Of a stretch of DNA of 64,000 bases, positions 1-64,000 are shown one piece after another. The notes beneath the pieces are model-generated. The model ran no database searches, was not told where the DNA came from, and saw nothing but the letters and a program-made list of their open reading frames with translations. The DNA is taken from assembly GCA_021324615.1 (NCBI GenBank), contig JAJPIT010000113.1, positions 1 to 64,000 on the forward strand, read 5' to 3'. The translations under genes and the position numbers were made by a program. Origin of the DNA: Terriglobia bacterium (GTDB lineage: Bacteria; Acidobacteriota; Terriglobia; Bryobacterales; Bryobacteraceae). Positions within the stretch are counted from its first letter, which is position 1. Every line of letters begins with the position of its first letter.

Positions 1-56
1 ACCGGCCTTCAAAACCTGCATTCGATGCCCATTCTAGCAGGTATATTGAAAATGAC

Positions 57-749
57 ATGCAAGCGCCCGCTCCCGGACTGGTGCTGTTCGATATCGACGG
101 CACGCTGCTGCGCCGCGCCGGTCCGCAGCACCGCGAGGCGCTGGTGAGCGCGGTGCGTTCGGTTACCGGAATCGAGACCACGACGGAGAGTGTGCCGGTG
201 CAGGGGATGCTCGACCGGGATATCGTCGAGCAGATGCTGCGCAACGCGGGCGCCCCGCCGGCCGTGATTCGCCGCAGCATGCCGCTGGTGGTGGCGCGGG
301 CGCAGCGGATTTACGCGCGCACCTGCCCCGACCTTCGCCGCCGCGTCTGCCCCGGCGCGCGCCTGCTGCTTTACCGGCTTTCGCGGCGGGGCGTGCCCGC
401 CGGGCTGGTCACCGGGAATCTGACGCGCATCGGATGGAAGAAGATGGAACGCGCCGGGCTGCGTCCCTATCTGCGATTCGGCGCCTTTGCCGAACTCGCG
501 AAGGATCGCGCGGGGCTGGTGCGCATCGCCCTGCGCTACGCGCGCGAGCAGGGCTGGATCGATCGCAAAACCCCGGTGGCGCTGGTCGGCGATCATCCCA
601 ACGACATACGCGCGGCGCGTGCGAATCGCATTCGCGCCGTCGCCGTCGCCACGGGGCTGGCCGGCGTGGCGGAACTGGCCGCGCATTCCCCGGATGTGCT
701 GGTTCCCGACCTGCGCGCCCTCACCCTGGAGATGCTGCTGGGACTGTGA
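57..749 (+). CDS. HAD-superfamily hydrolase (phosphatase-like)
   Basis: A 230-aa soluble protein with the haloacid dehalogenase signature: motif I FDIDGT at residues 11-16 gives nucleophile Asp12 and acid/base Asp14, motif II is VTGN near residue 120, and motif IV is VGDHPNDI near 180. Its length and helical cap fit the phosphoglycolate phosphatase-like branch, but the substrate cannot be told. A -10-like TATATT lies just upstream (42-47). The stop overlaps the GTG of the next gene in GTGA, so the two are probably translationally coupled. Confidence 0.85.
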   Translation: MQAPAPGLVLFDIDGTLLRRAGPQHREALVSAVRSVTGIETTTESVPVQGMLDRDIVEQMLRNAGAPPAVIRRSMPLVVARAQRIYARTCPDLRRRVCPGARLLLYRLSRRGVPAGLVTGNLTRIGWKKMERAGLRPYLRFGAFAELAKDRAGLVRIALRYAREQGWIDRKTPVALVGDHPNDIRAARANRIRAVAVATGLAGVAELAAHSPDVLVPDLRALTLEMLLGL

Positions 750-2152
750 CTCAGCCTCTTTCGGTCAAACGCGCGCAGGTGGAGTTTCACAGTTTCGCCT
801 CGCTCGGCGAGCCGGAGCGGAACCTGCGCGTCTATGCCGAGGAAAACGACCGGCGCAGCGGCCTTCTCCGCAAGCATCGCGAATTTTTCGGCCCTCTCTC
901 GCCGTTTCTGGAGATCGGCGCCAACGCCGGACACTCCAGTTACATGCTGGCGAACGAATTCGGGGCCACGGGCTTCGCGCTCGATTTATCGGCCGATTCG
1001 CTGCGCCACGGGCGGGCGCTGCAACAAGCCTGGAATCTGCCGCGCGCGCCGGTTCGCATCGCCGGCGACGCCGCCGATCTTCCGTTCGCCGATCAGTCGC
1101 TGCGAATGGTCTGCGCGTTTCAGATGCTCAGCCAGTTTCCGGATATCGACCGGGTCTTCGGCGAAGTCCACCGGGTGCTCCAGCCCGGCGGGATATTTTT
1201 CTTCGCCGAGGAGCCGCTGCGGCGGCTGCTTTCCCTGCGCCTCTACCGTTGTCCTTATTACAACAATATGAAACCGTGGGAGCGCTGGCTATTCGACCGC
1301 GGCCTGCTGGGATTTTTGGTGCGCGACGTGATCGGCGCGCGGCAGGAAGAGAGCTTCGGCATCCGCCAGAATCACACCATGTCTCTGAAGCGGTGGCATG
1401 ATCTGGTTCAAAAGCATTTCCCCGAGCATCGATATGAAATTTTCGTCCAGCAGCATGGCTGGGGCGAGCGCCTGGTGAAGCGCGCCGCCGTTCGCCTGGA
1501 CCCCTACCGCTCCGAGTGGCGGGCCGCGCGGCTGCTCGGCGGCACGCTCGCGGCAATCTGCAAGAAATCCGGCGCGGCGCCGGAGCCGGGCGATCTTCCG
1601 CCGTTTGAAGCTTTTCTACGCTGCCCCGACTGCCGCTCGGCGCTGGCCCTCAGCGACGGGATTCTGATCTGCCGGAGCTGCGGCTATCGCGCTCCCAACG
1701 AAGACGGCGTCTACAATCTGCTGCCGTCGCGGGAGCGCGCCGAGCTTTATCCCGGCGAGCGCGAGGACATCATCGATTTTTCGCGGCCCGGCCACGAGCG
1801 GCATCTGCTCGAAGGATGGTACGAACTGGAAGGCGTCTTCGGCAACCGGTATCGCTGGATGGGAGCGCGCGCGGCGGCGCGGCTGCGGGCCGTCAAGCCG
1901 GCTCCGCGGCGGCTGCGGATCCGCTGCCACGCCTCCGCCCGGGGTGTTCCCGGCGAGCTTCGCGTGCTCGTGAACGGAACGCCGGCCGGATCATGGAAGA
2001 TCGATCGGACCGGTCTATTTGTGTGCGAAGCCGACGTGCCCGACGCGGAAGAGTATATCGTCGAGCTTCACGCCTCGCCGCTGTGGCGGGTGGATACCGA
2101 CGATCGCGCGTTCACCATCAACGTAAGCATGATCCGGCTGATCGACCGGTAG
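746..2152 (+). CDS. SAM-dependent methyltransferase with zinc-ribbon and C-terminal beta domain
   Basis: About 468 aa. The open frame continues upstream to 434, but that part lies inside the HAD gene; the GTG at 746 overlapping its stop (GTGA) is the likely start. Residues ~50-155 form a class I methyltransferase fold, with motif I FLEIGANAG at ~54-62, an acidic strand end near 80 and HRVLQPGG at ~142-149. Next comes a Trm112-like zinc ribbon (Cys293, Cys296, Cys309, Cys312), then a ~140-residue domain with beta-sandwich character. The target is unknown. Pairing with the HAD phosphatase suggests small-molecule or glycan work, which is inference. Confidence 0.8.
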   Translation: MTQPLSVKRAQVEFHSFASLGEPERNLRVYAEENDRRSGLLRKHREFFGPLSPFLEIGANAGHSSYMLANEFGATGFALDLSADSLRHGRALQQAWNLPRAPVRIAGDAADLPFADQSLRMVCAFQMLSQFPDIDRVFGEVHRVLQPGGIFFFAEEPLRRLLSLRLYRCPYYNNMKPWERWLFDRGLLGFLVRDVIGARQEESFGIRQNHTMSLKRWHDLVQKHFPEHRYEIFVQQHGWGERLVKRAAVRLDPYRSEWRAARLLGGTLAAICKKSGAAPEPGDLPPFEAFLRCPDCRSALALSDGILICRSCGYRAPNEDGVYNLLPSRERAELYPGEREDIIDFSRPGHERHLLEGWYELEGVFGNRYRWMGARAAARLRAVKPAPRRLRIRCHASARGVPGELRVLVNGTPAGSWKIDRTGLFVCEADVPDAEEYIVELHASPLWRVDTDDRAFTINVSMIRLIDR

Positions 2153-2211
2153 GGGTGCGCGCCGCCTGAGCCGCAAAGCGCCGATGCGGCGCGGCGTATA
2201 CTGTCGTCCAG

Positions 2212-3195
2212 ATGAGATGGATGGCGATTCTTACGGCGGCCGCGGCCTTCGGCCAAAGCTGGTCGCCGCAGCAAAGCAACACCACGGCATCGCTGCGCGG
2301 TGTGATGGCGGTGAGCCCGGCGGTGGTCTGGGCCAGCGGCGCGAAAGGGACGTTTCTGCGCACCCTCGACGGCGGGACCACCTGGAAGAGCGGGCGGGTC
2401 GCCGGCGCCGCGGATGCGGACTTTCGCGGGCTGTGGGCCTTCGATGAAAATTCGGCGGTGCTGCTCAGCGCCGGGGATGGCGAAAAGTCGCGGGTATATA
2501 AAACCTCCGACGGCGGCGAACACTGGGAACTGCTCTACACCAATCCCGACCCGGCTGGATATTTCGACGCGGTCGCGTTCTGGGACGAATCGCATGGAAT
2601 TCTCCTCGGCGATCCCGTCAAAGGGCGGTTTGTCATCCTGACCACCTCGGACGGCGGGGTGAGCTGGACGCGCCAAAAGGGTCCGCCGGCGCTGCCGAAG
2701 GAAGGTGCGTTCGCCGCCAGCAACTCCTGCCTGGCCATCCGCGGCGCGCGGGAAGCATGGTTTGGAACCGGGGCGGGCCGGGTGTGGCATTCGACCGACG
2801 GCGGCCAAACCTGGTCGGCCGCGAAGACGCCCATGAGCGGCGGCGCGACCGCGGGAATTTTTTCGCTGGCCTTCGCCGACGCACTGCGCGGCGTCGCCGT
2901 GGGCGGCGATTATCAGAAGCCCGCCGGTTCCAGCGGAAATGCCGCGGTGACTTCCAACGGCGGCAAAAGCTGGAGTGCGCCCGCCGAGCCGCCGCACGGC
3001 TATCGCTCGGCGACCGCCTACTTCGCCGCGAAAAAAATGTGGATCGCAACCGGCACGTCCGGCTCCGATGTTTCCACCGACGGCGGCAATACGTGGAGGC
3101 AGTTCGATTCCGGCAGCTATAACGCAATCAGCTTTTTTGGCGATGCAGGCTGGGCGGTGGGGCCGCGGGGCGCCATCGCGAAGTTTCAGCCTTGA
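2212..3195 (+). CDS. Secreted Ycf48-like beta-propeller protein
   Basis: A 327-aa protein with a short N-terminal signal peptide (MRWMAILTAAAAFGQS), then repeated blades each carrying a T/S-x-DGG-x-x-W turn, for example TLDGGTTW, TSDGGVSW, STDGGQTW, STDGGNTW. This is the BNR/Ycf48 propeller signature. Ycf48 assists photosystem II assembly in phototrophs, but in heterotrophic acidobacteria such proteins are of unknown role and probably extracytoplasmic. A second protein of this kind lies at 22710-23852. It appears to be transcribed alone. Confidence 0.75.
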   Translation: MRWMAILTAAAAFGQSWSPQQSNTTASLRGVMAVSPAVVWASGAKGTFLRTLDGGTTWKSGRVAGAADADFRGLWAFDENSAVLLSAGDGEKSRVYKTSDGGEHWELLYTNPDPAGYFDAVAFWDESHGILLGDPVKGRFVILTTSDGGVSWTRQKGPPALPKEGAFAASNSCLAIRGAREAWFGTGAGRVWHSTDGGQTWSAAKTPMSGGATAGIFSLAFADALRGVAVGGDYQKPAGSSGNAAVTSNGGKSWSAPAEPPHGYRSATAYFAAKKMWIATGTSGSDVSTDGGNTWRQFDSGSYNAISFFGDAGWAVGPRGAIAKFQP

Positions 3196-3254
3196 CCATC
3201 GCGCAGCTTTCCCCTGGCGAGCCTTCCGGCAAACGGCGCTAAAATGAGAACGAC

Positions 3255-4847
3255 ATGAGCCAGATTCTCGCCCCGCCCAAGCCGGCGAAAACTTTAAGCG
3301 GACTGCCGCTTGCGCCCGTTTACGGTCCGGAAGATATCGCCGGTCTGGAGCTCCCGGCCCCCGGCCGGTTCCCATACACGCGCGGCATCCATGAAACGAT
3401 GTACCGCGGCAAGCTCTGGACCATGCGCCAGTTCGCGGGATTTGCCACCGCCGAAGAGACCAACGCGCGCTATCACTACCTGCTCTCGCAAGGCCAGATG
3501 GGGCTTTCGGTGGCCTTTGATCTGCCGACACTGATGGGCGTGGACTCGGACGATCCGAGCTCGCTCGGGGAAGTCGGAAAATGCGGCGTCGCCATTTCCT
3601 CGCTCGCCGATATGGAAGTTCTGTTCCGCGGCATCCCGCTCGGCGAGGTGACGGTTTCGATGACCATCAACTCGCCCGCCTCCATCATCTGGGCGATGTA
3701 CCTGGTGGTGGCCGAGCAGCAAGGGGTTCCCTGGGACCGCGTCTCGGGCACTTTGCAGAACGACATTTTAAAGGAATATATCGCGCAGAAGGAGTACATT
3801 TATCCGCCGCGGCCGTCCATGCGGCTGGTGACCGATTCGATCGAGTTCGCCAGCCGGTACGTGCCGCGCTTCAATCCGATCTCGATTTCCGGCTACCACA
3901 TCCGCGAAGCGGGATCCACCGCGGTGCAGGAGCTGGCCTTCACGCTGCGCGACGGCATGGAATACGTTGATTGGGCGCTGGAGCGCGGCCTGCCGGTGGA
4001 TTCCTTCGCGCCGCGGCTGAGCTTCTTTTTCAACGCGCACAACGACTTTTTCGAGGAGATCGCCAAGTACCGCGCCGCGCGCAAAATCTGGGCGCTGGCC
4101 ATGCGCGACCGCTACGGCGCGCGCGAGGAACGCTCCTGGAAATTGCGCTTCCACGCCCAGACCGCGGGGTGCTCGCTTACCTGGCAGCAGCCGCAGAACA
4201 ATATCGTCCGCACCGCGATTCAGGCGCTTGCCGCCGTGCTGGGCGGATGCCAGTCGCTGCACACCAATTCGCTCGATGAAGCCTACGCGCTGCCCTCCGA
4301 ACACGCGGTGACCATTGCGCTGCGCACCCAGCAGGTGATCGCCTATGAAAGCGGCGTGCCCAATGTCCCGGATCCGCTGGGCGGCAGCTATTTCCTCGAA
4401 AAGCTGACGCTTGACATGGAGAACGCCGCCAACGATTACATCCGCACCATCGACGGCATGGGCGGGATGATCCAGGCCATCGAGCGCGGCTATCCGCAGA
4501 CCGAAATCGCCAACGCGAGTTTCGAATTCCAGCAATCGGTGGAGCAGGGCGAGAGCGTCATTGTCGGCGTGAACAAGTTCGTCGAGCAGGACGAGAAGCC
4601 GATCGAGCTGTTGCAGATCGACGAAACGGCGGAGCGCAAGCAGATCGAGCGTCTGCGCGAGGTGAAGGCCCGCCGCGACTCTTCGGCCGTCGAGCGCGCG
4701 CTGAACGCGCTGCGCCGCGCCGCCGAAGGGAACGAAAACACGATGCCCTATATTCTGGAGGCGGTCCGCGCTTACGCCACGGTGGGGGAGATGTGCGCCG
4801 CGCTCAAAGATGTCTTCGGCTCGTATACCGAAAACAGCGTTCTGTAA
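3255..4847 (+). CDS. Methylmalonyl-CoA mutase large subunit (catalytic domain)
   Basis: A 530-aa protein covering the TIM-barrel substrate domain of methylmalonyl-CoA mutase. Family segments include [20 protein letters not shown] near the N terminus, a [10 protein letters not shown] segment, RNNxx-like Q-rich stretches around residue 315, and the [10 protein letters not shown] segment near 373. The C-terminal cobalamin-binding domain (DxHxxG) is absent, so this is the two-subunit form and needs a separate B12-binding protein not seen here. It interconverts (R)-methylmalonyl-CoA and succinyl-CoA in propionate and branched-chain amino acid degradation, matching the acyl-CoA dehydrogenase at 27680. 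Confidence 0.93.
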
Positions 4848-4853
4848 AGCCCG

Positions 4854-7307
4854 TTATTCGGTTCGCAGCGCTTCCAGCGGATCGATCGCGGTTGCGCGGC
4901 GGGCGGGGATGGCGCTGGCGGCCAGCACCGCCGCGATCAGCACGATCGACACGGCGGCATAAGTCAGCGGATCGAGCGCGTTTACCCCGAACAGCAGCGA
5001 CGAGATGAAGCGGACCAGCAGGGACGCGATCAGGAGGCCCGCGCCGGCGCCGGTCACCGCCAGCAGAAGAGCGTGCCGCAAAAACATTTCCGTCACGGCC
5101 CCGTGCTGTGCTCCCAGAGCGATGCGAATCCCGATTTCGCGCGTGCGCTGGGAAACTGAATAGGAAACGACGCCGTAAATTCCCACCAGTCCGATCAGCA
5201 GGGCCATTCCTCCCGCGATCGCCAGCATGACCAGCGTGAAGGAAGTTCGCGCCATGGATTTTTCATAAACCGCCTCCAGGGTGCGCACCTGCGCGAGCGG
5301 CAGATTGGGATTGACGCTCCACACCGCGGCCTGGATTTCCTTGAGGAAGCTTTGCGTGCCGGCGCGAGGACTGCGGATCACGTAGGCCAGCGTCCGCCGC
5401 AGCGCGACGTCGTTTCCTTCAAAGTGCGACGCCAGGATGGGCCAATAGGCGATGGGCGGCGCGGGATGATCCACGCCGTCTTCCCGCACATCTCCGATCA
5501 CGCCGACCACTTCCCGCCACGGCGAGTTGGTGAACTCGCTCACGCGCTTGCCGATCGCCTTGGCCGGATCGCCCCACAGCTCGCGCGCCAGATTTTCGGA
5601 AAGTATCGCCACCGGGCGCTCCTCGTAAACGTCGGTCCAGGTAAATTCGCGGCCCGCGACCAGGCTGTAGCCCATCGCCTTCAGCAGCCCCGGGGAAATG
5701 AACTGATATCGCCTCAGCGGCGGGATATGGTTGGCCGGATAGACGCGGCCTTCCGCGTAGATCGGATCTTGCCACACATTGCCGGTCATCGGAATCGACT
5801 TGATCCCGGCGGCGGCGGAAACGCCGGGGATAGCGCTAAGCTTGTCGAGGATCGCCTGCTCCATGCGCACCGTCGCGACCGGATCGTGAACCTCCGATTC
5901 CGGAATGGTGATTTCCATGGTTTCGACCTGCGCGGGATCAGTGAAGCCGGGCTTAACCGTTTTGAGCGCCTGAAACGTGCGGATCATCAAACCGGAGCCG
6001 ATCAGCAGCACCAGCGCCATGGCGACCTGAACGATCACCAGCGCATTGCGCGCGCGATGGCCCTCCCGGCTCTGGCTCATCGACCTTCCGCCGGCGCGCA
6101 GCGTGAGCGATACGCCGCGTCCCGCCGCCTTGATCGCCGGGACCGCGCCGAACAGCAGGCCGGCCAGCACCGATACCGCCAGCGTGAAGAAAAGGACGTT
6201 CGCGTCGATCGAAATCTGATCCAGGCGCGGCAGGTTCGCGGGAGCCATGGCCAGCAAAATTTTCAGCGCGCCATAAGCCAGGCCGACGCCGGCGATGCCC
6301 CCGAGCACCGCCAGCGTGACGCTTTCCGTCAGCAATTCGCCGATTATGCGGTTCCATCCCGCGCCGAGCGCCGCGCGGATCGCCAGCTCATGACGGCGGC
6401 CCTCGGCGCGCACCAGCAGCAGATTGGCGACGTTGGCGCAGGCGATCAGCAGCACGATGCCGATGGTGCTCATCAAAACCCACAGCGTTTTGCGAATATC
6501 GCCGACCAGATCGTCCTTGAGCGGGCGCGGAGTCGCCGTCAGACGCGCATCCTCGAACATTTTTAAGTTGAAACCGGGGAAGGGCGGGAAGCTGTGCAGG
6601 GCCACCGGGATCAGGCGCGCCATGTCAGCGCCCGCCTGGTCGATGGAGACCCCGGTCTTTAGTCGCGCGATGCCGCGGTAGTTGAAGTTCCCCAGCATGG
6701 TTTTAGCGCGGTCCAGGCGGAGGGGAACCAGAAGCGCCGGCTGGCGGTCGAGGAACCGGAAATTTTCCGGCATCACGCCGATAATTTCTAGCGCCTGGCC
6801 ATCGGCCACGATGCGCCGGCCGATCACCGAACGGTCGCCGCCGAATCGGGTTTGCCAGTACGGATAAGTCAACACGGCGGTGCGCGGCGCATCGGGGGAG
6901 TCGTCTTTTTGGGAAAACCACCGCCCCAGCGCAGGTTGCACGCCCAGGGCGGGCAGCACGCCGAAGCTGACGTCGACCGCGCTGACCTGCTCCGGCTCGG
7001 CCAGACCGGTGATGCTCAGCGAATCCGGCGTCCAGATTCCGACGTGCGCGAATGTGCGGCTTTGCTCCAGATACGTGAAATAAAGGAACGGCGCGATGCC
7101 GGTATCCTTGAAATTGATTCCCGGGGCCGCATGGGTTACCTCGACCAGCTCGTCCGGGCGCGGATAGGGCAGCGGTTTCAATAGGATGCCGTTGATCACG
7201 CTGAAGATCGCCGTATTGGCGCCGATGCCGGCGGCCAGCGTGGCAACCGTCAACAGGGTAAACAGAGGCGCGGCGGCCAGCCGGCGAAGAACGTATCTTA
7301 ACCGCAT
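4854..7307 (-). CDS. ADOP-family ABC transporter permease (MacB/FtsX type)
   Basis: 817 aa from ATG at 7307, preceded by AGAAGAG; an upstream in-frame ATG at 7439 adds a low-complexity stretch and is less likely. The N terminus (LRRLAAAPLFTLLTVATLAAGIGANTAIFSV) is the MacB-PCD first helix. Two FtsX-like membrane blocks lie around residues 290-450 and 690-815, flanking periplasmic domains, which is the duplicated orphan permease (ADOP) architecture expanded in Acidobacteriota. No ATPase gene is adjacent. The substrate is unknown. It converges with the mutase gene with a 6-base gap. Confidence 0.88.
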   Translation of the reverse strand: MRLRYVLRRLAAAPLFTLLTVATLAAGIGANTAIFSVINGILLKPLPYPRPDELVEVTHAAPGINFKDTGIAPFLYFTYLEQSRTFAHVGIWTPDSLSITGLAEPEQVSAVDVSFGVLPALGVQPALGRWFSQKDDSPDAPRTAVLTYPYWQTRFGGDRSVIGRRIVADGQALEIIGVMPENFRFLDRQPALLVPLRLDRAKTMLGNFNYRGIARLKTGVSIDQAGADMARLIPVALHSFPPFPGFNLKMFEDARLTATPRPLKDDLVGDIRKTLWVLMSTIGIVLLIACANVANLLLVRAEGRRHELAIRAALGAGWNRIIGELLTESVTLAVLGGIAGVGLAYGALKILLAMAPANLPRLDQISIDANVLFFTLAVSVLAGLLFGAVPAIKAAGRGVSLTLRAGGRSMSQSREGHRARNALVIVQVAMALVLLIGSGLMIRTFQALKTVKPGFTDPAQVETMEITIPESEVHDPVATVRMEQAILDKLSAIPGVSAAAGIKSIPMTGNVWQDPIYAEGRVYPANHIPPLRRYQFISPGLLKAMGYSLVAGREFTWTDVYEERPVAILSENLARELWGDPAKAIGKRVSEFTNSPWREVVGVIGDVREDGVDHPAPPIAYWPILASHFEGNDVALRRTLAYVIRSPRAGTQSFLKEIQAAVWSVNPNLPLAQVRTLEAVYEKSMARTSFTLVMLAIAGGMALLIGLVGIYGVVSYSVSQRTREIGIRIALGAQHGAVTEMFLRHALLLAVTGAGAGLLIASLLVRFISSLLFGVNALDPLTYAAVSIVLIAAVLAASAIPARRATAIDPLEALRTE

Positions 7308-7453
7308 GTTCTCTTCTACGGCCGTTTGCCCGGAAAGTTTCGTTATTTCGGAAAAGATCCTCAGCAACGGAGTTCGTTTGCCGCAGGGCCGGCGGGGATG
7401 GGCGGCGGGTGCGGCCCGGGCTTCCGGTTTCGGATACAATCGTAGATCGCCGC

Positions 7454-8161
7454 ATGAAAGTCTCGGTCATTCTGCCCGCCGCCGGCCTGGGAACGCGGAT
7501 GGGCCGCGAAAAATCGGGGGTCAGCCGCAAGCAGTTCATGCTGCTGGAGGGCGCCCCGATCCTGATCCACACCATCCGCAAGTTTCTGCGGTCCGCTCTG
7601 GTTTCCGAGATCGTGGTGGCGCTGCGGCAGGAGGATATCGATTGGGTCCGCGGGCTGATTCATCAGGAGCATCCGGCGCGCCCGGTTCGCCTGGTGCAGG
7701 GCGGGGGGAGCCGCCAGGAGTCGGTGGAAAACGCGCTGGCCGCGCTTTCGCCCGAAACCGAGCTGGTGGCCGTCCACGACGCCGTCCGCCCCTTCATCGA
7801 ACCGGATTTGATCGACCGGGTGATTCACGAAGCGGCACAGAGCGGAGCCGCCATCATCGGCATCGTGCCGGTCGACACGGTGAAGCGCGTACACAAAAAC
7901 AAGATTCGCGCGACGCTTCCGCGCGAGCATCTGGTTCTGGCGCAGACGCCGCAGGTTTTTCGGTTCGATCTTCTGAAACGCGCCTTCGAGATGGCCAAAC
8001 AGGACGGCTTCTTGGGCACCGATGAAGCCAGCCTGGTGGAGCGCCTGGAGCAGGTGGAGGTGAGCGTGGTGCAGGGCACCGACCGCAACATCAAGATCAC
8101 CAAACCGACCGACATGGATCTGGCGCGCCTTTTTCTGGCCGAGGAGCTGGCGGCTTCGTGA
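7454..8161 (+). CDS. ispD: 2-C-methyl-D-erythritol 4-phosphate cytidylyltransferase
   Basis: 235 aa from ATG at 7454; the open frame runs further upstream, but VSVILPAAGLGTRMG is the usual IspD N terminus. The nucleotide-binding loop is AAGLGTRMG with following basic residues, then LVQGGGSRQESVENAL, VAVHDAVRPF and LAQTPQVF. It transfers CMP from CTP to MEP in the non-mevalonate isoprenoid pathway. Its stop overlaps ispF as GTGA, the common ispDF arrangement. Confidence 0.95.
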   Translation: MKVSVILPAAGLGTRMGREKSGVSRKQFMLLEGAPILIHTIRKFLRSALVSEIVVALRQEDIDWVRGLIHQEHPARPVRLVQGGGSRQESVENALAALSPETELVAVHDAVRPFIEPDLIDRVIHEAAQSGAAIIGIVPVDTVKRVHKNKIRATLPREHLVLAQTPQVFRFDLLKRAFEMAKQDGFLGTDEASLVERLEQVEVSVVQGTDRNIKITKPTDMDLARLFLAEELAAS

Positions 8162-8649
8162 TTCGCACCGGATTGGGCTGGGACGCGCACCGGCTCGCCT
8201 ACGGCCGGCCGCTGATTCTGGGCGGCATTTCCATTCCCTCTCCGTTCGGGCTCGAAGGACACTCCGACGCCGACGTTCTTTTGCACGCCATTACCGACGC
8301 GTTGCTCGGCGCGGCGGCGCTTGGCGATATCGGCATGCACTTTCCCGACAGTGATCCGCAGTGGAAGGGCGCTGGCAGCGCCGTTTTCCTGGCGCACGCG
8401 GCGAAACTGGTGCGCGAGCGCGGCGACCGCATCGTCAACGTCGATAGCACGGTGATTCTGGAGCGTCCCAGGCTCAAGGATTTTCGCCAGGCGATTCGCG
8501 AATCGATCGCCCGCGCGCTGGCGATCGACCTCGATTGCGTCTCGGTAAAGTTCAAGACGGCCGAGGGCGTGGGGCCGGTCGGCAAAGGCGAATCGGCCGA
8601 GGCTCAGGCCATCGTGACCATCGATCGGCCGGGCGAAGGCGGGCGATAG
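8158..8649 (+). CDS. ispF: 2-C-methyl-D-erythritol 2,4-cyclodiphosphate synthase
   Basis: 163 aa with a GTG start overlapping the ispD stop by 4 bases. Metal-binding residues are visible as GWDAHRL (Asp9, His11) and HSDADVLLHAI (His43), and the FKTAEGVGPVGKGE segment typical of the C terminus is present. It cyclises CDP-ME 2-phosphate to MEcPP with loss of CMP. It is followed by a good intrinsic terminator, so ispD-ispF look like a two-gene unit. Confidence 0.95.
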   Translation: MIRTGLGWDAHRLAYGRPLILGGISIPSPFGLEGHSDADVLLHAITDALLGAAALGDIGMHFPDSDPQWKGAGSAVFLAHAAKLVRERGDRIVNVDSTVILERPRLKDFRQAIRESIARALAIDLDCVSVKFKTAEGVGPVGKGESAEAQAIVTIDRPGEGGR

Positions 8650-8680
8650 CGCATTGCCCGCTCGAACTTCGCCCCAATAA

Positions 8681-8722
8681 GCGCATCCGCCACCCCCGAA
8701 TGCGGGGATCGCGCTTTTTTTT
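8681..8722 (+). terminator. Rho-independent terminator after ispDF
   Basis: GCGCATCC and CCCC on the left pair imperfectly with GGGGATCGCGC on the right, directly followed by eight T residues (8715-8722). It lies 32 bases after the ispF stop and fits termination of the ispDF transcript. Confidence 0.65.
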
Positions 8723-8808
8723 GTACTACGGCCTGCTAATGGCCTTTCGATCCGCGGCCTTAGAGCTTCCCTGATTCCTAAATCCCAGATTCCGCCGCAA
8801 CATTGTTC

Positions 8809-9624
8809 ATGACTTTTCGCTTCGCGATGCCCCTGCTTGCGCTGGCGAGCGCGTCGGCTGTTTTCGCCACAACTTCCTATAGTTTCGGCACCAATACTCA
8901 GATCGCTTTTGCTTCCGGCAGTCCGGCCTATACCGCCGGAGTCTGGACCGAAAATTACACCGGCGGCGCAGGCACCACCGAACAGATTGTCTGCGTGGTC
9001 GGGCTTCTCTCCGCCGATATCTCCAATACGTGCGGCAATCCCGGACCGGGCAGCTCTCAGCACGTCAGTATTCCCGCGCAGCCGGGAAACTCCTCGATTC
9101 TTCCGGGCAGCGTGACGAATTATGTCGAAGTGGACGGCGATCCGACCTGGGGCGCCCCCATCTCCACCACAATGAGCGGCCTCACCATCGGCGGCCAGTA
9201 TCAGATCTCGTTTTACCAGGCCTCGAACGAAGAGAACGGCAACGATAAAGAGTATCTGGATAACTGGAAGGTCTACATCATTCCCGGCGCGGGCCAGGGC
9301 ACCTACACGCCCTCCGCGGGCGATCTCGCCTACACCACGGATCAAATGGACAATAAGGGCGCGCAGGCTACTCCGTGGGAGTTCGAATCGTTTACCTTCG
9401 TCGCCACCGCGGTCAGCGAAACCCTGGAGTTCGTGACCAACGTCGCCGCGCCCCCGGGGCACAGCGTCACGCCTTATCAGCCGCCGTTTCTTGACCTGGC
9501 CGGCGTGCAATTGGATCCGGCGCCGGAACCGGGAACCTGGGTGCTGGCCGGAACCGGCGCGGCCCTGATGCTTGCCGGCCGCGCTCTGCGGCGCCGCACG
9601 GCGAAACGCAACCCACGCGGATAA
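8809..9624 (+). CDS. PEP-CTERM sorting domain protein
   Basis: About 271 aa, starting at ATG 8809 (a TTG two codons upstream is possible). It has a signal peptide (TFRFAMPLLALASASAVFA), a Gly/Ser/Thr-rich body without a recognised enzyme domain, and a C-terminal tag of APEPGTWVLAGTGAALMLAGRALRRR, meaning a PEP motif, one transmembrane helix and a basic end. PEP-CTERM proteins are processed by exosortase (EpsH) and linked to the surface or exopolysaccharide. No exosortase gene is in the window. The function of the body is unknown. Confidence 0.85.
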   Translation: MTFRFAMPLLALASASAVFATTSYSFGTNTQIAFASGSPAYTAGVWTENYTGGAGTTEQIVCVVGLLSADISNTCGNPGPGSSQHVSIPAQPGNSSILPGSVTNYVEVDGDPTWGAPISTTMSGLTIGGQYQISFYQASNEENGNDKEYLDNWKVYIIPGAGQGTYTPSAGDLAYTTDQMDNKGAQATPWEFESFTFVATAVSETLEFVTNVAAPPGHSVTPYQPPFLDLAGVQLDPAPEPGTWVLAGTGAALMLAGRALRRRTAKRNPRG

Positions 9625-9657
9625 AGGAAAGCGGACCGCTCCGCCGATAGCAGTCAT

Positions 9658-10518
9658 ATGGACTTCGCGCGGCATCTCGCCTCCTTAGGCGGCCAGCTTC
9701 TGCAACTGGCGGTGTGGTTTGCGCTGCTGCTGATCGTGTTCGCGCCGCTGGAAAGGATGTTCGGGCGGCGGAAGCAGAAAATTTTCCGCCGCTTCTTCTG
9801 CGCCGACCTCCTTTATTATTTTCTGAACGGCATTGTGCCGCGGCTGCTGATGATCCTGCCGCTGACGGTTTTCTCGGCGGGGTTGCATCGCCTCACTCCG
9901 GTCGCTTTCTACTCGTGGATGGCGGCGCTGCCTCTCTGGTTTCGCCTGGCGCTGGCGCTGGTGGCGAACGAAATCGGCGGCTATTGGGGCCACCGCTGGT
10001 CGCATGAAATTCCTTTTCTGTGGCGATTCCACGCGATTCATCACAGCGCCGAGGAACTCGACTGGCTGGTCACCGCCAAGGCTCATCCCGTCGATATTTT
10101 CTTCACCCATTTCTGCGCGGCCGTTCCTCTCTACATTTTTGGACTGGCTCAGCCGTTCGCCACCCGCATCGATCCGGTGCCGGTGACTGTTGCGATCCTG
10201 AGTACATACTGGGCCTATTTTGTTCACGCCAACGTTTCCTGGCGCTTCGGCGCGCTGGAGCGGCTGGTCGCCACTCCGGCGTTTCATCATTGGCATCACA
10301 CCAACGACGGACCGGAGGTCCTGAATAAGAATTTCTCAGCGATGTTTCCCTGGGTCGATCAATGTTTCGGGACGCTCCATCTGCCCAAAGCATGGCCGGG
10401 AAAATATGGCTCAGACGCGGCGGTGGCGCCCGATCTCGCCGGCCAGCTTCTCGATCCGCTGGCTCCGGCCGCTTCGCATATCGAATCGCCTGCGCTCAAC
10501 AACGCCGCTATCCGATAA
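9658..10518 (+). CDS. Sterol desaturase / fatty acid hydroxylase family membrane protein
   Basis: A 286-aa integral membrane di-iron protein. The histidine clusters are HRWSH (112-116), HAIHH (125-129) and HHWHH (210-214), and an additional KAHPVD sits between them, as in the FA_hydroxylase family. Hydrophobic segments lie at about 12-30, 60-78, 90-108 and 150-190. The substrate could be a fatty acid, carotenoid or sterol-like lipid. Given the hopanoid genes elsewhere in the window, a membrane lipid is plausible but unproven. Confidence 0.85.
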   Translation: MDFARHLASLGGQLLQLAVWFALLLIVFAPLERMFGRRKQKIFRRFFCADLLYYFLNGIVPRLLMILPLTVFSAGLHRLTPVAFYSWMAALPLWFRLALALVANEIGGYWGHRWSHEIPFLWRFHAIHHSAEELDWLVTAKAHPVDIFFTHFCAAVPLYIFGLAQPFATRIDPVPVTVAILSTYWAYFVHANVSWRFGALERLVATPAFHHWHHTNDGPEVLNKNFSAMFPWVDQCFGTLHLPKAWPGKYGSDAAVAPDLAGQLLDPLAPAASHIESPALNNAAIR

Positions 10519-10525
10519 TGGACCC

Positions 10526-11227
10526 ATGTTCCCGGGATTTCCCCCCGAGGCCCTGGCATTTTTGCGCGGTCTTGCCCGCAATAACGACCGCCAGTGGTTC
10601 CAGCCGCGCAAGGAGATCTTCGAAACGAAAGTGAAAGCTCCAATGCTGGATCTGGTGGAGGCGGTCAACGCCGGGCTGGCGAAGTTCGCGCCGGACTACG
10701 TGACCGAACCGAAAAAGGCCGTCTTCCGCATCTATCGCGACACGCGTTTCAGCGCCGACAAATCTCCCTACAAGACGCATATTGCCGCGGTGTTTCACCG
10801 GCGCGGTGGGGAGAAGGGCGGCGCGCCCGCGTTTTATTTCTCGATTTCCGCCAAGGAGATCGGCATCGCCGGCGGAGTTTACGATCCCGCGCCGCCGCAA
10901 CTGCTGGCCATTCGTTCCTGGCTCGCCCGAAATCACAAGAGTTTTCGCGCGATCGCGCGGCGTCCGGAAAAGTTGATGGGCAAGCTGCACGGCGAAAGCC
11001 TGAGGCGGGCGCCAAAAGGTTTCCCGGCCGATCATCCCGCGTTGGATCTGATCAGGATGAAGCGCTGGGTCTATTATGCATCGCTCGATCCGAAGCTCGC
11101 GGTCACGTCGAAAATCCTGCCGGAAATCATTAAACGCTTTAAAGCCGTTGCGCCGGTGTTCGAAGAGCTGAACAAAGCCGTGGCGCGGCCGCGTTCCCCA
11201 TCCCTCGCCGCGGATCCGCTGATCTAG
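10526..11227 (+). CDS. DUF2461 family protein
   Basis: 233 aa from ATG 10526, seven bases after the previous stop. MFPGFPPEALAFLRGLARNNDRQWFQPRKEIFE is the usual start of the DUF2461/TIGR02453 family, followed by FRIYRDTRFSADKSPYKTHI and an FYFSISAKEIGIAGGVY segment. The family is widespread and soluble, with no established biochemical function. The close spacing suggests co-transcription with the hydroxylase gene. Confidence 0.85.
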   Translation: MFPGFPPEALAFLRGLARNNDRQWFQPRKEIFETKVKAPMLDLVEAVNAGLAKFAPDYVTEPKKAVFRIYRDTRFSADKSPYKTHIAAVFHRRGGEKGGAPAFYFSISAKEIGIAGGVYDPAPPQLLAIRSWLARNHKSFRAIARRPEKLMGKLHGESLRRAPKGFPADHPALDLIRMKRWVYYASLDPKLAVTSKILPEIIKRFKAVAPVFEELNKAVARPRSPSLAADPLI

Positions 11228-11262
11228 ATGCGGCCTTGCGGGATCCACGCGGTGCCGGGGAC

Positions 11263-13479
11263 TTATTCCTTGCGCAGCTCGCGTTCGACGTCTTGCACCA
11301 CCTGATCGGCGTTGGCGCCCGCCAAGTCCTTCTGCAACCGCCGCAGCGCCACGCCGACCACGTCGCGATGATGCAGCCGCGAGCCGAGCTCCTTCATATT
11401 GCTCAGCTTGAGCCAGAGCTCGTGCAGCAGATCCACGTCTTCCGGCCACAGCCGCGGCGGATGCGGCCCCAGGTTCACGTAGATTGACGGCCGGTCGGGG
11501 CTGATCACTTCCAGTGAAAACGGATGCCGCGGCTCCGGCAGCGCCTCCCAGGCCAGTCCGATCCGCCGCGCCAGCTCTTCGGATTCCATTCGCGCGCTTA
11601 CCCCCGTGACCAGGCGCGATGCGCGCAGCGAGTTGGCCGCGTGCGCCAGCGCGTCGAAGGGATTCACCGCGGGCACCACCAGCAGTTCGACGGGCTTGCC
11701 TTCCTTTTCCGCCATCTCCACCACATGGCTGAACAGCTCTTTTTCGTAATCGCTGAAAATCTGCTGTTCGGACAGCTCATATTCGCCCGCCCCGGTGGAG
11801 ATCGGCCGCACCGTCATCACCACGATATCGTGGCGCTTCAGATTCGTCTTTTGCAGCACGCGCCTCAAATGCTCCATGCGGTGATAGTCGCGCACGGCCA
11901 CCAGCACGCAGCCCGGCCGCGCGTGAAGACTGGTGGAAATTTCCGCCTGGGGGACCAGATTGAACTGCTCCAGGCCCTTCTTCTCCGCGCTTTTGCGCCG
12001 CTGGTTGATCCGCTCGGAAACGCTGAACAATGTGAAGAAAACAATGGTGAAGGCGACGCCGTATTTGGTCGCGATCTGTTTGGAGAATAAATTGGCGATG
12101 GCCACCGCGCCCAGCACCAGCGTGACGAGTCCCAGGCCTACGGGAATTTCGCGCCGGCCGATACGGAAATTCAACGGAACCTTGTATTCCTGATCGGTTC
12201 GCTGGAAGCGGAGCACCATCACGCCCAGCGCTTTCATGAAGAAGCTCCACACCACGCCGAACGCGTAGGCTTCGGCCAGGACGGTCATGTCGCCGCGGCT
12301 GCCGACGATGGTGGCGAGTTGCAGTATGGCGATCAGGTTGATGATCCGGTATGTGGTGCCGAACTTGCGGTGCGGCTTGCGGAACCAGGGCAGCAGCACG
12401 CCGTCCTCGGCCACGCGATTCAAAACGCCGTTGGCGCCGATAATCGACGTGTTCACCGCTCCGGAAAGAATCAAACCGCCGACGATCACCACAAAAATGT
12501 GAAACAGCAGGCGCGCCAGGTACGGGCCGCTCAGGTTCATGGCCAGCCCGCCGATCAGGTCGTCGAAATACTTCGGGCGCTCGGAATCGGGGATGATCAT
12601 TCCGGCAAACACCGTCACCACGCCGGTGCAGATGACGGCGTACCAGCACACCAGGTTGGCGGTGATCCGCAGATTCTTCAGCTTGGGATAGGCGATTTCG
12701 CGGTAGACCTGGGCCAGCGTCTCGAATCCGCTCATCGACAGCAGCGAATGGCCGAAGGCGACGATGATGGCCACCGCCGGAATTTGCAGCCAGAACGTTC
12801 CTTTAAACCATCCCTGCGCATCGGGGGCGAAGGTCAAATTTCGCGGGACCGGCGCCGGCGGCAGCTTCCAGCGATGGTCCAGCACGATGGTCAGCGGGCA
12901 CCACACCAGCAGCACCGCGACCATCACCGTGGTAATTTGCATGATCCGCAGCGCCTTGCCGCTCGATTCGTGAACCCCCTTGATATTGGTCCACCAGAAG
13001 TACAGGGTCACCAGCACGGCCACGCCGGCGGCGAAGGTATTGGTGTTCACATGGACGCTTTCGTGCAGCAGATCGCTGATCTCGTTGAGCAGCGCTCCCA
13101 GATACTGCCCCGCGCTTACGACGCTGATCGGGCCGGTGAGGATGTAATCGAAAACCAGCGAGGAAACCGAGAATTTGGCGGCGATCGGTCCCATGCTGTC
13201 GTGAACCACCACGTACACGCCGCCGCGCACGAACATGGAACAGCTCTCCAGGTACACGCTGCGCACGGCGAAGCTGAACAGCATGACCCCGAGCACGAAC
13301 CACGGCGCTGATTTGCCGATGGCCTGCTCCGCCGCGCCGCCCGCGTAGAACATGGACGAAGCCAGGTCGCTTAATACGATCGAGGCGCCGCGCCAGAAGC
13401 TGATGAAGGAGAGCGCCACCGTCGTTGCCACCACGACCTTGGGCATCGACGACGGCAATGAGCCGTCTTTTGAAGACAT
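11263..13479 (-). CDS. APC-superfamily permease with C-terminal USP-like domain
   Basis: A 738-aa protein. Residues ~15-480 contain about 12-14 hydrophobic helices of the amino acid-polyamine-organocation fold (an early SFISFWRGASIVLSDLASSMFY helix, then ISVVSAGQYLGALL). Residues ~510-735 are cytoplasmic, beginning GCVLVAVRDYHRMEHLRRVL, and resemble a universal-stress-protein-like alpha/beta domain. This architecture occurs in acidobacterial APC transporters. The substrate (amino acid or other cation/organic acid) cannot be inferred. It is divergent from the 13606 dehydrogenase gene. Confidence 0.85.
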   Translation of the reverse strand: MSSKDGSLPSSMPKVVVATTVALSFISFWRGASIVLSDLASSMFYAGGAAEQAIGKSAPWFVLGVMLFSFAVRSVYLESCSMFVRGGVYVVVHDSMGPIAAKFSVSSLVFDYILTGPISVVSAGQYLGALLNEISDLLHESVHVNTNTFAAGVAVLVTLYFWWTNIKGVHESSGKALRIMQITTVMVAVLLVWCPLTIVLDHRWKLPPAPVPRNLTFAPDAQGWFKGTFWLQIPAVAIIVAFGHSLLSMSGFETLAQVYREIAYPKLKNLRITANLVCWYAVICTGVVTVFAGMIIPDSERPKYFDDLIGGLAMNLSGPYLARLLFHIFVVIVGGLILSGAVNTSIIGANGVLNRVAEDGVLLPWFRKPHRKFGTTYRIINLIAILQLATIVGSRGDMTVLAEAYAFGVVWSFFMKALGVMVLRFQRTDQEYKVPLNFRIGRREIPVGLGLVTLVLGAVAIANLFSKQIATKYGVAFTIVFFTLFSVSERINQRRKSAEKKGLEQFNLVPQAEISTSLHARPGCVLVAVRDYHRMEHLRRVLQKTNLKRHDIVVMTVRPISTGAGEYELSEQQIFSDYEKELFSHVVEMAEKEGKPVELLVVPAVNPFDALAHAANSLRASRLVTGVSARMESEELARRIGLAWEALPEPRHPFSLEVISPDRPSIYVNLGPHPPRLWPEDVDLLHELWLKLSNMKELGSRLHHRDVVGVALRRLQKDLAGANADQVVQDVERELRKE

Positions 13480-13605
13480 CCGAACCTCTTATCGTACGAC
13501 AGTGGAGAGCGGCAATATGCATCGGCGTTTTCCGCCACTCGTCAGCGGCGCTGGTTCGCCTGATAGAATCATAAATTCTTTCATTTCAACCCAAGGAGAA
13601 AGCAA

Positions 13606-14502
13606 TTGGCACAACTCGGATTTCTGGGGCTGGGAATCATGGGCTATCCGATGGCGCGGCACCTGGTCAAGAGCGGAAATCAGGTCGCGCTCTGGTCGCA
13701 TAACGCCGGCAAAGCCAAGGAGCTCGCCCGGAACGGCCAGGCAACCGCCTGCGCCACGCCCAAACAGGTCGCCGAAAACGCCGATTTTATCTTCTATTGC
13801 GTCGGCGATAACGCGATGGCGCGGGAAGTGACGCTGGGCGCGGATGGCTTGATTGAAGGCGTGCGCCGCAACGCGGTGATCGCCGATTGCAGCACCATCG
13901 CGCCGTCGGTCAGCCGCGAAATCGGAGCCGCGTTCGCTCAAAAAGGCGCGCGATTCCTCGATACGCCCTGCACCGGCTCGAAGCCGGGAGCCGAAGGCGC
14001 GACGCTTACGTTCATGATCGGCGGCGATAAGGCCGCTTACGAATCCATCAAGCCCTACCTCGAGCTGATGGGCAAGATGTTTTACTACTGCGGCGGTCCC
14101 GGACAAGGCCTGCAAGCCAAGCTGACTCAGAACCTGATCCTGGCCAATATCATGGAAGCCTTCGCCGAGGGCATGGTGCTCGCCACCAAGGGCGGCGTCG
14201 CGCCGGAGCTGATGCTGGAGATTCTGAACAACAGCGCGGCCAAGAGCGGGCTTATCTCCTATAAGGCGCCGTTTATCTTCAATCGCGACTTCCAGACCAA
14301 TTTTGCCCTGAAGTGGATGGCCAAAGACGTCGGGTTGGCTCTTGAAACCGGGAAGGCAATGAACGTGCCGCTGCCAGCCACCGCGCTTACCGAGCAGATG
14401 ATGCGCGCCGCCATGGCCTGCGGCTACGGGGAGGACGATTTCTGTTCGACCATCCGTGTTTTGGAAGATTGGACCGGAGTGACCGTGCAAAAACAGGGAT
14501 AA
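13606..14502 (+). CDS. NAD(P)-dependent beta-hydroxyacid dehydrogenase
   Basis: 298 aa with a TTG start, chosen because AAGGAGA lies 7 bases upstream and the Rossmann motif GFLGLGIMGYPMA immediately follows. Other family elements are DTPCTGSKPGAEGATLTFMIGG near 125 and the catalytic-Lys helix GLQAKLTQNLILANIM near 170. This is the 3-hydroxyisobutyrate/glyoxylate/succinic semialdehyde reductase group, and the exact substrate is open. A paralogue ends the hopanoid operon (43681). A -10-like TAGAAT lies at 13564-13569. Confidence 0.85.
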   Translation: MAQLGFLGLGIMGYPMARHLVKSGNQVALWSHNAGKAKELARNGQATACATPKQVAENADFIFYCVGDNAMAREVTLGADGLIEGVRRNAVIADCSTIAPSVSREIGAAFAQKGARFLDTPCTGSKPGAEGATLTFMIGGDKAAYESIKPYLELMGKMFYYCGGPGQGLQAKLTQNLILANIMEAFAEGMVLATKGGVAPELMLEILNNSAAKSGLISYKAPFIFNRDFQTNFALKWMAKDVGLALETGKAMNVPLPATALTEQMMRAAMACGYGEDDFCSTIRVLEDWTGVTVQKQG

Positions 14503-14609
14503 GAGGATTTCCTGAGTGGTAAGGTGGGGAAATGATATGTTCTAACTCGTTGTAAAAAATGGAAAACCAGAGAAGTTAAAAAAGATTCCCGGGGCTCTAC
14601 AAAAAACTG

Positions 14610-14638
14610 TTGCAATCCTGATCTCTGTATATTAATAT
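14610..14638 (+). promoter_or_regulatory. Sigma70-type promoter for dxr
   Basis: TTGCAA (14610-14615), a 17-base spacer, then TAATAT (14633-14638), set in an AT-rich stretch unlike its surroundings. The predicted transcript would start near 14645, at the first stem of the leader described next, leaving a ~147-base untranslated leader ahead of dxr. Confidence 0.6.
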
Positions 14639-14644
14639 TGGAAT

Positions 14645-14730
14645 CAAGCCGGGGAGGAAACTCCCACCAAAGCGAGACTAACCTCATTAAAGACCCCTGA
14701 AGCAAACCTCCCCGGCGCCCCTCCGGGGTC
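14645..14730 (+). ncRNA. Structured 5' leader of dxr with two competing folds
   Basis: GCCGGGGAGG (14648-14657) pairs perfectly with CCTCCCCGGC (14707-14716). GACCCC (14692-14697), which lies in that loop, pairs with GGGGTC (14725-14730) beyond it, an H-type pseudoknot topology. A competing local hairpin is GGGAG-GAAA-CTCCC (14652-14665) with a GNRA tetraloop, and CCCC-TCC-GGGG (14718-14728) competes with the second stem. Mutually exclusive stems right after a promoter resemble an attenuator or riboswitch. No known riboswitch consensus was recognised. Confidence 0.5.
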
Positions 14731-14791
14731 TGTGTCCTCGAAAGAGAGGTCAGGCGGTTGGAGGCTTCCGGAAACTGGTATTATCAGGCAA

Positions 14792-15994
14792 GTGGATCTG
14801 CTCACGCTCTTGGGTTCTACCGGTTCGATCGGAACCAGCACTCTGGATGTCGTCCGGCGTTGGCCGCACCGGTTTGGAATCTATGCGCTGGTGGCGGGAC
14901 GTAACACTTCGCTTCTTGCCGATCAGATCGCGGAATTTCGGCCGCAAGTGGCCGTGGTGGCCGATCAGAGGGCGCTCAACGAACTTGCCGCAACTCTAAA
15001 AGCCAGAAATATCAAGGCCCCCGAACTGGCCTGTGGACCCGAAGCGCGAGTGGGCGCGGCGGCCGCACCGGAAGCTTCCATCGTGATGTCTTCCATCGTC
15101 GGGGTCGAGGGACTGGAAGCGACTTACGAAGCGGTTCGGCGGGCGAAACGTGTCGGGCTGGCAAATAAAGAAGTTCTGGTGGCGAGCGGCGCCCTGGTGA
15201 TGGCCGCGGCGCGATCCTCCGGCGCGGAATTAATCCCTGTCGACAGCGAGCATAACGGCGCTCATCAGAGCTTGCGCGCCGGACAAAGGCGCGAAGTCGC
15301 AAAACTCATCCTGACCGCCTCCGGAGGGCCCTTTCGCGAGACTCCCGCAGAGGAGCTGGCCCGGGTGACGCCGGAACAGGCTTTAAATCATCCAACATGG
15401 AGGATGGGCAAGCGAATCACCATCGATTCGGCGACGTTGATGAACAAGGGCTTCGAAGTCATCGAGGCCTGCTGGCTCTTCGATCTTCAGCCGAAAGAGG
15501 TTGAAGTGGTGGTGCATCCGCAGTCCAAGGTTCATGCCATGGTGGAGTATACCGATGGCAGCGTAATTGCCCAGATTTCAGCGACGGATATGCGGATGCC
15601 GATTCAATACGCGCTGACGTTTCCGGAGCGAGCCCAAGCGCCAGTGCCGCGGCTGGATTGGACGGAGCCGGCCAGATGGACGTTCGATCCGCCGGACTGG
15701 AAGAAGTTTCCGTTGTTGAAGCTGGCCTACCAGGCGCAGGAGGCGGGCGGATCCTCCACCGCAACTTTGAATGCCGCCGATGAGATCGCCGTGGAGGCTT
15801 TCCTGTCGGGCCGGATTCCGTTTCCCGCCATTGCGGCTACCGTGGCCGAGACTTTGCAGCGCGTGGCCCGGCGCGAGCCCAAATCGGTACAAGAAGTACT
15901 TGAAGTGGATCGCCTTTCGCGGGAAAAGGCGCGTAACATTATAGAGACGAGGTGGGGTGTCAGACTCCCGAACGAGGCTGCCGTCCGCGCGTAA
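14792..15994 (+). CDS. dxr: 1-deoxy-D-xylulose 5-phosphate reductoisomerase
   Basis: About 400 aa from GTG 14792; a GTG at 14732 would add 20 unconserved residues that overlap the leader structure. VDLLTLLGSTGSIGTSTLDVV is the NADPH-binding N terminus. KEVLVASGALV, PVDSEHNGAHQ (metal-site Asp and Glu) and TASGGPFRE follow, with NHPTWRMGKRITIDSATLMNKG in the active-site region. It converts DXP to MEP, the committed step of the MEP pathway. rseP starts 5 bases after the stop, the common dxr-rseP order. Confidence 0.95.
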   Translation: MDLLTLLGSTGSIGTSTLDVVRRWPHRFGIYALVAGRNTSLLADQIAEFRPQVAVVADQRALNELAATLKARNIKAPELACGPEARVGAAAAPEASIVMSSIVGVEGLEATYEAVRRAKRVGLANKEVLVASGALVMAAARSSGAELIPVDSEHNGAHQSLRAGQRREVAKLILTASGGPFRETPAEELARVTPEQALNHPTWRMGKRITIDSATLMNKGFEVIEACWLFDLQPKEVEVVVHPQSKVHAMVEYTDGSVIAQISATDMRMPIQYALTFPERAQAPVPRLDWTEPARWTFDPPDWKKFPLLKLAYQAQEAGGSSTATLNAADEIAVEAFLSGRIPFPAIAATVAETLQRVARREPKSVQEVLEVDRLSREKARNIIETRWGVRLPNEAAVRA

Positions 15995-15999
15995 CCGAT

Positions 16000-17311
16000 A
16001 TGGTTTTTTTGCAAAATGTCTGGTGGTTCCTGGTTCTGATTGGAGTGATGATCCTGCTCCATGAGCTGGGCCACTTTGCCGTCGCCAGGCTGTTCGACGT
16101 GAAAGTGGAAACTTTCAGTTTTGGCTTTGGCCCGCGGCTTTTCGGATTCAAGCACGGGGAAACCGATTTCCGCTTTTCCGCGCTGCCGATTTTGGGCGGC
16201 TATGTCAAAATGGCCGGCGATCAACCCGGAGAAGAAGCCTCCGATCCGCGCAGTCTTATCGCCAAACCACGCTGGCAGCGGCTGCTGATCACGCTGGCGG
16301 GGCCCGCGGTGAACATGATCCTGGCCGTTGTTCTGCTCACCGGGTTGTTCATGGAGCATTACCCGAAAGTGCCGACGCCGCCCGATCCCGCGGTGATATC
16401 TGGCTCCCGATGGCGCCGCGGCCAAGGCCGGCATTCAGGAGGGCGACCGCGTCGTGCAGGTGGACGATATCACCGATCCGAACTGGGAAGACATCGCCAT
16501 GAAGGAGATGGCCAGCGCCGGACGGCCCATGCAGGTTTGGGTTCTGCGCGGCGGCCAGCGGCTGCACTTCACCATCGTCCCCACGCTCGATCAAAAGGAC
16601 GGAATCGGCGTGGCGGGATGGGGCCAGCAGACCGAGGTTCAGGTGGGCAGCGTCGCGCCGGGAACGGAAGCCCAGCGGGTGGGACTTCAGCGCGGCGATC
16701 TTCTGCTGAGGGCCAACGGCCAGCCGCTGCGGTCGGTCTCGCGGCTATATGAGATCGAGAAGGCCACCGAAGGAAAGCCGATCCAGTTGGAGTTTTCCCG
16801 CCACGGCCAAATCCATCGCGTGACGGTCACGCCGGCCAGGAGCGAAGTGGACGGCCAGCAGCGCTGGATGATCGGCCTTACCGTGGAGTCGCGGATCGAA
16901 ATCACCAGGCTGCCGTTTCTCGCGGCGGTGAAGGAGTCCTGGAGGTGGAACCGGCAAAGCGCCCGGATGATTTTCCAGTTCCTCGAAGGCATGCTGGAGC
17001 GGCGCATGTCCCCAAAATCGCTGGTGGGCCCGGTGGGCATCGCCGCGATGTCGGGTGAGGCGGCCCGCGAAGGGGCGGCTTCCTACTTCAGCCTGATGGC
17101 GGCGGTCAGCCTGAATCTGGCCATCTTCAACCTGCTTCCCATTCCGATTCTCGACGGCGGCGTGATCCTGATGCTGCTGGTGGAAATGCTCATGCGCCGC
17201 GAGCTGGATTTGAAGGTGAAGGAAGCGGTGGTGAAGGTCGGCTTCGTGTTTCTGATGATGGTGGTGGTCTTCGTGATCTACAACGACATTTCGAAGATCC
17301 TGCCGGGTTGA
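16000..17311 (+). pseudogene. rseP: Site-2 protease RseP, interrupted by a frameshift
   Basis: The N-terminal half (from ATG 16000) has the zinc motif HELGHF and continues in frame to about 16398. The second PDZ region and C-terminal half, including LVGPVGIAAMSG and NLLPIPILDGG with the third metal ligand, read in the next frame to 17311. The join falls within 16393-16405, where one base too many (or two too few) separates DPAVI from the expected APDGAAAKAGIQEGDRVV. The combined product would be ~437 aa, normal for RseP, an inner-membrane protease cutting anti-sigma factors. As both halves look unworn, a sequencing error or very recent mutation is likely. Confidence 0.85.
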
Positions 17312-17347
17312 GCGGCCGCCCGGCAAACCGCGGCGGTTGGCAGGGCC

Positions 17348-18544
17348 TCAACGCGGATTGGTGGCGGTTTCCTTCAGCCTGGCTCCAGCCAGACGCGCAA
17401 TTGCGCCCAGCGTGGTCTGCGCCGCGTTCAATCCCAGACGAAAATCTCCGTCGGAGTAGTGCGAATAGACGTCGATGGGCTGGTGATGCGTGGGATCCCA
17501 ACCCGCGCCGATCTCGGAGCCGCGCTCCAATTCACGCAGGCTGATCGCCGCCGTCAGATCCATGAACGGCGTCGAGTCGGTGTTGGTCATGTGATTGCCG
17601 ACCTGCGCCGGATAATCGGTCGCGTACTTTTCGTTGGCGTCGCGAAACGCCCAGGCGAGCTCCTGGGCCTGCGCGGCGAACTTCGAGCGCGATTGAAACT
17701 CGATGTTGACGTCCGCCTCCGGACGCTGGTGATCGCTCACCGTGCCGTCGCGGCGCGGCATGCCGTGATCGAACAGCATCATATCGTGCTGGATCATTCC
17801 CAGCCACTTCGGTTCCGGATATTTTCCGGAGCCCGGCGGATCCTCCTTGCCCTGCAAATCCTTCCGCTGCTCGACGTAAGCCCGCGCCCCGTTCAGTCCG
17901 GTCTCCTCGTTGTTCCACAGCGCAAAGCGGACCGAGCGTTCGGTGATCACATCCGGGCTGCTTAAAACGCGCGCCACCTCCATCACCAGCGCCGTTCCCG
18001 ACGCGTCGTCGTTGGCCGCCTCGCCCCAGCCGATGCCGTCGAAGTGCGCGCCGACGATATACATCTCCTCGGGATGCGTGGAGCCGACCTTGGTGCAGAA
18101 GACTTCCTCGCGCGGGCCGGGAGTGGAAGGCTGCGCGTTCAGCTCGCGCAGGCGCTGGTCCGCCTGAAGATTGGGATCGTTGTTGACGCCCACCGGACCG
18201 CGCTCGCCTTTGATCACTCCCCCGCCCGGTGCGCCCCCGCGGCCTCCTCTTCCGCCCCGCCCGCCGCGGCCGCTTTGCTCCGGCGGAGTGTAAGTGTAAT
18301 GGATGCGCTCGGTCGGCGCGCAGCCGTAGCTTTTCAACTGCGCGTCGATCCACTCCAGCGCCGCGCGATTACGATCCGTGCCCTGGCGGCGATCGCCGAA
18401 GCGGGTCAAGCCGCGAATGGTTTCCTTATAGCGCTGCAACTGAAGCCGCCCGACCAGGGTTTTTATGGTCTCATCGGGGCCGTCTTGCGCAACAAGGACC
18501 GGCGCGATAAACAAAACTCCGGGAAGAACGATTCGGGTCAGCAT
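17348..18544 (-). CDS. Secreted M28-family metallopeptidase
   Basis: 398 aa with a signal peptide (MLTRIVLPGVLFIAPVLVAQ). The zinc-peptidase ligands are visible as VGAHFDGIG, NDDASGTALVME, WNNEETGLNGA and a C-terminal THHQPIDVYSHY histidine segment, the di-zinc aminopeptidase pattern of M28. Residues ~95-108 hold an RGGRGGRGGRGG low-complexity insert between the N-terminal helix region and the catalytic domain. It is probably an aminopeptidase acting outside the cytoplasm. TACAAT (complement of 18556-18561) is a likely -10 close to the start. Confidence 0.85.
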   Translation of the reverse strand: MLTRIVLPGVLFIAPVLVAQDGPDETIKTLVGRLQLQRYKETIRGLTRFGDRRQGTDRNRAALEWIDAQLKSYGCAPTERIHYTYTPPEQSGRGGRGGRGGRGGAPGGGVIKGERGPVGVNNDPNLQADQRLRELNAQPSTPGPREEVFCTKVGSTHPEEMYIVGAHFDGIGWGEAANDDASGTALVMEVARVLSSPDVITERSVRFALWNNEETGLNGARAYVEQRKDLQGKEDPPGSGKYPEPKWLGMIQHDMMLFDHGMPRRDGTVSDHQRPEADVNIEFQSRSKFAAQAQELAWAFRDANEKYATDYPAQVGNHMTNTDSTPFMDLTAAISLRELERGSEIGAGWDPTHHQPIDVYSHYSDGDFRLGLNAAQTTLGAIARLAGARLKETATNPR

Positions 18545-18590
18545 CGAATGCGTTTATTGTACGATGGCAGCGGGCGGGCCGTCACGCGCC

Positions 18591-18685
18591 CCTAAAGGTT
18601 TGGCGCGAAACGCCGATGAGGACATAAAGCCGGTTCATATACCCTTAGGGAAACGGCTTTAGCTCCTCTCTACGGTACTTTTAGG
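18591..18685 (+). ncRNA. Three-way-junction RNA candidate upstream of the Tad-like genes
   Basis: CCTAAAGGT (18591-18599) pairs with ACTTTTAGG (18677-18685), nine pairs with one G-U. Inside, GGCG/CGCC (18602-18605/18611-18614) closes a CGAAA loop. GAGG/CTCC-type pairs (18618-18621/18665-18668), an ACAT/AGCT internal loop and a perfect AAAGCCG/CGGCTTT stem (18626-18632/18654-18660) make a long third arm with a CCCTTAGGG terminal element. The shape recalls the GEMM-I c-di-GMP riboswitch, but its sequence core is not convincingly present. The element starts 47 bases from the divergent peptidase gene. Confidence 0.45.
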
Positions 18686-18689
18686 TCGC

Positions 18690-18703
18690 AAATACTAGTA
18701 TTT
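18690..18703. promoter_or_regulatory. 14-bp perfect palindrome, possible operator
   Basis: AAATACTAGTATTT is a perfect AT-rich palindrome 44 bases ahead of the first TadE-like gene and just after the junction RNA candidate. Size and position suit a dimeric repressor site or an operator over a promoter; no regulator is identified. Confidence 0.4.
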
Positions 18704-18747
18704 CCGCATCTGTTCGAAGGCGCGCTTCCGCCGATACAGTTGATCGA

Positions 18748-19344
18748 GTGGAGAAACCAACAGTGCATGGCGGAGCCCGAAGGTCGCGGCAGGGCGGCAA
18801 CACGCTGGTCGAATCGGCGCTGACGCTGGTCCCCACGCTGGTGATGTTTTTGGGAATCGTCGACGTTTCGCTGGTCATCTTTCTTCAAAGCACGCTGACC
18901 AACGCGACGCTGGAAGGCGTCCGTTGGGCGGTCACGTTTCAGTCCAGCTACAACGGCATGAACTGCTCGGCTTCGCAGGCCTCCTGCATCACCAAGGTCG
19001 TTCAGGACAACTGCTACGGCTTCCTGAACAATTACAGCAACCTGGTCACGGTGAATTACTATACGGCGAACGATCTCAGCAACCCGGTGGAGACGTGCAA
19101 TTCGGGCACCTGCACTCAGACGGGAACCCTGCCGCAGACGCTGAGCAACGGAACCGTGGTGAATTACCCCAACCAGCCGGGCAATATCGTGCAGGTGCAG
19201 GTCTCCAATTTCCCCTGGAACTGGCTTTTCCCCGTGGCGGCCACCGGCTATCAGCTGACCGCCAAGAGCATCAATCTGAGCGCGTCCTCGATGGACGTTC
19301 TGGGCGCGCTGGCCGTGGGAACAACCACGCCGCCGAATCCCTAG
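18748..19344 (+). CDS. TadE-like pilus assembly protein
   Basis: 198 aa, GTG start. The N terminus SRQGGNTLVESALTLVPTLVMFLGIVDVSLVIF has the pseudopilin-type signature of TadE proteins: Gly, then a Glu at about +5, then one long hydrophobic helix. The rest is a Cys-containing, Thr/Asn-rich exported domain. TadE proteins are minor pseudopilins of the Tad/Flp type IVc system. It heads a set of four genes (to 22701), but no TadA ATPase, TadB/C, prepilin peptidase or secretin gene is nearby. Confidence 0.8.
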   Translation: MEKPTVHGGARRSRQGGNTLVESALTLVPTLVMFLGIVDVSLVIFLQSTLTNATLEGVRWAVTFQSSYNGMNCSASQASCITKVVQDNCYGFLNNYSNLVTVNYYTANDLSNPVETCNSGTCTQTGTLPQTLSNGTVVNYPNQPGNIVQVQVSNFPWNWLFPVAATGYQLTAKSINLSASSMDVLGALAVGTTTPPNP

Positions 19345-19357
19345 GAGGAACCCGCGC

Positions 19358-20068
19358 GTGTCCATCGCAAAGAAAGAACGCGGCAGCTCGGCGCTGGAGT
19401 TCGCCATCGTCATGGGAATGCTGGTGCCGATGTTCGCCGGAGCGGTGACGCTCAGCCTGGCGCTGTCCCGCGACATTCAGGTGAGCAACGTGTGCCGCGA
19501 CGCGGTGGTGCTCATGGTGCGCGCCGTCACCGATCCCTCCTCCGGCCTGGACCTGTCGCAGACCCAGAATCAACGCATCATCGTGGCGGCGGCCAGCGGC
19601 CTGGGCATGAACTCGGACGCGCAGAACGACCCCAACCCGAATGGCAACGCCGTAGTCATCCTGTCCCAGGTGGTCCTGGTGGGACCGCCGCAGTGCGCTG
19701 CCGGCGTGGTGCCGAACCCCAACGGCGTGCCCAACAACACCCCTCCCGATTACGGCTGGAATTCGGGCAACTGCCCCAACTACGGGCAGTACGTCTTCGC
19801 CTACCGCGTCGTGATCGGCAACGGGACGCGCTGGTCGAGCACGTTGGGCGCCCCGCCGCCGGCCGACATTCAAAGCAATGGAACGATTTCCGCCGCCAAT
19901 ATCGCCAAGGACACCTCCAATCGGGCGAGGAACATGGGCTCGGCCGGCGTCATCTCGCTTGATTTGGGCAAATATGCGCTGATTTCCGAGATGTACGCGG
20001 ACGTGAGTTTCCTGAATCTGTTTTCGATCTGGCATACGCCGGTTCTTTATGTCCGCAATGTTTCTTAA
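19358..20068 (+). CDS. TadE/TadG-like pilus assembly protein
   Basis: 236 aa from a GTG preceded by AGGAGGAA, 13 bases after the previous stop. ERGSSALEFAIVMGMLVPMFAGAVTLSLALSR is again a pseudopilin-like N terminus with Glu after the small residues. The C-terminal domain carries two or more cysteines and a DLSQTQNQRIIVAAA helix. It is probably a second minor pseudopilin made with its neighbours. Confidence 0.78.
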   Translation: MSIAKKERGSSALEFAIVMGMLVPMFAGAVTLSLALSRDIQVSNVCRDAVVLMVRAVTDPSSGLDLSQTQNQRIIVAAASGLGMNSDAQNDPNPNGNAVVILSQVVLVGPPQCAAGVVPNPNGVPNNTPPDYGWNSGNCPNYGQYVFAYRVVIGNGTRWSSTLGAPPPADIQSNGTISAANIAKDTSNRARNMGSAGVISLDLGKYALISEMYADVSFLNLFSIWHTPVLYVRNVS

Positions 20069-20116
20069 GCCAAACCGGCGCGCCGGGCGCGTCTGGAAAA
20101 GAGGCAGGAGATCGAG

Positions 20117-21934
20117 ATGAAGACCATCAGAGGGAAACGCCGCGGATTCACTTTGATCCTTTATTCGGTGATGCTCACCTTCATTGTGGCCGCCGCGGGC
20201 CTGGCGCTTGACGTAGGCACCATTTACATGATCCGAGCGCGGCTGTCCTCGGCCACCGACGCCGCCGCGCTGGCCGCCGGGCGCAGCGTCAATCTGGCCA
20301 ATACCGTTGCGCAGGCCACCTCCGCCGCGCAAAGCACCGCCAATTCCTTTTTCGCGGCCAATTTTCCGACCGGATACTTCAACACGGTCGGCGCTCCCAC
20401 GGTGACGCCGACGTTCACCCAGGAGACCGACTCCTATGGAAACCCAACCGGTGTTCTCGACATCACGGTCACGGCGAGCGTCAAGGCGCCGACTTATTTC
20501 ATGAACATCTTTCACGTCCCCAACGTCACCGTCAGCGCCTCCAGCACCGCCAGCCGGCGCGGCCTGGTCATGATGCTGGTGCTGGATGAATCGAGTTCGA
20601 TGAATACGCCGACCTCGCCTACCGCCTGCGCGGTAATGCGCCAGGCCGCGCAGAATTTCATTACCATGTTCAGCCCGTTCGACTATATCGGTCTGGTGGC
20701 GTTCGATTCGACGGCTCACCTCAGCTATCCGCCAAGCACCAGTTGGGGAGACGGGTCCCTGAATACCGCCATCGGCAACATTGTCTGCCGGAACAATACC
20801 AACACCATCTCCGCTCTTTATCTGGCCTACCAGCAAATTAAGCAAGTGGGCCAGCCTCTGGCGGAAAACACCATCGTCCTATTTACTGATGGTTCGCCCA
20901 ACGGCGTTTCCGCGTCCTTCCCCTTGCGGACTCAAAGCGACACTCGATGGAGCGGCCTCTATTCGGGAACCCAGAAAGCCGGAGGCACCGGGGAGGCCGA
21001 TACCAATCACTGGACCAGCCTGCCGAGCGGCTGCCAAGACCAGGGGCCGGTGGATCCGTATCTGAGCAGCATCGGCTATAGCATAAACGAAGAACAGCCC
21101 TGCACGCCTCCGGTAATTTGCACCAGTGGGACCATCACCGGAACCATTACGCAGTGGGGTGATCAGGACTCCTGGGGAGCGACCACCTGGGGCCTCGCCG
21201 CTCCCACCGATGCCGACACCGCCCCTTCCTGGCCGCCAACCTGCAACAAGGGGAATGTCAAATCCTCCAACCTTCCGTCTCCGGATCAGTACAACATGAG
21301 GCACATCATCGCCTATATCCCCGATACCGACATGTACGGGAATTCGCTGCACGGAATCGCCGTGCCGACGGGTACTTCCCCGGAGGGCACCGTGACCAAC
21401 GCCGCCGACGGAACGCGCCGCGATACCCGCGACTACTGGCTGTTCCAGACGAACAATTACTGTAATAGTAACGTCAGCCCCTCTTGTAAGAATGTCGGTG
21501 ATCTTTGGTCCCGCCACAGCGGCGTCGGCTCCGGATCGAACTTCTTTACCAGCGGACCTTACGCCGGCCACTTCCGCCCGGACCAGCCCAATTCGATTGT
21601 GGCCGCCAGCATGAACGGCACCATGGATATGGCCAACACGATCCGCAGCGATACCACCTATCATCCGGTCATTCACGTGATCTACCTCACCGGCAACGGA
21701 ACGGATTCGGTCGATCACGAATTTCTTCCGATCGTCGCCAATTTTCCGAACATCCCGGTACTGCCCTACGACGCTGCTTACGTGGTCGGCGCCGATACGC
21801 AGCCGGTTCTCTACGCCAATCCCGCTTTCAACCCTAATCAGGAGTCAGGCAAGTATTTTGTCACCGCGGACAAGAACCAGCTCACTTCCCTGTTCGCGCA
21901 GTTGGCGTCGGAAGTCCTGCGCCTCAGCAAATGA
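20117..21934 (+). CDS. TadG-like protein with von Willebrand factor A domain
   Basis: 605 aa, ATG start with AGGAGA upstream. Residues ~10-45 (GFTLILYSVMLTFIVAAAGLALDVG) are the TadG-type anchor, followed by the RARLSSATDAAALAAGR segment. A VWA domain begins near 150: LVMMLVLDESSSMN is the MIDAS DxSxS, and ENTIVLFTDGSPNG its later Asp motif. A long Asn/Thr-rich insertion with several cysteines (~280-520) interrupts the VWA domain. It is probably exported and may act in surface adhesion. The stop overlaps the next gene by ATGA. Confidence 0.83.
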   Translation: MKTIRGKRRGFTLILYSVMLTFIVAAAGLALDVGTIYMIRARLSSATDAAALAAGRSVNLANTVAQATSAAQSTANSFFAANFPTGYFNTVGAPTVTPTFTQETDSYGNPTGVLDITVTASVKAPTYFMNIFHVPNVTVSASSTASRRGLVMMLVLDESSSMNTPTSPTACAVMRQAAQNFITMFSPFDYIGLVAFDSTAHLSYPPSTSWGDGSLNTAIGNIVCRNNTNTISALYLAYQQIKQVGQPLAENTIVLFTDGSPNGVSASFPLRTQSDTRWSGLYSGTQKAGGTGEADTNHWTSLPSGCQDQGPVDPYLSSIGYSINEEQPCTPPVICTSGTITGTITQWGDQDSWGATTWGLAAPTDADTAPSWPPTCNKGNVKSSNLPSPDQYNMRHIIAYIPDTDMYGNSLHGIAVPTGTSPEGTVTNAADGTRRDTRDYWLFQTNNYCNSNVSPSCKNVGDLWSRHSGVGSGSNFFTSGPYAGHFRPDQPNSIVAASMNGTMDMANTIRSDTTYHPVIHVIYLTGNGTDSVDHEFLPIVANFPNIPVLPYDAAYVVGADTQPVLYANPAFNPNQESGKYFVTADKNQLTSLFAQLASEVLRLSK

Positions 21935-22701
21935 CCGCGCCGCTCGTTTTCCTGATGCTGCTCGGCTCGCCCGAGGCGGGCGTCCCGCTGCTGGCGGGAT
22001 GCTCGCCGGACGAGGAACGGCTGGCGGTGATCGCCGCCGCCGACCGCGTCGAAGTGCAGCAGGCGATTTTCAGCGGCGACGGCGCCTGCTACCGGCTGGA
22101 GCTGATCCGCGCGGATCGGAGAATTTCCGGCTATGTGCTGGGCGAGTCCCTTCCCGCCGTGGCGGCGTTCGCCGCCGAGCGGGAAAGGCTCGAAAGCGAA
22201 CGGCTGGCGGCCCTGGCCCGCGCCGCCGCACCCGCCGGAGCCGCCCCGCAGCCCGCCGGCCGGACCGAAGCGAAGGCGGAGCCGCCCACGTCCCCGGTCC
22301 CGGAATACTTGAGCGACTTCGTCGCGCGCGACGCCGAAGGCCGGCCACACCGCCTCTCCTCGCTTCCTGGACGCCTCATCGTCGTGGTCTTCTGGTCGGG
22401 CCGCTCCAAAGCCTCCCTGGGCGACCTGCAGGCGATCTATAACCAGTACCGGCGCCGCGGCGTTTCCGTAGTGGGCATCAACATGGATGGGGCCCGGATG
22501 CTGGCCCGCGAAACCGAAGATATCGATCTCGGCTTTCCCCAATGGGCCGATCCCGGCGGCATCGCCCGGCACTACGGCGTCGGCCAGTCGGGAAAAGCCT
22601 TCGTGCTGGACCGCTCGCGCCGGGTTCTCGCCGCCGGCTCCGGCGCCGACGCCGCGCGGGCCGTTAAGCAGTTGATGAGCGGGAAAACCGCCACCCCTTA
22701 A
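21931..22701 (+). CDS. Exported thioredoxin-fold protein lacking the CxxC motif
   Basis: 256 aa. A hydrophobic N terminus ends with LLAGC at 20-24, which matches a lipobox, although the charge pattern before it is weak. Residues ~25-85 look like a small SH3-like domain, then a Pro/Ala-rich linker. Residues ~125-250 have the AhpC/TlpA thioredoxin fold (LPGRLIVVVFWSGRSKASLGDLQAI, then VVGINMD). Where TlpA proteins have WCxxC this one has WSGRS, so thiol-disulfide exchange is not expected. It is coupled to the VWA gene by a 4-base overlap. Confidence 0.7.
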   Translation: MTAPLVFLMLLGSPEAGVPLLAGCSPDEERLAVIAAADRVEVQQAIFSGDGACYRLELIRADRRISGYVLGESLPAVAAFAAERERLESERLAALARAAAPAGAAPQPAGRTEAKAEPPTSPVPEYLSDFVARDAEGRPHRLSSLPGRLIVVVFWSGRSKASLGDLQAIYNQYRRRGVSVVGINMDGARMLARETEDIDLGFPQWADPGGIARHYGVGQSGKAFVLDRSRRVLAAGSGADAARAVKQLMSGKTATP

Positions 22702-22709
22702 AACGGACG

Positions 22710-23852
22710 TTACTCGACCAGCCGCAGAATCATCCCGGTATCGGTCGCCGCCCACTGATGATCGGCGTCGGGACCCGCCAAGACCACCGACCTCGCGGTC
22801 GCCTTGTAATCCACGGTCATCTCCGTCCACTCCTTCACGTCCGAGCTGGCCAGGATGCGGACTTTTCCCGGAATCGGCGAAACGCTCAGTTTCCCCGGCG
22901 GCTCGACGGCGGCGAGAAACGCGCGCGGCCCCGCAAATAGGGCCACGTCGGTTACGCGCCGGTCCTGCTGGCGAAAAACCTGCGTGCTCTGCCCCGTTTT
23001 GAGGTCCAGCCGGAAGACCTCGCTCGGATACTCGAACGCTTCGCTGAAGGAGAAAGCGGCCAGTCCCGTCGCGCCCGCCAGGCGCAAGCCGATGATGGTC
23101 CCGTAGAAATCGGCTCCGGTCGCGCTCCAGGTCTTTCCCGCGTCGCGCGTTTCGATCAGCAGCGTCTCGCCTTTGGAGGGCCGCCGCCGCACGGCCCGCT
23201 CCGGCTCCATCCACGATGGCAGATGCGGATCGTCGCCGCGCGGCGTCACCGCTCCGCCCATGATCACGCCGTAGCTGCCGGCAAAAGCGATCTGGGTGTA
23301 CGCCGCGTGGCCGGGATCGCCGGGCGGTTTGGCGGCGGCCTCAATCGCCGTCCAGGTCTTGCCGCCGTCCTTGGTTTCGAACGCGCTCTTTTGATTGCCC
23401 GCCGCGAATCCGTGCTGCTGGTCCAAAAACCACAGCCGGGTGATCAATCCGCCCGGGGGCGCCGGACCCAGCTTCTTTTCCGGCTTTTTCTGCTCGCCGA
23501 TCTTTTTCCATGTCGCTCCGCCGTCTCCGGTAAACCAGATCGCGTCATCCCCCGCCATCCATCCGGTCGATTCGTTCAGAAAGAACAGCGAGCGCGGCGA
23601 ATCGTGCAGCGGCTGCAAGGTCCATTGCTCGCCGCCATCGGTGGTGAGAAGCTCGACGTCGCGCGGTTTGCGCGCGCCCGTCTCATCGATGACCGCGCCG
23701 ACCGCGACGCCGTGCCGCGCCGTGGGAAACGCCAGATCCTCGATGGCCAGCGTTTCATGCAGCTTATCGTAAAAATATTGAATCTTCCACCGCGGATCGG
23801 CGCCCTGCGCCAGTGCCGCGGCCAGCAATGCAAATACCCAGGCGGCTCTCAT
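22710..23852 (-). CDS. Secreted Ycf48/BNR-like propeller protein
   Basis: 380 aa with a signal peptide (MRAAWVFALLAAALAQG). Blades carry TDGGEQW, TGDGGATW, TKDGGKTW and TRDAGKTW turns, the BNR/sialidase-like pattern seen also at 2212-3195. No catalytic residues of true sialidases are evident. It follows the GAF gene by 4 bases on the same strand, so the two are probably co-transcribed. Confidence 0.75.
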   Translation of the reverse strand: MRAAWVFALLAAALAQGADPRWKIQYFYDKLHETLAIEDLAFPTARHGVAVGAVIDETGARKPRDVELLTTDGGEQWTLQPLHDSPRSLFFLNESTGWMAGDDAIWFTGDGGATWKKIGEQKKPEKKLGPAPPGGLITRLWFLDQQHGFAAGNQKSAFETKDGGKTWTAIEAAAKPPGDPGHAAYTQIAFAGSYGVIMGGAVTPRGDDPHLPSWMEPERAVRRRPSKGETLLIETRDAGKTWSATGADFYGTIIGLRLAGATGLAAFSFSEAFEYPSEVFRLDLKTGQSTQVFRQQDRRVTDVALFAGPRAFLAAVEPPGKLSVSPIPGKVRILASSDVKEWTEMTVDYKATARSVVLAGPDADHQWAATDTGMILRLVE

Positions 23853-23856
23853 CGGA

Positions 23857-24432
23857 CTACTCGCTGCGCGCCGCCGCCAGGATCCCGTCCAGCGCCGGCG
23901 CCTCCGGATCGGTCCGCGCCAGCGCGATCAGACAGCCGATCTGCTCACCGACCGTCGTCAGCATCTCCATTTCGCCGCCGCTGTGGAAGTGCGGCTCCCG
24001 GTGCTGCACATTGATGACCCCGGCCACGCGATTCCGCACCACCACCGGCGCCGAAAGGAACGCTTCGTAGGCGTCTTCCGGCAGGTCGGTGAAGTGCTTG
24101 AAGCGCGGATCGAGATAAGCTTCGCGGGAGATCGAAACCAGCCGGCGCTCGCGCGCCACCCAGCCGGTCAACCCTTCGCCCAGCCCCAGACGGACTTTGC
24201 CGATCGTATCCGGCCGCGGATTGTTCGATACGCACAAAACCAGCTCGCGGTCCTGAAGCAGATAAAGCAGACAGGCATCGCAGCCCATGAACTCCACCAC
24301 CAGCGAAACCACCTGCTGAAGCGCTTCGCCCAGATCCCCTTCGCGCGACATCAGGCGGCTGATTTTCTGAAGAAGCCGAAGCTGCTGCTCGGTATTTTCG
24401 AGCGCCGTTTCCAGTTCTTTGACGCGGGACAC
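23857..24432 (-). CDS. GAF domain protein
   Basis: 191 aa. Residues 1-30 form a coiled-coil-like helix (ELETALENTEQQLRLLQKISRLM). The rest is one GAF domain: LGEALQQVVSLVVEFMGCDACLLYLL, LGLGEGLTGWVARERR, SAPVVVRNRVAGVINVQHREPHFHS. No output domain is attached, so it probably senses a small molecule or acts through a partner. It is divergent from recA across 149 bases. Confidence 0.82.
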   Translation of the reverse strand: MSRVKELETALENTEQQLRLLQKISRLMSREGDLGEALQQVVSLVVEFMGCDACLLYLLQDRELVLCVSNNPRPDTIGKVRLGLGEGLTGWVARERRLVSISREAYLDPRFKHFTDLPEDAYEAFLSAPVVVRNRVAGVINVQHREPHFHSGGEMEMLTTVGEQIGCLIALARTDPEAPALDGILAAARSE

Positions 24433-24531
24433 CGGCTACATTATGCCAGATGCAGAGCGGCGAGTGGGCCGCCGGGAACCTGCGCCGCATCTTCGGCAGA
24501 CGCCGCCGTGGAGCGGATGCTATTTTAAATC

Positions 24532-24559
24532 TTGAATGCGCGGAGTCCTGAGCTATAAT
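24532..24559 (+). promoter_or_regulatory. recA promoter
   Basis: TTGAAT (24532-24537), a 16-base spacer and a perfect TATAAT (24554-24559), 22 bases ahead of the recA start. AAGGAG (24571-24576) is the ribosome binding site. No LexA-type palindrome was recognised. Confidence 0.6.
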
Positions 24560-24581
24560 TAGGGGAACAAAAGGAGAATAA

Positions 24582-25655
24582 ATGGACGAAAAGGAACGGA
24601 GCCGGGTGCTCGGCGCGACGCTGGGGCAGATCGAAAAGCAGTTCGGAAAGGGCTCAATTATCCGCTTAGGCGCGCAGGCCGTGCAGGCTGTGCCGGTCAT
24701 TTCGACCGGGTCCATTTCGGTGGATTTCGCGCTCGGCACCGGAGGGTTTCCGCGCGGGCGGATCTCGGAGATTTTCGGGCCGGAGTCTTCGGGCAAGACG
24801 ACCATCGCGCTCCAGGTGGTGGCGGAAGCGCAGCGCGGCGGCGGTATGGCGGCTTATATCGACGTGGAGCACGCGCTGGATCCGGCCTACGCCAGGAAGT
24901 TGGGCGTGGATGTGGACAATTTGCTGGTGTCGCAGCCCGATTACGGCGAGCAGGCGCTGGAAATTACCAACGCTCTGATTAGCTCGGGATCGATCGATGT
25001 GCTGGTGGTCGACTCCGTTGCGGCGCTGGTGCCCAAGGCCGAGCTGGACGGCGAAATGGGCGACAGCTTCATGGGCGTCCACGCGCGGCTGATGTCGCAG
25101 GCCATGCGCAAGCTGACGGGAATCGTTTCCAAGTCGAACACCTGCCTGATTTTTATTAACCAGATCCGGGAAAAGATTGGCGTCATGTTCGGGAATCCGG
25201 AAACCACCACCGGCGGCCGCGCGCTGAAGTTTTATGCCAGCGTGCGGGCCGATATTCGCCGCGTGGCGGCGATCAAGGACGGGGAAAGCGTCGTCGGCAA
25301 TCGCACCAAGATCAAAATCGTAAAGAACAAAATGGCTCCGCCGTTCCGCGAGGCCGAGTTCGACATTATCTATGGCGAGGGGATTTCACGCGAAGGCGAC
25401 CTGATCGACATGGCCGTCGCGCAGAACCTGATCGAGAAGAGCGGCGCCTGGTACAGCTTCAAGGGCGAGCGGATCGGCCAGGGCCGGGATAACGCGAAGC
25501 AGTTTTTGAAAGACAATCCCGATGTGATGCGCAAGCTCGACGCGGAAGTGCGCAAAGCGGTGGGGTTGGTGAAGGCGGATGCCGCGCCGCCACCGGTTCC
25601 GCCGCCGGCTGCTGCCTCCGCTCCGGCCGCGGCGGCTCGCGGGCGGAGTTCCTAG
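24582..25655 (+). CDS. recA: Recombinase RecA
   Basis: 357 aa, ATG with a strong AAGGAG site. Family landmarks in order: [30 protein letters not shown], Walker [10 protein letters not shown] near 66-74, [15 protein letters not shown], Walker [13 protein letters not shown], loop L2 region [21 protein letters not shown], and [11 protein letters not shown]. The C terminus is Pro/Ala-rich. It coats single-stranded DNA for homologous recombination and triggers the SOS response. A GGGGC-AAGC-GCCCC hairpin without a T tract follows the stop. Confidence 0.98.
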
Positions 25656-25674
25656 CGGGGCAAGCGCCCCACGG

Positions 25675-27021
25675 TCAGGAGAGTTTCCACCATCTCGCGA
25701 GGTTCAGGGCATCCTCGAGGGCCGCGCCGACGCGCAGCAGGGTGTCTTCGGACCGCGCAGGGCCGAGGATCTGCATGCCCACCGGCAGCCCGCTCCGGGT
25801 AAAGCCGCACGGCATCGCCAGCGATGGAATACCCAAGACGTTTACCGCCCGCATGAGGCGCGTCGTGATCATGCGCACGTCGTCGCGTTTTCCGGCGACC
25901 TCCACCGTCATTTCGCCGATTTTGGGCGCCGGGGTTGGCGTGGATGGCACGATGAGGCAATCGGCCTCGCTCCACAGCTTCGAAAACTGGCGGGCGTAGA
26001 TCCGGCGCAGACGAAGCGCGTCGGCGTAATCGATTCCCAGAATCAACCGGCCCTGATCAAGCAGGGCCAGCACATCCGCGCCAAAATCGCCGCGGCGGTG
26101 CAGATGCGGACGCCAGTGGGCGGCCGCTTCCACCAGCAGCAACACGCGTCCGGCGGCGTTGATGGCGTCCATGTCGGGGACCGTCACTTCGACCACCTGC
26201 CCGCCGATGACCTCCACGGTCTGGATCGCGCCGCGCACGGCGGCGGCGACCTCCGCATCCAAGGAATCGAAGTAGAAGTTTCGCGGCACGCCGATCCGCA
26301 GCCCGCGCAGCTCGGCTTGGGCCGCGGGAACATATCCAGACGGATTTTCCGCCATGGCCTGAAAACAGATCGCGGCGTCGCGAACAGTCCGGGTCATGGG
26401 CCCGATGTGATCCATGGTCATGGACAACGGAATCACGCCGCGGCGGCTCACGCGCTCGTAAGTCGGCTTCAAACCGACCGTGCCGCAAAACGACGAAGGA
26501 ATCCGGATGGATCCGCCGGTGTCGGTGCCCGTCGCCATGAAGACCAGAGCCGCGGCGACAGCAGCGCCGGAGCCGCCGCTCGATCCGCCGGGAATCCGCT
26601 CCGGATCCCAGGGATTGCGAACCGGGCCGAAATGGGGGTTGGTGGAGGTGATGCCGTAGGCGAGCTCGTGCAGGCCGGTTTTGCCGATCGAGACCGCGCC
26701 CGCCTCGCGCAGCCTGACGGCGGCCGCCGCATCTTCGTCAGGAATAAAATCGGCCAGAATTTTCGATCCGGCCGTGGTTCGGACGCCGCGCGTCAGGATC
26801 AGGTCCTTGTGCGCGATCGGAATCCCGTGAAGGGGGCCGCGATCGATGCCGCGGGCCAGCTCCGCGTCTCTTTCTTTGGCCTCCGCGCGCGCCGCATCCG
26901 CCGTGACGGTGATGAACGCGTTCAGCCGGTCCCGCGCGGTTCTCCTCAGCGATTCCTCCACCATTTCGGCGGAAGAAATTTTGCGCGCGCGCAGCGCCGC
27001 CGCGGCTTCCTGAATGGTCAT
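25675..27021 (-). CDS. Amidase (amidase signature family)
   Basis: 448 aa from ATG 27021, which overlaps the stop of the small upstream gene by ATGA; in-frame starts further upstream lie inside that gene. The Ser-cisSer-Lys triad is visible: Lys in IAHKDLIL (~76), Ser in GGSSGGSGAAVA (~150) and Ser in GTDTGGSIRIPSS (~175). It could be a GatA-like or AtzE-like amidase; the tiny AtzG/GatC-like partner and lack of gatB favour a small-molecule amidase. It converges with recA. Confidence 0.88.
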   Translation of the reverse strand: MTIQEAAAALRARKISSAEMVEESLRRTARDRLNAFITVTADAARAEAKERDAELARGIDRGPLHGIPIAHKDLILTRGVRTTAGSKILADFIPDEDAAAAVRLREAGAVSIGKTGLHELAYGITSTNPHFGPVRNPWDPERIPGGSSGGSGAAVAAALVFMATGTDTGGSIRIPSSFCGTVGLKPTYERVSRRGVIPLSMTMDHIGPMTRTVRDAAICFQAMAENPSGYVPAAQAELRGLRIGVPRNFYFDSLDAEVAAAVRGAIQTVEVIGGQVVEVTVPDMDAINAAGRVLLLVEAAAHWRPHLHRRGDFGADVLALLDQGRLILGIDYADALRLRRIYARQFSKLWSEADCLIVPSTPTPAPKIGEMTVEVAGKRDDVRMITTRLMRAVNVLGIPSLAMPCGFTRSGLPVGMQILGPARSEDTLLRVGAALEDALNLARWWKLS

Positions 27022-27185
27022 GCGACGTCCTCCGGCCCGGTCCATGCGTCCGCCCACGGCGGAATGGAGCGAACCAGCGGCTCAAACGACGCCTCGAGCG
27101 CCTCCAAAACGGCTGCAATCTTTTCGATCTCAATCGCCTCATCCACGCTTGCGGCGCGCAGCCGCCAGTCCGTCTTATTTGTCAT
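27018..27185 (-). CDS. Small GatC/AtzG-like partner of the amidase
   Basis: A 55-aa reading frame (MTNKTDWRLRAASVDEAIEI..., ending GPEDVA) that fits tightly: it begins 8 bases after the 27194 gene and its stop overlaps the amidase ATG. It has an amphipathic helix with a LEALEASFEPLV core followed by a PPWADAWTGPEDV tail. Small GatC- or AtzG-like subunits stabilise amidases by wrapping around them. Assignment rests on size, position and general pattern, not on strong motif identity. Confidence 0.6.
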   Translation of the reverse strand: MTNKTDWRLRAASVDEAIEIEKIAAVLEALEASFEPLVRSIPPWADAWTGPEDVA

Positions 27186-27193
27186 TTTCAAAG

Positions 27194-27607
27194 TCAACTC
27201 TGGCGGCCGGTCTGCAACGGCCGGATTTGAAAGCTTTGATGGGCGGCGGACGGGTGGTTCACTTTCGAGCGCCGCCCCTCGGCCTGCAGCCGGCGGTGCG
27301 CTTCCTGCCAGTCCGGCAATTGTTCAGTCTCCTGCTCCCAATGGACCAGCGCGGCTTCATCGCACCACTCCAGCAGGCGGCGCATCGCCAGCCGGTGCGG
27401 TCCGGTCATCATAAAGGACTTCATGGCGGCTTCGCTGGTCCAAACAGTTCGTGTCCAGAATGTGCGGTCGCGGTCGCGCAGCAGGGACACCCGCAAATTT
27501 CCAGCGGAGCGCCGGGCTTGCCATGCGCATCGCATCGAAGAATAGAGAAACGGCGGAAGGTAGCGCCACAAGCGCACGCGCAAACGGGTGACCGAGACGA
27601 CCGCCAC
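27194..27607 (-). CDS. DUF3291-like protein
   Basis: 137 aa, GTG start. VVSVTRLRVRLWRYLPPFLYSSMRCAWQARRS, then LLRDRDRTFWTRTVWTSEAAMKSFMMTGPHRLAMRRLLEWCDEAALVHWEQ, matches the ferredoxin-like fold of DUF3291 (antibiotic-biosynthesis-monooxygenase relatives). Function is unknown. It heads a three-gene set with the small protein and the amidase. A TATACT box at 27615-27620 on this strand sits so close that the true start could be further inside. Confidence 0.7.
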   Translation of the reverse strand: MAVVSVTRLRVRLWRYLPPFLYSSMRCAWQARRSAGNLRVSLLRDRDRTFWTRTVWTSEAAMKSFMMTGPHRLAMRRLLEWCDEAALVHWEQETEQLPDWQEAHRRLQAEGRRSKVNHPSAAHQSFQIRPLQTGRQS

Positions 27608-27679
27608 AGCGTAGAGTATACCGTGCGCTGCGGCTTCCGGCGCCGCCCGCGCGAAGCGGCGCGATACAATTAAGGAACA

Positions 27680-28855
27680 ATGCTCGCCACCGAAAAACGT
27701 CCGGCGCCGCTGCCGTTGACCTGCCTTAGCGAAGAAGAAAAGATGTTCCAGTCGAGCGTTCGCAAGTTCGCGCGCGAGCGCCTGGCGCCGTACGTCCGCG
27801 AAATGGACGAAGCCGGCGTCTTTCGCAAGGATCTTCTCAAGGAATTTTTCGACCTCGGCCTGATGGCGATCGACGTTCCGGAACAGTACGAAGGCCAGGG
27901 CGGATATTTTTTCCAGTCGATTCTGGCGATTGAAGAGTTGGCCAAGGTCGACCCCTCGGCGGCCGTGATCGTCGACGTGCAGAACACGCTGTTCAACAAC
28001 GCGATCCAGCGCTGGGCAAGCGAGGAACAGAAACGGAAATATTTCCCGCGGCTGGCGAAAGATACGGTGGCCAGCTACGCGTTATCGGAGGCCGGCTCGG
28101 GCTCGGACGCCTTCGCCATGGCTACGCGCGCCGTGGATGCGGGCGATCACTTCCGCATCACCGGCCGCAAGCTTTGGATCACCAACGCCGCCGAAGCCGG
28201 ACTTTTTCTGCTGTTCGCCAACGCCAATCCGGAGGCGGGCTATAAGGGAATCACCGCGTTCCTGATCGAACGCGAATTTCCGGGATTTAAGGTCGGCAAG
28301 AAGGAGGACAAGCTCGGGATTCGCTCCTCGTCCACCTGTGAGCTGATTCTGGACGACTGCCGCGTGCCCAAGGCCAACGTCGTCGGCGAGATCGGCAAAG
28401 GCTACAAGATCGCGATCGAAACCTTAAATGAAGGCCGCATTGGAATCGGCGCGCAGATGGTCGGGCTGGCGCAGGGCGCGCTCGATCACGCCTTGCAGTA
28501 TTCCAAGCAGCGGAAGCAGTTCGGCAAACCGATCAGCGAGTTTCAGGGCGTGCAGTTCGATCTGGCGGAGATGGCGGTGGAAGTGGAAGCCGCGCGGCTG
28601 ATGGTCTATAACGCGGCGCGCCTGCGCGATGCCGGGATGCCCTTCGTCACCGAGGCCGCGATGTGCAAATACTTCGCCTCGCAGGTGGCCGAGCGGACCG
28701 CTTCGCGCGCCGTCGAAGTGCTCGGCGGAGTCGGCTTTACCAAGGATTATCCGGTGGAAAAACTCTATCGCGACGCGAAAATCGGCCGGATTTACGAAGG
28801 CACCAGCAACATGCAACGTGTCACGATCGCCAAGCAGATGTTGAAGGATGGATGA
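27680..28855 (+). CDS. Acyl-CoA dehydrogenase
   Basis: 391 aa with AAGGA 4-8 bases upstream and a TACAAT -10 at 27665-27670. It has the three-domain acyl-CoA dehydrogenase fold: an N-terminal helical domain, the FAD signature ALSEAGSGSDAFAM (~133-147), KLWITNAAEAG, and the C-terminal RKQFGKPISEFQGVQF. Catalytic Glu373 is in IYEGTSNMQ, the position used by short- and branched-chain enzymes. It is likely a short/branched-chain dehydrogenase, consistent with propionate metabolism through the mutase at 3255. Confidence 0.92.
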   Translation: MLATEKRPAPLPLTCLSEEEKMFQSSVRKFARERLAPYVREMDEAGVFRKDLLKEFFDLGLMAIDVPEQYEGQGGYFFQSILAIEELAKVDPSAAVIVDVQNTLFNNAIQRWASEEQKRKYFPRLAKDTVASYALSEAGSGSDAFAMATRAVDAGDHFRITGRKLWITNAAEAGLFLLFANANPEAGYKGITAFLIEREFPGFKVGKKEDKLGIRSSSTCELILDDCRVPKANVVGEIGKGYKIAIETLNEGRIGIGAQMVGLAQGALDHALQYSKQRKQFGKPISEFQGVQFDLAEMAVEVEAARLMVYNAARLRDAGMPFVTEAAMCKYFASQVAERTASRAVEVLGGVGFTKDYPVEKLYRDAKIGRIYEGTSNMQRVTIAKQMLKDG

Positions 28856-28910
28856 GCAGATGTCCGGAAACCGCGTGTAAGCCGGGCTCGTCCGCAGTAT
28901 AGGAGTTGGT

Positions 28911-29687
28911 ATGCGCGCTCTTTCGCTCGCCCTGATGCTGGCCGGCGCGGTCTTCGCCGCCGATAAGAAGTGGGACCTCACGCAGGCCCAGATCGACGAT
29001 ATTATCCAGAAGTTTGCCGCCAAGGAGTCGGCCTTCGCCAAGGCGCGCGATAACTACACCTACCGCCAGACCGCGCGCATCCAGGAAGCCGATGAGAACG
29101 GCGTCCCGGGCGGCCAGTGGGAGGAGGTGACCGACGTCACCTTTACGCCCAGCGGAGAGCGCACCGAGCACGTCGTCCGCGCCCCGGTGGCGACGCTGCG
29201 GCTCATCGTCATGGACCCCGGCGACATCGAGGATATGCGCCACACCCAGCCGTTCGTGCTCACCACCGAGGAGTTGCCCAATTATTGGGTCCGCTACCTC
29301 GGCCATCAGCAGGTGGACGAAATCGGCTGCTACGTTTTCGCGGTGAAGCCCAAGAAGATGGAGCCGAACAAGCGCTACTTCTCGGGCGAGGTTTGGGTGG
29401 ACGACCAGGATTTGCAGATTGTAAAGTCCTACGGCCGCGGCGTCGGGCTGCAAAAACGCGGCGAGGATCATCAGTATCCGAAGTTTGAGACCTACCGCGA
29501 GCAGATCGACGGAAAATACTGGTTCCCCACCTATACGATCGCCAACGACACGCTGCACTTTAAAGACAACGACGTCCGCATCAAGCAGACCATCCGCTAC
29601 GAGGATTACAAGCAGTTCAAATCGGAGGTGAAGATCACCTACGGCGACGAAGCGGATACAAAGAAGGACGAGAAGAAAAAACAGTAG
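28911..29687 (+). CDS. Secreted protein, LolA/outer-membrane-lipoprotein-sorting-like
   Basis: 258 aa, ATG with AGGAG upstream. A signal peptide (MRALSLALMLAGAVFA) precedes a soluble domain with antiparallel-strand character (DNYTYRQTARIQEAD, YFSGEVWVDDQDLQIVKSYGRG, KYWFPTYTIAND) and a Lys-rich C terminus. The strand-turn pattern resembles LolA/LppX-like outer-membrane sorting proteins common in acidobacteria; the resemblance is general and the role unknown. Confidence 0.65.
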   Translation: MRALSLALMLAGAVFAADKKWDLTQAQIDDIIQKFAAKESAFAKARDNYTYRQTARIQEADENGVPGGQWEEVTDVTFTPSGERTEHVVRAPVATLRLIVMDPGDIEDMRHTQPFVLTTEELPNYWVRYLGHQQVDEIGCYVFAVKPKKMEPNKRYFSGEVWVDDQDLQIVKSYGRGVGLQKRGEDHQYPKFETYREQIDGKYWFPTYTIANDTLHFKDNDVRIKQTIRYEDYKQFKSEVKITYGDEADTKKDEKKKQ

Positions 29688-29765
29688 TACCCGCCGCGCC
29701 GCCGCTCAGCGAAATACCCTAAACCCGGCCGCGGTTTCCGCCGATCTGATCATCGTAACCTTGTC

Positions 29766-30890
29766 ATGGCCACGGCGGCGGATTCGCGGGAGAAGGATCT
29801 GGAGCAGCTCAAGGCGCTCTTCCTGGCCAGCCTCAACCACGAAATTCGGACGCCGTTGAGCGGGATTCTCGGCATGGCCGATCTGCTGCTCGAAACACGC
29901 CTGGATGAGGAACAGCGCGAATACGTACAGGCGGCCCGGCTCTGCGCCGAAAACCTGTTCGAAATTTTGAACGCGGCGCTCGAATATTCGGCGCTCGAAG
30001 CCGGCCGCGTTTCCCTCGATGAGAGCGAATTCAGTTTAAAGGAAGCGCTCGAAGCCGCGCTGGCCCAGCATGAGCCGCGGGCCCGGGCCAAGGGGATCCG
30101 CGTAATCTCGACTCTGGCGGCGAACCTGCCCGAAGTGATCCTCGGCGACGCCCCCCGGCTGCGCGAGCTGGTGAGCCATCTGCTCTCCAATGCCGTGAAG
30201 TTCACGCATCGCGGCTCGGTGGAGCTGCGCGCCTTTCCCGACTCGCCCAACACGCTGGTGATTGAGGTGGCCGACACCGGAATTGGAATTCCACCCGATC
30301 GCGTGAGCCTGATCTTCGACTCGTTTCGCCAGGTGGAAAGCGGCCTGGCGCGCCGCTATCCGGGACTCGGCCTGGGTCTGTGCGTGGTGCGCAAGCTGGT
30401 TTCGCTGATGAACGGATCCATCGAGGTGCGGAGTGTGCTGGAGGAAGGCTCGACGTTCACCGTGCGGCTGCCGCTGCGCCTGCCCGAGCCCCCCGCCGAA
30501 GCGCCGGCGGCCGGGGCCAGCCCGCGGATTCTGGCGGTGGACGATAATCCGGTCAGCATGACCGTCCTTCGCCACACGCTGGAGCGCCGGCGGCTTGGCG
30601 TGGACTGCGCGGCCTCCGCCGCAGAAGCCCTGGCGGCGGCGGCCCGGCGCCGCTACGATCTGGTGCTGATGGATCTGCACATGCCCGGCATGGATGGACT
30701 CCAGGCGACGGCCGCCCTGCGGCGCCTGCCCGGCTACGAATCGGTCCCGATCCTCGCGCTGACCGCCAACTCCGACGACGAGGTCCGGCGGCGCTGCCGC
30801 GAAGCGGGCATGCAGGCCTTCCTGGTCAAGCCGGTGGTACCGAACGATCTGCTCGCGGCCGTCGGGCGCTTTTTGAAGAACGCGACGTAA
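29766..30890 (+). CDS. Hybrid histidine kinase without a sensor domain
   Basis: 374 aa and soluble. HisKA begins almost at the N terminus ([23 protein letters not shown], His25). The HATPase domain follows (N box [17 protein letters not shown]1 [12 protein letters not shown]2 [15 protein letters not shown]). A receiver domain occupies ~255-372, with phospho-acceptor Asp303 in [10 protein letters not shown] and the ALTANSDD / LVKPV signals. No PAS, GAF or membrane segment is present, so the input must come from a partner or from the receiver itself. Confidence 0.9.
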
Positions 30891-30896
30891 AAAACT

Positions 30897-31343
30897 TCAG
30901 CCGGCGATCCGGATCAGCCGCGCCGCCATCTTCTTCCGCGCGCCGCCCGCCAGCAGGTCCTCTAGGGTATAGCGGTTCAGCGCCGCAAGCAGTGCCGCCA
31001 GAGCTTCCTCAAGCACCGGCCGGAGGGTGCAAACCGGCGTCAGAACGCAGCGATTGGAGGCGCGATTGAAACACTCCGCCAGCCGCATCTGGGGCTCGGC
31101 GTCGCGCACCACGTCGCCTAAGCGGATCAATCCGGGAGGCCTGGCCAGCGCGATCCCGCCGCCGCGACCCGGCGTCGCCGCCAGATATCCGTGCTCGGCG
31201 AGCGTTTTGACGACGCGCACCAGATGGTGTTTGGAAATGCGGTAGGCCGAGCTGATCTCCCGCGTGGACGACGGGTTCCCCTGGCGCGCCCCGAGATACA
31301 GCAGCACGCGCAGCGCATATTCGGAATGAAGCGTGAGCTGCAT
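30897..31343 (-). CDS. nsrR: Rrf2-family NsrR-like transcriptional regulator
   Basis: 148 aa from ATG 31343 (a start 9 bases upstream is possible). MQLTLHSEYALRVLLYLGAR and the winged-helix segment SSAYRISKHHLVRVVKTLAEHGYLAATPGRGGGIALA are Rrf2-type. Cysteines at 91, 99 and 105 (CF, RCV, VCTL) correspond to the Fe-S cluster ligands of NsrR. Position 8, Asp in characterised NsrR, is Glu here. NsrR represses nitrosative-stress genes until NO destroys its cluster. The start overlaps the upstream gene by TAATG, and a consensus-like NsrR operator precedes that gene. Confidence 0.83.
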   Translation of the reverse strand: MQLTLHSEYALRVLLYLGARQGNPSSTREISSAYRISKHHLVRVVKTLAEHGYLAATPGRGGGIALARPPGLIRLGDVVRDAEPQMRLAECFNRASNRCVLTPVCTLRPVLEEALAALLAALNRYTLEDLLAGGARKKMAARLIRIAG

Positions 31344-32605
31344 TATTTCCAATAGGCCGGCAGATCGTGTTTGGTGTCGCGGACGATTTCAATGATGGCG
31401 CGCCGGTCCTCGGCGGAGATGCGCGACGGCGTTTTGCCCGTCAGCGCGTCATACAGCCCCTGATAGACGCTTTCTTTGGCCAGGGGCGGAAGCGCGTCGA
31501 AAAGGCCGCTGTAGATCATATAGCTCAACGGATAACGGAACATGCGCGTGCGCAGATCGAAGTCGCGCAGGGAGCGGCCCTGCTTATCGCGCGGGCCGCG
31601 CTGCGGAAAGGTTTTGGTGAACGTCGAGACGCCCTCCACCGGATCGTACATCTTGGCCTCGTTCTCAAAAAGCATGTAGCTCACCAGTTGGTCCGTGATC
31701 ATTTTCAGGCGATTCTGTTTGAACTCCCCGGTCTTGCCGTCGTGCTCGGCGATTCTGGTTTCCCATTGCAGCCGGATAAGCAGATTGTTGACCCGCGTCT
31801 GATGCTCGATGGTCATCAGCGCGACGATGTCGCTGGTCGGCTGGGGATATTGCGAAAGATCGAAGCGCCCGCGCAGGCTGGTCAGGTTCTGGGTGTCGCG
31901 GTATTCGAGCACGCTCGGCTGATCGGCGCGCGGCGCCACCGCATTGGCGCGCGACTGCATCTGGCCCGCCGTGCCCGTTACGTACCATCCGCCCCAGCGG
32001 TCGTCGAAGGGCGTGCGGCTATCCACCATCAGGGCCTGAGCCGCGAAACGCGGCGCGCCGTCCGGCCCGGGTATCACGGAGGTGATCTCCAGCCCCGGAA
32101 CGTTCAACGTGCCCGGGATCATGTGGCACTGCATGCATTCCATCGTCCGGCGCAGGAACTGCGGCCTGGCCGTCTTTTCCCGCTCCAGGGTGTAGAATTC
32201 GAGGCCTTGCTGGGGATCGGTGGCGATCACTTCCATCACGTCGCCCTCGGGCACGTATCCCACCGCGGCATCGTCGCTGAAATAAAGGGCCCGCGGCGAT
32301 TTGGGCGAGATTTTCGGCCCCTGAAAACTGGTTTTGGAAAATACCAGCATCTGCGAATCGGGGTTGATGCCGAGGTGCTTTAACAGGCTCGGCAGATATC
32401 CGAACCGCGCATCGTAGTCGAGCTTGGTTTTGCCCTGATCGATCTCCGCCTGCAAGCGCGTGACGGCGTCCTCCGGCGCGCGCTTTTCGTATTGAATCGC
32501 CGGATGATCGAAAGGCAAATAGGGAAAATCGAACGCGTCGTCGTGCGCCGCCGCTCCGGCGCAAGCGGCGAAAAAAGCGGCGCAGGCCAGCCACTTAAGT
32601 TGCAT
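31343..32605 (-). CDS. Exported mono-heme c-type protein of unknown family
   Basis: 420 aa with a signal peptide (MQLKWLACAAFFAACAGAAA). One CxxCH heme-attachment motif, CMQCH at 157-161, lies in the middle of the chain, not in a normal cytochrome c domain. Conserved-looking surroundings are IPGTLNVPGLEITSVIPG and DDRWGGWYVTGTAG. No further Cys pair is obvious. It is probably periplasmic. The nsrR-like gene starts on its stop codon and an NsrR-type site overlaps its start codon, suggesting an NO-related function. The biochemical role is not known to me. Confidence 0.75.
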   Translation of the reverse strand: MQLKWLACAAFFAACAGAAAHDDAFDFPYLPFDHPAIQYEKRAPEDAVTRLQAEIDQGKTKLDYDARFGYLPSLLKHLGINPDSQMLVFSKTSFQGPKISPKSPRALYFSDDAAVGYVPEGDVMEVIATDPQQGLEFYTLEREKTARPQFLRRTMECMQCHMIPGTLNVPGLEITSVIPGPDGAPRFAAQALMVDSRTPFDDRWGGWYVTGTAGQMQSRANAVAPRADQPSVLEYRDTQNLTSLRGRFDLSQYPQPTSDIVALMTIEHQTRVNNLLIRLQWETRIAEHDGKTGEFKQNRLKMITDQLVSYMLFENEAKMYDPVEGVSTFTKTFPQRGPRDKQGRSLRDFDLRTRMFRYPLSYMIYSGLFDALPPLAKESVYQGLYDALTGKTPSRISAEDRRAIIEIVRDTKHDLPAYWK

Positions 32606-32619
32606 CTTAAATGCATCTT
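32597..32619 (-). promoter_or_regulatory. NsrR-type operator over the promoter and start of the heme-protein gene
   Basis: On the + strand the right half is AAATGCATCTT (32609-32619), identical to the 11-base NsrR half-site, and the left half AAGTTGCATCT (32597-32607) matches AAGATGCATTT at 9 of 11 positions, with the usual one-base spacer. On the minus strand it overlaps an extended -10, TGATAAGAT (32615-32623), and the ATG at 32605, so transcripts would have almost no leader. This predicts autorepression of the heme protein-nsrR pair. Confidence 0.72.
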
Positions 32620-32666
32620 ATCACCATCGCGGCGCGAGCGGGGGCGGCGATTCGCGACAATGAGAC

Positions 32667-33941
32667 TTGATCGAGATCAGCGACGCATCAACGTTTCGCG
32701 GCTGCGCGGACCAGCTTTTTACCCCCCGCGATGAAGAGGAGCTTCTGCGCGTCTTATCGCGCGGCGGGCCGGTGACGATCCTGGGCGCGCTTACCGGCGT
32801 CACCGGCGGCGCGGTGCCGCTTTCCGGCTCCGCCATTTCGATGACCCGGATGAATCGCATCGAAATTCAGCCGGGCCGCGCGATTGTCGGACCCGGGGCC
32901 CTACTGCGCGACGTACAGGACGCCGCCGCCCGCTCCAGCCAGTTTTATGCGCCGGACCCCACCGAAAACACCTCTTCGATTGGCGGAAACATCGCGTGCA
33001 ACGCGAGCGGATCGCGAAGTTATCGGTTCGGCGCGACTCGCGATCATGTCGCCGCGCTCCGCGTCGCGCTGCCCGACGGCCGGCTGATCGAGGTGCGCCG
33101 CGGCCAGCCCGTCGATTTCGGCGTGCCCGCGATTCGCCTTCCGCGCACGACTAAGTTTTCGGCCGGATATCGCCTGTCGCCGGGCATGGATTGGATCGAT
33201 CTGTTCACCGGCAGCGAGGGCACCCTCGGCGTCATCACCCAGGCGGAACTTCGCTTGTTGCCCGCGCCCGGCGAATTAACCGGCGGCGTGATTTTCTTTC
33301 CATCGGAAGGCGCCGCGCTCGATGCCGTCGAGCGTTGGCGCGGCGCGCCGGAGCTGCGCATGATCGAATACTTCGACGCCGCGTCGCTGCGCATGATGGA
33401 CGTCAACCACAAGGCGGCGCTGATGATCGAGTTCGAGGGCGATTGCAATCTTGATTTCAGCGGCGCTCTCGAAGCCGAGTCGTGGTTCGCGATTTCGGCC
33501 GCCGATCGCGAGCGGCTGCGGCAGTTCCGCCACACGCTGCCGGAGCGGGTGAATGCACGCATCCGCCGCACGGGATTTTTGAAGCTGAGCACCGATTACG
33601 CGGTGCCGATCGAAAAAAACCGCGAGATGATCGCGATTTACCGCAAAATGATCGATCTCGATTATGTTCTGTTCGGCCACATCGGCGACGCGCACCTGCA
33701 CATCAACACCTTTTCCTCCTCGGCGGCCGAGTTCGAACGCGCCAAAGCATTGATGACGGAGCTGGCTCGCGCGGCGGTCGATTTGGGCGGCACGGTCGGC
33801 GCCGAGCATGGCCTCGGGAAACGGAAGGCGGGACTCCTTGCGGTGCAATACTCCGAAGACGAGATCGCAGCCATGCGCGCCGTCAAGCGGCGGTTCGATC
33901 CGGAGTGGAGACTGGGCGTTGGGACGTTATTTGATCCGTAA
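32667..33941 (+). CDS. FAD-linked oxidase (GlcD/D-lactate dehydrogenase family)
   Basis: 424 aa with a TTG start and no clear ribosome site. The FAD_binding_4 domain is at ~20-200 (TILGALTGVTGGAVPLSGS, PTENTSSIGGNIACNASG, GATRDHVAALRVALPDG, FTGSEGTLGVITQAEL). A C-terminal FAD-oxidase domain holds FGHIGDAHLHIN and GTVGAEHGLGKRK, the metal and substrate residues of 2-hydroxyacid oxidases. It probably oxidises glycolate or D-lactate; no GlcE or GlcF subunit genes adjoin. It is divergent from the heme-protein gene. Confidence 0.88.
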   Translation: MIEISDASTFRGCADQLFTPRDEEELLRVLSRGGPVTILGALTGVTGGAVPLSGSAISMTRMNRIEIQPGRAIVGPGALLRDVQDAAARSSQFYAPDPTENTSSIGGNIACNASGSRSYRFGATRDHVAALRVALPDGRLIEVRRGQPVDFGVPAIRLPRTTKFSAGYRLSPGMDWIDLFTGSEGTLGVITQAELRLLPAPGELTGGVIFFPSEGAALDAVERWRGAPELRMIEYFDAASLRMMDVNHKAALMIEFEGDCNLDFSGALEAESWFAISAADRERLRQFRHTLPERVNARIRRTGFLKLSTDYAVPIEKNREMIAIYRKMIDLDYVLFGHIGDAHLHINTFSSSAAEFERAKALMTELARAAVDLGGTVGAEHGLGKRKAGLLAVQYSEDEIAAMRAVKRRFDPEWRLGVGTLFDP

Positions 33942-33966
33942 CCGTTAGCTTTTCGGCATATCCCTT

Positions 33967-34008
33967 CCCGCCCGGCCGGAGCCCTTTGGATAACCGGCGG
34001 GCATTTTC
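33967..34008 (+). terminator. Possible terminator after the FAD-oxidase gene
   Basis: CCCGCCCGG (33967-33975) pairs with CCGGCGGG (33994-34001), with one bulge, and is followed by only a short ATTTTC. This is weak but lies 26 bases past the stop. Confidence 0.35.
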
Positions 34009-34111
34009 TGCGTCTCACTTGATGGAAACCGGTTCTTTCCGTGCGCCGGCGGCAAATCGGCGCGACCGGGTTGACGTTTCGTCATCCAAATGGAGAAGGC
34101 TCGCGTTCGGC

Positions 34112-34117
34112 TATAAT
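34112..34117 (+). promoter_or_regulatory. -10 element ahead of the ispH-hopanoid operon
   Basis: A perfect TATAAT 17 bases before the ispH ATG. No good -35 is found at the usual spacing, and the TTGACG at 34071 is too far upstream. A short ~11-base leader is implied. Confidence 0.4.
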
Positions 34118-34134
34118 GTAAGTTCCTGCCCAAC

Positions 34135-35106
34135 ATGACAGATACGCCCAGCAAGAAGATTATCCTGTTGACGCCACGGGGGTTCTGCGCTGGCGTGGTG
34201 CGCGCGATCGATGTGGTGAAGATCGCGCTCAATCTCTATGGCGCTCCCATCTACGTGCGCAAGGAGATCGTTCATAACCGCCACGTGGTGGACGAATTAC
34301 GCGGCGCCGGAGCCATTTTTGTCGAGGAGCTGGACGAGGTTCCCGAAGGCGCGCGGGTGATTTTCAGCGCCCACGGCGTGTCGCCGGCGGTGCGCGCTCA
34401 GGCCAAGCAGCGGCGGCTGCAAGTGATCGACGCCACCTGCCCGCTGGTCACCAAGGTTCATCTGGAGGCGGTCAAATTCGCCAAAAAGGGCTACACGATC
34501 GTTCTGATCGGGCATAAGGACCACGACGAGGTCATCGGCACGCTGGGCGAGGCGCCGGAGTCGACCGTACTGGTATCGACCGTGGAGGACGTCGATCGCC
34601 TGGAGGTCCGCGATCCCACGCGCGTTTCTTTTATCACGCAGACGACGCTCAGTTTGGATGAAACCAAAGACATCGTCGACCGGCTCCGGCAGCGATTTCC
34701 GGAGATCCAGGGACCGGCCGCCCAGGATATTTGCTACGCCACCGAGAACCGCCAGCTTGCGGTAAAGGCGGTGGTTCCGTTGTGCGAGGTGTTGCTGGTG
34801 GTCGGCTCCCAAAACAGCTCCAATTCGCGGCGGCTGGTGGAGGTTTGCGAGAAAACCGGCGTACCCGCCTATTTGATCGATGATTTGCGCGAGGTCCGGC
34901 CGGAGTGGCTGGACGGGGTGCGGACGGTCGCGGTCACCGCGGGAGCTTCCGCGCCGGAGAATCTGGTTCAGGAACTGATCGGGTCGCTCAAGGAGCGCGG
35001 CTTCAGCGAGTTGGAAGAGATGGAAATCAAGGAAGAAGACGTCAGATTCCATCTTCCGTCGGAACTGGCCAAGACGGTGCAACTGCAAGCCGCGCCGCGT
35101 CTATGA
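34135..35106 (+). CDS. ispH: 4-hydroxy-3-methylbut-2-enyl diphosphate reductase
   Basis: 323 aa. The three Fe-S cysteines are Cys18 (PRGFCAGV), Cys102 (DATCPLV) and Cys200 (DICYATENRQ), with the proton-relay TENRQ and the VGSQNSSNS and TAGASAPENLV substrate loops. It reduces HMBPP to IPP and DMAPP, the last MEP-pathway step. It stands at the head of the hopanoid operon 37 bases before shc, directly coupling precursor supply to triterpenoid synthesis. Confidence 0.96.
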   Translation: MTDTPSKKIILLTPRGFCAGVVRAIDVVKIALNLYGAPIYVRKEIVHNRHVVDELRGAGAIFVEELDEVPEGARVIFSAHGVSPAVRAQAKQRRLQVIDATCPLVTKVHLEAVKFAKKGYTIVLIGHKDHDEVIGTLGEAPESTVLVSTVEDVDRLEVRDPTRVSFITQTTLSLDETKDIVDRLRQRFPEIQGPAAQDICYATENRQLAVKAVVPLCEVLLVVGSQNSSNSRRLVEVCEKTGVPAYLIDDLREVRPEWLDGVRTVAVTAGASAPENLVQELIGSLKERGFSELEEMEIKEEDVRFHLPSELAKTVQLQAAPRL

Positions 35107-35143
35107 GGATGCAGAGGGCGGCGCGCGCCGCGGCGGGACGTTT

Positions 35144-37060
35144 ATGAGCCCTGGCGTACAGATCGCGGATCCATTGGTGAGCGCCTGCGCCGAGGCGCAG
35201 CGGCGGGCGGTCAACTATCTGCTCGGGCTGCAACACCCCGACGGCTACTGGTGGGCGGATCTCACCGCCGACACCACCCTCGAATCGGATTTTATTCTGC
35301 TCGAACTGTGGCGCCACCCGCCGGTGAACGGCGTCTGGAACCCCCCCACCCGGGAGTTGATCGGCAAAGCGGCGCGGTCGATCCTGGAACGGCAGTTGCC
35401 CGATGGCGGATTCAATATTTACGCCGAAGGTCCATCGGAGCTCAATGCGACCATCAAGGCGTACACGGCCTTAAAACTGGCCGGGGTGTCCGAACACGAT
35501 CCCAGCCTGGCGCGGGCGCGGGAGCGTATTCTGTCGCTCGGGGGATTGCAGCGCGCCAACTCCTACGTCAAGGTCAATCTGAGCCTGTTCGGCCTCTATC
35601 CGCGCGAGCATACTCCGTCGATTCCGCCGGAGCTGATGCTGCTCGGCAACTTTATCTACGAGATGTCGAGCTGGACGCGCGCCATCGTGATCCCGCTCTC
35701 GATCGTGCACGCGATGAATCCGCGGCGGCCGGTTCCGGCCGGATTTTCGCTGAACGAACTGTTCAAGCCCGGCGAGCCGTTCGAATTTCCCAATAACGAA
35801 GGTTTTTTTAGCTGGCGGAATTTCTTCCTGAAAGCCGACAAGCTGTTCAAATTCGCCGAAAAACGGATGTGGCGCGGGCTGCGGACCGCAGCCATCCGCC
35901 GCGCCGAACGGTGGATGCTGGAGCGCACCCGCTACACCGACGGCCTGGCGGCGATCTATCCGCCCATGATGTACGTCATCATGGCGCTGGACCTTTTGGG
36001 CTATCCCAAGGATCATCCCGACGTGAAGGAAGCCGAACGCCAGTTCTTCAATCTGCTGGTGAATGACGAGCGCGGCTTCTACTTCCAGCCTTGTTTTTCG
36101 GTGGTCTGGGATACCGCGATCGCGGCGTTCGCCTTGGGCGAATCAAAGCTGGCTCCCGCCGGCGCCTTGACCCGCTCCGCCGACTGGCTGCTGGCCAAGG
36201 AAGTGCGGCGCCGCGGCGACTGGAGCGTGAAGCGCCCCAACGTCCCGCCCTCGGGCTGGTATTTCGAGTTCGCCAACGAATGGTATCCCGATATCGACGA
36301 CACGGCCCAGGTCCTGCTGGCGTTGAGCCGCACCCGCGCATCGAGCGGGCACGACGCCTGCGTGCAGCGCGCCCTGACCTGGCTGCTGGCGATGCAGTCC
36401 AGGGACGGAGGCTGGGCGGCGTTCGACGTCGATAACAACTGGCAGTCGCTCAGCGCGGTTCCCTTCGCGGACCATAACGCGATGCTCGATCCGACTTGCC
36501 CGGATATTACCGGACGCGTTCTGGAAGGGCTGATCGCCTCGGGCCTGGAGCCGGGCCACGCCGCCATCCGGCGCGGAGTCGCTTATCTGAAGCGGGCGCA
36601 GGAGGCCGATGGAAGCTGGTACGGGCGCTGGGGCGTCGATTATATTTATGGCACCTGCTTCGCCCTGCGCGGGCTGCGGGCGGCCGGGGAGAACGATCGC
36701 GAGGCCTACATTTTGCGCGCCGGCGAGTGGCTGCGGTCGATTCAAAACGCTGACGGCGGCTGGGGCGAGAGCTGCGCTTCCTACGATCGGAAGACGTTTG
36801 TTCCCGCCGAATCGACTCCCTCGCAGACCGCCTGGGCGATCTGCGGGCTGATCGCCGGCGGCGACACCACCAGCAACAGCCTGCACAAAGGAATCGAGTA
36901 CCTGATCGAGACGCAGCGCAAAGACGGCGGATGGGATGAGAAATTGTCCACCGGAACCGGCTTTCCCGGCGTCTTTTATCTGAAATATCACTACTACCGA
37001 CATTCGTTTCCGGTCCTGGCTTTATCGGACTATTTGAGAACGAGAAATGGGGCCAAATGA
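35144..37060 (+). CDS. shc: Squalene-hopene cyclase
   Basis: 638 aa, the normal length. The catalytic acid motif DIDD is at 383-386 (YPDIDDTAQVLLAL). QW repeats are seen as QHPDGYWWADL, QSRDGGWAAFDVDNNW, QEADGSWYGRW, QNADGGWGES and QRKDGGWDE. The alpha-barrel membrane protein cyclises squalene to hopene/hopanol. It overlaps hpnH by 4 bases (ATGA). Confidence 0.97.
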   Translation: MSPGVQIADPLVSACAEAQRRAVNYLLGLQHPDGYWWADLTADTTLESDFILLELWRHPPVNGVWNPPTRELIGKAARSILERQLPDGGFNIYAEGPSELNATIKAYTALKLAGVSEHDPSLARARERILSLGGLQRANSYVKVNLSLFGLYPREHTPSIPPELMLLGNFIYEMSSWTRAIVIPLSIVHAMNPRRPVPAGFSLNELFKPGEPFEFPNNEGFFSWRNFFLKADKLFKFAEKRMWRGLRTAAIRRAERWMLERTRYTDGLAAIYPPMMYVIMALDLLGYPKDHPDVKEAERQFFNLLVNDERGFYFQPCFSVVWDTAIAAFALGESKLAPAGALTRSADWLLAKEVRRRGDWSVKRPNVPPSGWYFEFANEWYPDIDDTAQVLLALSRTRASSGHDACVQRALTWLLAMQSRDGGWAAFDVDNNWQSLSAVPFADHNAMLDPTCPDITGRVLEGLIASGLEPGHAAIRRGVAYLKRAQEADGSWYGRWGVDYIYGTCFALRGLRAAGENDREAYILRAGEWLRSIQNADGGWGESCASYDRKTFVPAESTPSQTAWAICGLIAGGDTTSNSLHKGIEYLIETQRKDGGWDEKLSTGTGFPGVFYLKYHYYRHSFPVLALSDYLRTRNGAK

Positions 37061-38169
37061 GAGTTCCGCTGGGGCAGGTCGCCGACATGGCGGCCTATAT
37101 CGCGAAGAATAAACTGCGTCCGAAGCCGGAGTGGCAGCGCAATCTGGCCGCGGACGATTCGGCGAATCCGTTTAAGATCATTCACACGCAGGTTCCCGCG
37201 GCCCGCGCCGGGCGCAAGCCGCATCCGATGATCCACAAACGGTTTCCGCTGGTGATGATGCTGGAACCGCTGCACGCCTGCAATCTGACCTGCACCAGTT
37301 GCGGGCGGATTCGCGAGTACGAATCGACCGTCCGGGAGCGTTTGACGCTGGAGCAATGCCTGCGCGCGGTGGATGAGTGCGGCGCTCCGGTGGTTTCCAT
37401 CTGCGGAGGCGAGCCTTTGCTGTACCCGGAAATCGGCCCGCTGGTGGAGGCGATTTTGAAGCGCGGCAAGTACATTCAGCTTTGCACCAACGGCATGTTC
37501 ATCGCAAAAAAGCTGAAGGAGTTCAAGCCCGACAGCGCCTTCGTCTTCAACGTTCACCTGGACGGAATGGAGAAGAGTCACGATCTGGCGGTGGAACGGC
37601 CGGGCGTGTTTCGCGAGGCGATCGAAGGGGTCAAGGCCGCCAAAGCCGCCGGCTTCAAGGTTTTTTCCAACACCACGGTTTATAAAGAAACCGACATGCG
37701 CGAGATCGAGGAGCTGTTCGAGTACCTGGCGCAGTTCAACGTGGACGGCCACACCATCGCGCCGGCGTACGGATATTCGGCGGTGAACGACCGCGAAATC
37801 TTCCTCACCCGCGAAGATGTGCACGAAAAGTTCAAGTCCATCGATAAGCTCGCGAAAAAATACCCGATCGTGGCCTCGCCCGTGTACATGGAGTTTTTAA
37901 AAGGCGAGCGGGATCTGCCGTGCACCGCCTGGGGCAATCCGACTTATAACGTGAAGGGCTGGAAGGGCCCGTGCTATCTGATCACTGACGCGCATTATCA
38001 GACGTTCGAGGAGCTGATGACGCGGACGCCGTGGGAAAATTACGGTGCGGGAAACGATCCGCGCTGCGCCGATTGCATGGTCCACTGCGGATACGAGCCG
38101 TCGGCGGCCTACGGCATTAATTCGAAGTTCAGCGATCCGTTTAAATCGCTGGCGTGGCTGCTGAGTTAG
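37057..38169 (+). CDS. hpnH: Adenosyl-hopene transferase HpnH (radical SAM)
   Basis: 370 aa. The radical-SAM cluster ligands are Cys75, Cys79 and Cys82 in HACNLTCTSCGRI, with SICGGEPLLYPEI as the GGEP motif. The C-terminal SPASM-like cysteines appear in LPCTAWGNPTYNVKGWKGPCYL and RCADCMVHCGYE. It adds the 5'-deoxyadenosyl group to diploptene to give adenosylhopane, the first step of C35 hopanoid side-chain formation. Confidence 0.96.
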   Translation: MRVPLGQVADMAAYIAKNKLRPKPEWQRNLAADDSANPFKIIHTQVPAARAGRKPHPMIHKRFPLVMMLEPLHACNLTCTSCGRIREYESTVRERLTLEQCLRAVDECGAPVVSICGGEPLLYPEIGPLVEAILKRGKYIQLCTNGMFIAKKLKEFKPDSAFVFNVHLDGMEKSHDLAVERPGVFREAIEGVKAAKAAGFKVFSNTTVYKETDMREIEELFEYLAQFNVDGHTIAPAYGYSAVNDREIFLTREDVHEKFKSIDKLAKKYPIVASPVYMEFLKGERDLPCTAWGNPTYNVKGWKGPCYLITDAHYQTFEELMTRTPWENYGAGNDPRCADCMVHCGYEPSAAYGINSKFSDPFKSLAWLLS

Positions 38170-38176
38170 CGCGCGT

Positions 38177-39148
38177 GTGAAGCCTGTTTTGGTGACCGGC
38201 GCGACGGGGTTCGTCGGATGGCACGTCGCGCGGAAGCTGTTGGACCGCGGCGACCGGGTTCGCGTGCTGGCGCGCGATCCCAAAAGAGTACGCGAGCTGG
38301 AGGGAGCCGAGGTCGCTGCCGGCGACCTGCGCGATCCGGATTCGCTGAAGCAGGCGGCGGCCGGCTGCGGCATCGTCTATCACGTCGCGGCGGATTACCG
38401 GCTGTGGACGCGCGAGCCGCGGGAGATGTTCCGCTCCAACGTGGACGGCACCCGCGCTCTGCTCGATGCCGCCCGCGCCGCCCGAGTCGAGCGGGTGGTA
38501 TATACCAGCACGGTCGGATGCATCGGAATTCCCGCCGGCGGCCTCGGCGATGAGGATACGCCAGTTTCCATCGCGGAGATGAACGGGCCTTACAAGGAAT
38601 CGAAATTCCTGGCTGAGCAGATCGCGCTCCAGACCAGGGATCTACCGGTGGTGATCGTCAACCCGACCGCGCCGATCGGCGACCACGACTTCAAACCGAC
38701 GCCGACCGGAAAGATCGTCGTGGATTTCCTGCGCGGAAAGATGCCGGGATTCGTCGATACGGGTTTGAATGTGGTGGACGTTCGCGACGTCGCCGAGGGG
38801 CACCTGCTGGCTTGCGAGCGCGGGCGCGCGGGGGAGCGGTATATTTTGGGCTCGGAAAATCTGACGCTGGAGCAGATTTTCCGGAAATTGGGGGAAATTG
38901 CGGGCAAAGCGGCGCCGAAAATCCGCGTGCCTTACGCCGTGGCGTATGCCTATGGCGCCGTCTCCACCGCCTGGGCGGGCCTGACCGGGCGCGAGCCGCT
39001 GGCGCCGCTGGACGCGGTGCGAATGGCCCGGAAAAAGATGTGGGTGCGGCATGATAAGGCCGCGCGGGAGCTGGGTTACTCGCCGGGTCCGGCGGAGGCG
39101 GCCCTGAAGCGGGCGGCCGGATGGTTCCGCGCCAATGGCTACTGTTAA
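38177..39148 (+). CDS. hpnA: Hopanoid-associated sugar epimerase HpnA
   Basis: 323 aa, GTG start 7 bases after hpnH. It is an extended SDR: VLVTGATGFVGWHVARKLL binds NAD, and the catalytic Tyr-Lys are in PYKESKFLAEQ. HpnA homologues are hopanoid-operon NAD-dependent epimerase/dehydratases whose exact reaction is not settled. It overlaps hpnG by 14 bases. Confidence 0.93.
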   Translation: MKPVLVTGATGFVGWHVARKLLDRGDRVRVLARDPKRVRELEGAEVAAGDLRDPDSLKQAAAGCGIVYHVAADYRLWTREPREMFRSNVDGTRALLDAARAARVERVVYTSTVGCIGIPAGGLGDEDTPVSIAEMNGPYKESKFLAEQIALQTRDLPVVIVNPTAPIGDHDFKPTPTGKIVVDFLRGKMPGFVDTGLNVVDVRDVAEGHLLACERGRAGERYILGSENLTLEQIFRKLGEIAGKAAPKIRVPYAVAYAYGAVSTAWAGLTGREPLAPLDAVRMARKKMWVRHDKAARELGYSPGPAEAALKRAAGWFRANGYC

Positions 39149-39770
39149 AACGTGGCTGCTGGTGGCCGCCGAGCGCCGCGAGTTTGATGGAATCTTGGAG
39201 CGCTTCGGCGCATCTGAAAGATTAAACTGGCCGCTCGAGTTCGCCCGCCAGGCGTACTATCGGGGCGACCGCTACGTGATGGTCGCCCATGGCCCGGGCC
39301 GGAGGTTGGTCGAAAAAGCTTTGGAGAAAAGAATCGACGTGGATGGGATCGTCAGCACGGGATTTTGCGGAGCCTTGGATCCGGCTTTGCGGGTGGGCGA
39401 TATTGTCACGGGCGCGGGGGCGATTTATTGCGCGGATCGCGTGATTGTCAGCGCCGCCGAAAAGCGCGCGCTGCGGGAAAGAACCGGCGCGGCGGCCGTC
39501 GATATGGAATCGGCCGCCGTGGCGGAGAAGGCCGCCCAATGGGGCGTGCCGTTTCATGCCATCCGCGCCGTCTCCGACGCCGCCGGCGAGGATATGCCGC
39601 TCGATTTCAATTTATACCGGGACCAGGACGGCCGCTTTTCGCGGGGACGCATTGCGCTGGCGGCGCTGGCCCGGCCTTTTGCGCGGGTTCCGGCTTTGCT
39701 ACGCTTGGATCGCAACGCCAGGATCGCCGCGCGATCGTTAGGGGATTATTTTGCTGACTGCCGACTCTAG
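39135..39770 (+). CDS. hpnG: Hopanoid-associated nucleosidase HpnG
   Basis: 211 aa. The nucleoside phosphorylase-like fold is shown by VSTGFCGALDPALRVGDIV and the ribose-binding AVDMESAAVAEKAAQ. HpnG cleaves adenine from adenosylhopane, giving ribosylhopane or its phosphate, which is then reduced to bacteriohopanetetrol. It sits between hpnA and two dehydrogenases. Confidence 0.93.
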   Translation: MATVKTWLLVAAERREFDGILERFGASERLNWPLEFARQAYYRGDRYVMVAHGPGRRLVEKALEKRIDVDGIVSTGFCGALDPALRVGDIVTGAGAIYCADRVIVSAAEKRALRERTGAAAVDMESAAVAEKAAQWGVPFHAIRAVSDAAGEDMPLDFNLYRDQDGRFSRGRIALAALARPFARVPALLRLDRNARIAARSLGDYFADCRL

Positions 39771-39807
39771 CCGCGTCGCCGACCGCGCCGCCCAGACGCC
39801 CCGGCAA

Positions 39808-40890
39808 ATGCGGGCGGCCGTGTATAAAGGCGCGAGCCGGGTCGAAGTGGAGACGCTGCCGGTTCCCGAAATTGCCGCGGGAGAGATCCTGATTCGCGTT
39901 GAAACCTGCGGGATTTGTCACACCGACCTTAAAAAAATCGAGTATGATCTGCTGCCCCCGCCGCGGATTTACGGCCACGAAACCGCCGGCGTGGTGGCGG
40001 CGGTGGGCGAAAATGTGACGCAATACCGGCCCGGGGATCGCGTCGTGGTGTTTCATCACATTCCCTGCGGCCAGTGTTTTTACTGCGAAAAGAAACTTTA
40101 CGCGCAGTGCCCGGTTTATAAAAAAGTGGGCGTGACCGCGGGATACGAGCCGGCCGGCGGCGGTTTCTCGCAGTATGTGCGGGTGATGGACTGGATCGTA
40201 GAGCAGGGCGTCGAGAAGATTCCCGCCGGAGTCTCTTTCGACGCGGCCTGTTTTGTGGAGCCGGTCAATACCTGCCTCAAGGGGGTCAAGCTGATCGATC
40301 CGCAGCCCGGTGATGCGGTCGCGGTCTTGGGCCAGGGCCCCATCGGGCTGATTTTCACCATGATGGTCGCCCGCACCGGCGCCCGGGTCATCGCAACCGA
40401 CACCATGGCGGAGCGGCGCGAGCTGGCCCGGCGGTTCGGCGCCGCGGAAGCCTTCGATCCGCGGGACGAAAATTTCGAAAAAACCGCGCGGGCGATGACC
40501 TCCGGCCGCGGCCTGGACCTGGCGATCGTCGCCGCATCGGCCCAGGGAATCGTGGAGCAGGCGGTGCGGGCGTCGCGGCCGGGCGCGCGAATTTTGCTGT
40601 TTGCGCAGACCTCGCACCAGGAGCGCATCGAGGTTTCCGGCGCCGATGTCTGCATGGGCGAACGGGTTTTGTGCGGCTCCTACAGCGCCAGCGTCGACTT
40701 GCAGCGGGAGTCGGCCGATCTGGTGTTCAGCGGCGCACTGCCGGTCGAAGAGCTGATTTCTCATCGCTTTCCGCTGCCCCGGATCCACGAGGGAATCGAC
40801 CGCGCGTTGCATCCGGACCCGCAATCGTTGAAGATAGTAGTTAAGCCGCAACTCGACTTATCCGAGGACAGTAAAGCGAGGATCAAATGA
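39808..40890 (+). CDS. Zinc-dependent medium-chain dehydrogenase 1 in hopanoid operon
   Basis: About 360 aa from ATG 39808, which fits the family N terminus (MRAAVYKGASRVEVETLPVPEI); a TTG at 39751 with AGGGGA before it is an alternative that would overlap hpnG. Catalytic-zinc residues are CGICHTD and YGHET, structural-zinc cysteines CGQCFYC...AQC, and the Rossmann loop is GQGPIG. It is an alcohol/polyol dehydrogenase of unknown substrate. It overlaps the next dehydrogenase by ATGA and may act on the hopanoid side chain. Confidence 0.88.
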   Translation: MRAAVYKGASRVEVETLPVPEIAAGEILIRVETCGICHTDLKKIEYDLLPPPRIYGHETAGVVAAVGENVTQYRPGDRVVVFHHIPCGQCFYCEKKLYAQCPVYKKVGVTAGYEPAGGGFSQYVRVMDWIVEQGVEKIPAGVSFDAACFVEPVNTCLKGVKLIDPQPGDAVAVLGQGPIGLIFTMMVARTGARVIATDTMAERRELARRFGAAEAFDPRDENFEKTARAMTSGRGLDLAIVAASAQGIVEQAVRASRPGARILLFAQTSHQERIEVSGADVCMGERVLCGSYSASVDLQRESADLVFSGALPVEELISHRFPLPRIHEGIDRALHPDPQSLKIVVKPQLDLSEDSKARIK

Positions 40891-41930
40891 GCCAGCACAT
40901 GACGGCTGCGGTGCTGTATGGAAAGGAGCACTTGCAGATCGAGCGGGTCGACGTGCCCCGCATCGGGCCCGGCGACGTGCTGGTGCGTGTGCGGGCGGCG
41001 TTAACCTGCGGCACCGACGTGAAGGTTTTCCGCCGCGGATATCATGCGCGGATGATCGTCCCGCCGGCGCTGTTCGGGCATGAGCTGGCCGGCGATATCG
41101 TCGAAATGGGCGCGGAGGTGCGCGGATTCCGGCTCGGCCAGCGCGTGGTGGCGGCCAATTCGGCCCCTTGCGGGGAGTGTTTTTTTTGCCGGCGCGGGCA
41201 GGAAAATCTGTGCGAGGATCTGCTGTTCAACAACGGCGCCTACGCCGAATATATCCGCATTCCGCGACGCATTGTCGAGAAAAATATGTACGAGGTTCCC
41301 GAGCACGTCACCTATCAGGATGCGGCGCTGGTGGAGCCGCTGGCCGGCGTGCTGCGCGGCCTGGAGGAGTCCGGCGTACGCCCGGGCGACAACATCGCCA
41401 TCCTCGGCCTGGGACCCATCGGCATGATGTTTGTCCGCCTTGCCAAGGCGGTCTACGGCGCGCGGGTGATCGCCGTCGGGCGCCGCCAGCCGCAGTTGGA
41501 CCGGGCGCGGAAGATGGGCGCCGATGAAGTGGTCATCAACAGCGAGGGCGCCGACGCGCTCGGCGCGGTGCGCGAGATCACCGGCGGGCGCGGCGCCGAC
41601 GTGGTGATCGAGGCGGTGGGCCTGCCGGAAGTCTGGCAACTGGCCATCCGGATGCTGCGCCGCGGCGGCGTGGTGAATTTTTTCGGGGGCTGCCCGAGCG
41701 GAACCGAAATCCGCCTGGACACCAACCTGCTGCACTATTCCGAATTGACCTGCAAGGCCAGCTTTCATCTCACCCCGGCGCTGATCCGCAAGGCCCTGGA
41801 GATCGTCACACGCGGCTATATTTCGGCCAGGGACCTGGTGAACCGGGTCGAGCCGCTGGCCAATCTGCTCGAGGTGATGCAGCACCTGATGAGCCACAAC
41901 GGACATCTGAAGACGGCGATTATTCCCTAG
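40887..41930 (+). CDS. Zinc-dependent medium-chain dehydrogenase 2 in hopanoid operon
   Basis: 347 aa. It has TCGTDVKVF and FGHELAGDIVEMG (catalytic zinc), CGECFFCRRGQENLC (structural zinc), GLGPIGMMFVRLAKA and VGLPEVW. It resembles sorbitol/threonine-type MDR dehydrogenases that act on polyols or sugars. It differs from its upstream neighbour enough not to be a recent tandem copy. HpnC follows after 3 bases, so it is transcribed inside the hopanoid operon. Confidence 0.88.
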   Translation: MSQHMTAAVLYGKEHLQIERVDVPRIGPGDVLVRVRAALTCGTDVKVFRRGYHARMIVPPALFGHELAGDIVEMGAEVRGFRLGQRVVAANSAPCGECFFCRRGQENLCEDLLFNNGAYAEYIRIPRRIVEKNMYEVPEHVTYQDAALVEPLAGVLRGLEESGVRPGDNIAILGLGPIGMMFVRLAKAVYGARVIAVGRRQPQLDRARKMGADEVVINSEGADALGAVREITGGRGADVVIEAVGLPEVWQLAIRMLRRGGVVNFFGGCPSGTEIRLDTNLLHYSELTCKASFHLTPALIRKALEIVTRGYISARDLVNRVEPLANLLEVMQHLMSHNGHLKTAIIP

Positions 41931-41933
41931 GCC

Positions 41934-42845
41934 GTGTTCCTTCCGCCGGTTGCTTTTCTCCAATCCGACGACGCCAAACGCTGCTGGAAGCTGGACGAAT
42001 CGCTCCGCTACACGCGCTGGCTGGCGACCCATCACTACGAAAATTTTCATGTGGCCAGTTTTCTTCTGCCCCGGCGCCTGCACCAGGATTTTTATAACGT
42101 CTACTCGTTCTGCCGCTGGGCGGACGATCTGGGCGACGAGCTCGGCGACGCCGCCGAAAGCCTGAAGCAGTTGGCCTGGTGGCGCGCGGAGCTGCACCGG
42201 ATGTACGCAGGAGCGGCTTCCCATCCCGTCTTCGTCGCTTTACAGGGAACCGTGGCGCGCCACCAACTGCCGGCCGCGTGCTTCGACGATCTGATCACCG
42301 CCTTCGAGCGCGATCAGGCCAAGACTCGGTATCGCGACTGGGACGAAGTATTGGATTACTGCAAATATTCGGCGAATCCGGTGGGGCGGCTGGTGCTCGG
42401 ACTGTGCGGATATCACGACGCGGAAAGATATGAATTGTCCGATGCCACCTGCACCGCGCTGCAACTTGCCAACTTCTGGCAGGATGTCGCCGTCGATTGG
42501 GAAAAGAACCGCGTCTATCTTCCGCTTCACCTGTTCGAGCGGCACGGCTGCCCGGTCGAAGCCATCCCGCTGAGGCGATGCGATGAGCGCTTCCGCGCGG
42601 TGATGAAAGATGCGGTGGAGCTCGCGCGCGGGTTGTTTTTGAAGGGCCTGCCGCTGGCGGGGATGGTCGGCCGGAGGCTGGCCATCGATGTTGAGCTGTT
42701 CAGCCGCGGCGGGATGAAAGTGCTCGAAAAGATCGAGCGCCAGAATTATAATGTGCTGGCCGCGCGGCCGGCGATCTCCAGGCGGGAGCGGGTCGCTTTG
42801 CTGCTGGGCGCCATCGGCCGCCGGGCATTTTCGCGCGCGGCATGA
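41934..42845 (+). CDS. hpnC: Hydroxysqualene synthase HpnC
   Basis: 303 aa, GTG start 3 bases after the dehydrogenase. The trans-isoprenyl diphosphate synthase fold has two Asp-rich sites: SFCRWADDLGDE near 60 and LANFWQDVAVDWEKNRVYLP near 190. HpnC converts presqualene diphosphate made by HpnD to hydroxysqualene. Overlaps hpnD by ATGA. Confidence 0.94.
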   Translation: MFLPPVAFLQSDDAKRCWKLDESLRYTRWLATHHYENFHVASFLLPRRLHQDFYNVYSFCRWADDLGDELGDAAESLKQLAWWRAELHRMYAGAASHPVFVALQGTVARHQLPAACFDDLITAFERDQAKTRYRDWDEVLDYCKYSANPVGRLVLGLCGYHDAERYELSDATCTALQLANFWQDVAVDWEKNRVYLPLHLFERHGCPVEAIPLRRCDERFRAVMKDAVELARGLFLKGLPLAGMVGRRLAIDVELFSRGGMKVLEKIERQNYNVLAARPAISRRERVALLLGAIGRRAFSRAA

Positions 42846-43684
42846 CTGTTGAGGAGTCCTATGCCTGGTGCCGCCGCCTGGCGCGGTCCCAGGCCCGGAA
42901 TTTTTATTATTCGTTTCTTTTGCTGAGCCGGGAAAAGCGCCGGGCGATGTGCGCCATCTACGCGTTCATGCGCTACTGCGACGATTTGAGCGACGCCGAG
43001 GGCGTCGGCGACCGCGCCGCAGCGATCGCCAAGTGGGAGCAGGACCTGCGCGCCGCCCTCGATGGCGCGCCTCCGGACCATCCGCTGTGGCCGGCCTTCG
43101 CCGACGCGGTGGCGCGCTTCCAGATTCCCCGGCGCTACTTCCTGGAGATGATCAAGGGCGTCCGCTCCGACCTCGCGACCCGCAGGATCCAAACCTTCGA
43201 AGAACTCTACGATTACTGCTATCATGTGGCCAGCGTCGTGGGCCTGACGATCATCCACATTTTTGGGTTCCGCGGGGAGGAATCGCTGGATCTCGCCGAA
43301 AAGTGCGGCATTGCGTTTCAGTTGACCAACATCTTGCGCGATGTCGGCGAGGACGCCGCCCGCGGCCGCGTCTACTTGCCGGCCGAGGATCTTCAAAAAT
43401 TCGGCGTCTCGCCGGAGACGTTCGAGCCGCGCGCGCAGTTTTTAGAACTGATGGCCTTCGAAGCCGGGCGGGCGCGCCGCTATTACCGCGAGTCGGCGCC
43501 GCTGATCGAGCGGATCGACCCTTCCAGCCGGGCTTCGCTGCGCGCGCTGATCGGCATCTACTCGCGTCTGCTGGAGCGGATCGTGGAGTCGAACTACGAT
43601 GTGCTGAAACGGCGCATTCGCGTGCCGGTCTGGGAAAAGATGCGGGTGCTGGCGGCGGCGCGCTGGGGAGTCAAACGCGTATGA
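42842..43684 (+). CDS. hpnD: Presqualene diphosphate synthase HpnD
   Basis: 280 aa. Asp-rich motifs are YAFMRYCDDLSDAE (near 46) and LTNILRDVGEDAARGRVYLP. HpnD condenses two farnesyl diphosphates to presqualene diphosphate. The FAD enzyme HpnE, which would reduce hydroxysqualene to squalene, is not encoded after it or anywhere in the window. Confidence 0.95.
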   Translation: MTVEESYAWCRRLARSQARNFYYSFLLLSREKRRAMCAIYAFMRYCDDLSDAEGVGDRAAAIAKWEQDLRAALDGAPPDHPLWPAFADAVARFQIPRRYFLEMIKGVRSDLATRRIQTFEELYDYCYHVASVVGLTIIHIFGFRGEESLDLAEKCGIAFQLTNILRDVGEDAARGRVYLPAEDLQKFGVSPETFEPRAQFLELMAFEAGRARRYYRESAPLIERIDPSSRASLRALIGIYSRLLERIVESNYDVLKRRIRVPVWEKMRVLAAARWGVKRV

Positions 43685-44553
43685 AAATCGCATTCCTGGG
43701 TTTGGGAAAGATGGGCGCGGGCATGGCGCGCAGTCTGATCCGCGCCGGGCACGAGCTGACTCTTTATAACCGCAGCGCGGAAAAGGCGCGCGCGGTGGCG
43801 GGCGCGCGCGTGGCCGATTCGCCGGCCGAGGCCTGCCACGGGGCCGAGGCGGCAATTTCCATGCTCGCCGATGATCACGCGGTGGAGGTTGCCGCCTGCG
43901 GCGACCGCGGGATCGCCGCCGGACTGCCGCAAGGCGCGGCGCACATCTGCTCCGGCACCATCAGCACCGCCATGGCGCGGCGCCTCACCGCGCTGCACGA
44001 GAACCGGCGCCAGGTTTATCTCAGCGCTCCCGTGTTCGGACGTCCCGAGGCGGCCGAGGCCCAAATGCTGATCGTCGTTCCGGCGGGATCGCGCGAGCAG
44101 ATCGAAAAGTTCGGGCCGCTGTTCCAGGCCATGGGACGCGCCACGTTCATCGCCGGCAGCGAGCCGTGGCAGGCCAACGCGGTGAAGCTGTGCGGCAATT
44201 TCATGATTGCGTCGATGCTGGAGGCCTTCAGCGAAGCCTTCGCGACGCTGGCCAAGGCCGGGGTCGATCCAGGCAAATTTCTGGAGATCGTCAACGCGCT
44301 GTTCCAGTCCCCCGTATACGCCAATTACGGCCGCCTCATGGTGGAGGAGAGATTCGAGCCGGCCGGGTTCGCGCTCAGGCTGGGGTTAAAGGACGTCCGG
44401 CTGATGCTGCAAACCGCCGAGGAGATGGCGTCGCCGATGCCGCTGGCCAGCGCGATCCGCGACCGCTTCCTGGAGGCGATGGCTCATGCGCAGGCGGAAA
44501 TGGATTGGTCGAGCGTGGCCAAATCGGCGGCGCGGCAGGCCGGCCTGGCCTGA
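43681..44553 (+). CDS. NAD(P)-dependent beta-hydroxyacid dehydrogenase at end of hopanoid operon
   Basis: 290 aa from ATG 43681, which overlaps the hpnD stop as ATGA; the open frame also reads back through hpnD, but those residues are not family-like. GLGKMGAGMARSLIRAGHELTLYNRS is the Rossmann start and the catalytic Lys is in NAVKLCGNFMIASM. This is the 3-hydroxyisobutyrate dehydrogenase/glyoxylate reductase group. Operon position suggests a link to hopanoid synthesis, though it may simply be co-transcribed. Confidence 0.85.
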   Translation: MKIAFLGLGKMGAGMARSLIRAGHELTLYNRSAEKARAVAGARVADSPAEACHGAEAAISMLADDHAVEVAACGDRGIAAGLPQGAAHICSGTISTAMARRLTALHENRRQVYLSAPVFGRPEAAEAQMLIVVPAGSREQIEKFGPLFQAMGRATFIAGSEPWQANAVKLCGNFMIASMLEAFSEAFATLAKAGVDPGKFLEIVNALFQSPVYANYGRLMVEERFEPAGFALRLGLKDVRLMLQTAEEMASPMPLASAIRDRFLEAMAHAQAEMDWSSVAKSAARQAGLA

Positions 44554-44592
44554 TCCGAAACCTCGCGGAGCCTGCGCTGCCGGATCCCCGCT

Positions 44593-44778
44593 TCAGCCGT
44601 GGCCCAGGTACATCAACCAGCCCAGCGCGAAAATGGCCGCCACGAAATAACCGAAGCAGTAGGCCGCATAGCGGAGCCGCTCGCGATCGGTGCGCTTGGT
44701 GACGATTCCCAGAACGATCGAGGTGAGCAGCGCGAACAGCAGCGACGCCTCGAAGTGCGACAGATTCATCTTCGGCAT
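44593..44778 (-). CDS. Small membrane protein
   Basis: 61 aa with two hydrophobic segments (SLLFALLTSIVLGIVT and YAAYCFGYFVAAIFALGWLMYLG) separated by a basic loop, TKRTDRERLR. Its ATG overlaps the stop of the 44778 gene by TGATG, so the pair is probably translated together. No known family is recognised. Confidence 0.6.
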   Translation of the reverse strand: MPKMNLSHFEASLLFALLTSIVLGIVTKRTDRERLRYAAYCFGYFVAAIFALGWLMYLGHG

Positions 44779-45182
44779 CAGTCTTTCCTTCCCGTCGCGA
44801 TTTCGTAGGCGTCCACCATCGCCAGAATGTTCAGCAGACCGGCGGCGACCAGAAATTTCGTTCCGTAGTCGTGCACATGGCCGGCCATATCCGGCTGATC
44901 ATAGCCGAAGGCGCGGGCCAGAAGAAAAAGCACGCCGCTCATCAGATCGCCGATGAAGCCGCCGCAATAGATCACCGTGGTCAGCAGGTCGCCCGTTTGC
45001 CACTGAAACATCGCGCCGCGCATCATCAGCCCGAGCAGGAACATCAGAGCCACGCACGCCGCCACGATGGCGCCGCGGCCCGGGCGTTTCAGAAGAAAAT
45101 GGCCGCCGCCGGGGAGAAACCACCCCAGCGCAACCACCGGAATCCAGTTGCGCGGCTGCGCCGCTTCCTTCACTTCCGCCAT
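44778..45182 (-). CDS. DUF6677-like membrane protein
   Basis: 134 aa. The N terminus NWIPVVALGWFLPGGGHFLLKRPGRGAIVAACVALMFLLGLMMRG resembles the TM2/DUF6677 type membrane proteins of acidobacteria, with about three hydrophobic segments. Function is unknown. It overlaps the small membrane gene downstream. Confidence 0.65.
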   Translation of the reverse strand: MAEVKEAAQPRNWIPVVALGWFLPGGGHFLLKRPGRGAIVAACVALMFLLGLMMRGAMFQWQTGDLLTTVIYCGGFIGDLMSGVLFLLARAFGYDQPDMAGHVHDYGTKFLVAAGLLNILAMVDAYEIATGRKD

Positions 45183-45298
45183 GAAACTTCATCTTAACGC
45201 ATCGTGCGATACTCAATGAATCGGCGGAGTGCTTCTGTCCGGACCCGCCGCCGTGGAGGCGCGCTCCGGAGCCCGCCGCCAAAATACACGTCGAACTC

Positions 45299-46138
45299 AT
45301 GCTGTCTCAACTGATCCGGCCGGAGTTGTGGATGGAGTGGGCCGAGCGCGGCATCCGCGTCGCGGTCATCCTGATCCTGGCCTGGATCTTCAGCCGCGTC
45401 ACCCGCCGACTGCTGGCCCAGTTCCGGAATTACACCCTGCGGGTCATCGACCGGCGTCACGAAGGCTCCACCTATGAGATGGAAAAGCGCGCCACGACGC
45501 TGATTTCTGTGCTCACCAAAATCTCCACCCTGCTGATCTGGCTGATCGCGCTGGTGATGGCGCTGAGCGAGATGAATTTCCGCATCGAGCCCCTGCTGGC
45601 CGGCTTCGGCATCGCCGGCATCGCCGTGGGACTCGGGGCGCAGACCCTGGTGAAGGACTGGCTTGGCGGGCTGTTTATCCTGCTCGAAGATCAGCTCCGC
45701 ATCGGCGACGGCGTGGTGATCAACGGAATTTCCGGATCGGTAGAGGAGATCAATCTCCGCACCACCATCCTGCGCGGCGAAAACGGCGCGGTGCATGTGA
45801 TCGCCAACGGCTCCATCACTACGCTGTCCAATTTGACGCGCGAATATTCTTATTATGTTTTCGAAACCACCCTGGCCCACTCGGCCGACGTGGACAAAGC
45901 GCTGGCGATCGTGGAAAGGGCCGGCTCGGAACTGGCCGCCGACAGCGTCTTCGGCCCGCTGATTCTTTCACCCATGGAGGTGATGGGCATCGACCGCCTG
46001 GCCGACCGGGGCGTCACGGTGAAGGCGCGGATCAAGACGCTTCCTTCCAAGCAGGCCGTCGTGGGACGCGAATTGAACCGCCGCGTGAAGCTGGCGCTGG
46101 CAGACGCGGGAATCGATTTTCCGCCCATCCCGCGCTGA
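45299..46138 (+). CDS. Small-conductance mechanosensitive channel (MscS family)
   Basis: 279 aa. Three hydrophobic segments at ~18-35, 65-88 and 95-115 precede the pore-lining AGFGIAGIAVGLGAQTLVKDWLGGLFILLEDQ helix. The MscS beta domain follows (GDGVVINGISGSVEEINLRTTILR). It lets solutes out when membrane tension rises. It converges with the ABC ATPase gene. Confidence 0.92.
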   Translation: MLSQLIRPELWMEWAERGIRVAVILILAWIFSRVTRRLLAQFRNYTLRVIDRRHEGSTYEMEKRATTLISVLTKISTLLIWLIALVMALSEMNFRIEPLLAGFGIAGIAVGLGAQTLVKDWLGGLFILLEDQLRIGDGVVINGISGSVEEINLRTTILRGENGAVHVIANGSITTLSNLTREYSYYVFETTLAHSADVDKALAIVERAGSELAADSVFGPLILSPMEVMGIDRLADRGVTVKARIKTLPSKQAVVGRELNRRVKLALADAGIDFPPIPR

Positions 46139-46142
46139 TGGA

Positions 46143-46835
46143 CTACGCCGCTTCGCCGGATTCTTCCACCACCCGGCCGTCGAACAGGTGGATATTGCGG
46201 TCGGCGTAGCGCGCGTAGCGCGGATCGTGCGTCACCATGCAGATGGTCGCGCCGCCGCGGTGCAGCTCGCGCAACAGATCCATCACCGCCTCGCCGTTGG
46301 CTGAATCCAGATTTCCGGTAGGCTCGTCGGCGAGCAGAATGGAGGGATCGCCGGCCAAGGCCCGCGCCACTGCCACGCGCTGCTGCTGGCCGCCGGAGAG
46401 CTGGGACGGATAATGCTTGACCCGGTGCGACATCCCCACCCGTTCCAGAGCTTCATGCACGCGCTTCTTCCGCTCCGCGCTGGGCATACCGCGGTAGGTG
46501 AGCGGCAGCTCGACGTTTTCATACACGGTGAGATCGCCGATCAGGTTGAAGGCCTGGAAGATGAAGCCGATCTCCCGGTTGCGGATGCGCGCCCTCTCGC
46601 TCAGCTTCAGGTTCTGCACCGGTTTGCCGTTCAGGATATAGGTGCCGGTGGTGGGCGAATCGAGAAGGCCCAGAATCGCCAGCAGCGTCGACTTGCCGCA
46701 GCCCGAAGGTCCCGCAATCGAAAGATATTCGCCCTTTTGAATGTCCAGATGTATCCCCGCCAAGGCGTGCGTTTCCACTTCGTCGGTGGTGAACACCTTG
46801 GTCACGCCTTCAAGATGAATCAATGCTTCGGACAT
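46143..46835 (-). CDS. ABC transporter ATP-binding protein (MacB/LolD type)
   Basis: 230 aa. Walker A GPSGCGKSTLLAIL, Q loop FIFQAFNLIGDLTVYENVELPL, signature LSGGQQQRVAVARAL, Walker B ILLADEPTGNLDS and the switch His in MVTHDPRYA are intact. The ENVELPL and NLDS features match the MacB/LolD group that serves FtsX-like permeases. It follows the HlyD adaptor gene, but no permease gene lies next to it. Confidence 0.92.
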   Translation of the reverse strand: MSEALIHLEGVTKVFTTDEVETHALAGIHLDIQKGEYLSIAGPSGCGKSTLLAILGLLDSPTTGTYILNGKPVQNLKLSERARIRNREIGFIFQAFNLIGDLTVYENVELPLTYRGMPSAERKKRVHEALERVGMSHRVKHYPSQLSGGQQQRVAVARALAGDPSILLADEPTGNLDSANGEAVMDLLRELHRGGATICMVTHDPRYARYADRNIHLFDGRVVEESGEAA

Positions 46836-46874
46836 TTTTCCCCTTTTCCGCCCCCGCCCGTTACGGCCGCGGCA

Positions 46875-48128
46875 CTAATTTAATCGAATACGCGGACTTT
46901 GATCCTGCGCCGACATGTCGGACAAAATCACCTGATCGCCCACCTTCAAGCCTTCCAGCACCTCAATGGTGTTGACCGAGCTGCGCCCCAGCTTCACCTG
47001 CGTGCGCGTGGCGCCCTTGCCGTCTTCGTCGAGCTTAAACAGGCTCACCACGCTGTTCTCCTGGCCGAACACGGGACGGCCTACATAAACCACGTTGTCC
47101 AGCCGCGAAATTTCGATGGTTCCGTCCACGCTTAAATCCGGCACCGCGCCCGGCGGCAGCGGTCCGTCCAGTTTGCAATCCACCGTCCGGGTGCCATTGA
47201 CAATAGACGCATCGATTCGAATTACGTGCCCTGGCACGATTCCGTTCCGTGTATCGATCTCCGCCTTCTGTCCCAGTGCGATATCCTTGGCCTGGGTTTC
47301 AGCGATTTGCAGCCGCGCCATCAGCTTCTGCGGCGAGGCGACCTTGGCCAGAACGTCGCCCGGCTTCACCTTCTGCCCCACCTGCAACGTCATTTCCTGG
47401 ACCTTGCCGGAAATTCCGGCGCGGATGGTCAGCTCATCCACCTGTTTCTTCTTCAAAGCGTACTGCGCTTTCAGCTTCTCGATCGCCACCTGCTTCGATT
47501 CGATCTGGGCATCGATCGAATCCTTCATAATATCGAGTTTTTCTTTCTCAATTTTGTACTTCGCCACCAGTTTTTCCCAATTCGCCCGGGAGATTTGCGC
47601 ATCCATATCGGCCTTCAGATTGAGTTTCAGAAGCTGCTGGTCGCGGTCCTTGGCCAGTTCGGCCTGCTTCATATCGCTTTCCGTACTCTCGACCACCGAC
47701 TGCTGGTCGAACTTCTGGCTCTCCAGCTTCACGCGCGTATCCTGGAGATCGGCCTCGGCCTGCTTGATCTGCCATTCCAGGTCGTTGGCGGCGACTTCCA
47801 TATCCGGATTGGTTAATACCATAATGATGGTGTTTGGTTGCACCTCATCGCCGCCCTTTTTATAAATCCGCGCCACCTGGCTGTCGAACTGCGCGGGAAT
47901 CCAGACGATATCCTCGGGGACCAGCGTGCCCAAGCCGCGGCGCTCGATCACGATCGGCCCCCGTTTGACCGAATCGATCCAGACCGTGGCCCGCTCCACG
48001 GTCGGCGCGGCCGGCTTGAGCCTGGAAAGCTGCCAACTGATGGCCCCCACAGCAAGGAGCGTGATCACCAGAATCACCGCGCGCTTGATCGCCTTTTTTC
48101 TCGCCACGCCTTCGCGTTTAACATCCAT
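46875..48128 (-). CDS. HlyD/MacA-type periplasmic adaptor
   Basis: 417 aa. One N-terminal membrane helix (AVILVITLLAVGAISWQL), a lipoyl/barrel-sandwich domain split by a long coiled coil (~115-240, Lys/Gln/Glu-rich), and a beta-barrel with the C-terminal GLKVGDQVILSD segment. It bridges an inner-membrane transporter to the outer membrane. It is upstream of, and probably co-transcribed with, the ABC ATPase. The missing permease is the unusual part. Confidence 0.88.
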   Translation of the reverse strand: MDVKREGVARKKAIKRAVILVITLLAVGAISWQLSRLKPAAPTVERATVWIDSVKRGPIVIERRGLGTLVPEDIVWIPAQFDSQVARIYKKGGDEVQPNTIIMVLTNPDMEVAANDLEWQIKQAEADLQDTRVKLESQKFDQQSVVESTESDMKQAELAKDRDQQLLKLNLKADMDAQISRANWEKLVAKYKIEKEKLDIMKDSIDAQIESKQVAIEKLKAQYALKKKQVDELTIRAGISGKVQEMTLQVGQKVKPGDVLAKVASPQKLMARLQIAETQAKDIALGQKAEIDTRNGIVPGHVIRIDASIVNGTRTVDCKLDGPLPPGAVPDLSVDGTIEISRLDNVVYVGRPVFGQENSVVSLFKLDEDGKGATRTQVKLGRSSVNTIEVLEGLKVGDQVILSDMSAQDQSPRIRLN

Positions 48129-48301
48129 AGGAAAGCCCCCAGTCTGATTGGAATCTCGTCCGAATCGGTGAACGCACGCCTTCTGCCATCCTATGTTACT
48201 GCAATAAGGCAGGTTCAGAGGAATTCACTGTCCGTTCATGGGACGGTCTTGTGCGGAGCCGCCGAGGGTTGCCGAGCCGAGCCGGACAAGTTTGGAATTG
48301 G

Positions 48302-48374
<73 letters not shown>

Positions 48375-48557
48375 TTCGCGTGGGTAGAATCTATTTTCGC
48401 GCTCCGGCGGGCGATTGTCAAAAGGTCCAGGACGCACTGTACGCCGGCAGTGAAACGTAACGCGGTCGTAACGGTGCAAACGGATGGTTTAGGAAATGTT
48501 CTGGATTTTCGGAGTTCCTTGTAACTCCATGAAATTAATGGAAAATTGGTTCAAAAG

Positions 48558-48586
48558 TTGTTGTTGCCGAAAAGGCGATTTATGCT
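48558..48586 (+). promoter_or_regulatory. Likely dnaA promoter
   Basis: TTGTTG (48558-48563), 17 bases, TATGCT (48581-48586), in the AT-rich part of the 373 bases between the tRNA and dnaA. The resulting leader contains GC-rich inverted repeats (GTCGCC/GGCGAC and CGCCC/GGGCG at ~48600-48635). The stretch 48375-48557 holds nothing else that I recognise. Confidence 0.4.
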
Positions 48587-48689
48587 AAGCTGAAAACCGT
48601 CGCCCGGAATCGGAGGGCGTCGCGGTGAGGCGACAACGGGGCAGGAACAGTAAGAACTCCAAATCAGAGTTTGTAACGTAGCTTTACAT

Positions 48690-48721
48690 ATTTCCACAGC
48701 TTGTGGAAATCGTGTGGGAAT
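48690..48721. promoter_or_regulatory. DnaA-box-like inverted repeat before dnaA
   Basis: ATTTCCACA (48690-48698) and its exact reverse complement TGTGGAAAT (48702-48710) are separated by 3 bases, with a further TGTGGGAAT at 48713-48721. Each 9-mer differs from TTATCCACA at two or three positions. They lie between the likely promoter and the dnaA start, a typical autoregulation site. Confidence 0.5.
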
Positions 48722-48747
48722 TTTTTTCGTCTGGGAGCGATGGAAAA

Positions 48748-50088
48748 ATGACGGAAAACGTAGCGACAGCGGCAGCGACGGGTCCGGCCAATGAGTGGGA
48801 ACGGATTAAGACCATTTTGGCCAGAAGACTCAGCCCGCAGTCCTATCAAAATTGGGTTGTACGCACTTCTTTCGAAGGATTCGATTCTGGGGTGGTCCAG
48901 GTCGGCGTGCCGGACCAGGTGACCAAGGACTTCCTGGAGCAGGAGTATGCTGAAGAGGTCCGCTCGGCAGCGCGCGAGCTCAATCTGCCGGTTAAGTCCA
49001 TCCGGTATATCCCCAAGCCGGCGCTTTTTCCGGCGCCCGCCGAGAGCGCGGACCCGATCTTCGGCTCAGCCGTGAGCCAGATTAACCCGCGGTTCGATTT
49101 CAAGAATTTCGTGGTCGGCTCCTGCAATCAGTTTGCGCACGCGGCGGCCAGAGCTGTGGCGCATACTCCCTCGCGCAGCTATAATCCGCTGTTTCTGTAT
49201 GGCGGGGTCGGCGTGGGAAAGACGCACCTGATGCACGCGATCGGGCGCGAGCTGCTGGAACGCTACCCGGCGATGCGCATCGTCTACACCTCCAGCGAGC
49301 GGTTCATGAACGAGATGATCAACTGCGTCAAATCGGAGCGGATGCCCGCGTTTCATCGCCACTACCGTTCGGCCGACGTGCTTCTGGTGGACGATATCCA
49401 GGTGCTGGCCGGAAAGGAGCGGACCCAGGAGGAGTTTTTTCACACCTTCAACGAGCTGTACGATCACCAGAAGCAGATCGTGATCTCAAGCGACTCGGCG
49501 CCTAAAAGCACGCCGGGTTTGGTGGAGCGGCTGCGGTCGCGGTTTGAGTGGGGATTGATGGTGGATATTCAGCCGCCGGACCTTGAGACAAAGATGGCCA
49601 TCCTCGACAAGAAAGCGGAGCAGGAAGGCGTCCACCTGCCCGAGGATGTCCGCAACTATATCGCGACGAAGACCAAATCGAACGTCCGCGAGCTGGAAGG
49701 AGCGCTGCTCAAGCTGATCGCGTATTCGGAAGTCACCGGCTCGGCGATCACGCTTCCCATGGCGCAGCAGATTCTGAAATACCTGATTCCCACCGGGGAA
49801 AAACGGATCACCATGGATACGGTGCTGCGCGCGGTCGCGGAAAAGTTCCAGTTGCAGCCCGCCATGCTGAAGCAAAAGACCAATGCGCGGCACATCGCCT
49901 ATCCGCGGCAGGTGGCGATGTATCTGATCAAGGAGCTTACCCAATCCTCGCTGCCGGAGATCGGGCGCATGTTCGGCGGCAAACATCACACCACGGTGCT
50001 TCATTCGGTGCAGAAGATCGATCGGCTGCGCCGCGAGGACGCCGAAGTGAACAGGCTCATCCACAGCGTAATCGATTCTATCCATTGA
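48748..50088 (+). CDS. dnaA: Chromosomal replication initiator DnaA
   Basis: About 446 aa from ATG 48748; a GTG at 48703 would start inside a DnaA-box palindrome. Domain I is ILARRLSPQSYQNWVVRT. Domain III carries Walker A GGVGVGKTHLMHAIG and Walker B LLVDDIQVLAGKE. Domain IV carries the DNA-binding signature GGKHHTTVLHSVQKI. It melts oriC by binding DnaA boxes. The dnaA-dnaN-gyrB order indicates the origin region; recF is missing from its usual place after dnaN. Confidence 0.97.
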   Translation: MTENVATAAATGPANEWERIKTILARRLSPQSYQNWVVRTSFEGFDSGVVQVGVPDQVTKDFLEQEYAEEVRSAARELNLPVKSIRYIPKPALFPAPAESADPIFGSAVSQINPRFDFKNFVVGSCNQFAHAAARAVAHTPSRSYNPLFLYGGVGVGKTHLMHAIGRELLERYPAMRIVYTSSERFMNEMINCVKSERMPAFHRHYRSADVLLVDDIQVLAGKERTQEEFFHTFNELYDHQKQIVISSDSAPKSTPGLVERLRSRFEWGLMVDIQPPDLETKMAILDKKAEQEGVHLPEDVRNYIATKTKSNVRELEGALLKLIAYSEVTGSAITLPMAQQILKYLIPTGEKRITMDTVLRAVAEKFQLQPAMLKQKTNARHIAYPRQVAMYLIKELTQSSLPEIGRMFGGKHHTTVLHSVQKIDRLRREDAEVNRLIHSVIDSIH

Positions 50089-50333
50089 AGTTAGATATGT
50101 CTTGCACAGGCGGTGTGGAGAACTCCTTGTGAACCGCTGTGGATGATCGCGGAAAGGCCGGATCAGGCCCGGTTTTCCGCCTGGGAAGGCACAGGTTCCG
50201 GTGGTTTTAACCCCACGGTCTTGCTATAATTTAGAGAGAAATCAACTTTTCAACAGTCCCTATGAATCTTGTTCTTATCAAAGATCGTTTGGAACAGGAT
50301 TAGAAGAACAGAGCAGCCAAGGAATCGTCTTAA
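50089..50333. other. Candidate oriC between dnaA and dnaN
   Basis: A 245-base gap with TGTGGAGAA (50114-50122) and TGTGGATGA (50138-50146), each one mismatch from the DnaA box on the minus strand, and a TATAAT (50225-50230) that probably serves dnaN. AT-rich patches follow. The number of boxes is small, so the origin could instead lie upstream of dnaA. Confidence 0.45.
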
Positions 50334-51470
50334 ATGGAATTCACCGTCAGCAGGGCCGATCTGGTACGTGAATTGAATCTTTCTCAGGGCGTGGTTGAGA
50401 AGAAGACTACGATTCCGATTCTGTCCAATGTTCTGGTGGAGGCCGACGGCGACCAGATTCATCTGACGGCGACGGATCTGGAGCTGGGTATCCGCAGCTC
50501 CTGTGCGGCGCGGGTGAAAAAGGCGGGCGGCGGGACCATTCCAGCGCGGCGGCTGCTTGATTATGTGCGGCTGCTGCCCGACGGCGACGTCCAGGTGAAG
50601 ATTCAGGAGAACCACTGGGCGAGCCTGGTCAGCGGCAGATCTCGAACGCGCATCGCCGGCATGTCTCGCGAGAGTTTTCCGGAGCTGCCGCCGATGCCGC
50701 CGCAGCTTGCCGAAATTCCCATCGGCGTGATCGGATCGATGATCGGCAAGACCATTTTTGCGATCTCCGCCGAGGAATCGCGGTTTACGTTGAGCGGAGC
50801 GCTGCTGGTGCTGCGCAAGGGCGGCATCACCATGGTTTCCACCGATGGTCATCGTCTGGCCATGGTGGAGAGCCAAGGCGAGATCGAGGGAATCGGCGGC
50901 GAGTACCGGGCGCTGCTCCCGAAAAAGGCCATGCAGGAGTTGCAGAAGCTCGCAAGCGAAGCGGATGCGGCTGCGCCGGTGAAGTTTTCCGGCGATGAGA
51001 ATCATCTGTTTTTCGAACTTGGCGGCCGGCTGCTGCTGAGCCGCAAGCTGACCGGAAACTTTCCGGATTACGCGCGGGTGCTGCCCCGGGATCATCCTTA
51101 CTCAGTCACGCTCGAACGGGAGGAGTTCCGGGGCGCGATCGAGCGTGTGGCGCAGTTTTCCGATGAGCGGTCGCGGGCGATTCGCATTCGCGTCGCTCCG
51201 GGGGAAGTGAAGGTCCATTCCTCGGTTTCCGACACCGGCGAGAGCGAGGAAAGCATTTTAGCGTCGTATGAGGGTCCGGCGGTGGAGATTGGATTCAACG
51301 CGCAGTATCTGCTTGAATTTTTGCGGGCGTTGAATGAGCCGCAGGTACTGTTCCTGTTTAAGGATCCCAACAGCGCGGGCGAGCTGCGCCCGGCTGGGGC
51401 GGCCGAAGGGGGCGGTGCGGCGGGCCAGACCTACAACTACCGCTACGTCATCATGCCGATGAGGATTTAA
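50334..51470 (+). CDS. dnaN: DNA polymerase III sliding clamp (beta subunit)
   Basis: 378 aa. The three clamp domains show as MEFTVSRADLVRELNLSQGVVEKKTTIPILSNVL, then FPELPPMP with FTLSGALLVL and VSTDGHRLAM, then FPDYARVLPRDHP with the C-terminal YRYVIMPMRI. It forms the dimeric ring tethering polymerase. An Ala/Gly-rich insert before the C terminus (AGAAEGGGAAGQ) is mildly unusual. Confidence 0.97.
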   Translation: MEFTVSRADLVRELNLSQGVVEKKTTIPILSNVLVEADGDQIHLTATDLELGIRSSCAARVKKAGGGTIPARRLLDYVRLLPDGDVQVKIQENHWASLVSGRSRTRIAGMSRESFPELPPMPPQLAEIPIGVIGSMIGKTIFAISAEESRFTLSGALLVLRKGGITMVSTDGHRLAMVESQGEIEGIGGEYRALLPKKAMQELQKLASEADAAAPVKFSGDENHLFFELGGRLLLSRKLTGNFPDYARVLPRDHPYSVTLEREEFRGAIERVAQFSDERSRAIRIRVAPGEVKVHSSVSDTGESEESILASYEGPAVEIGFNAQYLLEFLRALNEPQVLFLFKDPNSAGELRPAGAAEGGGAAGQTYNYRYVIMPMRI

Positions 51471-51491
51471 AAGGCGGTTCCGGGGACGTAG

Positions 51492-53975
<2,484 letters not shown>

Positions 53976-54202
53976 AAGAGCACACCGCGTGATCTTCGAA
54001 AGCATAGTTCGCGTTCCCGCGCAATTATCGCGGATCTGAATGGGCGCTGGAGCAGATGGCTTCTCTTTTACGGAACCGATTGGCCTTCTTGCTCAAGAAT
54101 TAGTTCCATGAATCGGCGGTTGAGGGCGCAGGACGGCCCAATTGGGCGATCTTTCAACCTGGAAATTCGCGTGCTTCCGTGCGACTTCAGGAGTACACTA
54201 CG

Positions 54203-54697
54203 ATGCCAAAATTTATGCACGGCACGCTTTGGCGCGTGGGAGCAGTCACGTTTCTGCTCTCAGGTTTTTTCGGCCTTCAGTCGCACGTCCTGGAGGGCCG
54301 CATGACGGGAGGCGGCAATATCGTTTCCGGCGCTACTCTGGTAACATTCGGAACAGAGCTGCACTGCGATGTGAGTAAGAGCCCCAATAATCTGGAGGTG
54401 AACTTCGGCGGCAACCATTTTCATATGGACGATCTGGCGGGTGCAAGCTGCTCGCTGCTCGGCAATCCCGCACCTCCGCCGGCGCCCTTTAATACCTATT
54501 TCGGTCACGGTTTCGGGACGTACAACGGCAGCCCCGGCTACCAGATCGATTGGGTTTTCCAGGATTTCGGCGAGCCGGGCGTAGGCACGGACAGCGCCGA
54601 TATCACGATCACCGCGCCGGGCGGCGCTGTGATTCTGAATGCTTCGGGAACACTGCAATCGGGAAATCTTCAAGCACACGCGGAAACGGGCCAATAA
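54203..54697 (+). CDS. Small secreted protein with MTGGG motif
   Basis: 164 aa from ATG 54203, with AGGAG 9 bases upstream. A signal peptide (GTLWRVGAVTFLLSGFFGLQS) precedes a domain opening GRMTGGGNI, then TELHCD, SPNNLEVNFGGNHFHM and YQIDWVFQDFGEPGVGTDSADITI. This is the pattern of a small secreted bacterial domain of the post-COAP-1 kind, often found beside surface proteins. Two cysteines could pair. The function is unknown. Confidence 0.7.
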   Translation: MPKFMHGTLWRVGAVTFLLSGFFGLQSHVLEGRMTGGGNIVSGATLVTFGTELHCDVSKSPNNLEVNFGGNHFHMDDLAGASCSLLGNPAPPPAPFNTYFGHGFGTYNGSPGYQIDWVFQDFGEPGVGTDSADITITAPGGAVILNASGTLQSGNLQAHAETGQ

Positions 54698-54780
54698 GCC
54701 CCACAGCCGTTTTCGCGCGCAGGGCGGAATACCCTACAAACGCCGGCACTGAATGAGGAAGTTCATCGCGGCAGCGGAGT

Positions 54781-54866
54781 GCGGATTTTCATCCGCGCGG
54801 GGCTTCAGCCGGTTTCAGCCCTGCAAGTTCGAGACGTGGAGCTGAAGCTCCGCGCGGGATGAATCC
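54781..54866. repeat. Imperfect inverted repeat
   Basis: ATCCGCGCGGGGCTTCAGCC (54791-54810) is nearly the reverse complement of GCTGAAGCTCCGCGCGGGAT (54841-54860), with one bulge and one mismatch. Each end also forms a small hairpin (GCGGAT-TTTC-ATCCGC and GGAT-GA-ATCC). It resembles dispersed REP-like palindromes and lies beside a decayed gene. Confidence 0.5.
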
Positions 54867-54878
54867 TGCCCTTCAAAA

Positions 54879-55040
54879 CTAGAGCGTCGATCCGGTGCAG
54901 GTGACGCGCTTGCGCAGAAAATGCGTCCGCTGCTCGATGGGCTTGTCCATCAGCCTCCGGATCATCTCAATCAACTCGCGGTCACTCTCTTTCTTTAGCG
55001 CCGCGAGTTTTTGCTTTCTGCCGGCGCGCTTCTTCTTCAT
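54879..55040 (-). CDS. 53-aa ORF paired with the nucleotidyltransferase remnant
   Basis: A short basic frame (MKKKRAGRKQKLAALKKESD..., then RELIEMIRRLMDKPIEQRTHFLRKR, ending STL) overlapping the 3' end of the nucleotidyltransferase remnant on the same strand in another frame. The RTHFLRKR segment looks familiar from short proteins paired with such transferases, but I cannot name the family. Coding status is uncertain. Confidence 0.45.
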   Translation of the reverse strand: MKKKRAGRKQKLAALKKESDRELIEMIRRLMDKPIEQRTHFLRKRVTCTGSTL

Positions 55041-55423
55041 GCAGGGCTCTTTCGAGGATATCTAAGACAGCCTTATCCCGCGGCCGGGCGGCGGCTCGCT
55101 TGCTCTTCACGATGGCGGCAAGGCGGGCGACCAGCAGCGAGCAGTCTCCGAGCCTCACCAGGTCGGATTGACCGCGCAAGGCGGCGAAGGAGCGCACGCC
55201 GTGGATGCTCGCCATGAAGTCCGCCTGGAGGCCGGAATCCTCGCGCACCAGGCGGTACAGATCGTAGACCGGATAGTACGGCCGAAGCAAAACCCCGTCC
55301 AGATCCCTCGCCAGCGCTTTCAGTTTATTCAGATTCCGCGGCGGCGTTGCCGATCAGAATCGCTTCCAGTCCGATTTTGGCGAGCGCGCGCGCCAGGTCT
55401 TCCAGAAGGGGCCGCGCGTCCAT
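54982..55423 (-). pseudogene. Nucleotidyltransferase-like gene with internal deletion
   Basis: The start ATG 55423 reads MDARPLLEDLARALAKIGLEAILIGNAAA, the expected opening of a small nucleotidyltransferase-like (AbiEii-type) protein. Right after it the frame shifts: NLNKLKALARDLDGVLLRPYYPVYDLYRLV resumes one frame over and continues FMASIHGVRSF to a Lys/Arg-rich C terminus at 54982. The segment that should hold the catalytic Asp motif is missing, so it cannot be active. The downstream ATG at 55290 gives only a 102-aa piece. Confidence 0.6.
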
Positions 55424-55441
55424 GACGTTCACTCTACCACT

Positions 55442-56527
55442 TCAATCCACGTACACTCGCGCGACCCGGGCGTGGATGCCGCACAGCACGGCATAGGAAA
55501 TGGTCCCCGCCCAGCGCGCGATCTGCTGCGCGTCGATCGAAACCGGGCCTTCCGAGCCGAGCAGGGTCACGGCATCGCCCGCCCGCAGATCCGTATCCGT
55601 TGCATCGATGGTGGTCAGATCCATCGACACTGCGCCGACAATCGGAACCAGCTTTCCGCAGGCGATAACCTTACCGCGATTCGACAAGCGGTGCGGGATG
55701 CCGTCGGCGTAACCGGCGGCCAGCACTGCGATGCGCATGGCGCGCGGGGCGCGGTAAATTCCGCCGTAGCCGACCAGCGCCCCCGCCCCGATGTCCTTCA
55801 CCGAGAGCACGGCCGCCTTCCAGGCGAGCGCCGGCCGGACCTTCAGCGCGGCCGGCGGCGCCGGGCCCCGGCCCGGTGAGACGTAGCCGTAAATCGCATG
55901 GCCGGGACGAACCAGGTTTCCCCAGGCCTCCGTGCGCCGGTAGGCCACCGGAATGGTGCTGGAAAGATGCACGTAGGCGGGAGAAAGGCCGCGGGCCCGG
56001 AACGCCGCCAGCACCGCGGCGAATCGCGCGATCTGTTCCTCGGTCTGGCGGCTTTCATAGTTGGCCGCAGAGGCGAAATGAGTCATTAAGCCTTCAAGCG
56101 GGGCGGGCGCGGCCAGCACGGCGCGCACGATCTCGGCGGGTTCGGCGCGCGTGCCGAGCCGGCCCATGCCGCTGTCGATTTTCAGATGATAGGGCACGCG
56201 CACGGCCGCCAGATCTTCCAGGGAATGAACCACGGGAGTCAGGCCAAATGATTCCAGCGCGGCGCGGTCTTCCGGAAGAAAATCGGCCATCACCAGAATC
56301 CGCGCGGCGATTCCGGCCTGGCGCAGCGCGATTCCCTCGCCCGTATTGGAAACCGCCAGCCAGCGGACGCCCTCGGCTTCGAGCACCCGGGAAACTTCGA
56401 CGGCGCCGTGGCGGTAGGCGTCGGCCTTGACCACCGCCATGACCTCGGCGCGTCCCTCCAGCAGGCGGCAAACCGCGCGGTAATTCTCGCGGATGCGCCC
56501 CAGCGACACCTCCACCCAGCTACGCAT
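55442..56527 (-). CDS. alr: Alanine racemase
   Basis: 361 aa. The PLP lysine is Lys34 in AVVKADAYRHGA. HLKIDSGMGRLG and LVRPGHAIYGY follow, with the catalytic Tyr in VGYGGIYRAP and DLTTIDAT near the C terminus. It interconverts L- and D-alanine for peptidoglycan. The glycosyltransferase gene upstream overlaps it by 8 bases, so it is likely in one transcript with that cluster. Confidence 0.95.
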   Translation of the reverse strand: MRSWVEVSLGRIRENYRAVCRLLEGRAEVMAVVKADAYRHGAVEVSRVLEAEGVRWLAVSNTGEGIALRQAGIAARILVMADFLPEDRAALESFGLTPVVHSLEDLAAVRVPYHLKIDSGMGRLGTRAEPAEIVRAVLAAPAPLEGLMTHFASAANYESRQTEEQIARFAAVLAAFRARGLSPAYVHLSSTIPVAYRRTEAWGNLVRPGHAIYGYVSPGRGPAPPAALKVRPALAWKAAVLSVKDIGAGALVGYGGIYRAPRAMRIAVLAAGYADGIPHRLSNRGKVIACGKLVPIVGAVSMDLTTIDATDTDLRAGDAVTLLGSEGPVSIDAQQIARWAGTISYAVLCGIHARVARVYVD

Positions 56528-57617
56528 GGCGCGCCAAACCCATCAGGAGTTTTTCGTAGGCGTCGGTGACGGCGTCCCAACTGTAGCGCTCGCGCACACG
56601 ATCGGCGGCGCGCGCGCGAAGCCGATTGCGCTCGGCTTCCGGCATTTCGATCGCGCGCTGGATCTGTTCGGCGAGATCGGCGGGGCCGAACGGGATTCCC
56701 GCGCCGCCGGCGACCTCGCGATTTTCCGGGTTGTCCAAATAGAGAACGAGCGCCCCGCGGCCCATCGCCTCGATCAGCGCCGGATGTGTGCCGCCGACTT
56801 CGGTGGCGTGGATATAGGCGAAGCAGTGCGAGCCGAGCTCGCGATAGCCCTGGCCGTAGATCGCGCCCGGAATGACAATTCGCGAATCCCGCGTATCCCG
56901 AACCTGGCGGATGTACTCCGCCGCATAGGGCGCGTCTCCAATCAGCGCGAGCTTCATGGTAGTCCGCACTTTTTCGAACGCCCGCCGGACCAGTAAGGGA
57001 TTATTCTCCGGCTCCATCCGGCTGACGTAGAGAAAGTATCGCTCCGGCTCCAGGCCCAGCCGGTCTAGCGCCGCGGTGGTTTCCACTTTTCCGGTTTCGG
57101 CGCCGTAGGGAATCATGACGGACTCCCGATCGTACCGGTCGCGGTAATATCGCGCGATGTGCGCGGCATCGGTGACCAGGGCGTTCGGCATCCAGGTGGC
57201 GAGCCATTCCGAGGCGCGATACCACGCCTTCGCCGCCGCGTTCCACTTCTTTCGGTTGCGCTCCAGGCCGTCGACGTTCAGCGCGACCCCCATGGCCGCG
57301 GCGCGCGGGATCCAGGTGAAGATCGCGTTGGCCGCGTTGCAATAGAGCACCGCCTGCGGCCGCGCGGACCCCCTTGCGAACACCACATGCAGCGTCGAAA
57401 GGAAGGTGTGGGCGATGGTGTCGAGATATTTGTGGCGGAGGGTCGGCAGGTATTGCAAGGCGACGCCCCGGTATTCCGTTCCGGAGTGCCGTTGGCGGCA
57501 ATAGACCGTCACCCGGTGGCCGCGGGCGGCCAGCCGCGCCGAAAGCTCCTCCGCGAAGGTCTCAAAGCCGCCGTATCGTGCGGGAATGCCGCGCGTGCCC
57601 AGGATCGCAAAATTCAC
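56520..57617 (-). CDS. Glycosyltransferase family 4 (DUF1972 type)
   Basis: 365 aa. The N terminus MNFAILGTRGIPARYGGFETFAEELSARLAARGHRVTVYCR is the DUF1972 domain of rhamnosyl/galactosyl-type transferases. The C-terminal GT-B half has YFLYVSRMEPENNP and the nucleotide-sugar motif HATEVGGTHPALIEAMGRGALVL, with Glu residues spaced as in GT4. It is cytoplasmic or membrane-associated and likely acts in cell-surface polysaccharide assembly. It overlaps alr by 8 bases. Confidence 0.9.
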   Translation of the reverse strand: MNFAILGTRGIPARYGGFETFAEELSARLAARGHRVTVYCRQRHSGTEYRGVALQYLPTLRHKYLDTIAHTFLSTLHVVFARGSARPQAVLYCNAANAIFTWIPRAAAMGVALNVDGLERNRKKWNAAAKAWYRASEWLATWMPNALVTDAAHIARYYRDRYDRESVMIPYGAETGKVETTAALDRLGLEPERYFLYVSRMEPENNPLLVRRAFEKVRTTMKLALIGDAPYAAEYIRQVRDTRDSRIVIPGAIYGQGYRELGSHCFAYIHATEVGGTHPALIEAMGRGALVLYLDNPENREVAGGAGIPFGPADLAEQIQRAIEMPEAERNRLRARAADRVRERYSWDAVTDAYEKLLMGLARHA

Positions 57618-57647
57618 TTACTGCTTCTAATTATCCGGGTGTTTTCC

Positions 57648-58697
57648 TCATCCGCGGGCGGCGCGGGCTTTTGCCAGCCCGCGCGCGGTGGGGCGCGGCG
57701 CCGGGCGGCTCACCGGCTTATAGGAGAACCAACTGGCGATGTAATCGTCCTTCACCCGGCGGCGCTTCATGATTTCGGCTCGCTTGGCGAGCACCCGCTT
57801 CCAATTGCGCGCCAGATACACGAACGCCTTGAGCGAGGTGTGCTCGCGCAGCAGGCAGGCGCAGACTACGACGATATCGCGCACCGTAATGGAGAACCAG
57901 TTGCGGCGGTAAAGGTCGCCAGTTATGTTCTTGATGCGCATCAGGAACCGGTTCTTTACCGAGTGCATGTTGATTTCCGGCGGCAGCGCGCGGCGGTTGC
58001 CGGGCAGAACGTTGCGCACATGATAACCGCGGGCCAGCGGCGTATAGATGCACCTCCAGCCCATTAACTGCGCGCGCCAGGCGACGTCGGCATCTTCGCG
58101 GTACACAAAAAAGTCGGGATCGAAGAATTCTCCGTCGATCTGAATATCCTCGATCATCTGCCGGCGGTAGAGAGCCGCCGCTGCGGTGGCCCCGAACACG
58201 TATTCGAAATTGACGTAGTGCCCGTTGTCCACTTCCTGGCTGCCCCGGTCCAGATGCCGGAGCATCGGCGTGAAGTAGATTCCCGTAGAATCGACAAGCT
58301 GCTTCTCCGGCAGATCGAAGGTCGCGCGAATGGTGAGCAGCTTGCCGCACACGGTGCCGATCTTAGGATCCAACTGGCCCGCCTCCACCAGCGCCTGAAT
58401 GAAGTTTTTCAGCAACAAAACGTCGGGATTGAGCGTGAGGATCCACTCGCCCCGGGATAGGGAGATCGCCTGATTTTGCGCCGCCGCGAACCCGATGTTC
58501 TCGTCGTTGTAATAAATCCGGCAGCGGTCCTCGAAGCGTTCCAGAATGTCGGTGGTGCCGTCGGTGGAGGCGTTGTCGATCACCACCACCTCCAGATTGG
58601 GATACTTTTGCTCCAGGACGGATTCCAGACACCGCTTTATGAATCGGCCGCTGTTATAAGTGACGATCGTGACGGAGACTAAGTCGTTGTAGGCCAT
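57648..58697 (-). CDS. Glycosyltransferase family 2
   Basis: 349 aa. GT-A motifs are VTIVTYNSGRFIKRCLESVLEQ, VVIDNASTDGT, WILTLNPDVLL (the DxD equivalent) and DFFVYREDADVAWRAQL (catalytic ED). The tail (~290-349) is basic with an uncertain hydrophobic segment. Probably a rhamnosyl-like transferase. It is one of four similar GT2 genes in a row. Confidence 0.9.
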   Translation of the reverse strand: MAYNDLVSVTIVTYNSGRFIKRCLESVLEQKYPNLEVVVIDNASTDGTTDILERFEDRCRIYYNDENIGFAAAQNQAISLSRGEWILTLNPDVLLLKNFIQALVEAGQLDPKIGTVCGKLLTIRATFDLPEKQLVDSTGIYFTPMLRHLDRGSQEVDNGHYVNFEYVFGATAAAALYRRQMIEDIQIDGEFFDPDFFVYREDADVAWRAQLMGWRCIYTPLARGYHVRNVLPGNRRALPPEINMHSVKNRFLMRIKNITGDLYRRNWFSITVRDIVVVCACLLREHTSLKAFVYLARNWKRVLAKRAEIMKRRRVKDDYIASWFSYKPVSRPAPRPTARGLAKARAARG

Positions 58698-58706
58698 GCG
58701 AATGGT

Positions 58707-59609
58707 TTATAAATTCGGTGGTGCTACGCCCCGCCCCCTCTGCGACACAAGGCACAGCCCGGCAACACGTACAATCCTTAAACCTGCAAGGATGGGGGCC
58801 AGAGTCCGTTGTTCCCTCATCCCCGCGACCATCCGCGGGAAGGCGCTGGCCAAGACCGCCATGCAAACCGCGCGGTAACCGAAATCGCTGAAGTGCTTAG
58901 CGGCATACCTTAGAAGGCTAGCACACCAGTACACGGCGCGGCACGCCGGGGTGAGCTGGGCAATGGAATGGGCGCCGCAATGCTCGGCTTGGACGTTCGG
59001 CAGATATTCGATCCGATACCCGGCTTGCACCGCGCGGCGGCAAAAATCGACATCTTCGAACCAGATCGGGTGGAATTTTTCGTCGAAGCCGCCGAGTTTT
59101 TCCCAGACATCCCGGCGGAACATCAAAAAAGCCCCCGCCGGCTGTTCCACCGCGCCCGGCTGATCGAGCGGGCGGTCCAGATAGCGGTATCTTCGATTTA
59201 CCGGATTCGCCGGCCACAGGCGGTTGAGCCCGAAAAGCTCGAAGATCAGCGAAACGGGCGTCGGAAACCGGCGGATGGTGAAGCCGGCTTGCACCCGCCC
59301 GCCGCGGCCGACCAGTTGTCCTGCGGCGAGGCCGTGAGCGCGGCTGGCCTCCACCAGCCCGTCAACCGGAGTGAGCAGAGCAACGTCAGGATTAAGAAGC
59401 AAAAAAAATTCGGAGTCGCTGGCGCGAACGCCCTGATTCACGGCCGCGGCGAATCCGCGGTTTTGAGAATTAGCGATGCGCCGCGCCCCGGCCTGCTGAA
59501 GGGTCTGGTCCTGCGATGCGTTATCGATCACCAGCGGCGCGACGGAAGGGGCCATGTCAGCCAAGCTCTCCAGGCAGCGTCGGATGACCCGCGCGGAGTT
59601 GTGCGTCAC
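58707..59609 (-). CDS. Glycosyltransferase family 2, start uncertain
   Basis: 300 aa from GTG 59609. GT-A features are VIDNASQDQT, FFLLLNPDVALL and HPIWFEDVDFCRRAV. In-frame codons before the GTG translate as LLSVTAII, the missing first strand of the fold, but there is no ATG, GTG or TTG before the stop at 59652-59654. A CTG (59630) may be used, or the gene may be slightly damaged. It overlaps the 3' end of the upstream GT2 by a few bases depending on the true start. Confidence 0.8.
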   Translation of the reverse strand: MTHNSARVIRRCLESLADMAPSVAPLVIDNASQDQTLQQAGARRIANSQNRGFAAAVNQGVRASDSEFFLLLNPDVALLTPVDGLVEASRAHGLAAGQLVGRGGRVQAGFTIRRFPTPVSLIFELFGLNRLWPANPVNRRYRYLDRPLDQPGAVEQPAGAFLMFRRDVWEKLGGFDEKFHPIWFEDVDFCRRAVQAGYRIEYLPNVQAEHCGAHSIAQLTPACRAVYWCASLLRYAAKHFSDFGYRAVCMAVLASAFPRMVAGMREQRTLAPILAGLRIVRVAGLCLVSQRGRGVAPPNL

Positions 59610-59611
59610 AA

Positions 59612-60583
59612 TTATCGCCGTAACAGACAGAAGTAGACCCTCCAGTAACGGTCACAACCGGTCTGTTGTTGTATCTCAAAAATGTTACGCTCACTGGCCT
59701 TGATGATGGTGTGAAGCCGGTCCTGAGATGAGCCGCCTGGTTTCCCCTCGATCCCCTTCGCGTCTTTTAAGCCGCGGAGTTTGCCCCGGAGCCACCCGTA
59801 ACCCGCTCCGTGGCGAACCGCCAGCGCTCCCCAGAGCAACTGCCCTGCCACAATCCGCCACAGCGATTCGCCGCGGAAGTACTTTGCCGCCAATAACACC
59901 TGATTCCGGGACAGGAAGAACACCGTGTCGGAATTCCACGCCCCCAGCGTGGCGCTGCCCTGGTGCCGCGCCACGCAGTCCGGCAGATACACGCCGCTTC
60001 GCCCGGCGGCGGCGCAGCGAAGCCCGAAGTCGATATCTTCGTAGTAGGATCCAAACCGCTCGTCGAGCAGTCCGATCTCCTCGAACAGCCGCCGCCGGAA
60101 CACCGCCGCGGTCATGGGCGCGAAGCGGATGACGCGCGGCTGATTCCAAAAAGCGGAATCGGGCTTTCCCGCTCCGCCGCGGTAGGGGCAGGCGGCCCGC
60201 GAAATTTCATCGAAGGCGCCGTCGATCCGGGAGGGATCCGAGGCCCGCAGAATCTTCCCGGTGGCGAAGGATGCGTTTCCCATGCCGGCCAGCATTCGGT
60301 CCAGCCATTCGCGATCGAGTGTCACGTCATTGTTCAGGATCGCCACCACATCGGCGCGCGCGGCTTCGATCCCGCGATTTGCCGCCGCCGCGAAGCCCAG
60401 ATTGCGCCCCAGCCGCAGCACCCTCGCGCCGGCCGATTGGGCGAACTCCGCCGAGCCGTCCGTGGAGCCGTTATCGGCGACGATCCACTCATCGAACGGC
60501 CGCGTCTGCGCCTGGAGGCTGGCGGCCAGCTCGCGCAGCAGATCGATGCGGTTCCAGTGCGGAACGACGGCGGCGGCGATCAT
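59612..60583 (-). CDS. Glycosyltransferase family 2
   Basis: 323 aa. MIAAAVVPHWNRIDLLRELAASL, WIVADNGSTDGS, VVAILNNDVTLDREW and GSYYEDIDFGLRCAAAG are GT-A motifs. A hydrophobic amphipathic stretch (SLWRIVAGQLLWGALAV) and the tail IKASERNIFEIQQQTG...YWRVYF are shared with membrane-associated GT2 enzymes. It begins 1 base after the next gene's stop. Confidence 0.9.
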   Translation of the reverse strand: MIAAAVVPHWNRIDLLRELAASLQAQTRPFDEWIVADNGSTDGSAEFAQSAGARVLRLGRNLGFAAAANRGIEAARADVVAILNNDVTLDREWLDRMLAGMGNASFATGKILRASDPSRIDGAFDEISRAACPYRGGAGKPDSAFWNQPRVIRFAPMTAAVFRRRLFEEIGLLDERFGSYYEDIDFGLRCAAAGRSGVYLPDCVARHQGSATLGAWNSDTVFFLSRNQVLLAAKYFRGESLWRIVAGQLLWGALAVRHGAGYGWLRGKLRGLKDAKGIEGKPGGSSQDRLHTIIKASERNIFEIQQQTGCDRYWRVYFCLLRR

Positions 60584-60584
60584 G

Positions 60585-61256
60585 TCAGGTGAACCGCTTT
60601 TTCACGAGAAACCAGAGATTGTAGAATCCGTCGCGCCACGGATTCAGTTTGATCTCTCCCAGCCGTGAGGTATATAAAATCGAGATCTCGGCGAAGCGAA
60701 GGCGGTTGCTTTTGAGCGCCTCGATCTTGATCTCCTCGGAAAACGCCATGCCGTCGGAGACCAGCTTCATGCCCTTCAGAATCGAGCGGCGAAACACCCA
60801 CATGCCCGACTGCGAATCGCGGACCCAGCGGAAATAGAGCGCCGACATCGCCAGTGATAAAATCAGGTTCCCGAGTTTATGTTTGAAGCTCATCGCCCGC
60901 GGATCGCGCACCGGAAACCGCGAGGCGTTCAGAAAATCGACATCCAGATGAAGAAACGCTTCGAGCAGATAGGAAATCGCGTCGGGCGGATAGCTGTGAT
61001 CGCCGTCCAGCGTCACGATCAGATCGCCGGTGGCCCGTGCGAATCCGGTCTTGTAGCTGCGTCCATAGCCGCGCACGTCTTCACGGATGACCTGGGCGCC
61101 CAGACTTCGGGCGACCTCGGAGGTGCGGTCGGTCGAGCCGTTATCGACCACGATGACCTGATCGACAAATTCGGGCATTCGTTTCAGCACCGACTCGATT
61201 CCCTGTTCTTCGTTCAGGCAGGGAATGATGACGGTGATGCGCTGGCCTTTATACAT
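60585..61256 (-). CDS. Polyprenyl-phosphate glycosyltransferase-like GT2
   Basis: About 223 aa from ATG 61256 (an upstream in-frame start adds 8 residues). ITVIIPCLNEEQGIESVLKRMP, VIVVDNGSTDRT, LIVTLDGDHSYPPDAI and SQSGMWVFRRSIL fit the DPM1/GtrB-like class that charges undecaprenyl phosphate with a sugar or acts on lipid-linked sugars. No membrane helices are predicted, unlike GtrB. It heads the minus-strand glycosyltransferase run. Confidence 0.88.
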   Translation of the reverse strand: MYKGQRITVIIPCLNEEQGIESVLKRMPEFVDQVIVVDNGSTDRTSEVARSLGAQVIREDVRGYGRSYKTGFARATGDLIVTLDGDHSYPPDAISYLLEAFLHLDVDFLNASRFPVRDPRAMSFKHKLGNLILSLAMSALYFRWVRDSQSGMWVFRRSILKGMKLVSDGMAFSEEIKIEALKSNRLRFAEISILYTSRLGEIKLNPWRDGFYNLWFLVKKRFT

Positions 61257-61308
61257 CGCGCGGAAACAAATCCATAGCATAGCGTGCCGGACGTGTATGA
61301 TGAATTCT

Positions 61309-61764
61309 ATGAAGTTGCTTCCCGCTTTGATGATTGCGGCGCTGGGCGCGCAGGCGGCGGCGATCGGCGAGGTGAAGACGGTGTACCTGCTGCCGATGTC
61401 CAGCTCGCTCGATCAGTACCTGGCCACTCACCTGACCTCCGGCAATGTTTTGCAGGTGGTGACCGATCCCAAGAAAGCCGACGCGATTCTGTGCGACCGC
61501 ATCGGCGCGGCGCTCGACGACAAGCTGAATGAGCTTTACGGCAATGCCAATGCCGCGCCGGACTCCAAGAATCTGATGGACGCTCCGCGGCCGGTGGTGC
61601 AGGCGATTTCCCACGCGCGCGGGACCATCTTTCTGATCGATCGGAAAACGCGCAACGTGCTGTGGAGCGTCTATGATCCGCCGAAGACCACCTCGCCCGG
61701 CGATCTGAACCGCACCGCCGAAAAGATCAGCGCCCGGCTGGCCAAGGATCTAAAGGCCAAATAG
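61309..61764 (+). CDS. Small exported protein, unknown function
   Basis: About 151 aa from ATG 61309; ATGs at 61297 and 61300 are alternatives. A signal peptide (MKLLPALMIAALGAQAAA) precedes a soluble domain with VYLLPMSSSLDQYLATHL, DPKKADAILCDRIG, and GTIFLIDRKTRNVLWSVYDPP. The shape suggests a small alpha/beta exported protein. I recognise no family. It ends 2 bases before the HD-domain gene. Confidence 0.6.
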   Translation: MKLLPALMIAALGAQAAAIGEVKTVYLLPMSSSLDQYLATHLTSGNVLQVVTDPKKADAILCDRIGAALDDKLNELYGNANAAPDSKNLMDAPRPVVQAISHARGTIFLIDRKTRNVLWSVYDPPKTTSPGDLNRTAEKISARLAKDLKAK

Positions 61765-61766
61765 GC

Positions 61767-62336
61767 GTGCTGACGGCGCGCTTTGAGGACGCCCTGGTCT
61801 ACGCCGCCCGCCTGCACGCGGCGCAGAAGCGCAAGGGATCCACGATTCCCTATATCTCGCATCTGCTGGGCGTCGCCTCGCTGGTGCTTGAATACGGCGG
61901 CGGAGAGGACGAAGCGATCGCCGGGTTGTTGCACGATGCGGTGGAGGATCAGGGCGGCGCGCGGGCCCGCTCCGGGATTTTGAAGCGATTCGGGCCGCGG
62001 GTCACCGCGATCGTCGATGGCTGCACGGATACGGATCAGGAGCCGAGGCCTCCCTGGCGGCCGCGCAAGGAGCGCTTTTTGAGGGAATTGCGCGCCGCGC
62101 CGGGGGAGGTGCGGCTGGTGGTTGCCTGTGACAAGCTGCACAATGCGCGGGCCATGGCTCGGGATTATCGAGTCTGCGGCGAAGCGGTCTGGTCGCGCTT
62201 CACCGGCGGGCGGGAAGGAACGCTGTGGTATTATCGCGCGCTGGTGGAAGTGCTGAGCGATCCTCCGGCGCCTCCGGCCGAGGAGCTGGCCCGGGCGGTG
62301 AGCGAGCTGGAGTCGCTGGCGGCGCCGTCACCCTAG
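61767..62336 (+). CDS. HD-domain phosphohydrolase (SpoT/MESH1-like)
   Basis: 189 aa, GTG start. ALVYAARLHAAQKRKGSTIPYISHLLGVASLV and IAGLLHDAVEDQGG carry the His and HD metal residues of the (p)ppGpp hydrolase-like HD family, and VACDKLHNARAMARD is its second motif. It lacks a synthetase domain, so it could degrade (p)ppGpp or a related nucleotide. Follows the small exported protein closely. Confidence 0.85.
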   Translation: MLTARFEDALVYAARLHAAQKRKGSTIPYISHLLGVASLVLEYGGGEDEAIAGLLHDAVEDQGGARARSGILKRFGPRVTAIVDGCTDTDQEPRPPWRPRKERFLRELRAAPGEVRLVVACDKLHNARAMARDYRVCGEAVWSRFTGGREGTLWYYRALVEVLSDPPAPPAEELARAVSELESLAAPSP

Positions 62337-64000
62337 CGGAGGATTCCGCTTCTCCCCCGCATGCGTTCGAGTTCCCGGCGGTACGATTCGATGAGTTTCG
62401 CCGTCATCGCCCGCATGTCTCGCGTGGCCGCCACGTGGGCACGGGCGCGGCGCGCCAGTTCCGCGGCTTTGTCGGGATGCTGGAGGAGTCCGATCACACG
62501 CCCGGCGAATCCCTCCGGATCGTCGGCCAGGGCGCAGATCTCGCCATCTTCCGCCGCCAGGCCTTCGGCGCCGAGCCGGGTGGAGACGACGGGAATTCCG
62601 GCGGCGAAAGCCTCCAGCAGCTTCACCCGGACGCCGGATCCGCTGAGAATCGGGCAGACGAATACGGAGTAGCGCGCAAGGGGCTCGCGCACGTCTTCGA
62701 CGAAACCGATCAGCTCCACCGCTTCGGAGCCGGGGAGCGAATGCCGCGGCGGAGGATCGCTGCCGATGACCACCAGCCGCGCGCGGGGCTCCGCCGCCCG
62801 GATTTTCGGCAGCACGCGCTTTAGGAACCAGTCGAGCGCCTCCACGTTCGGCAGATGCCGGAAGCTGCCCAGAAACAGCATGGTGAACGGCTCGCGGCCG
62901 GAGGGGCGGAATTCGTAGCGCGAGGTGTCGATGCCGGCGCGGAATTGCCAGTCGATCCGGCCGCGAAGCTCCGGCAAAAACGATTCCAGGTAATCCGCGT
63001 TTTCCTTGCTGCAAACCTGGACCCGGTCCGGGCGCGTCAGCATGCGCAGCTCGTAGCGGATCGCGCGCAGATACTCCCAGCAGGCCTGGAGCCTTTCGCC
63101 GGGCGATTTGATGAAGGGAAGCCGGCGGGCGATCGATTGGAAGTAGACGTCGTGCTCGAACAGAATGCTGGGGATGCGGCGGAAACGGCCGGCGTACTGG
63201 CCGAGCACGGTGTATTCAAGCTGCAAAACGTCGATCCGCTTCAGGTAGATCTGGCGGTGAATAAGCCAGGCGAGATCGCGGGTGCGGAATTCGCGCACCG
63301 CGTGCGGCTCCGGCGATCCGATCGCCTTTTGCCGGGGCTCGGTTCGAACGACATATTCGACGGAAGCACAGATTTGTTCGAGCTCGGCGTGTGCTTCCTG
63401 CTCGCGCGCGTAATCGAGCAGGACGATCAGATGCAGTTCGCATAAACGGGCCAGCTCGCGCACGGTTTGATACATGAACACGCCGCCGCCATGAGTCGGC
63501 GGGCAGATCGGGTAAGGCGAAACGAAAAGGACGCGCAGCGGTTCGGGATCCAGGCGCGCGAAGGTGTCGCGAAAATGCCCGCCAAGCGGCCGGCGAAAAG
63601 CTTCGGTATCAGAGATGACGGCGAGCGATCGCGCGCGGGCGCGGGAGCGGATCGCCCGCGGGAGCTGGAGTGCGGCGCGCGCGATGGCGGCGAAATTCGA
63701 GCGCTCCGGCGAATCCCCGGCGATCCAACTGACCATCGAGGTCGACCAGATAAAGAAGAAATGGGAAAGCAGCCGCGCCGGTTCATGGATGTTTTTCCAG
63801 GCGAACAAAATGAAGTTTTTTTTGAGGACCGATTGAATATAGGCGTCGCGGAAGCGGCGGCCGATGGTGCCGCGATGCTCGTGATAGACGACGCTCGCCG
63901 GCTGATACAGAACCTTCCAGCCGCGCTTCCAGGCGAGATATCCGAGGTCGGTGTCTTCCAGATAAAAAGGCCGCAGCAGTTCGTCGAAGCCGCCGAGGGA
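62333..64000 (-). CDS. Two-domain glycosyltransferase (GT2-GT4 fusion), 5' end beyond window
   Basis: The frame is open from the window edge (64000) without a stop, so about 555 residues are visible and the start lies outside. Residues nearest the edge (FDELLRPFYLEDTDLGYLAWKRGWKVLYQP) are the C-terminal part of a GT2 domain with its ED motif. After ~100 linker residues comes a GT4 domain: RVLFVSPYPICPPTHGGGVFMYQTVREL, FLGSFRHLPNVEALDWF, and FVCPILSGSGVRVKLLEAFAAGIPVVST. A start at 63808 (TTG) would cut the protein inside a conserved block and is rejected. It likely adds sugars to a surface polysaccharide. Confidence 0.9.
   Translation of the reverse strand, partial: SLGGFDELLRPFYLEDTDLGYLAWKRGWKVLYQPASVVYHEHRGTIGRRFRDAYIQSVLKKNFILFAWKNIHEPARLLSHFFFIWSTSMVSWIAGDSPERSNFAAIARAALQLPRAIRSRARARSLAVISDTEAFRRPLGGHFRDTFARLDPEPLRVLFVSPYPICPPTHGGGVFMYQTVRELARLCELHLIVLLDYAREQEAHAELEQICASVEYVVRTEPRQKAIGSPEPHAVREFRTRDLAWLIHRQIYLKRIDVLQLEYTVLGQYAGRFRRIPSILFEHDVYFQSIARRLPFIKSPGERLQACWEYLRAIRYELRMLTRPDRVQVCSKENADYLESFLPELRGRIDWQFRAGIDTSRYEFRPSGREPFTMLFLGSFRHLPNVEALDWFLKRVLPKIRAAEPRARLVVIGSDPPPRHSLPGSEAVELIGFVEDVREPLARYSVFVCPILSGSGVRVKLLEAFAAGIPVVSTRLGAEGLAAEDGEICALADDPEGFAGRVIGLLQHPDKAAELARRARAHVAATRDMRAMTAKLIESYRRELERMRGRSGILR

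Follow-up and report, generated by a model that had tools for sequence, protein, structure and literature searches.

The window, i.e. the whole stretch of 64,000 nt that was analysed (genome G000, a soil bacterium of the Terriglobia), contains on its minus strand a compact unit of two overlapping genes headed by an operator-like site. Its features are as follows.

30897–31343, minus strand: gene of an NsrR-type Rrf2 regulator of 148 aa, with Cys91, Cys99, Cys105 and Glu8 (Pfam Rrf2, E 7e-33)
31343–31345, minus strand: TAATG stop/start overlap joining the heme-protein and regulator genes (from the sequence)
31343–32605, minus strand: gene of a predicted secreted mono-c-heme protein of 420 aa from an unnamed family, with a signal peptide at about 1–20, CMQCH at 157–161 and an invariant His268 (from the sequence)
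32597–32619, minus strand: NsrR-type operator AAGATGCATTTAAGATGCAACTT over the heme-protein start codon (20/22 to the consensus)

The regulator is encoded from the ATG at 31343 down to position 30900, with a stop codon ending at 30897, and this ATG has one base in common with the TAA stop (31345–31343) of the heme-protein gene; the overlap likely leads to translational coupling of the two genes. An earlier note on this DNA had described a regulator with Cys91/99/105 whose ATG overlaps the stop of a signal-peptide protein with one CxxCH motif, and this description agrees with the sequence in both genes: the product of 420 aa, encoded at 32605–31346, starts with a Sec-type signal (judged by eye) and contains a single CMQCH.

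Membership of the regulator in the Rrf2 family is clear (114 bits against a cut-off of 30 for Pfam PF02082), and its nearest solved relative is NsrR of Streptomyces coelicolor. Phylogenetically, it groups with the NsrR proteins of Escherichia coli and S. coelicolor (a 17-row clade, support 94/90), away from IscR and from the other Rrf2 proteins of the window genome; as branches are long and RirA is absent from this tree, support for the NsrR clade is moderate. The features common to the window unit and these two NsrR systems are the Rrf2 domain, three cysteines, a 23-bp operator, autoregulation (proposed for the window unit) and NO-defence neighbours. Differences concern the score in the NCBIfam NsrR equivalog (100 bits, below the cut-off of 182; the RirA equivalog gives 108.5 bits, below its cut-off of 193), a Cys spacing slightly different from that of E. 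coli NsrR, a target that is an unnamed heme protein, and residue 8. The only cysteines, at positions 91, 99 and 105, are kept in all 15 relatives aligned. Residue 8 is Glu in the three heme-protein-linked regulators and Asp in the other 12, Asp8 being the fourth cluster ligand in S. coelicolor NsrR (PMC9338935). The replacement of Asp8 by Glu8 is conservative, and because of it the wording ‘NsrR-type’ is safer than a strict NsrR assignment. To our knowledge, Asp8 enters no formal definition of NsrR. The regulator is thus termed NsrR-type, and is presumed to carry an Fe–S cluster and to sense NO.

The operator agrees with the NsrR consensus AAGATGCATTTNAAATGCATCTT at 20 of 22 positions when read on the minus strand (32619–32597), as had been stated for the half-sites of this 23-bp site, and fits the published motif gATGyAT-N5-ATrCATc (PMC1274295) with a single departure within the motif core. 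At ≤3 mismatches to the consensus, no chance match arose in 100 shuffles of the window, and the 3.94-Mb assembly has no second such site (reversed-pattern control, 0), with about 3e-5 matches per genome expected from base composition. Since an in-frame TAA lies just upstream, the ATG at 32605, within the operator, is the earliest possible start of the heme protein. Of the position proposed earlier, over the start codon and the −10 element, the first part stands and the second is putative, as a promoter scan found no sigma-70 consensus at the window operon. When 23 genomes of the genus were scanned with the degenerate motif, six had a site ahead of the unit of the orthologous regulator, and one stray match came up in G309; the sites of two more genomes with the regulator are weaker. 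Nothing above 14/22 was found ahead of the other heme-protein paralogs, ahead of the quinol-type NO reductase (qNOR) units or in the intergenic region of G199 (see below).

The pair and its operator recur in related genomes, the outcome that the earlier note had linked to a gene-neighbourhood survey. This recurrence is narrow (three genomes in two lineages): it comprises the window genome, its near-identical sister G306 (L003/L039/L153) and, at ~60% identity, G316 (L040/L119), placed apart from the other two in a gyrB tree. Within the genus, orthologs of the regulator are 49–60% identical, apart from that of the sister (89%). In five other genomes of the genus and in G320 of the same family, the same regulator ortholog closes a unit with the order operator–truncated hemoglobin–2Fe-2S/FAD/NAD reductase–regulator. 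This unit and that of the window share the operator position and occur once per genome, but the former encodes a globin with a dedicated reductase, whereas the latter encodes a secreted c-heme protein and no reductase. The combination of truncated hemoglobin with a Fer2/FAD/NAD reductase (L041–L046 and L140–L145) amounts to a split version of flavohemoglobin. Among 15 well-assembled genomes of the genus (≥90% complete, ≤5% contaminated), truncated hemoglobin is missing in exactly the three, G000, G306 and G316, in which the heme protein occupies its slot, a coincidence with a chance of 1 in 455 if genomes were independent, two of them being sisters. Searches of the three for NO reductase and NirK gave nothing. 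The heme proteins of the pairs fall into a single clade (SH-aLRT 92), and so do the regulators next to them (89/86). A single origin of the pairing, followed by inheritance or transfer, is therefore probable, and the swap between heme protein and truncated hemoglobin may be a single event. In more distant relatives, the regulator neighbours a divergent flavohemoglobin (two genomes), RIC/ScdA (one) or multicopper oxidase genes (one), among them a gene that resembles NirK below the cut-off. As the neighbours of the orthologs are largely NO-defence genes, the NO reading rests on more than the operator.

The partner of the regulator belongs to a family that the earlier note could not name, and profile searches with the protein alone or with a 38-member alignment likewise gave no convincing match in Pfam, NCBIfam, PHROGs or PDB. 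Known heme proteins of NO biology (globins, cytochrome c′ and P460) have no convincing sequence-family match to the window protein or its 37 homologs. One CxxCH is present in every homolog and, with the export signal judged by eye, makes the protein a c-type cytochrome in the broad sense; heme attachment and a periplasmic location are predicted from these features. The CxxCH and His268 are invariant across the 38 aligned sequences, together with Arg105, Glu125, Asp130, Arg203, Trp207 and Glu316, and His268 may serve as the second axial ligand or as a distal residue. Comparison of the window gene with L003 (dN 0.04, dS 0.39) indicates purifying selection. The family is present in 26 of 297 sampled Acidobacteriota genomes, often as several copies, and no relative was found in the plasmid collection. 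An AlphaFold2 model from three sequences is poor (pLDDT 44.5, pTM 0.35) and gives no fold evidence. No description of the family, or of its pairing with the regulator, was found in the literature searched, a coverage that leaves out most subscription papers. A functional likeness exists with cytochrome c′, a periplasmic mono-c-heme cytochrome that binds NO in the context of denitrification. This likeness concerns the working only, since the heme protein has no sequence match to cytochrome c′, is 420 aa long, carries its CxxCH in mid-protein and not at the C terminus, and has the extra invariant His268.

Another link with nitrogen oxides comes from a different Acidobacteriota family (f70), where one clade of homologs, 65–82% identical to the G275 protein, occurs in clusters for N-oxide respiration. 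In G275 and G361, the order is RIC–qNOR–heme protein, all co-directional (L124 and L202). In G358 (L205), the heme-protein gene stands between nosL and nosY in a cluster with nosZ followed by nosD–nosF–nosL–heme protein–nosY. A single island in G359 and G362 (L242 and L243) contains nosZ, nosD, nosF, nosL, nosY, a nitrate-reductase-like enzyme, a ferredoxin and the heme protein, while the qNOR contig of G360 stops where the heme-protein gene is expected. A sixth relative of this clade, in G291, lies outside any N-oxide cluster, and nosZ was not found beyond the cluster of G275. The f70 nos clusters resemble the clade II clusters of Acidobacteriota such as Luteitalea pratensis, with nosZ/D/F/Y and genes for bc-type, Rieske and c-type cytochromes (PMC13122619), but unlike these they also contain the unnamed heme protein. 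Inside the nos island of L242, a protein with a sulfatase-modifying-factor-like domain (PF03781; 10644–11825) adjoins nosY. Elsewhere, in G199 (family f24), a regulator of the NsrR clade is divergent from a pair of multicopper oxidase and heme-protein genes, with no clear operator.

Other contexts prevail among the ~50 homologs examined, most of which lie near PQQ dehydrogenases, in DUF1592/DUF1552/ankyrin clusters, near cupin enzymes or elsewhere, and the family is therefore not dedicated to NO; it is better seen as one of periplasmic redox heme proteins, with at least two branches tied to NO. Pairing with Rrf2 regulators as a property of all homologs was rejected: outside the window clade, a nearby Rrf2 gene is rare, at about chance level, except in G199, where it is NsrR-like. 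NirK was also rejected as a missing partner, none being above the cut-off in 28 genomes. Several paralogs (L103, L105, L106, L107, L114, L117, L120 and L127) lie a few genes from DUF1592-type cytochromes, DUF1552 proteins and ankyrin-repeat proteins. In two different Acidobacteriota families, a multicopper oxidase gene lies directly next to a heme-protein gene (L127, 5654–8498; L134, 5811–8549).

Collectively, the balance of evidence favours an autoregulated NO-response operon, with an NsrR-type repressor and a periplasmic c-heme protein that binds or converts NO. The earlier proposal of an NO-responsive unit gains from the recurring pair and operator, from the classical NO neighbours of the regulator and from the presence of the family in RIC–qNOR and nos clusters. 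Without NO, the repressor, with a presumed Fe–S cluster on Cys91/99/105 and Glu8, would occupy the 23-bp operator that covers the operon start and block expression of the heme-protein gene and of its own gene. Damage of the cluster by NO would lift repression, and the derepressed cell would export the mono-c-heme protein, which would bind or convert NO in the periplasm and take the place held in relatives by truncated hemoglobin and its reductase. NsrR-type regulation of the unit is proposed with fairly high confidence; the NO chemistry of the heme protein is hypothesized. Because an NsrR-type switch is paired with this protein, and relatives of it lie inside clusters for NO and N2O respiration, the unnamed family probably supplies a new kind of NO-handling protein. 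More tentatively, it might represent a new class of periplasmic NO-removing heme proteins (dioxygenase, reductase or high-capacity trap) that takes over the function of hemoglobins within the NsrR-type regulon in some Acidobacteriota and, in others, shields the enzymes that reduce NO and N2O.

Three other explanations were weighed. The heme protein could be a periplasmic electron carrier or redox enzyme of general use, induced by NO in this lineage only in support of respiration or repair and without NO handling of its own. The occurrence of paralogs beside PQQ dehydrogenases, multicopper oxidases, DUF1592-type cytochromes and bc-type complexes is in line with such a function, as is the place of the heme protein among electron-transfer genes in nos islands. 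However, in the window unit it replaces the truncated hemoglobin/reductase pair under the same single operator, and in G275 and G361 its gene comes right after the gene of qNOR, whose family uses quinol and not cytochrome c, so that a carrier without NO handling is unlikely. A role as a new NO-producing nitrite reductase of the periplasm is quite improbable. Relatives with qNOR or nos genes and without NirK above the cut-off would accommodate such an enzyme, and nirK is under NsrR control in Nitrosomonas, with the same predicted for Neisseria (PMC1274295). Yet searches of the window genome gave neither NO reductase nor truncated hemoglobin, and NO production induced by NO would therefore be self-harming; moreover, the phylum includes partial denitrifiers that have neither nirK nor nirS (L. 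pratensis, PMC13122619). Similarly improbable, finally, is an iron or redox sensor of RirA/IscR type with an operator likeness due to shared Rrf2 recognition, for which the slightly higher RirA score and Glu8 could speak, but orthologs with an NsrR-type site flank truncated hemoglobin, flavohemoglobin and RIC genes, and the tree (without RirA) puts the regulator with NsrR.

If the NO-response reading is true, an unnamed family of heme proteins would be added to the few proteins that handle NO. Acidobacteriota rank with the most abundant bacteria in soil, and what they contribute to N2O turnover has received little study (PMC13122619). A direct test of what the heme protein does is made possible by the operator and by the swap with truncated hemoglobin.

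Two minor observations concern the surroundings of the pair. A gene for a histidine kinase/receiver hybrid (29766–30890) converges on the regulator gene, and such a gene adjoins the pair in the sister G306 also, not in G316. Near the pair, on the plus strand (34135–43681), lie genes that by eye resemble ispH, squalene–hopene cyclase and other hopanoid genes; the homolog in L121 is likewise beside squalene–hopene cyclase-like genes, and this hopanoid neighbourhood is possibly a coincidence.
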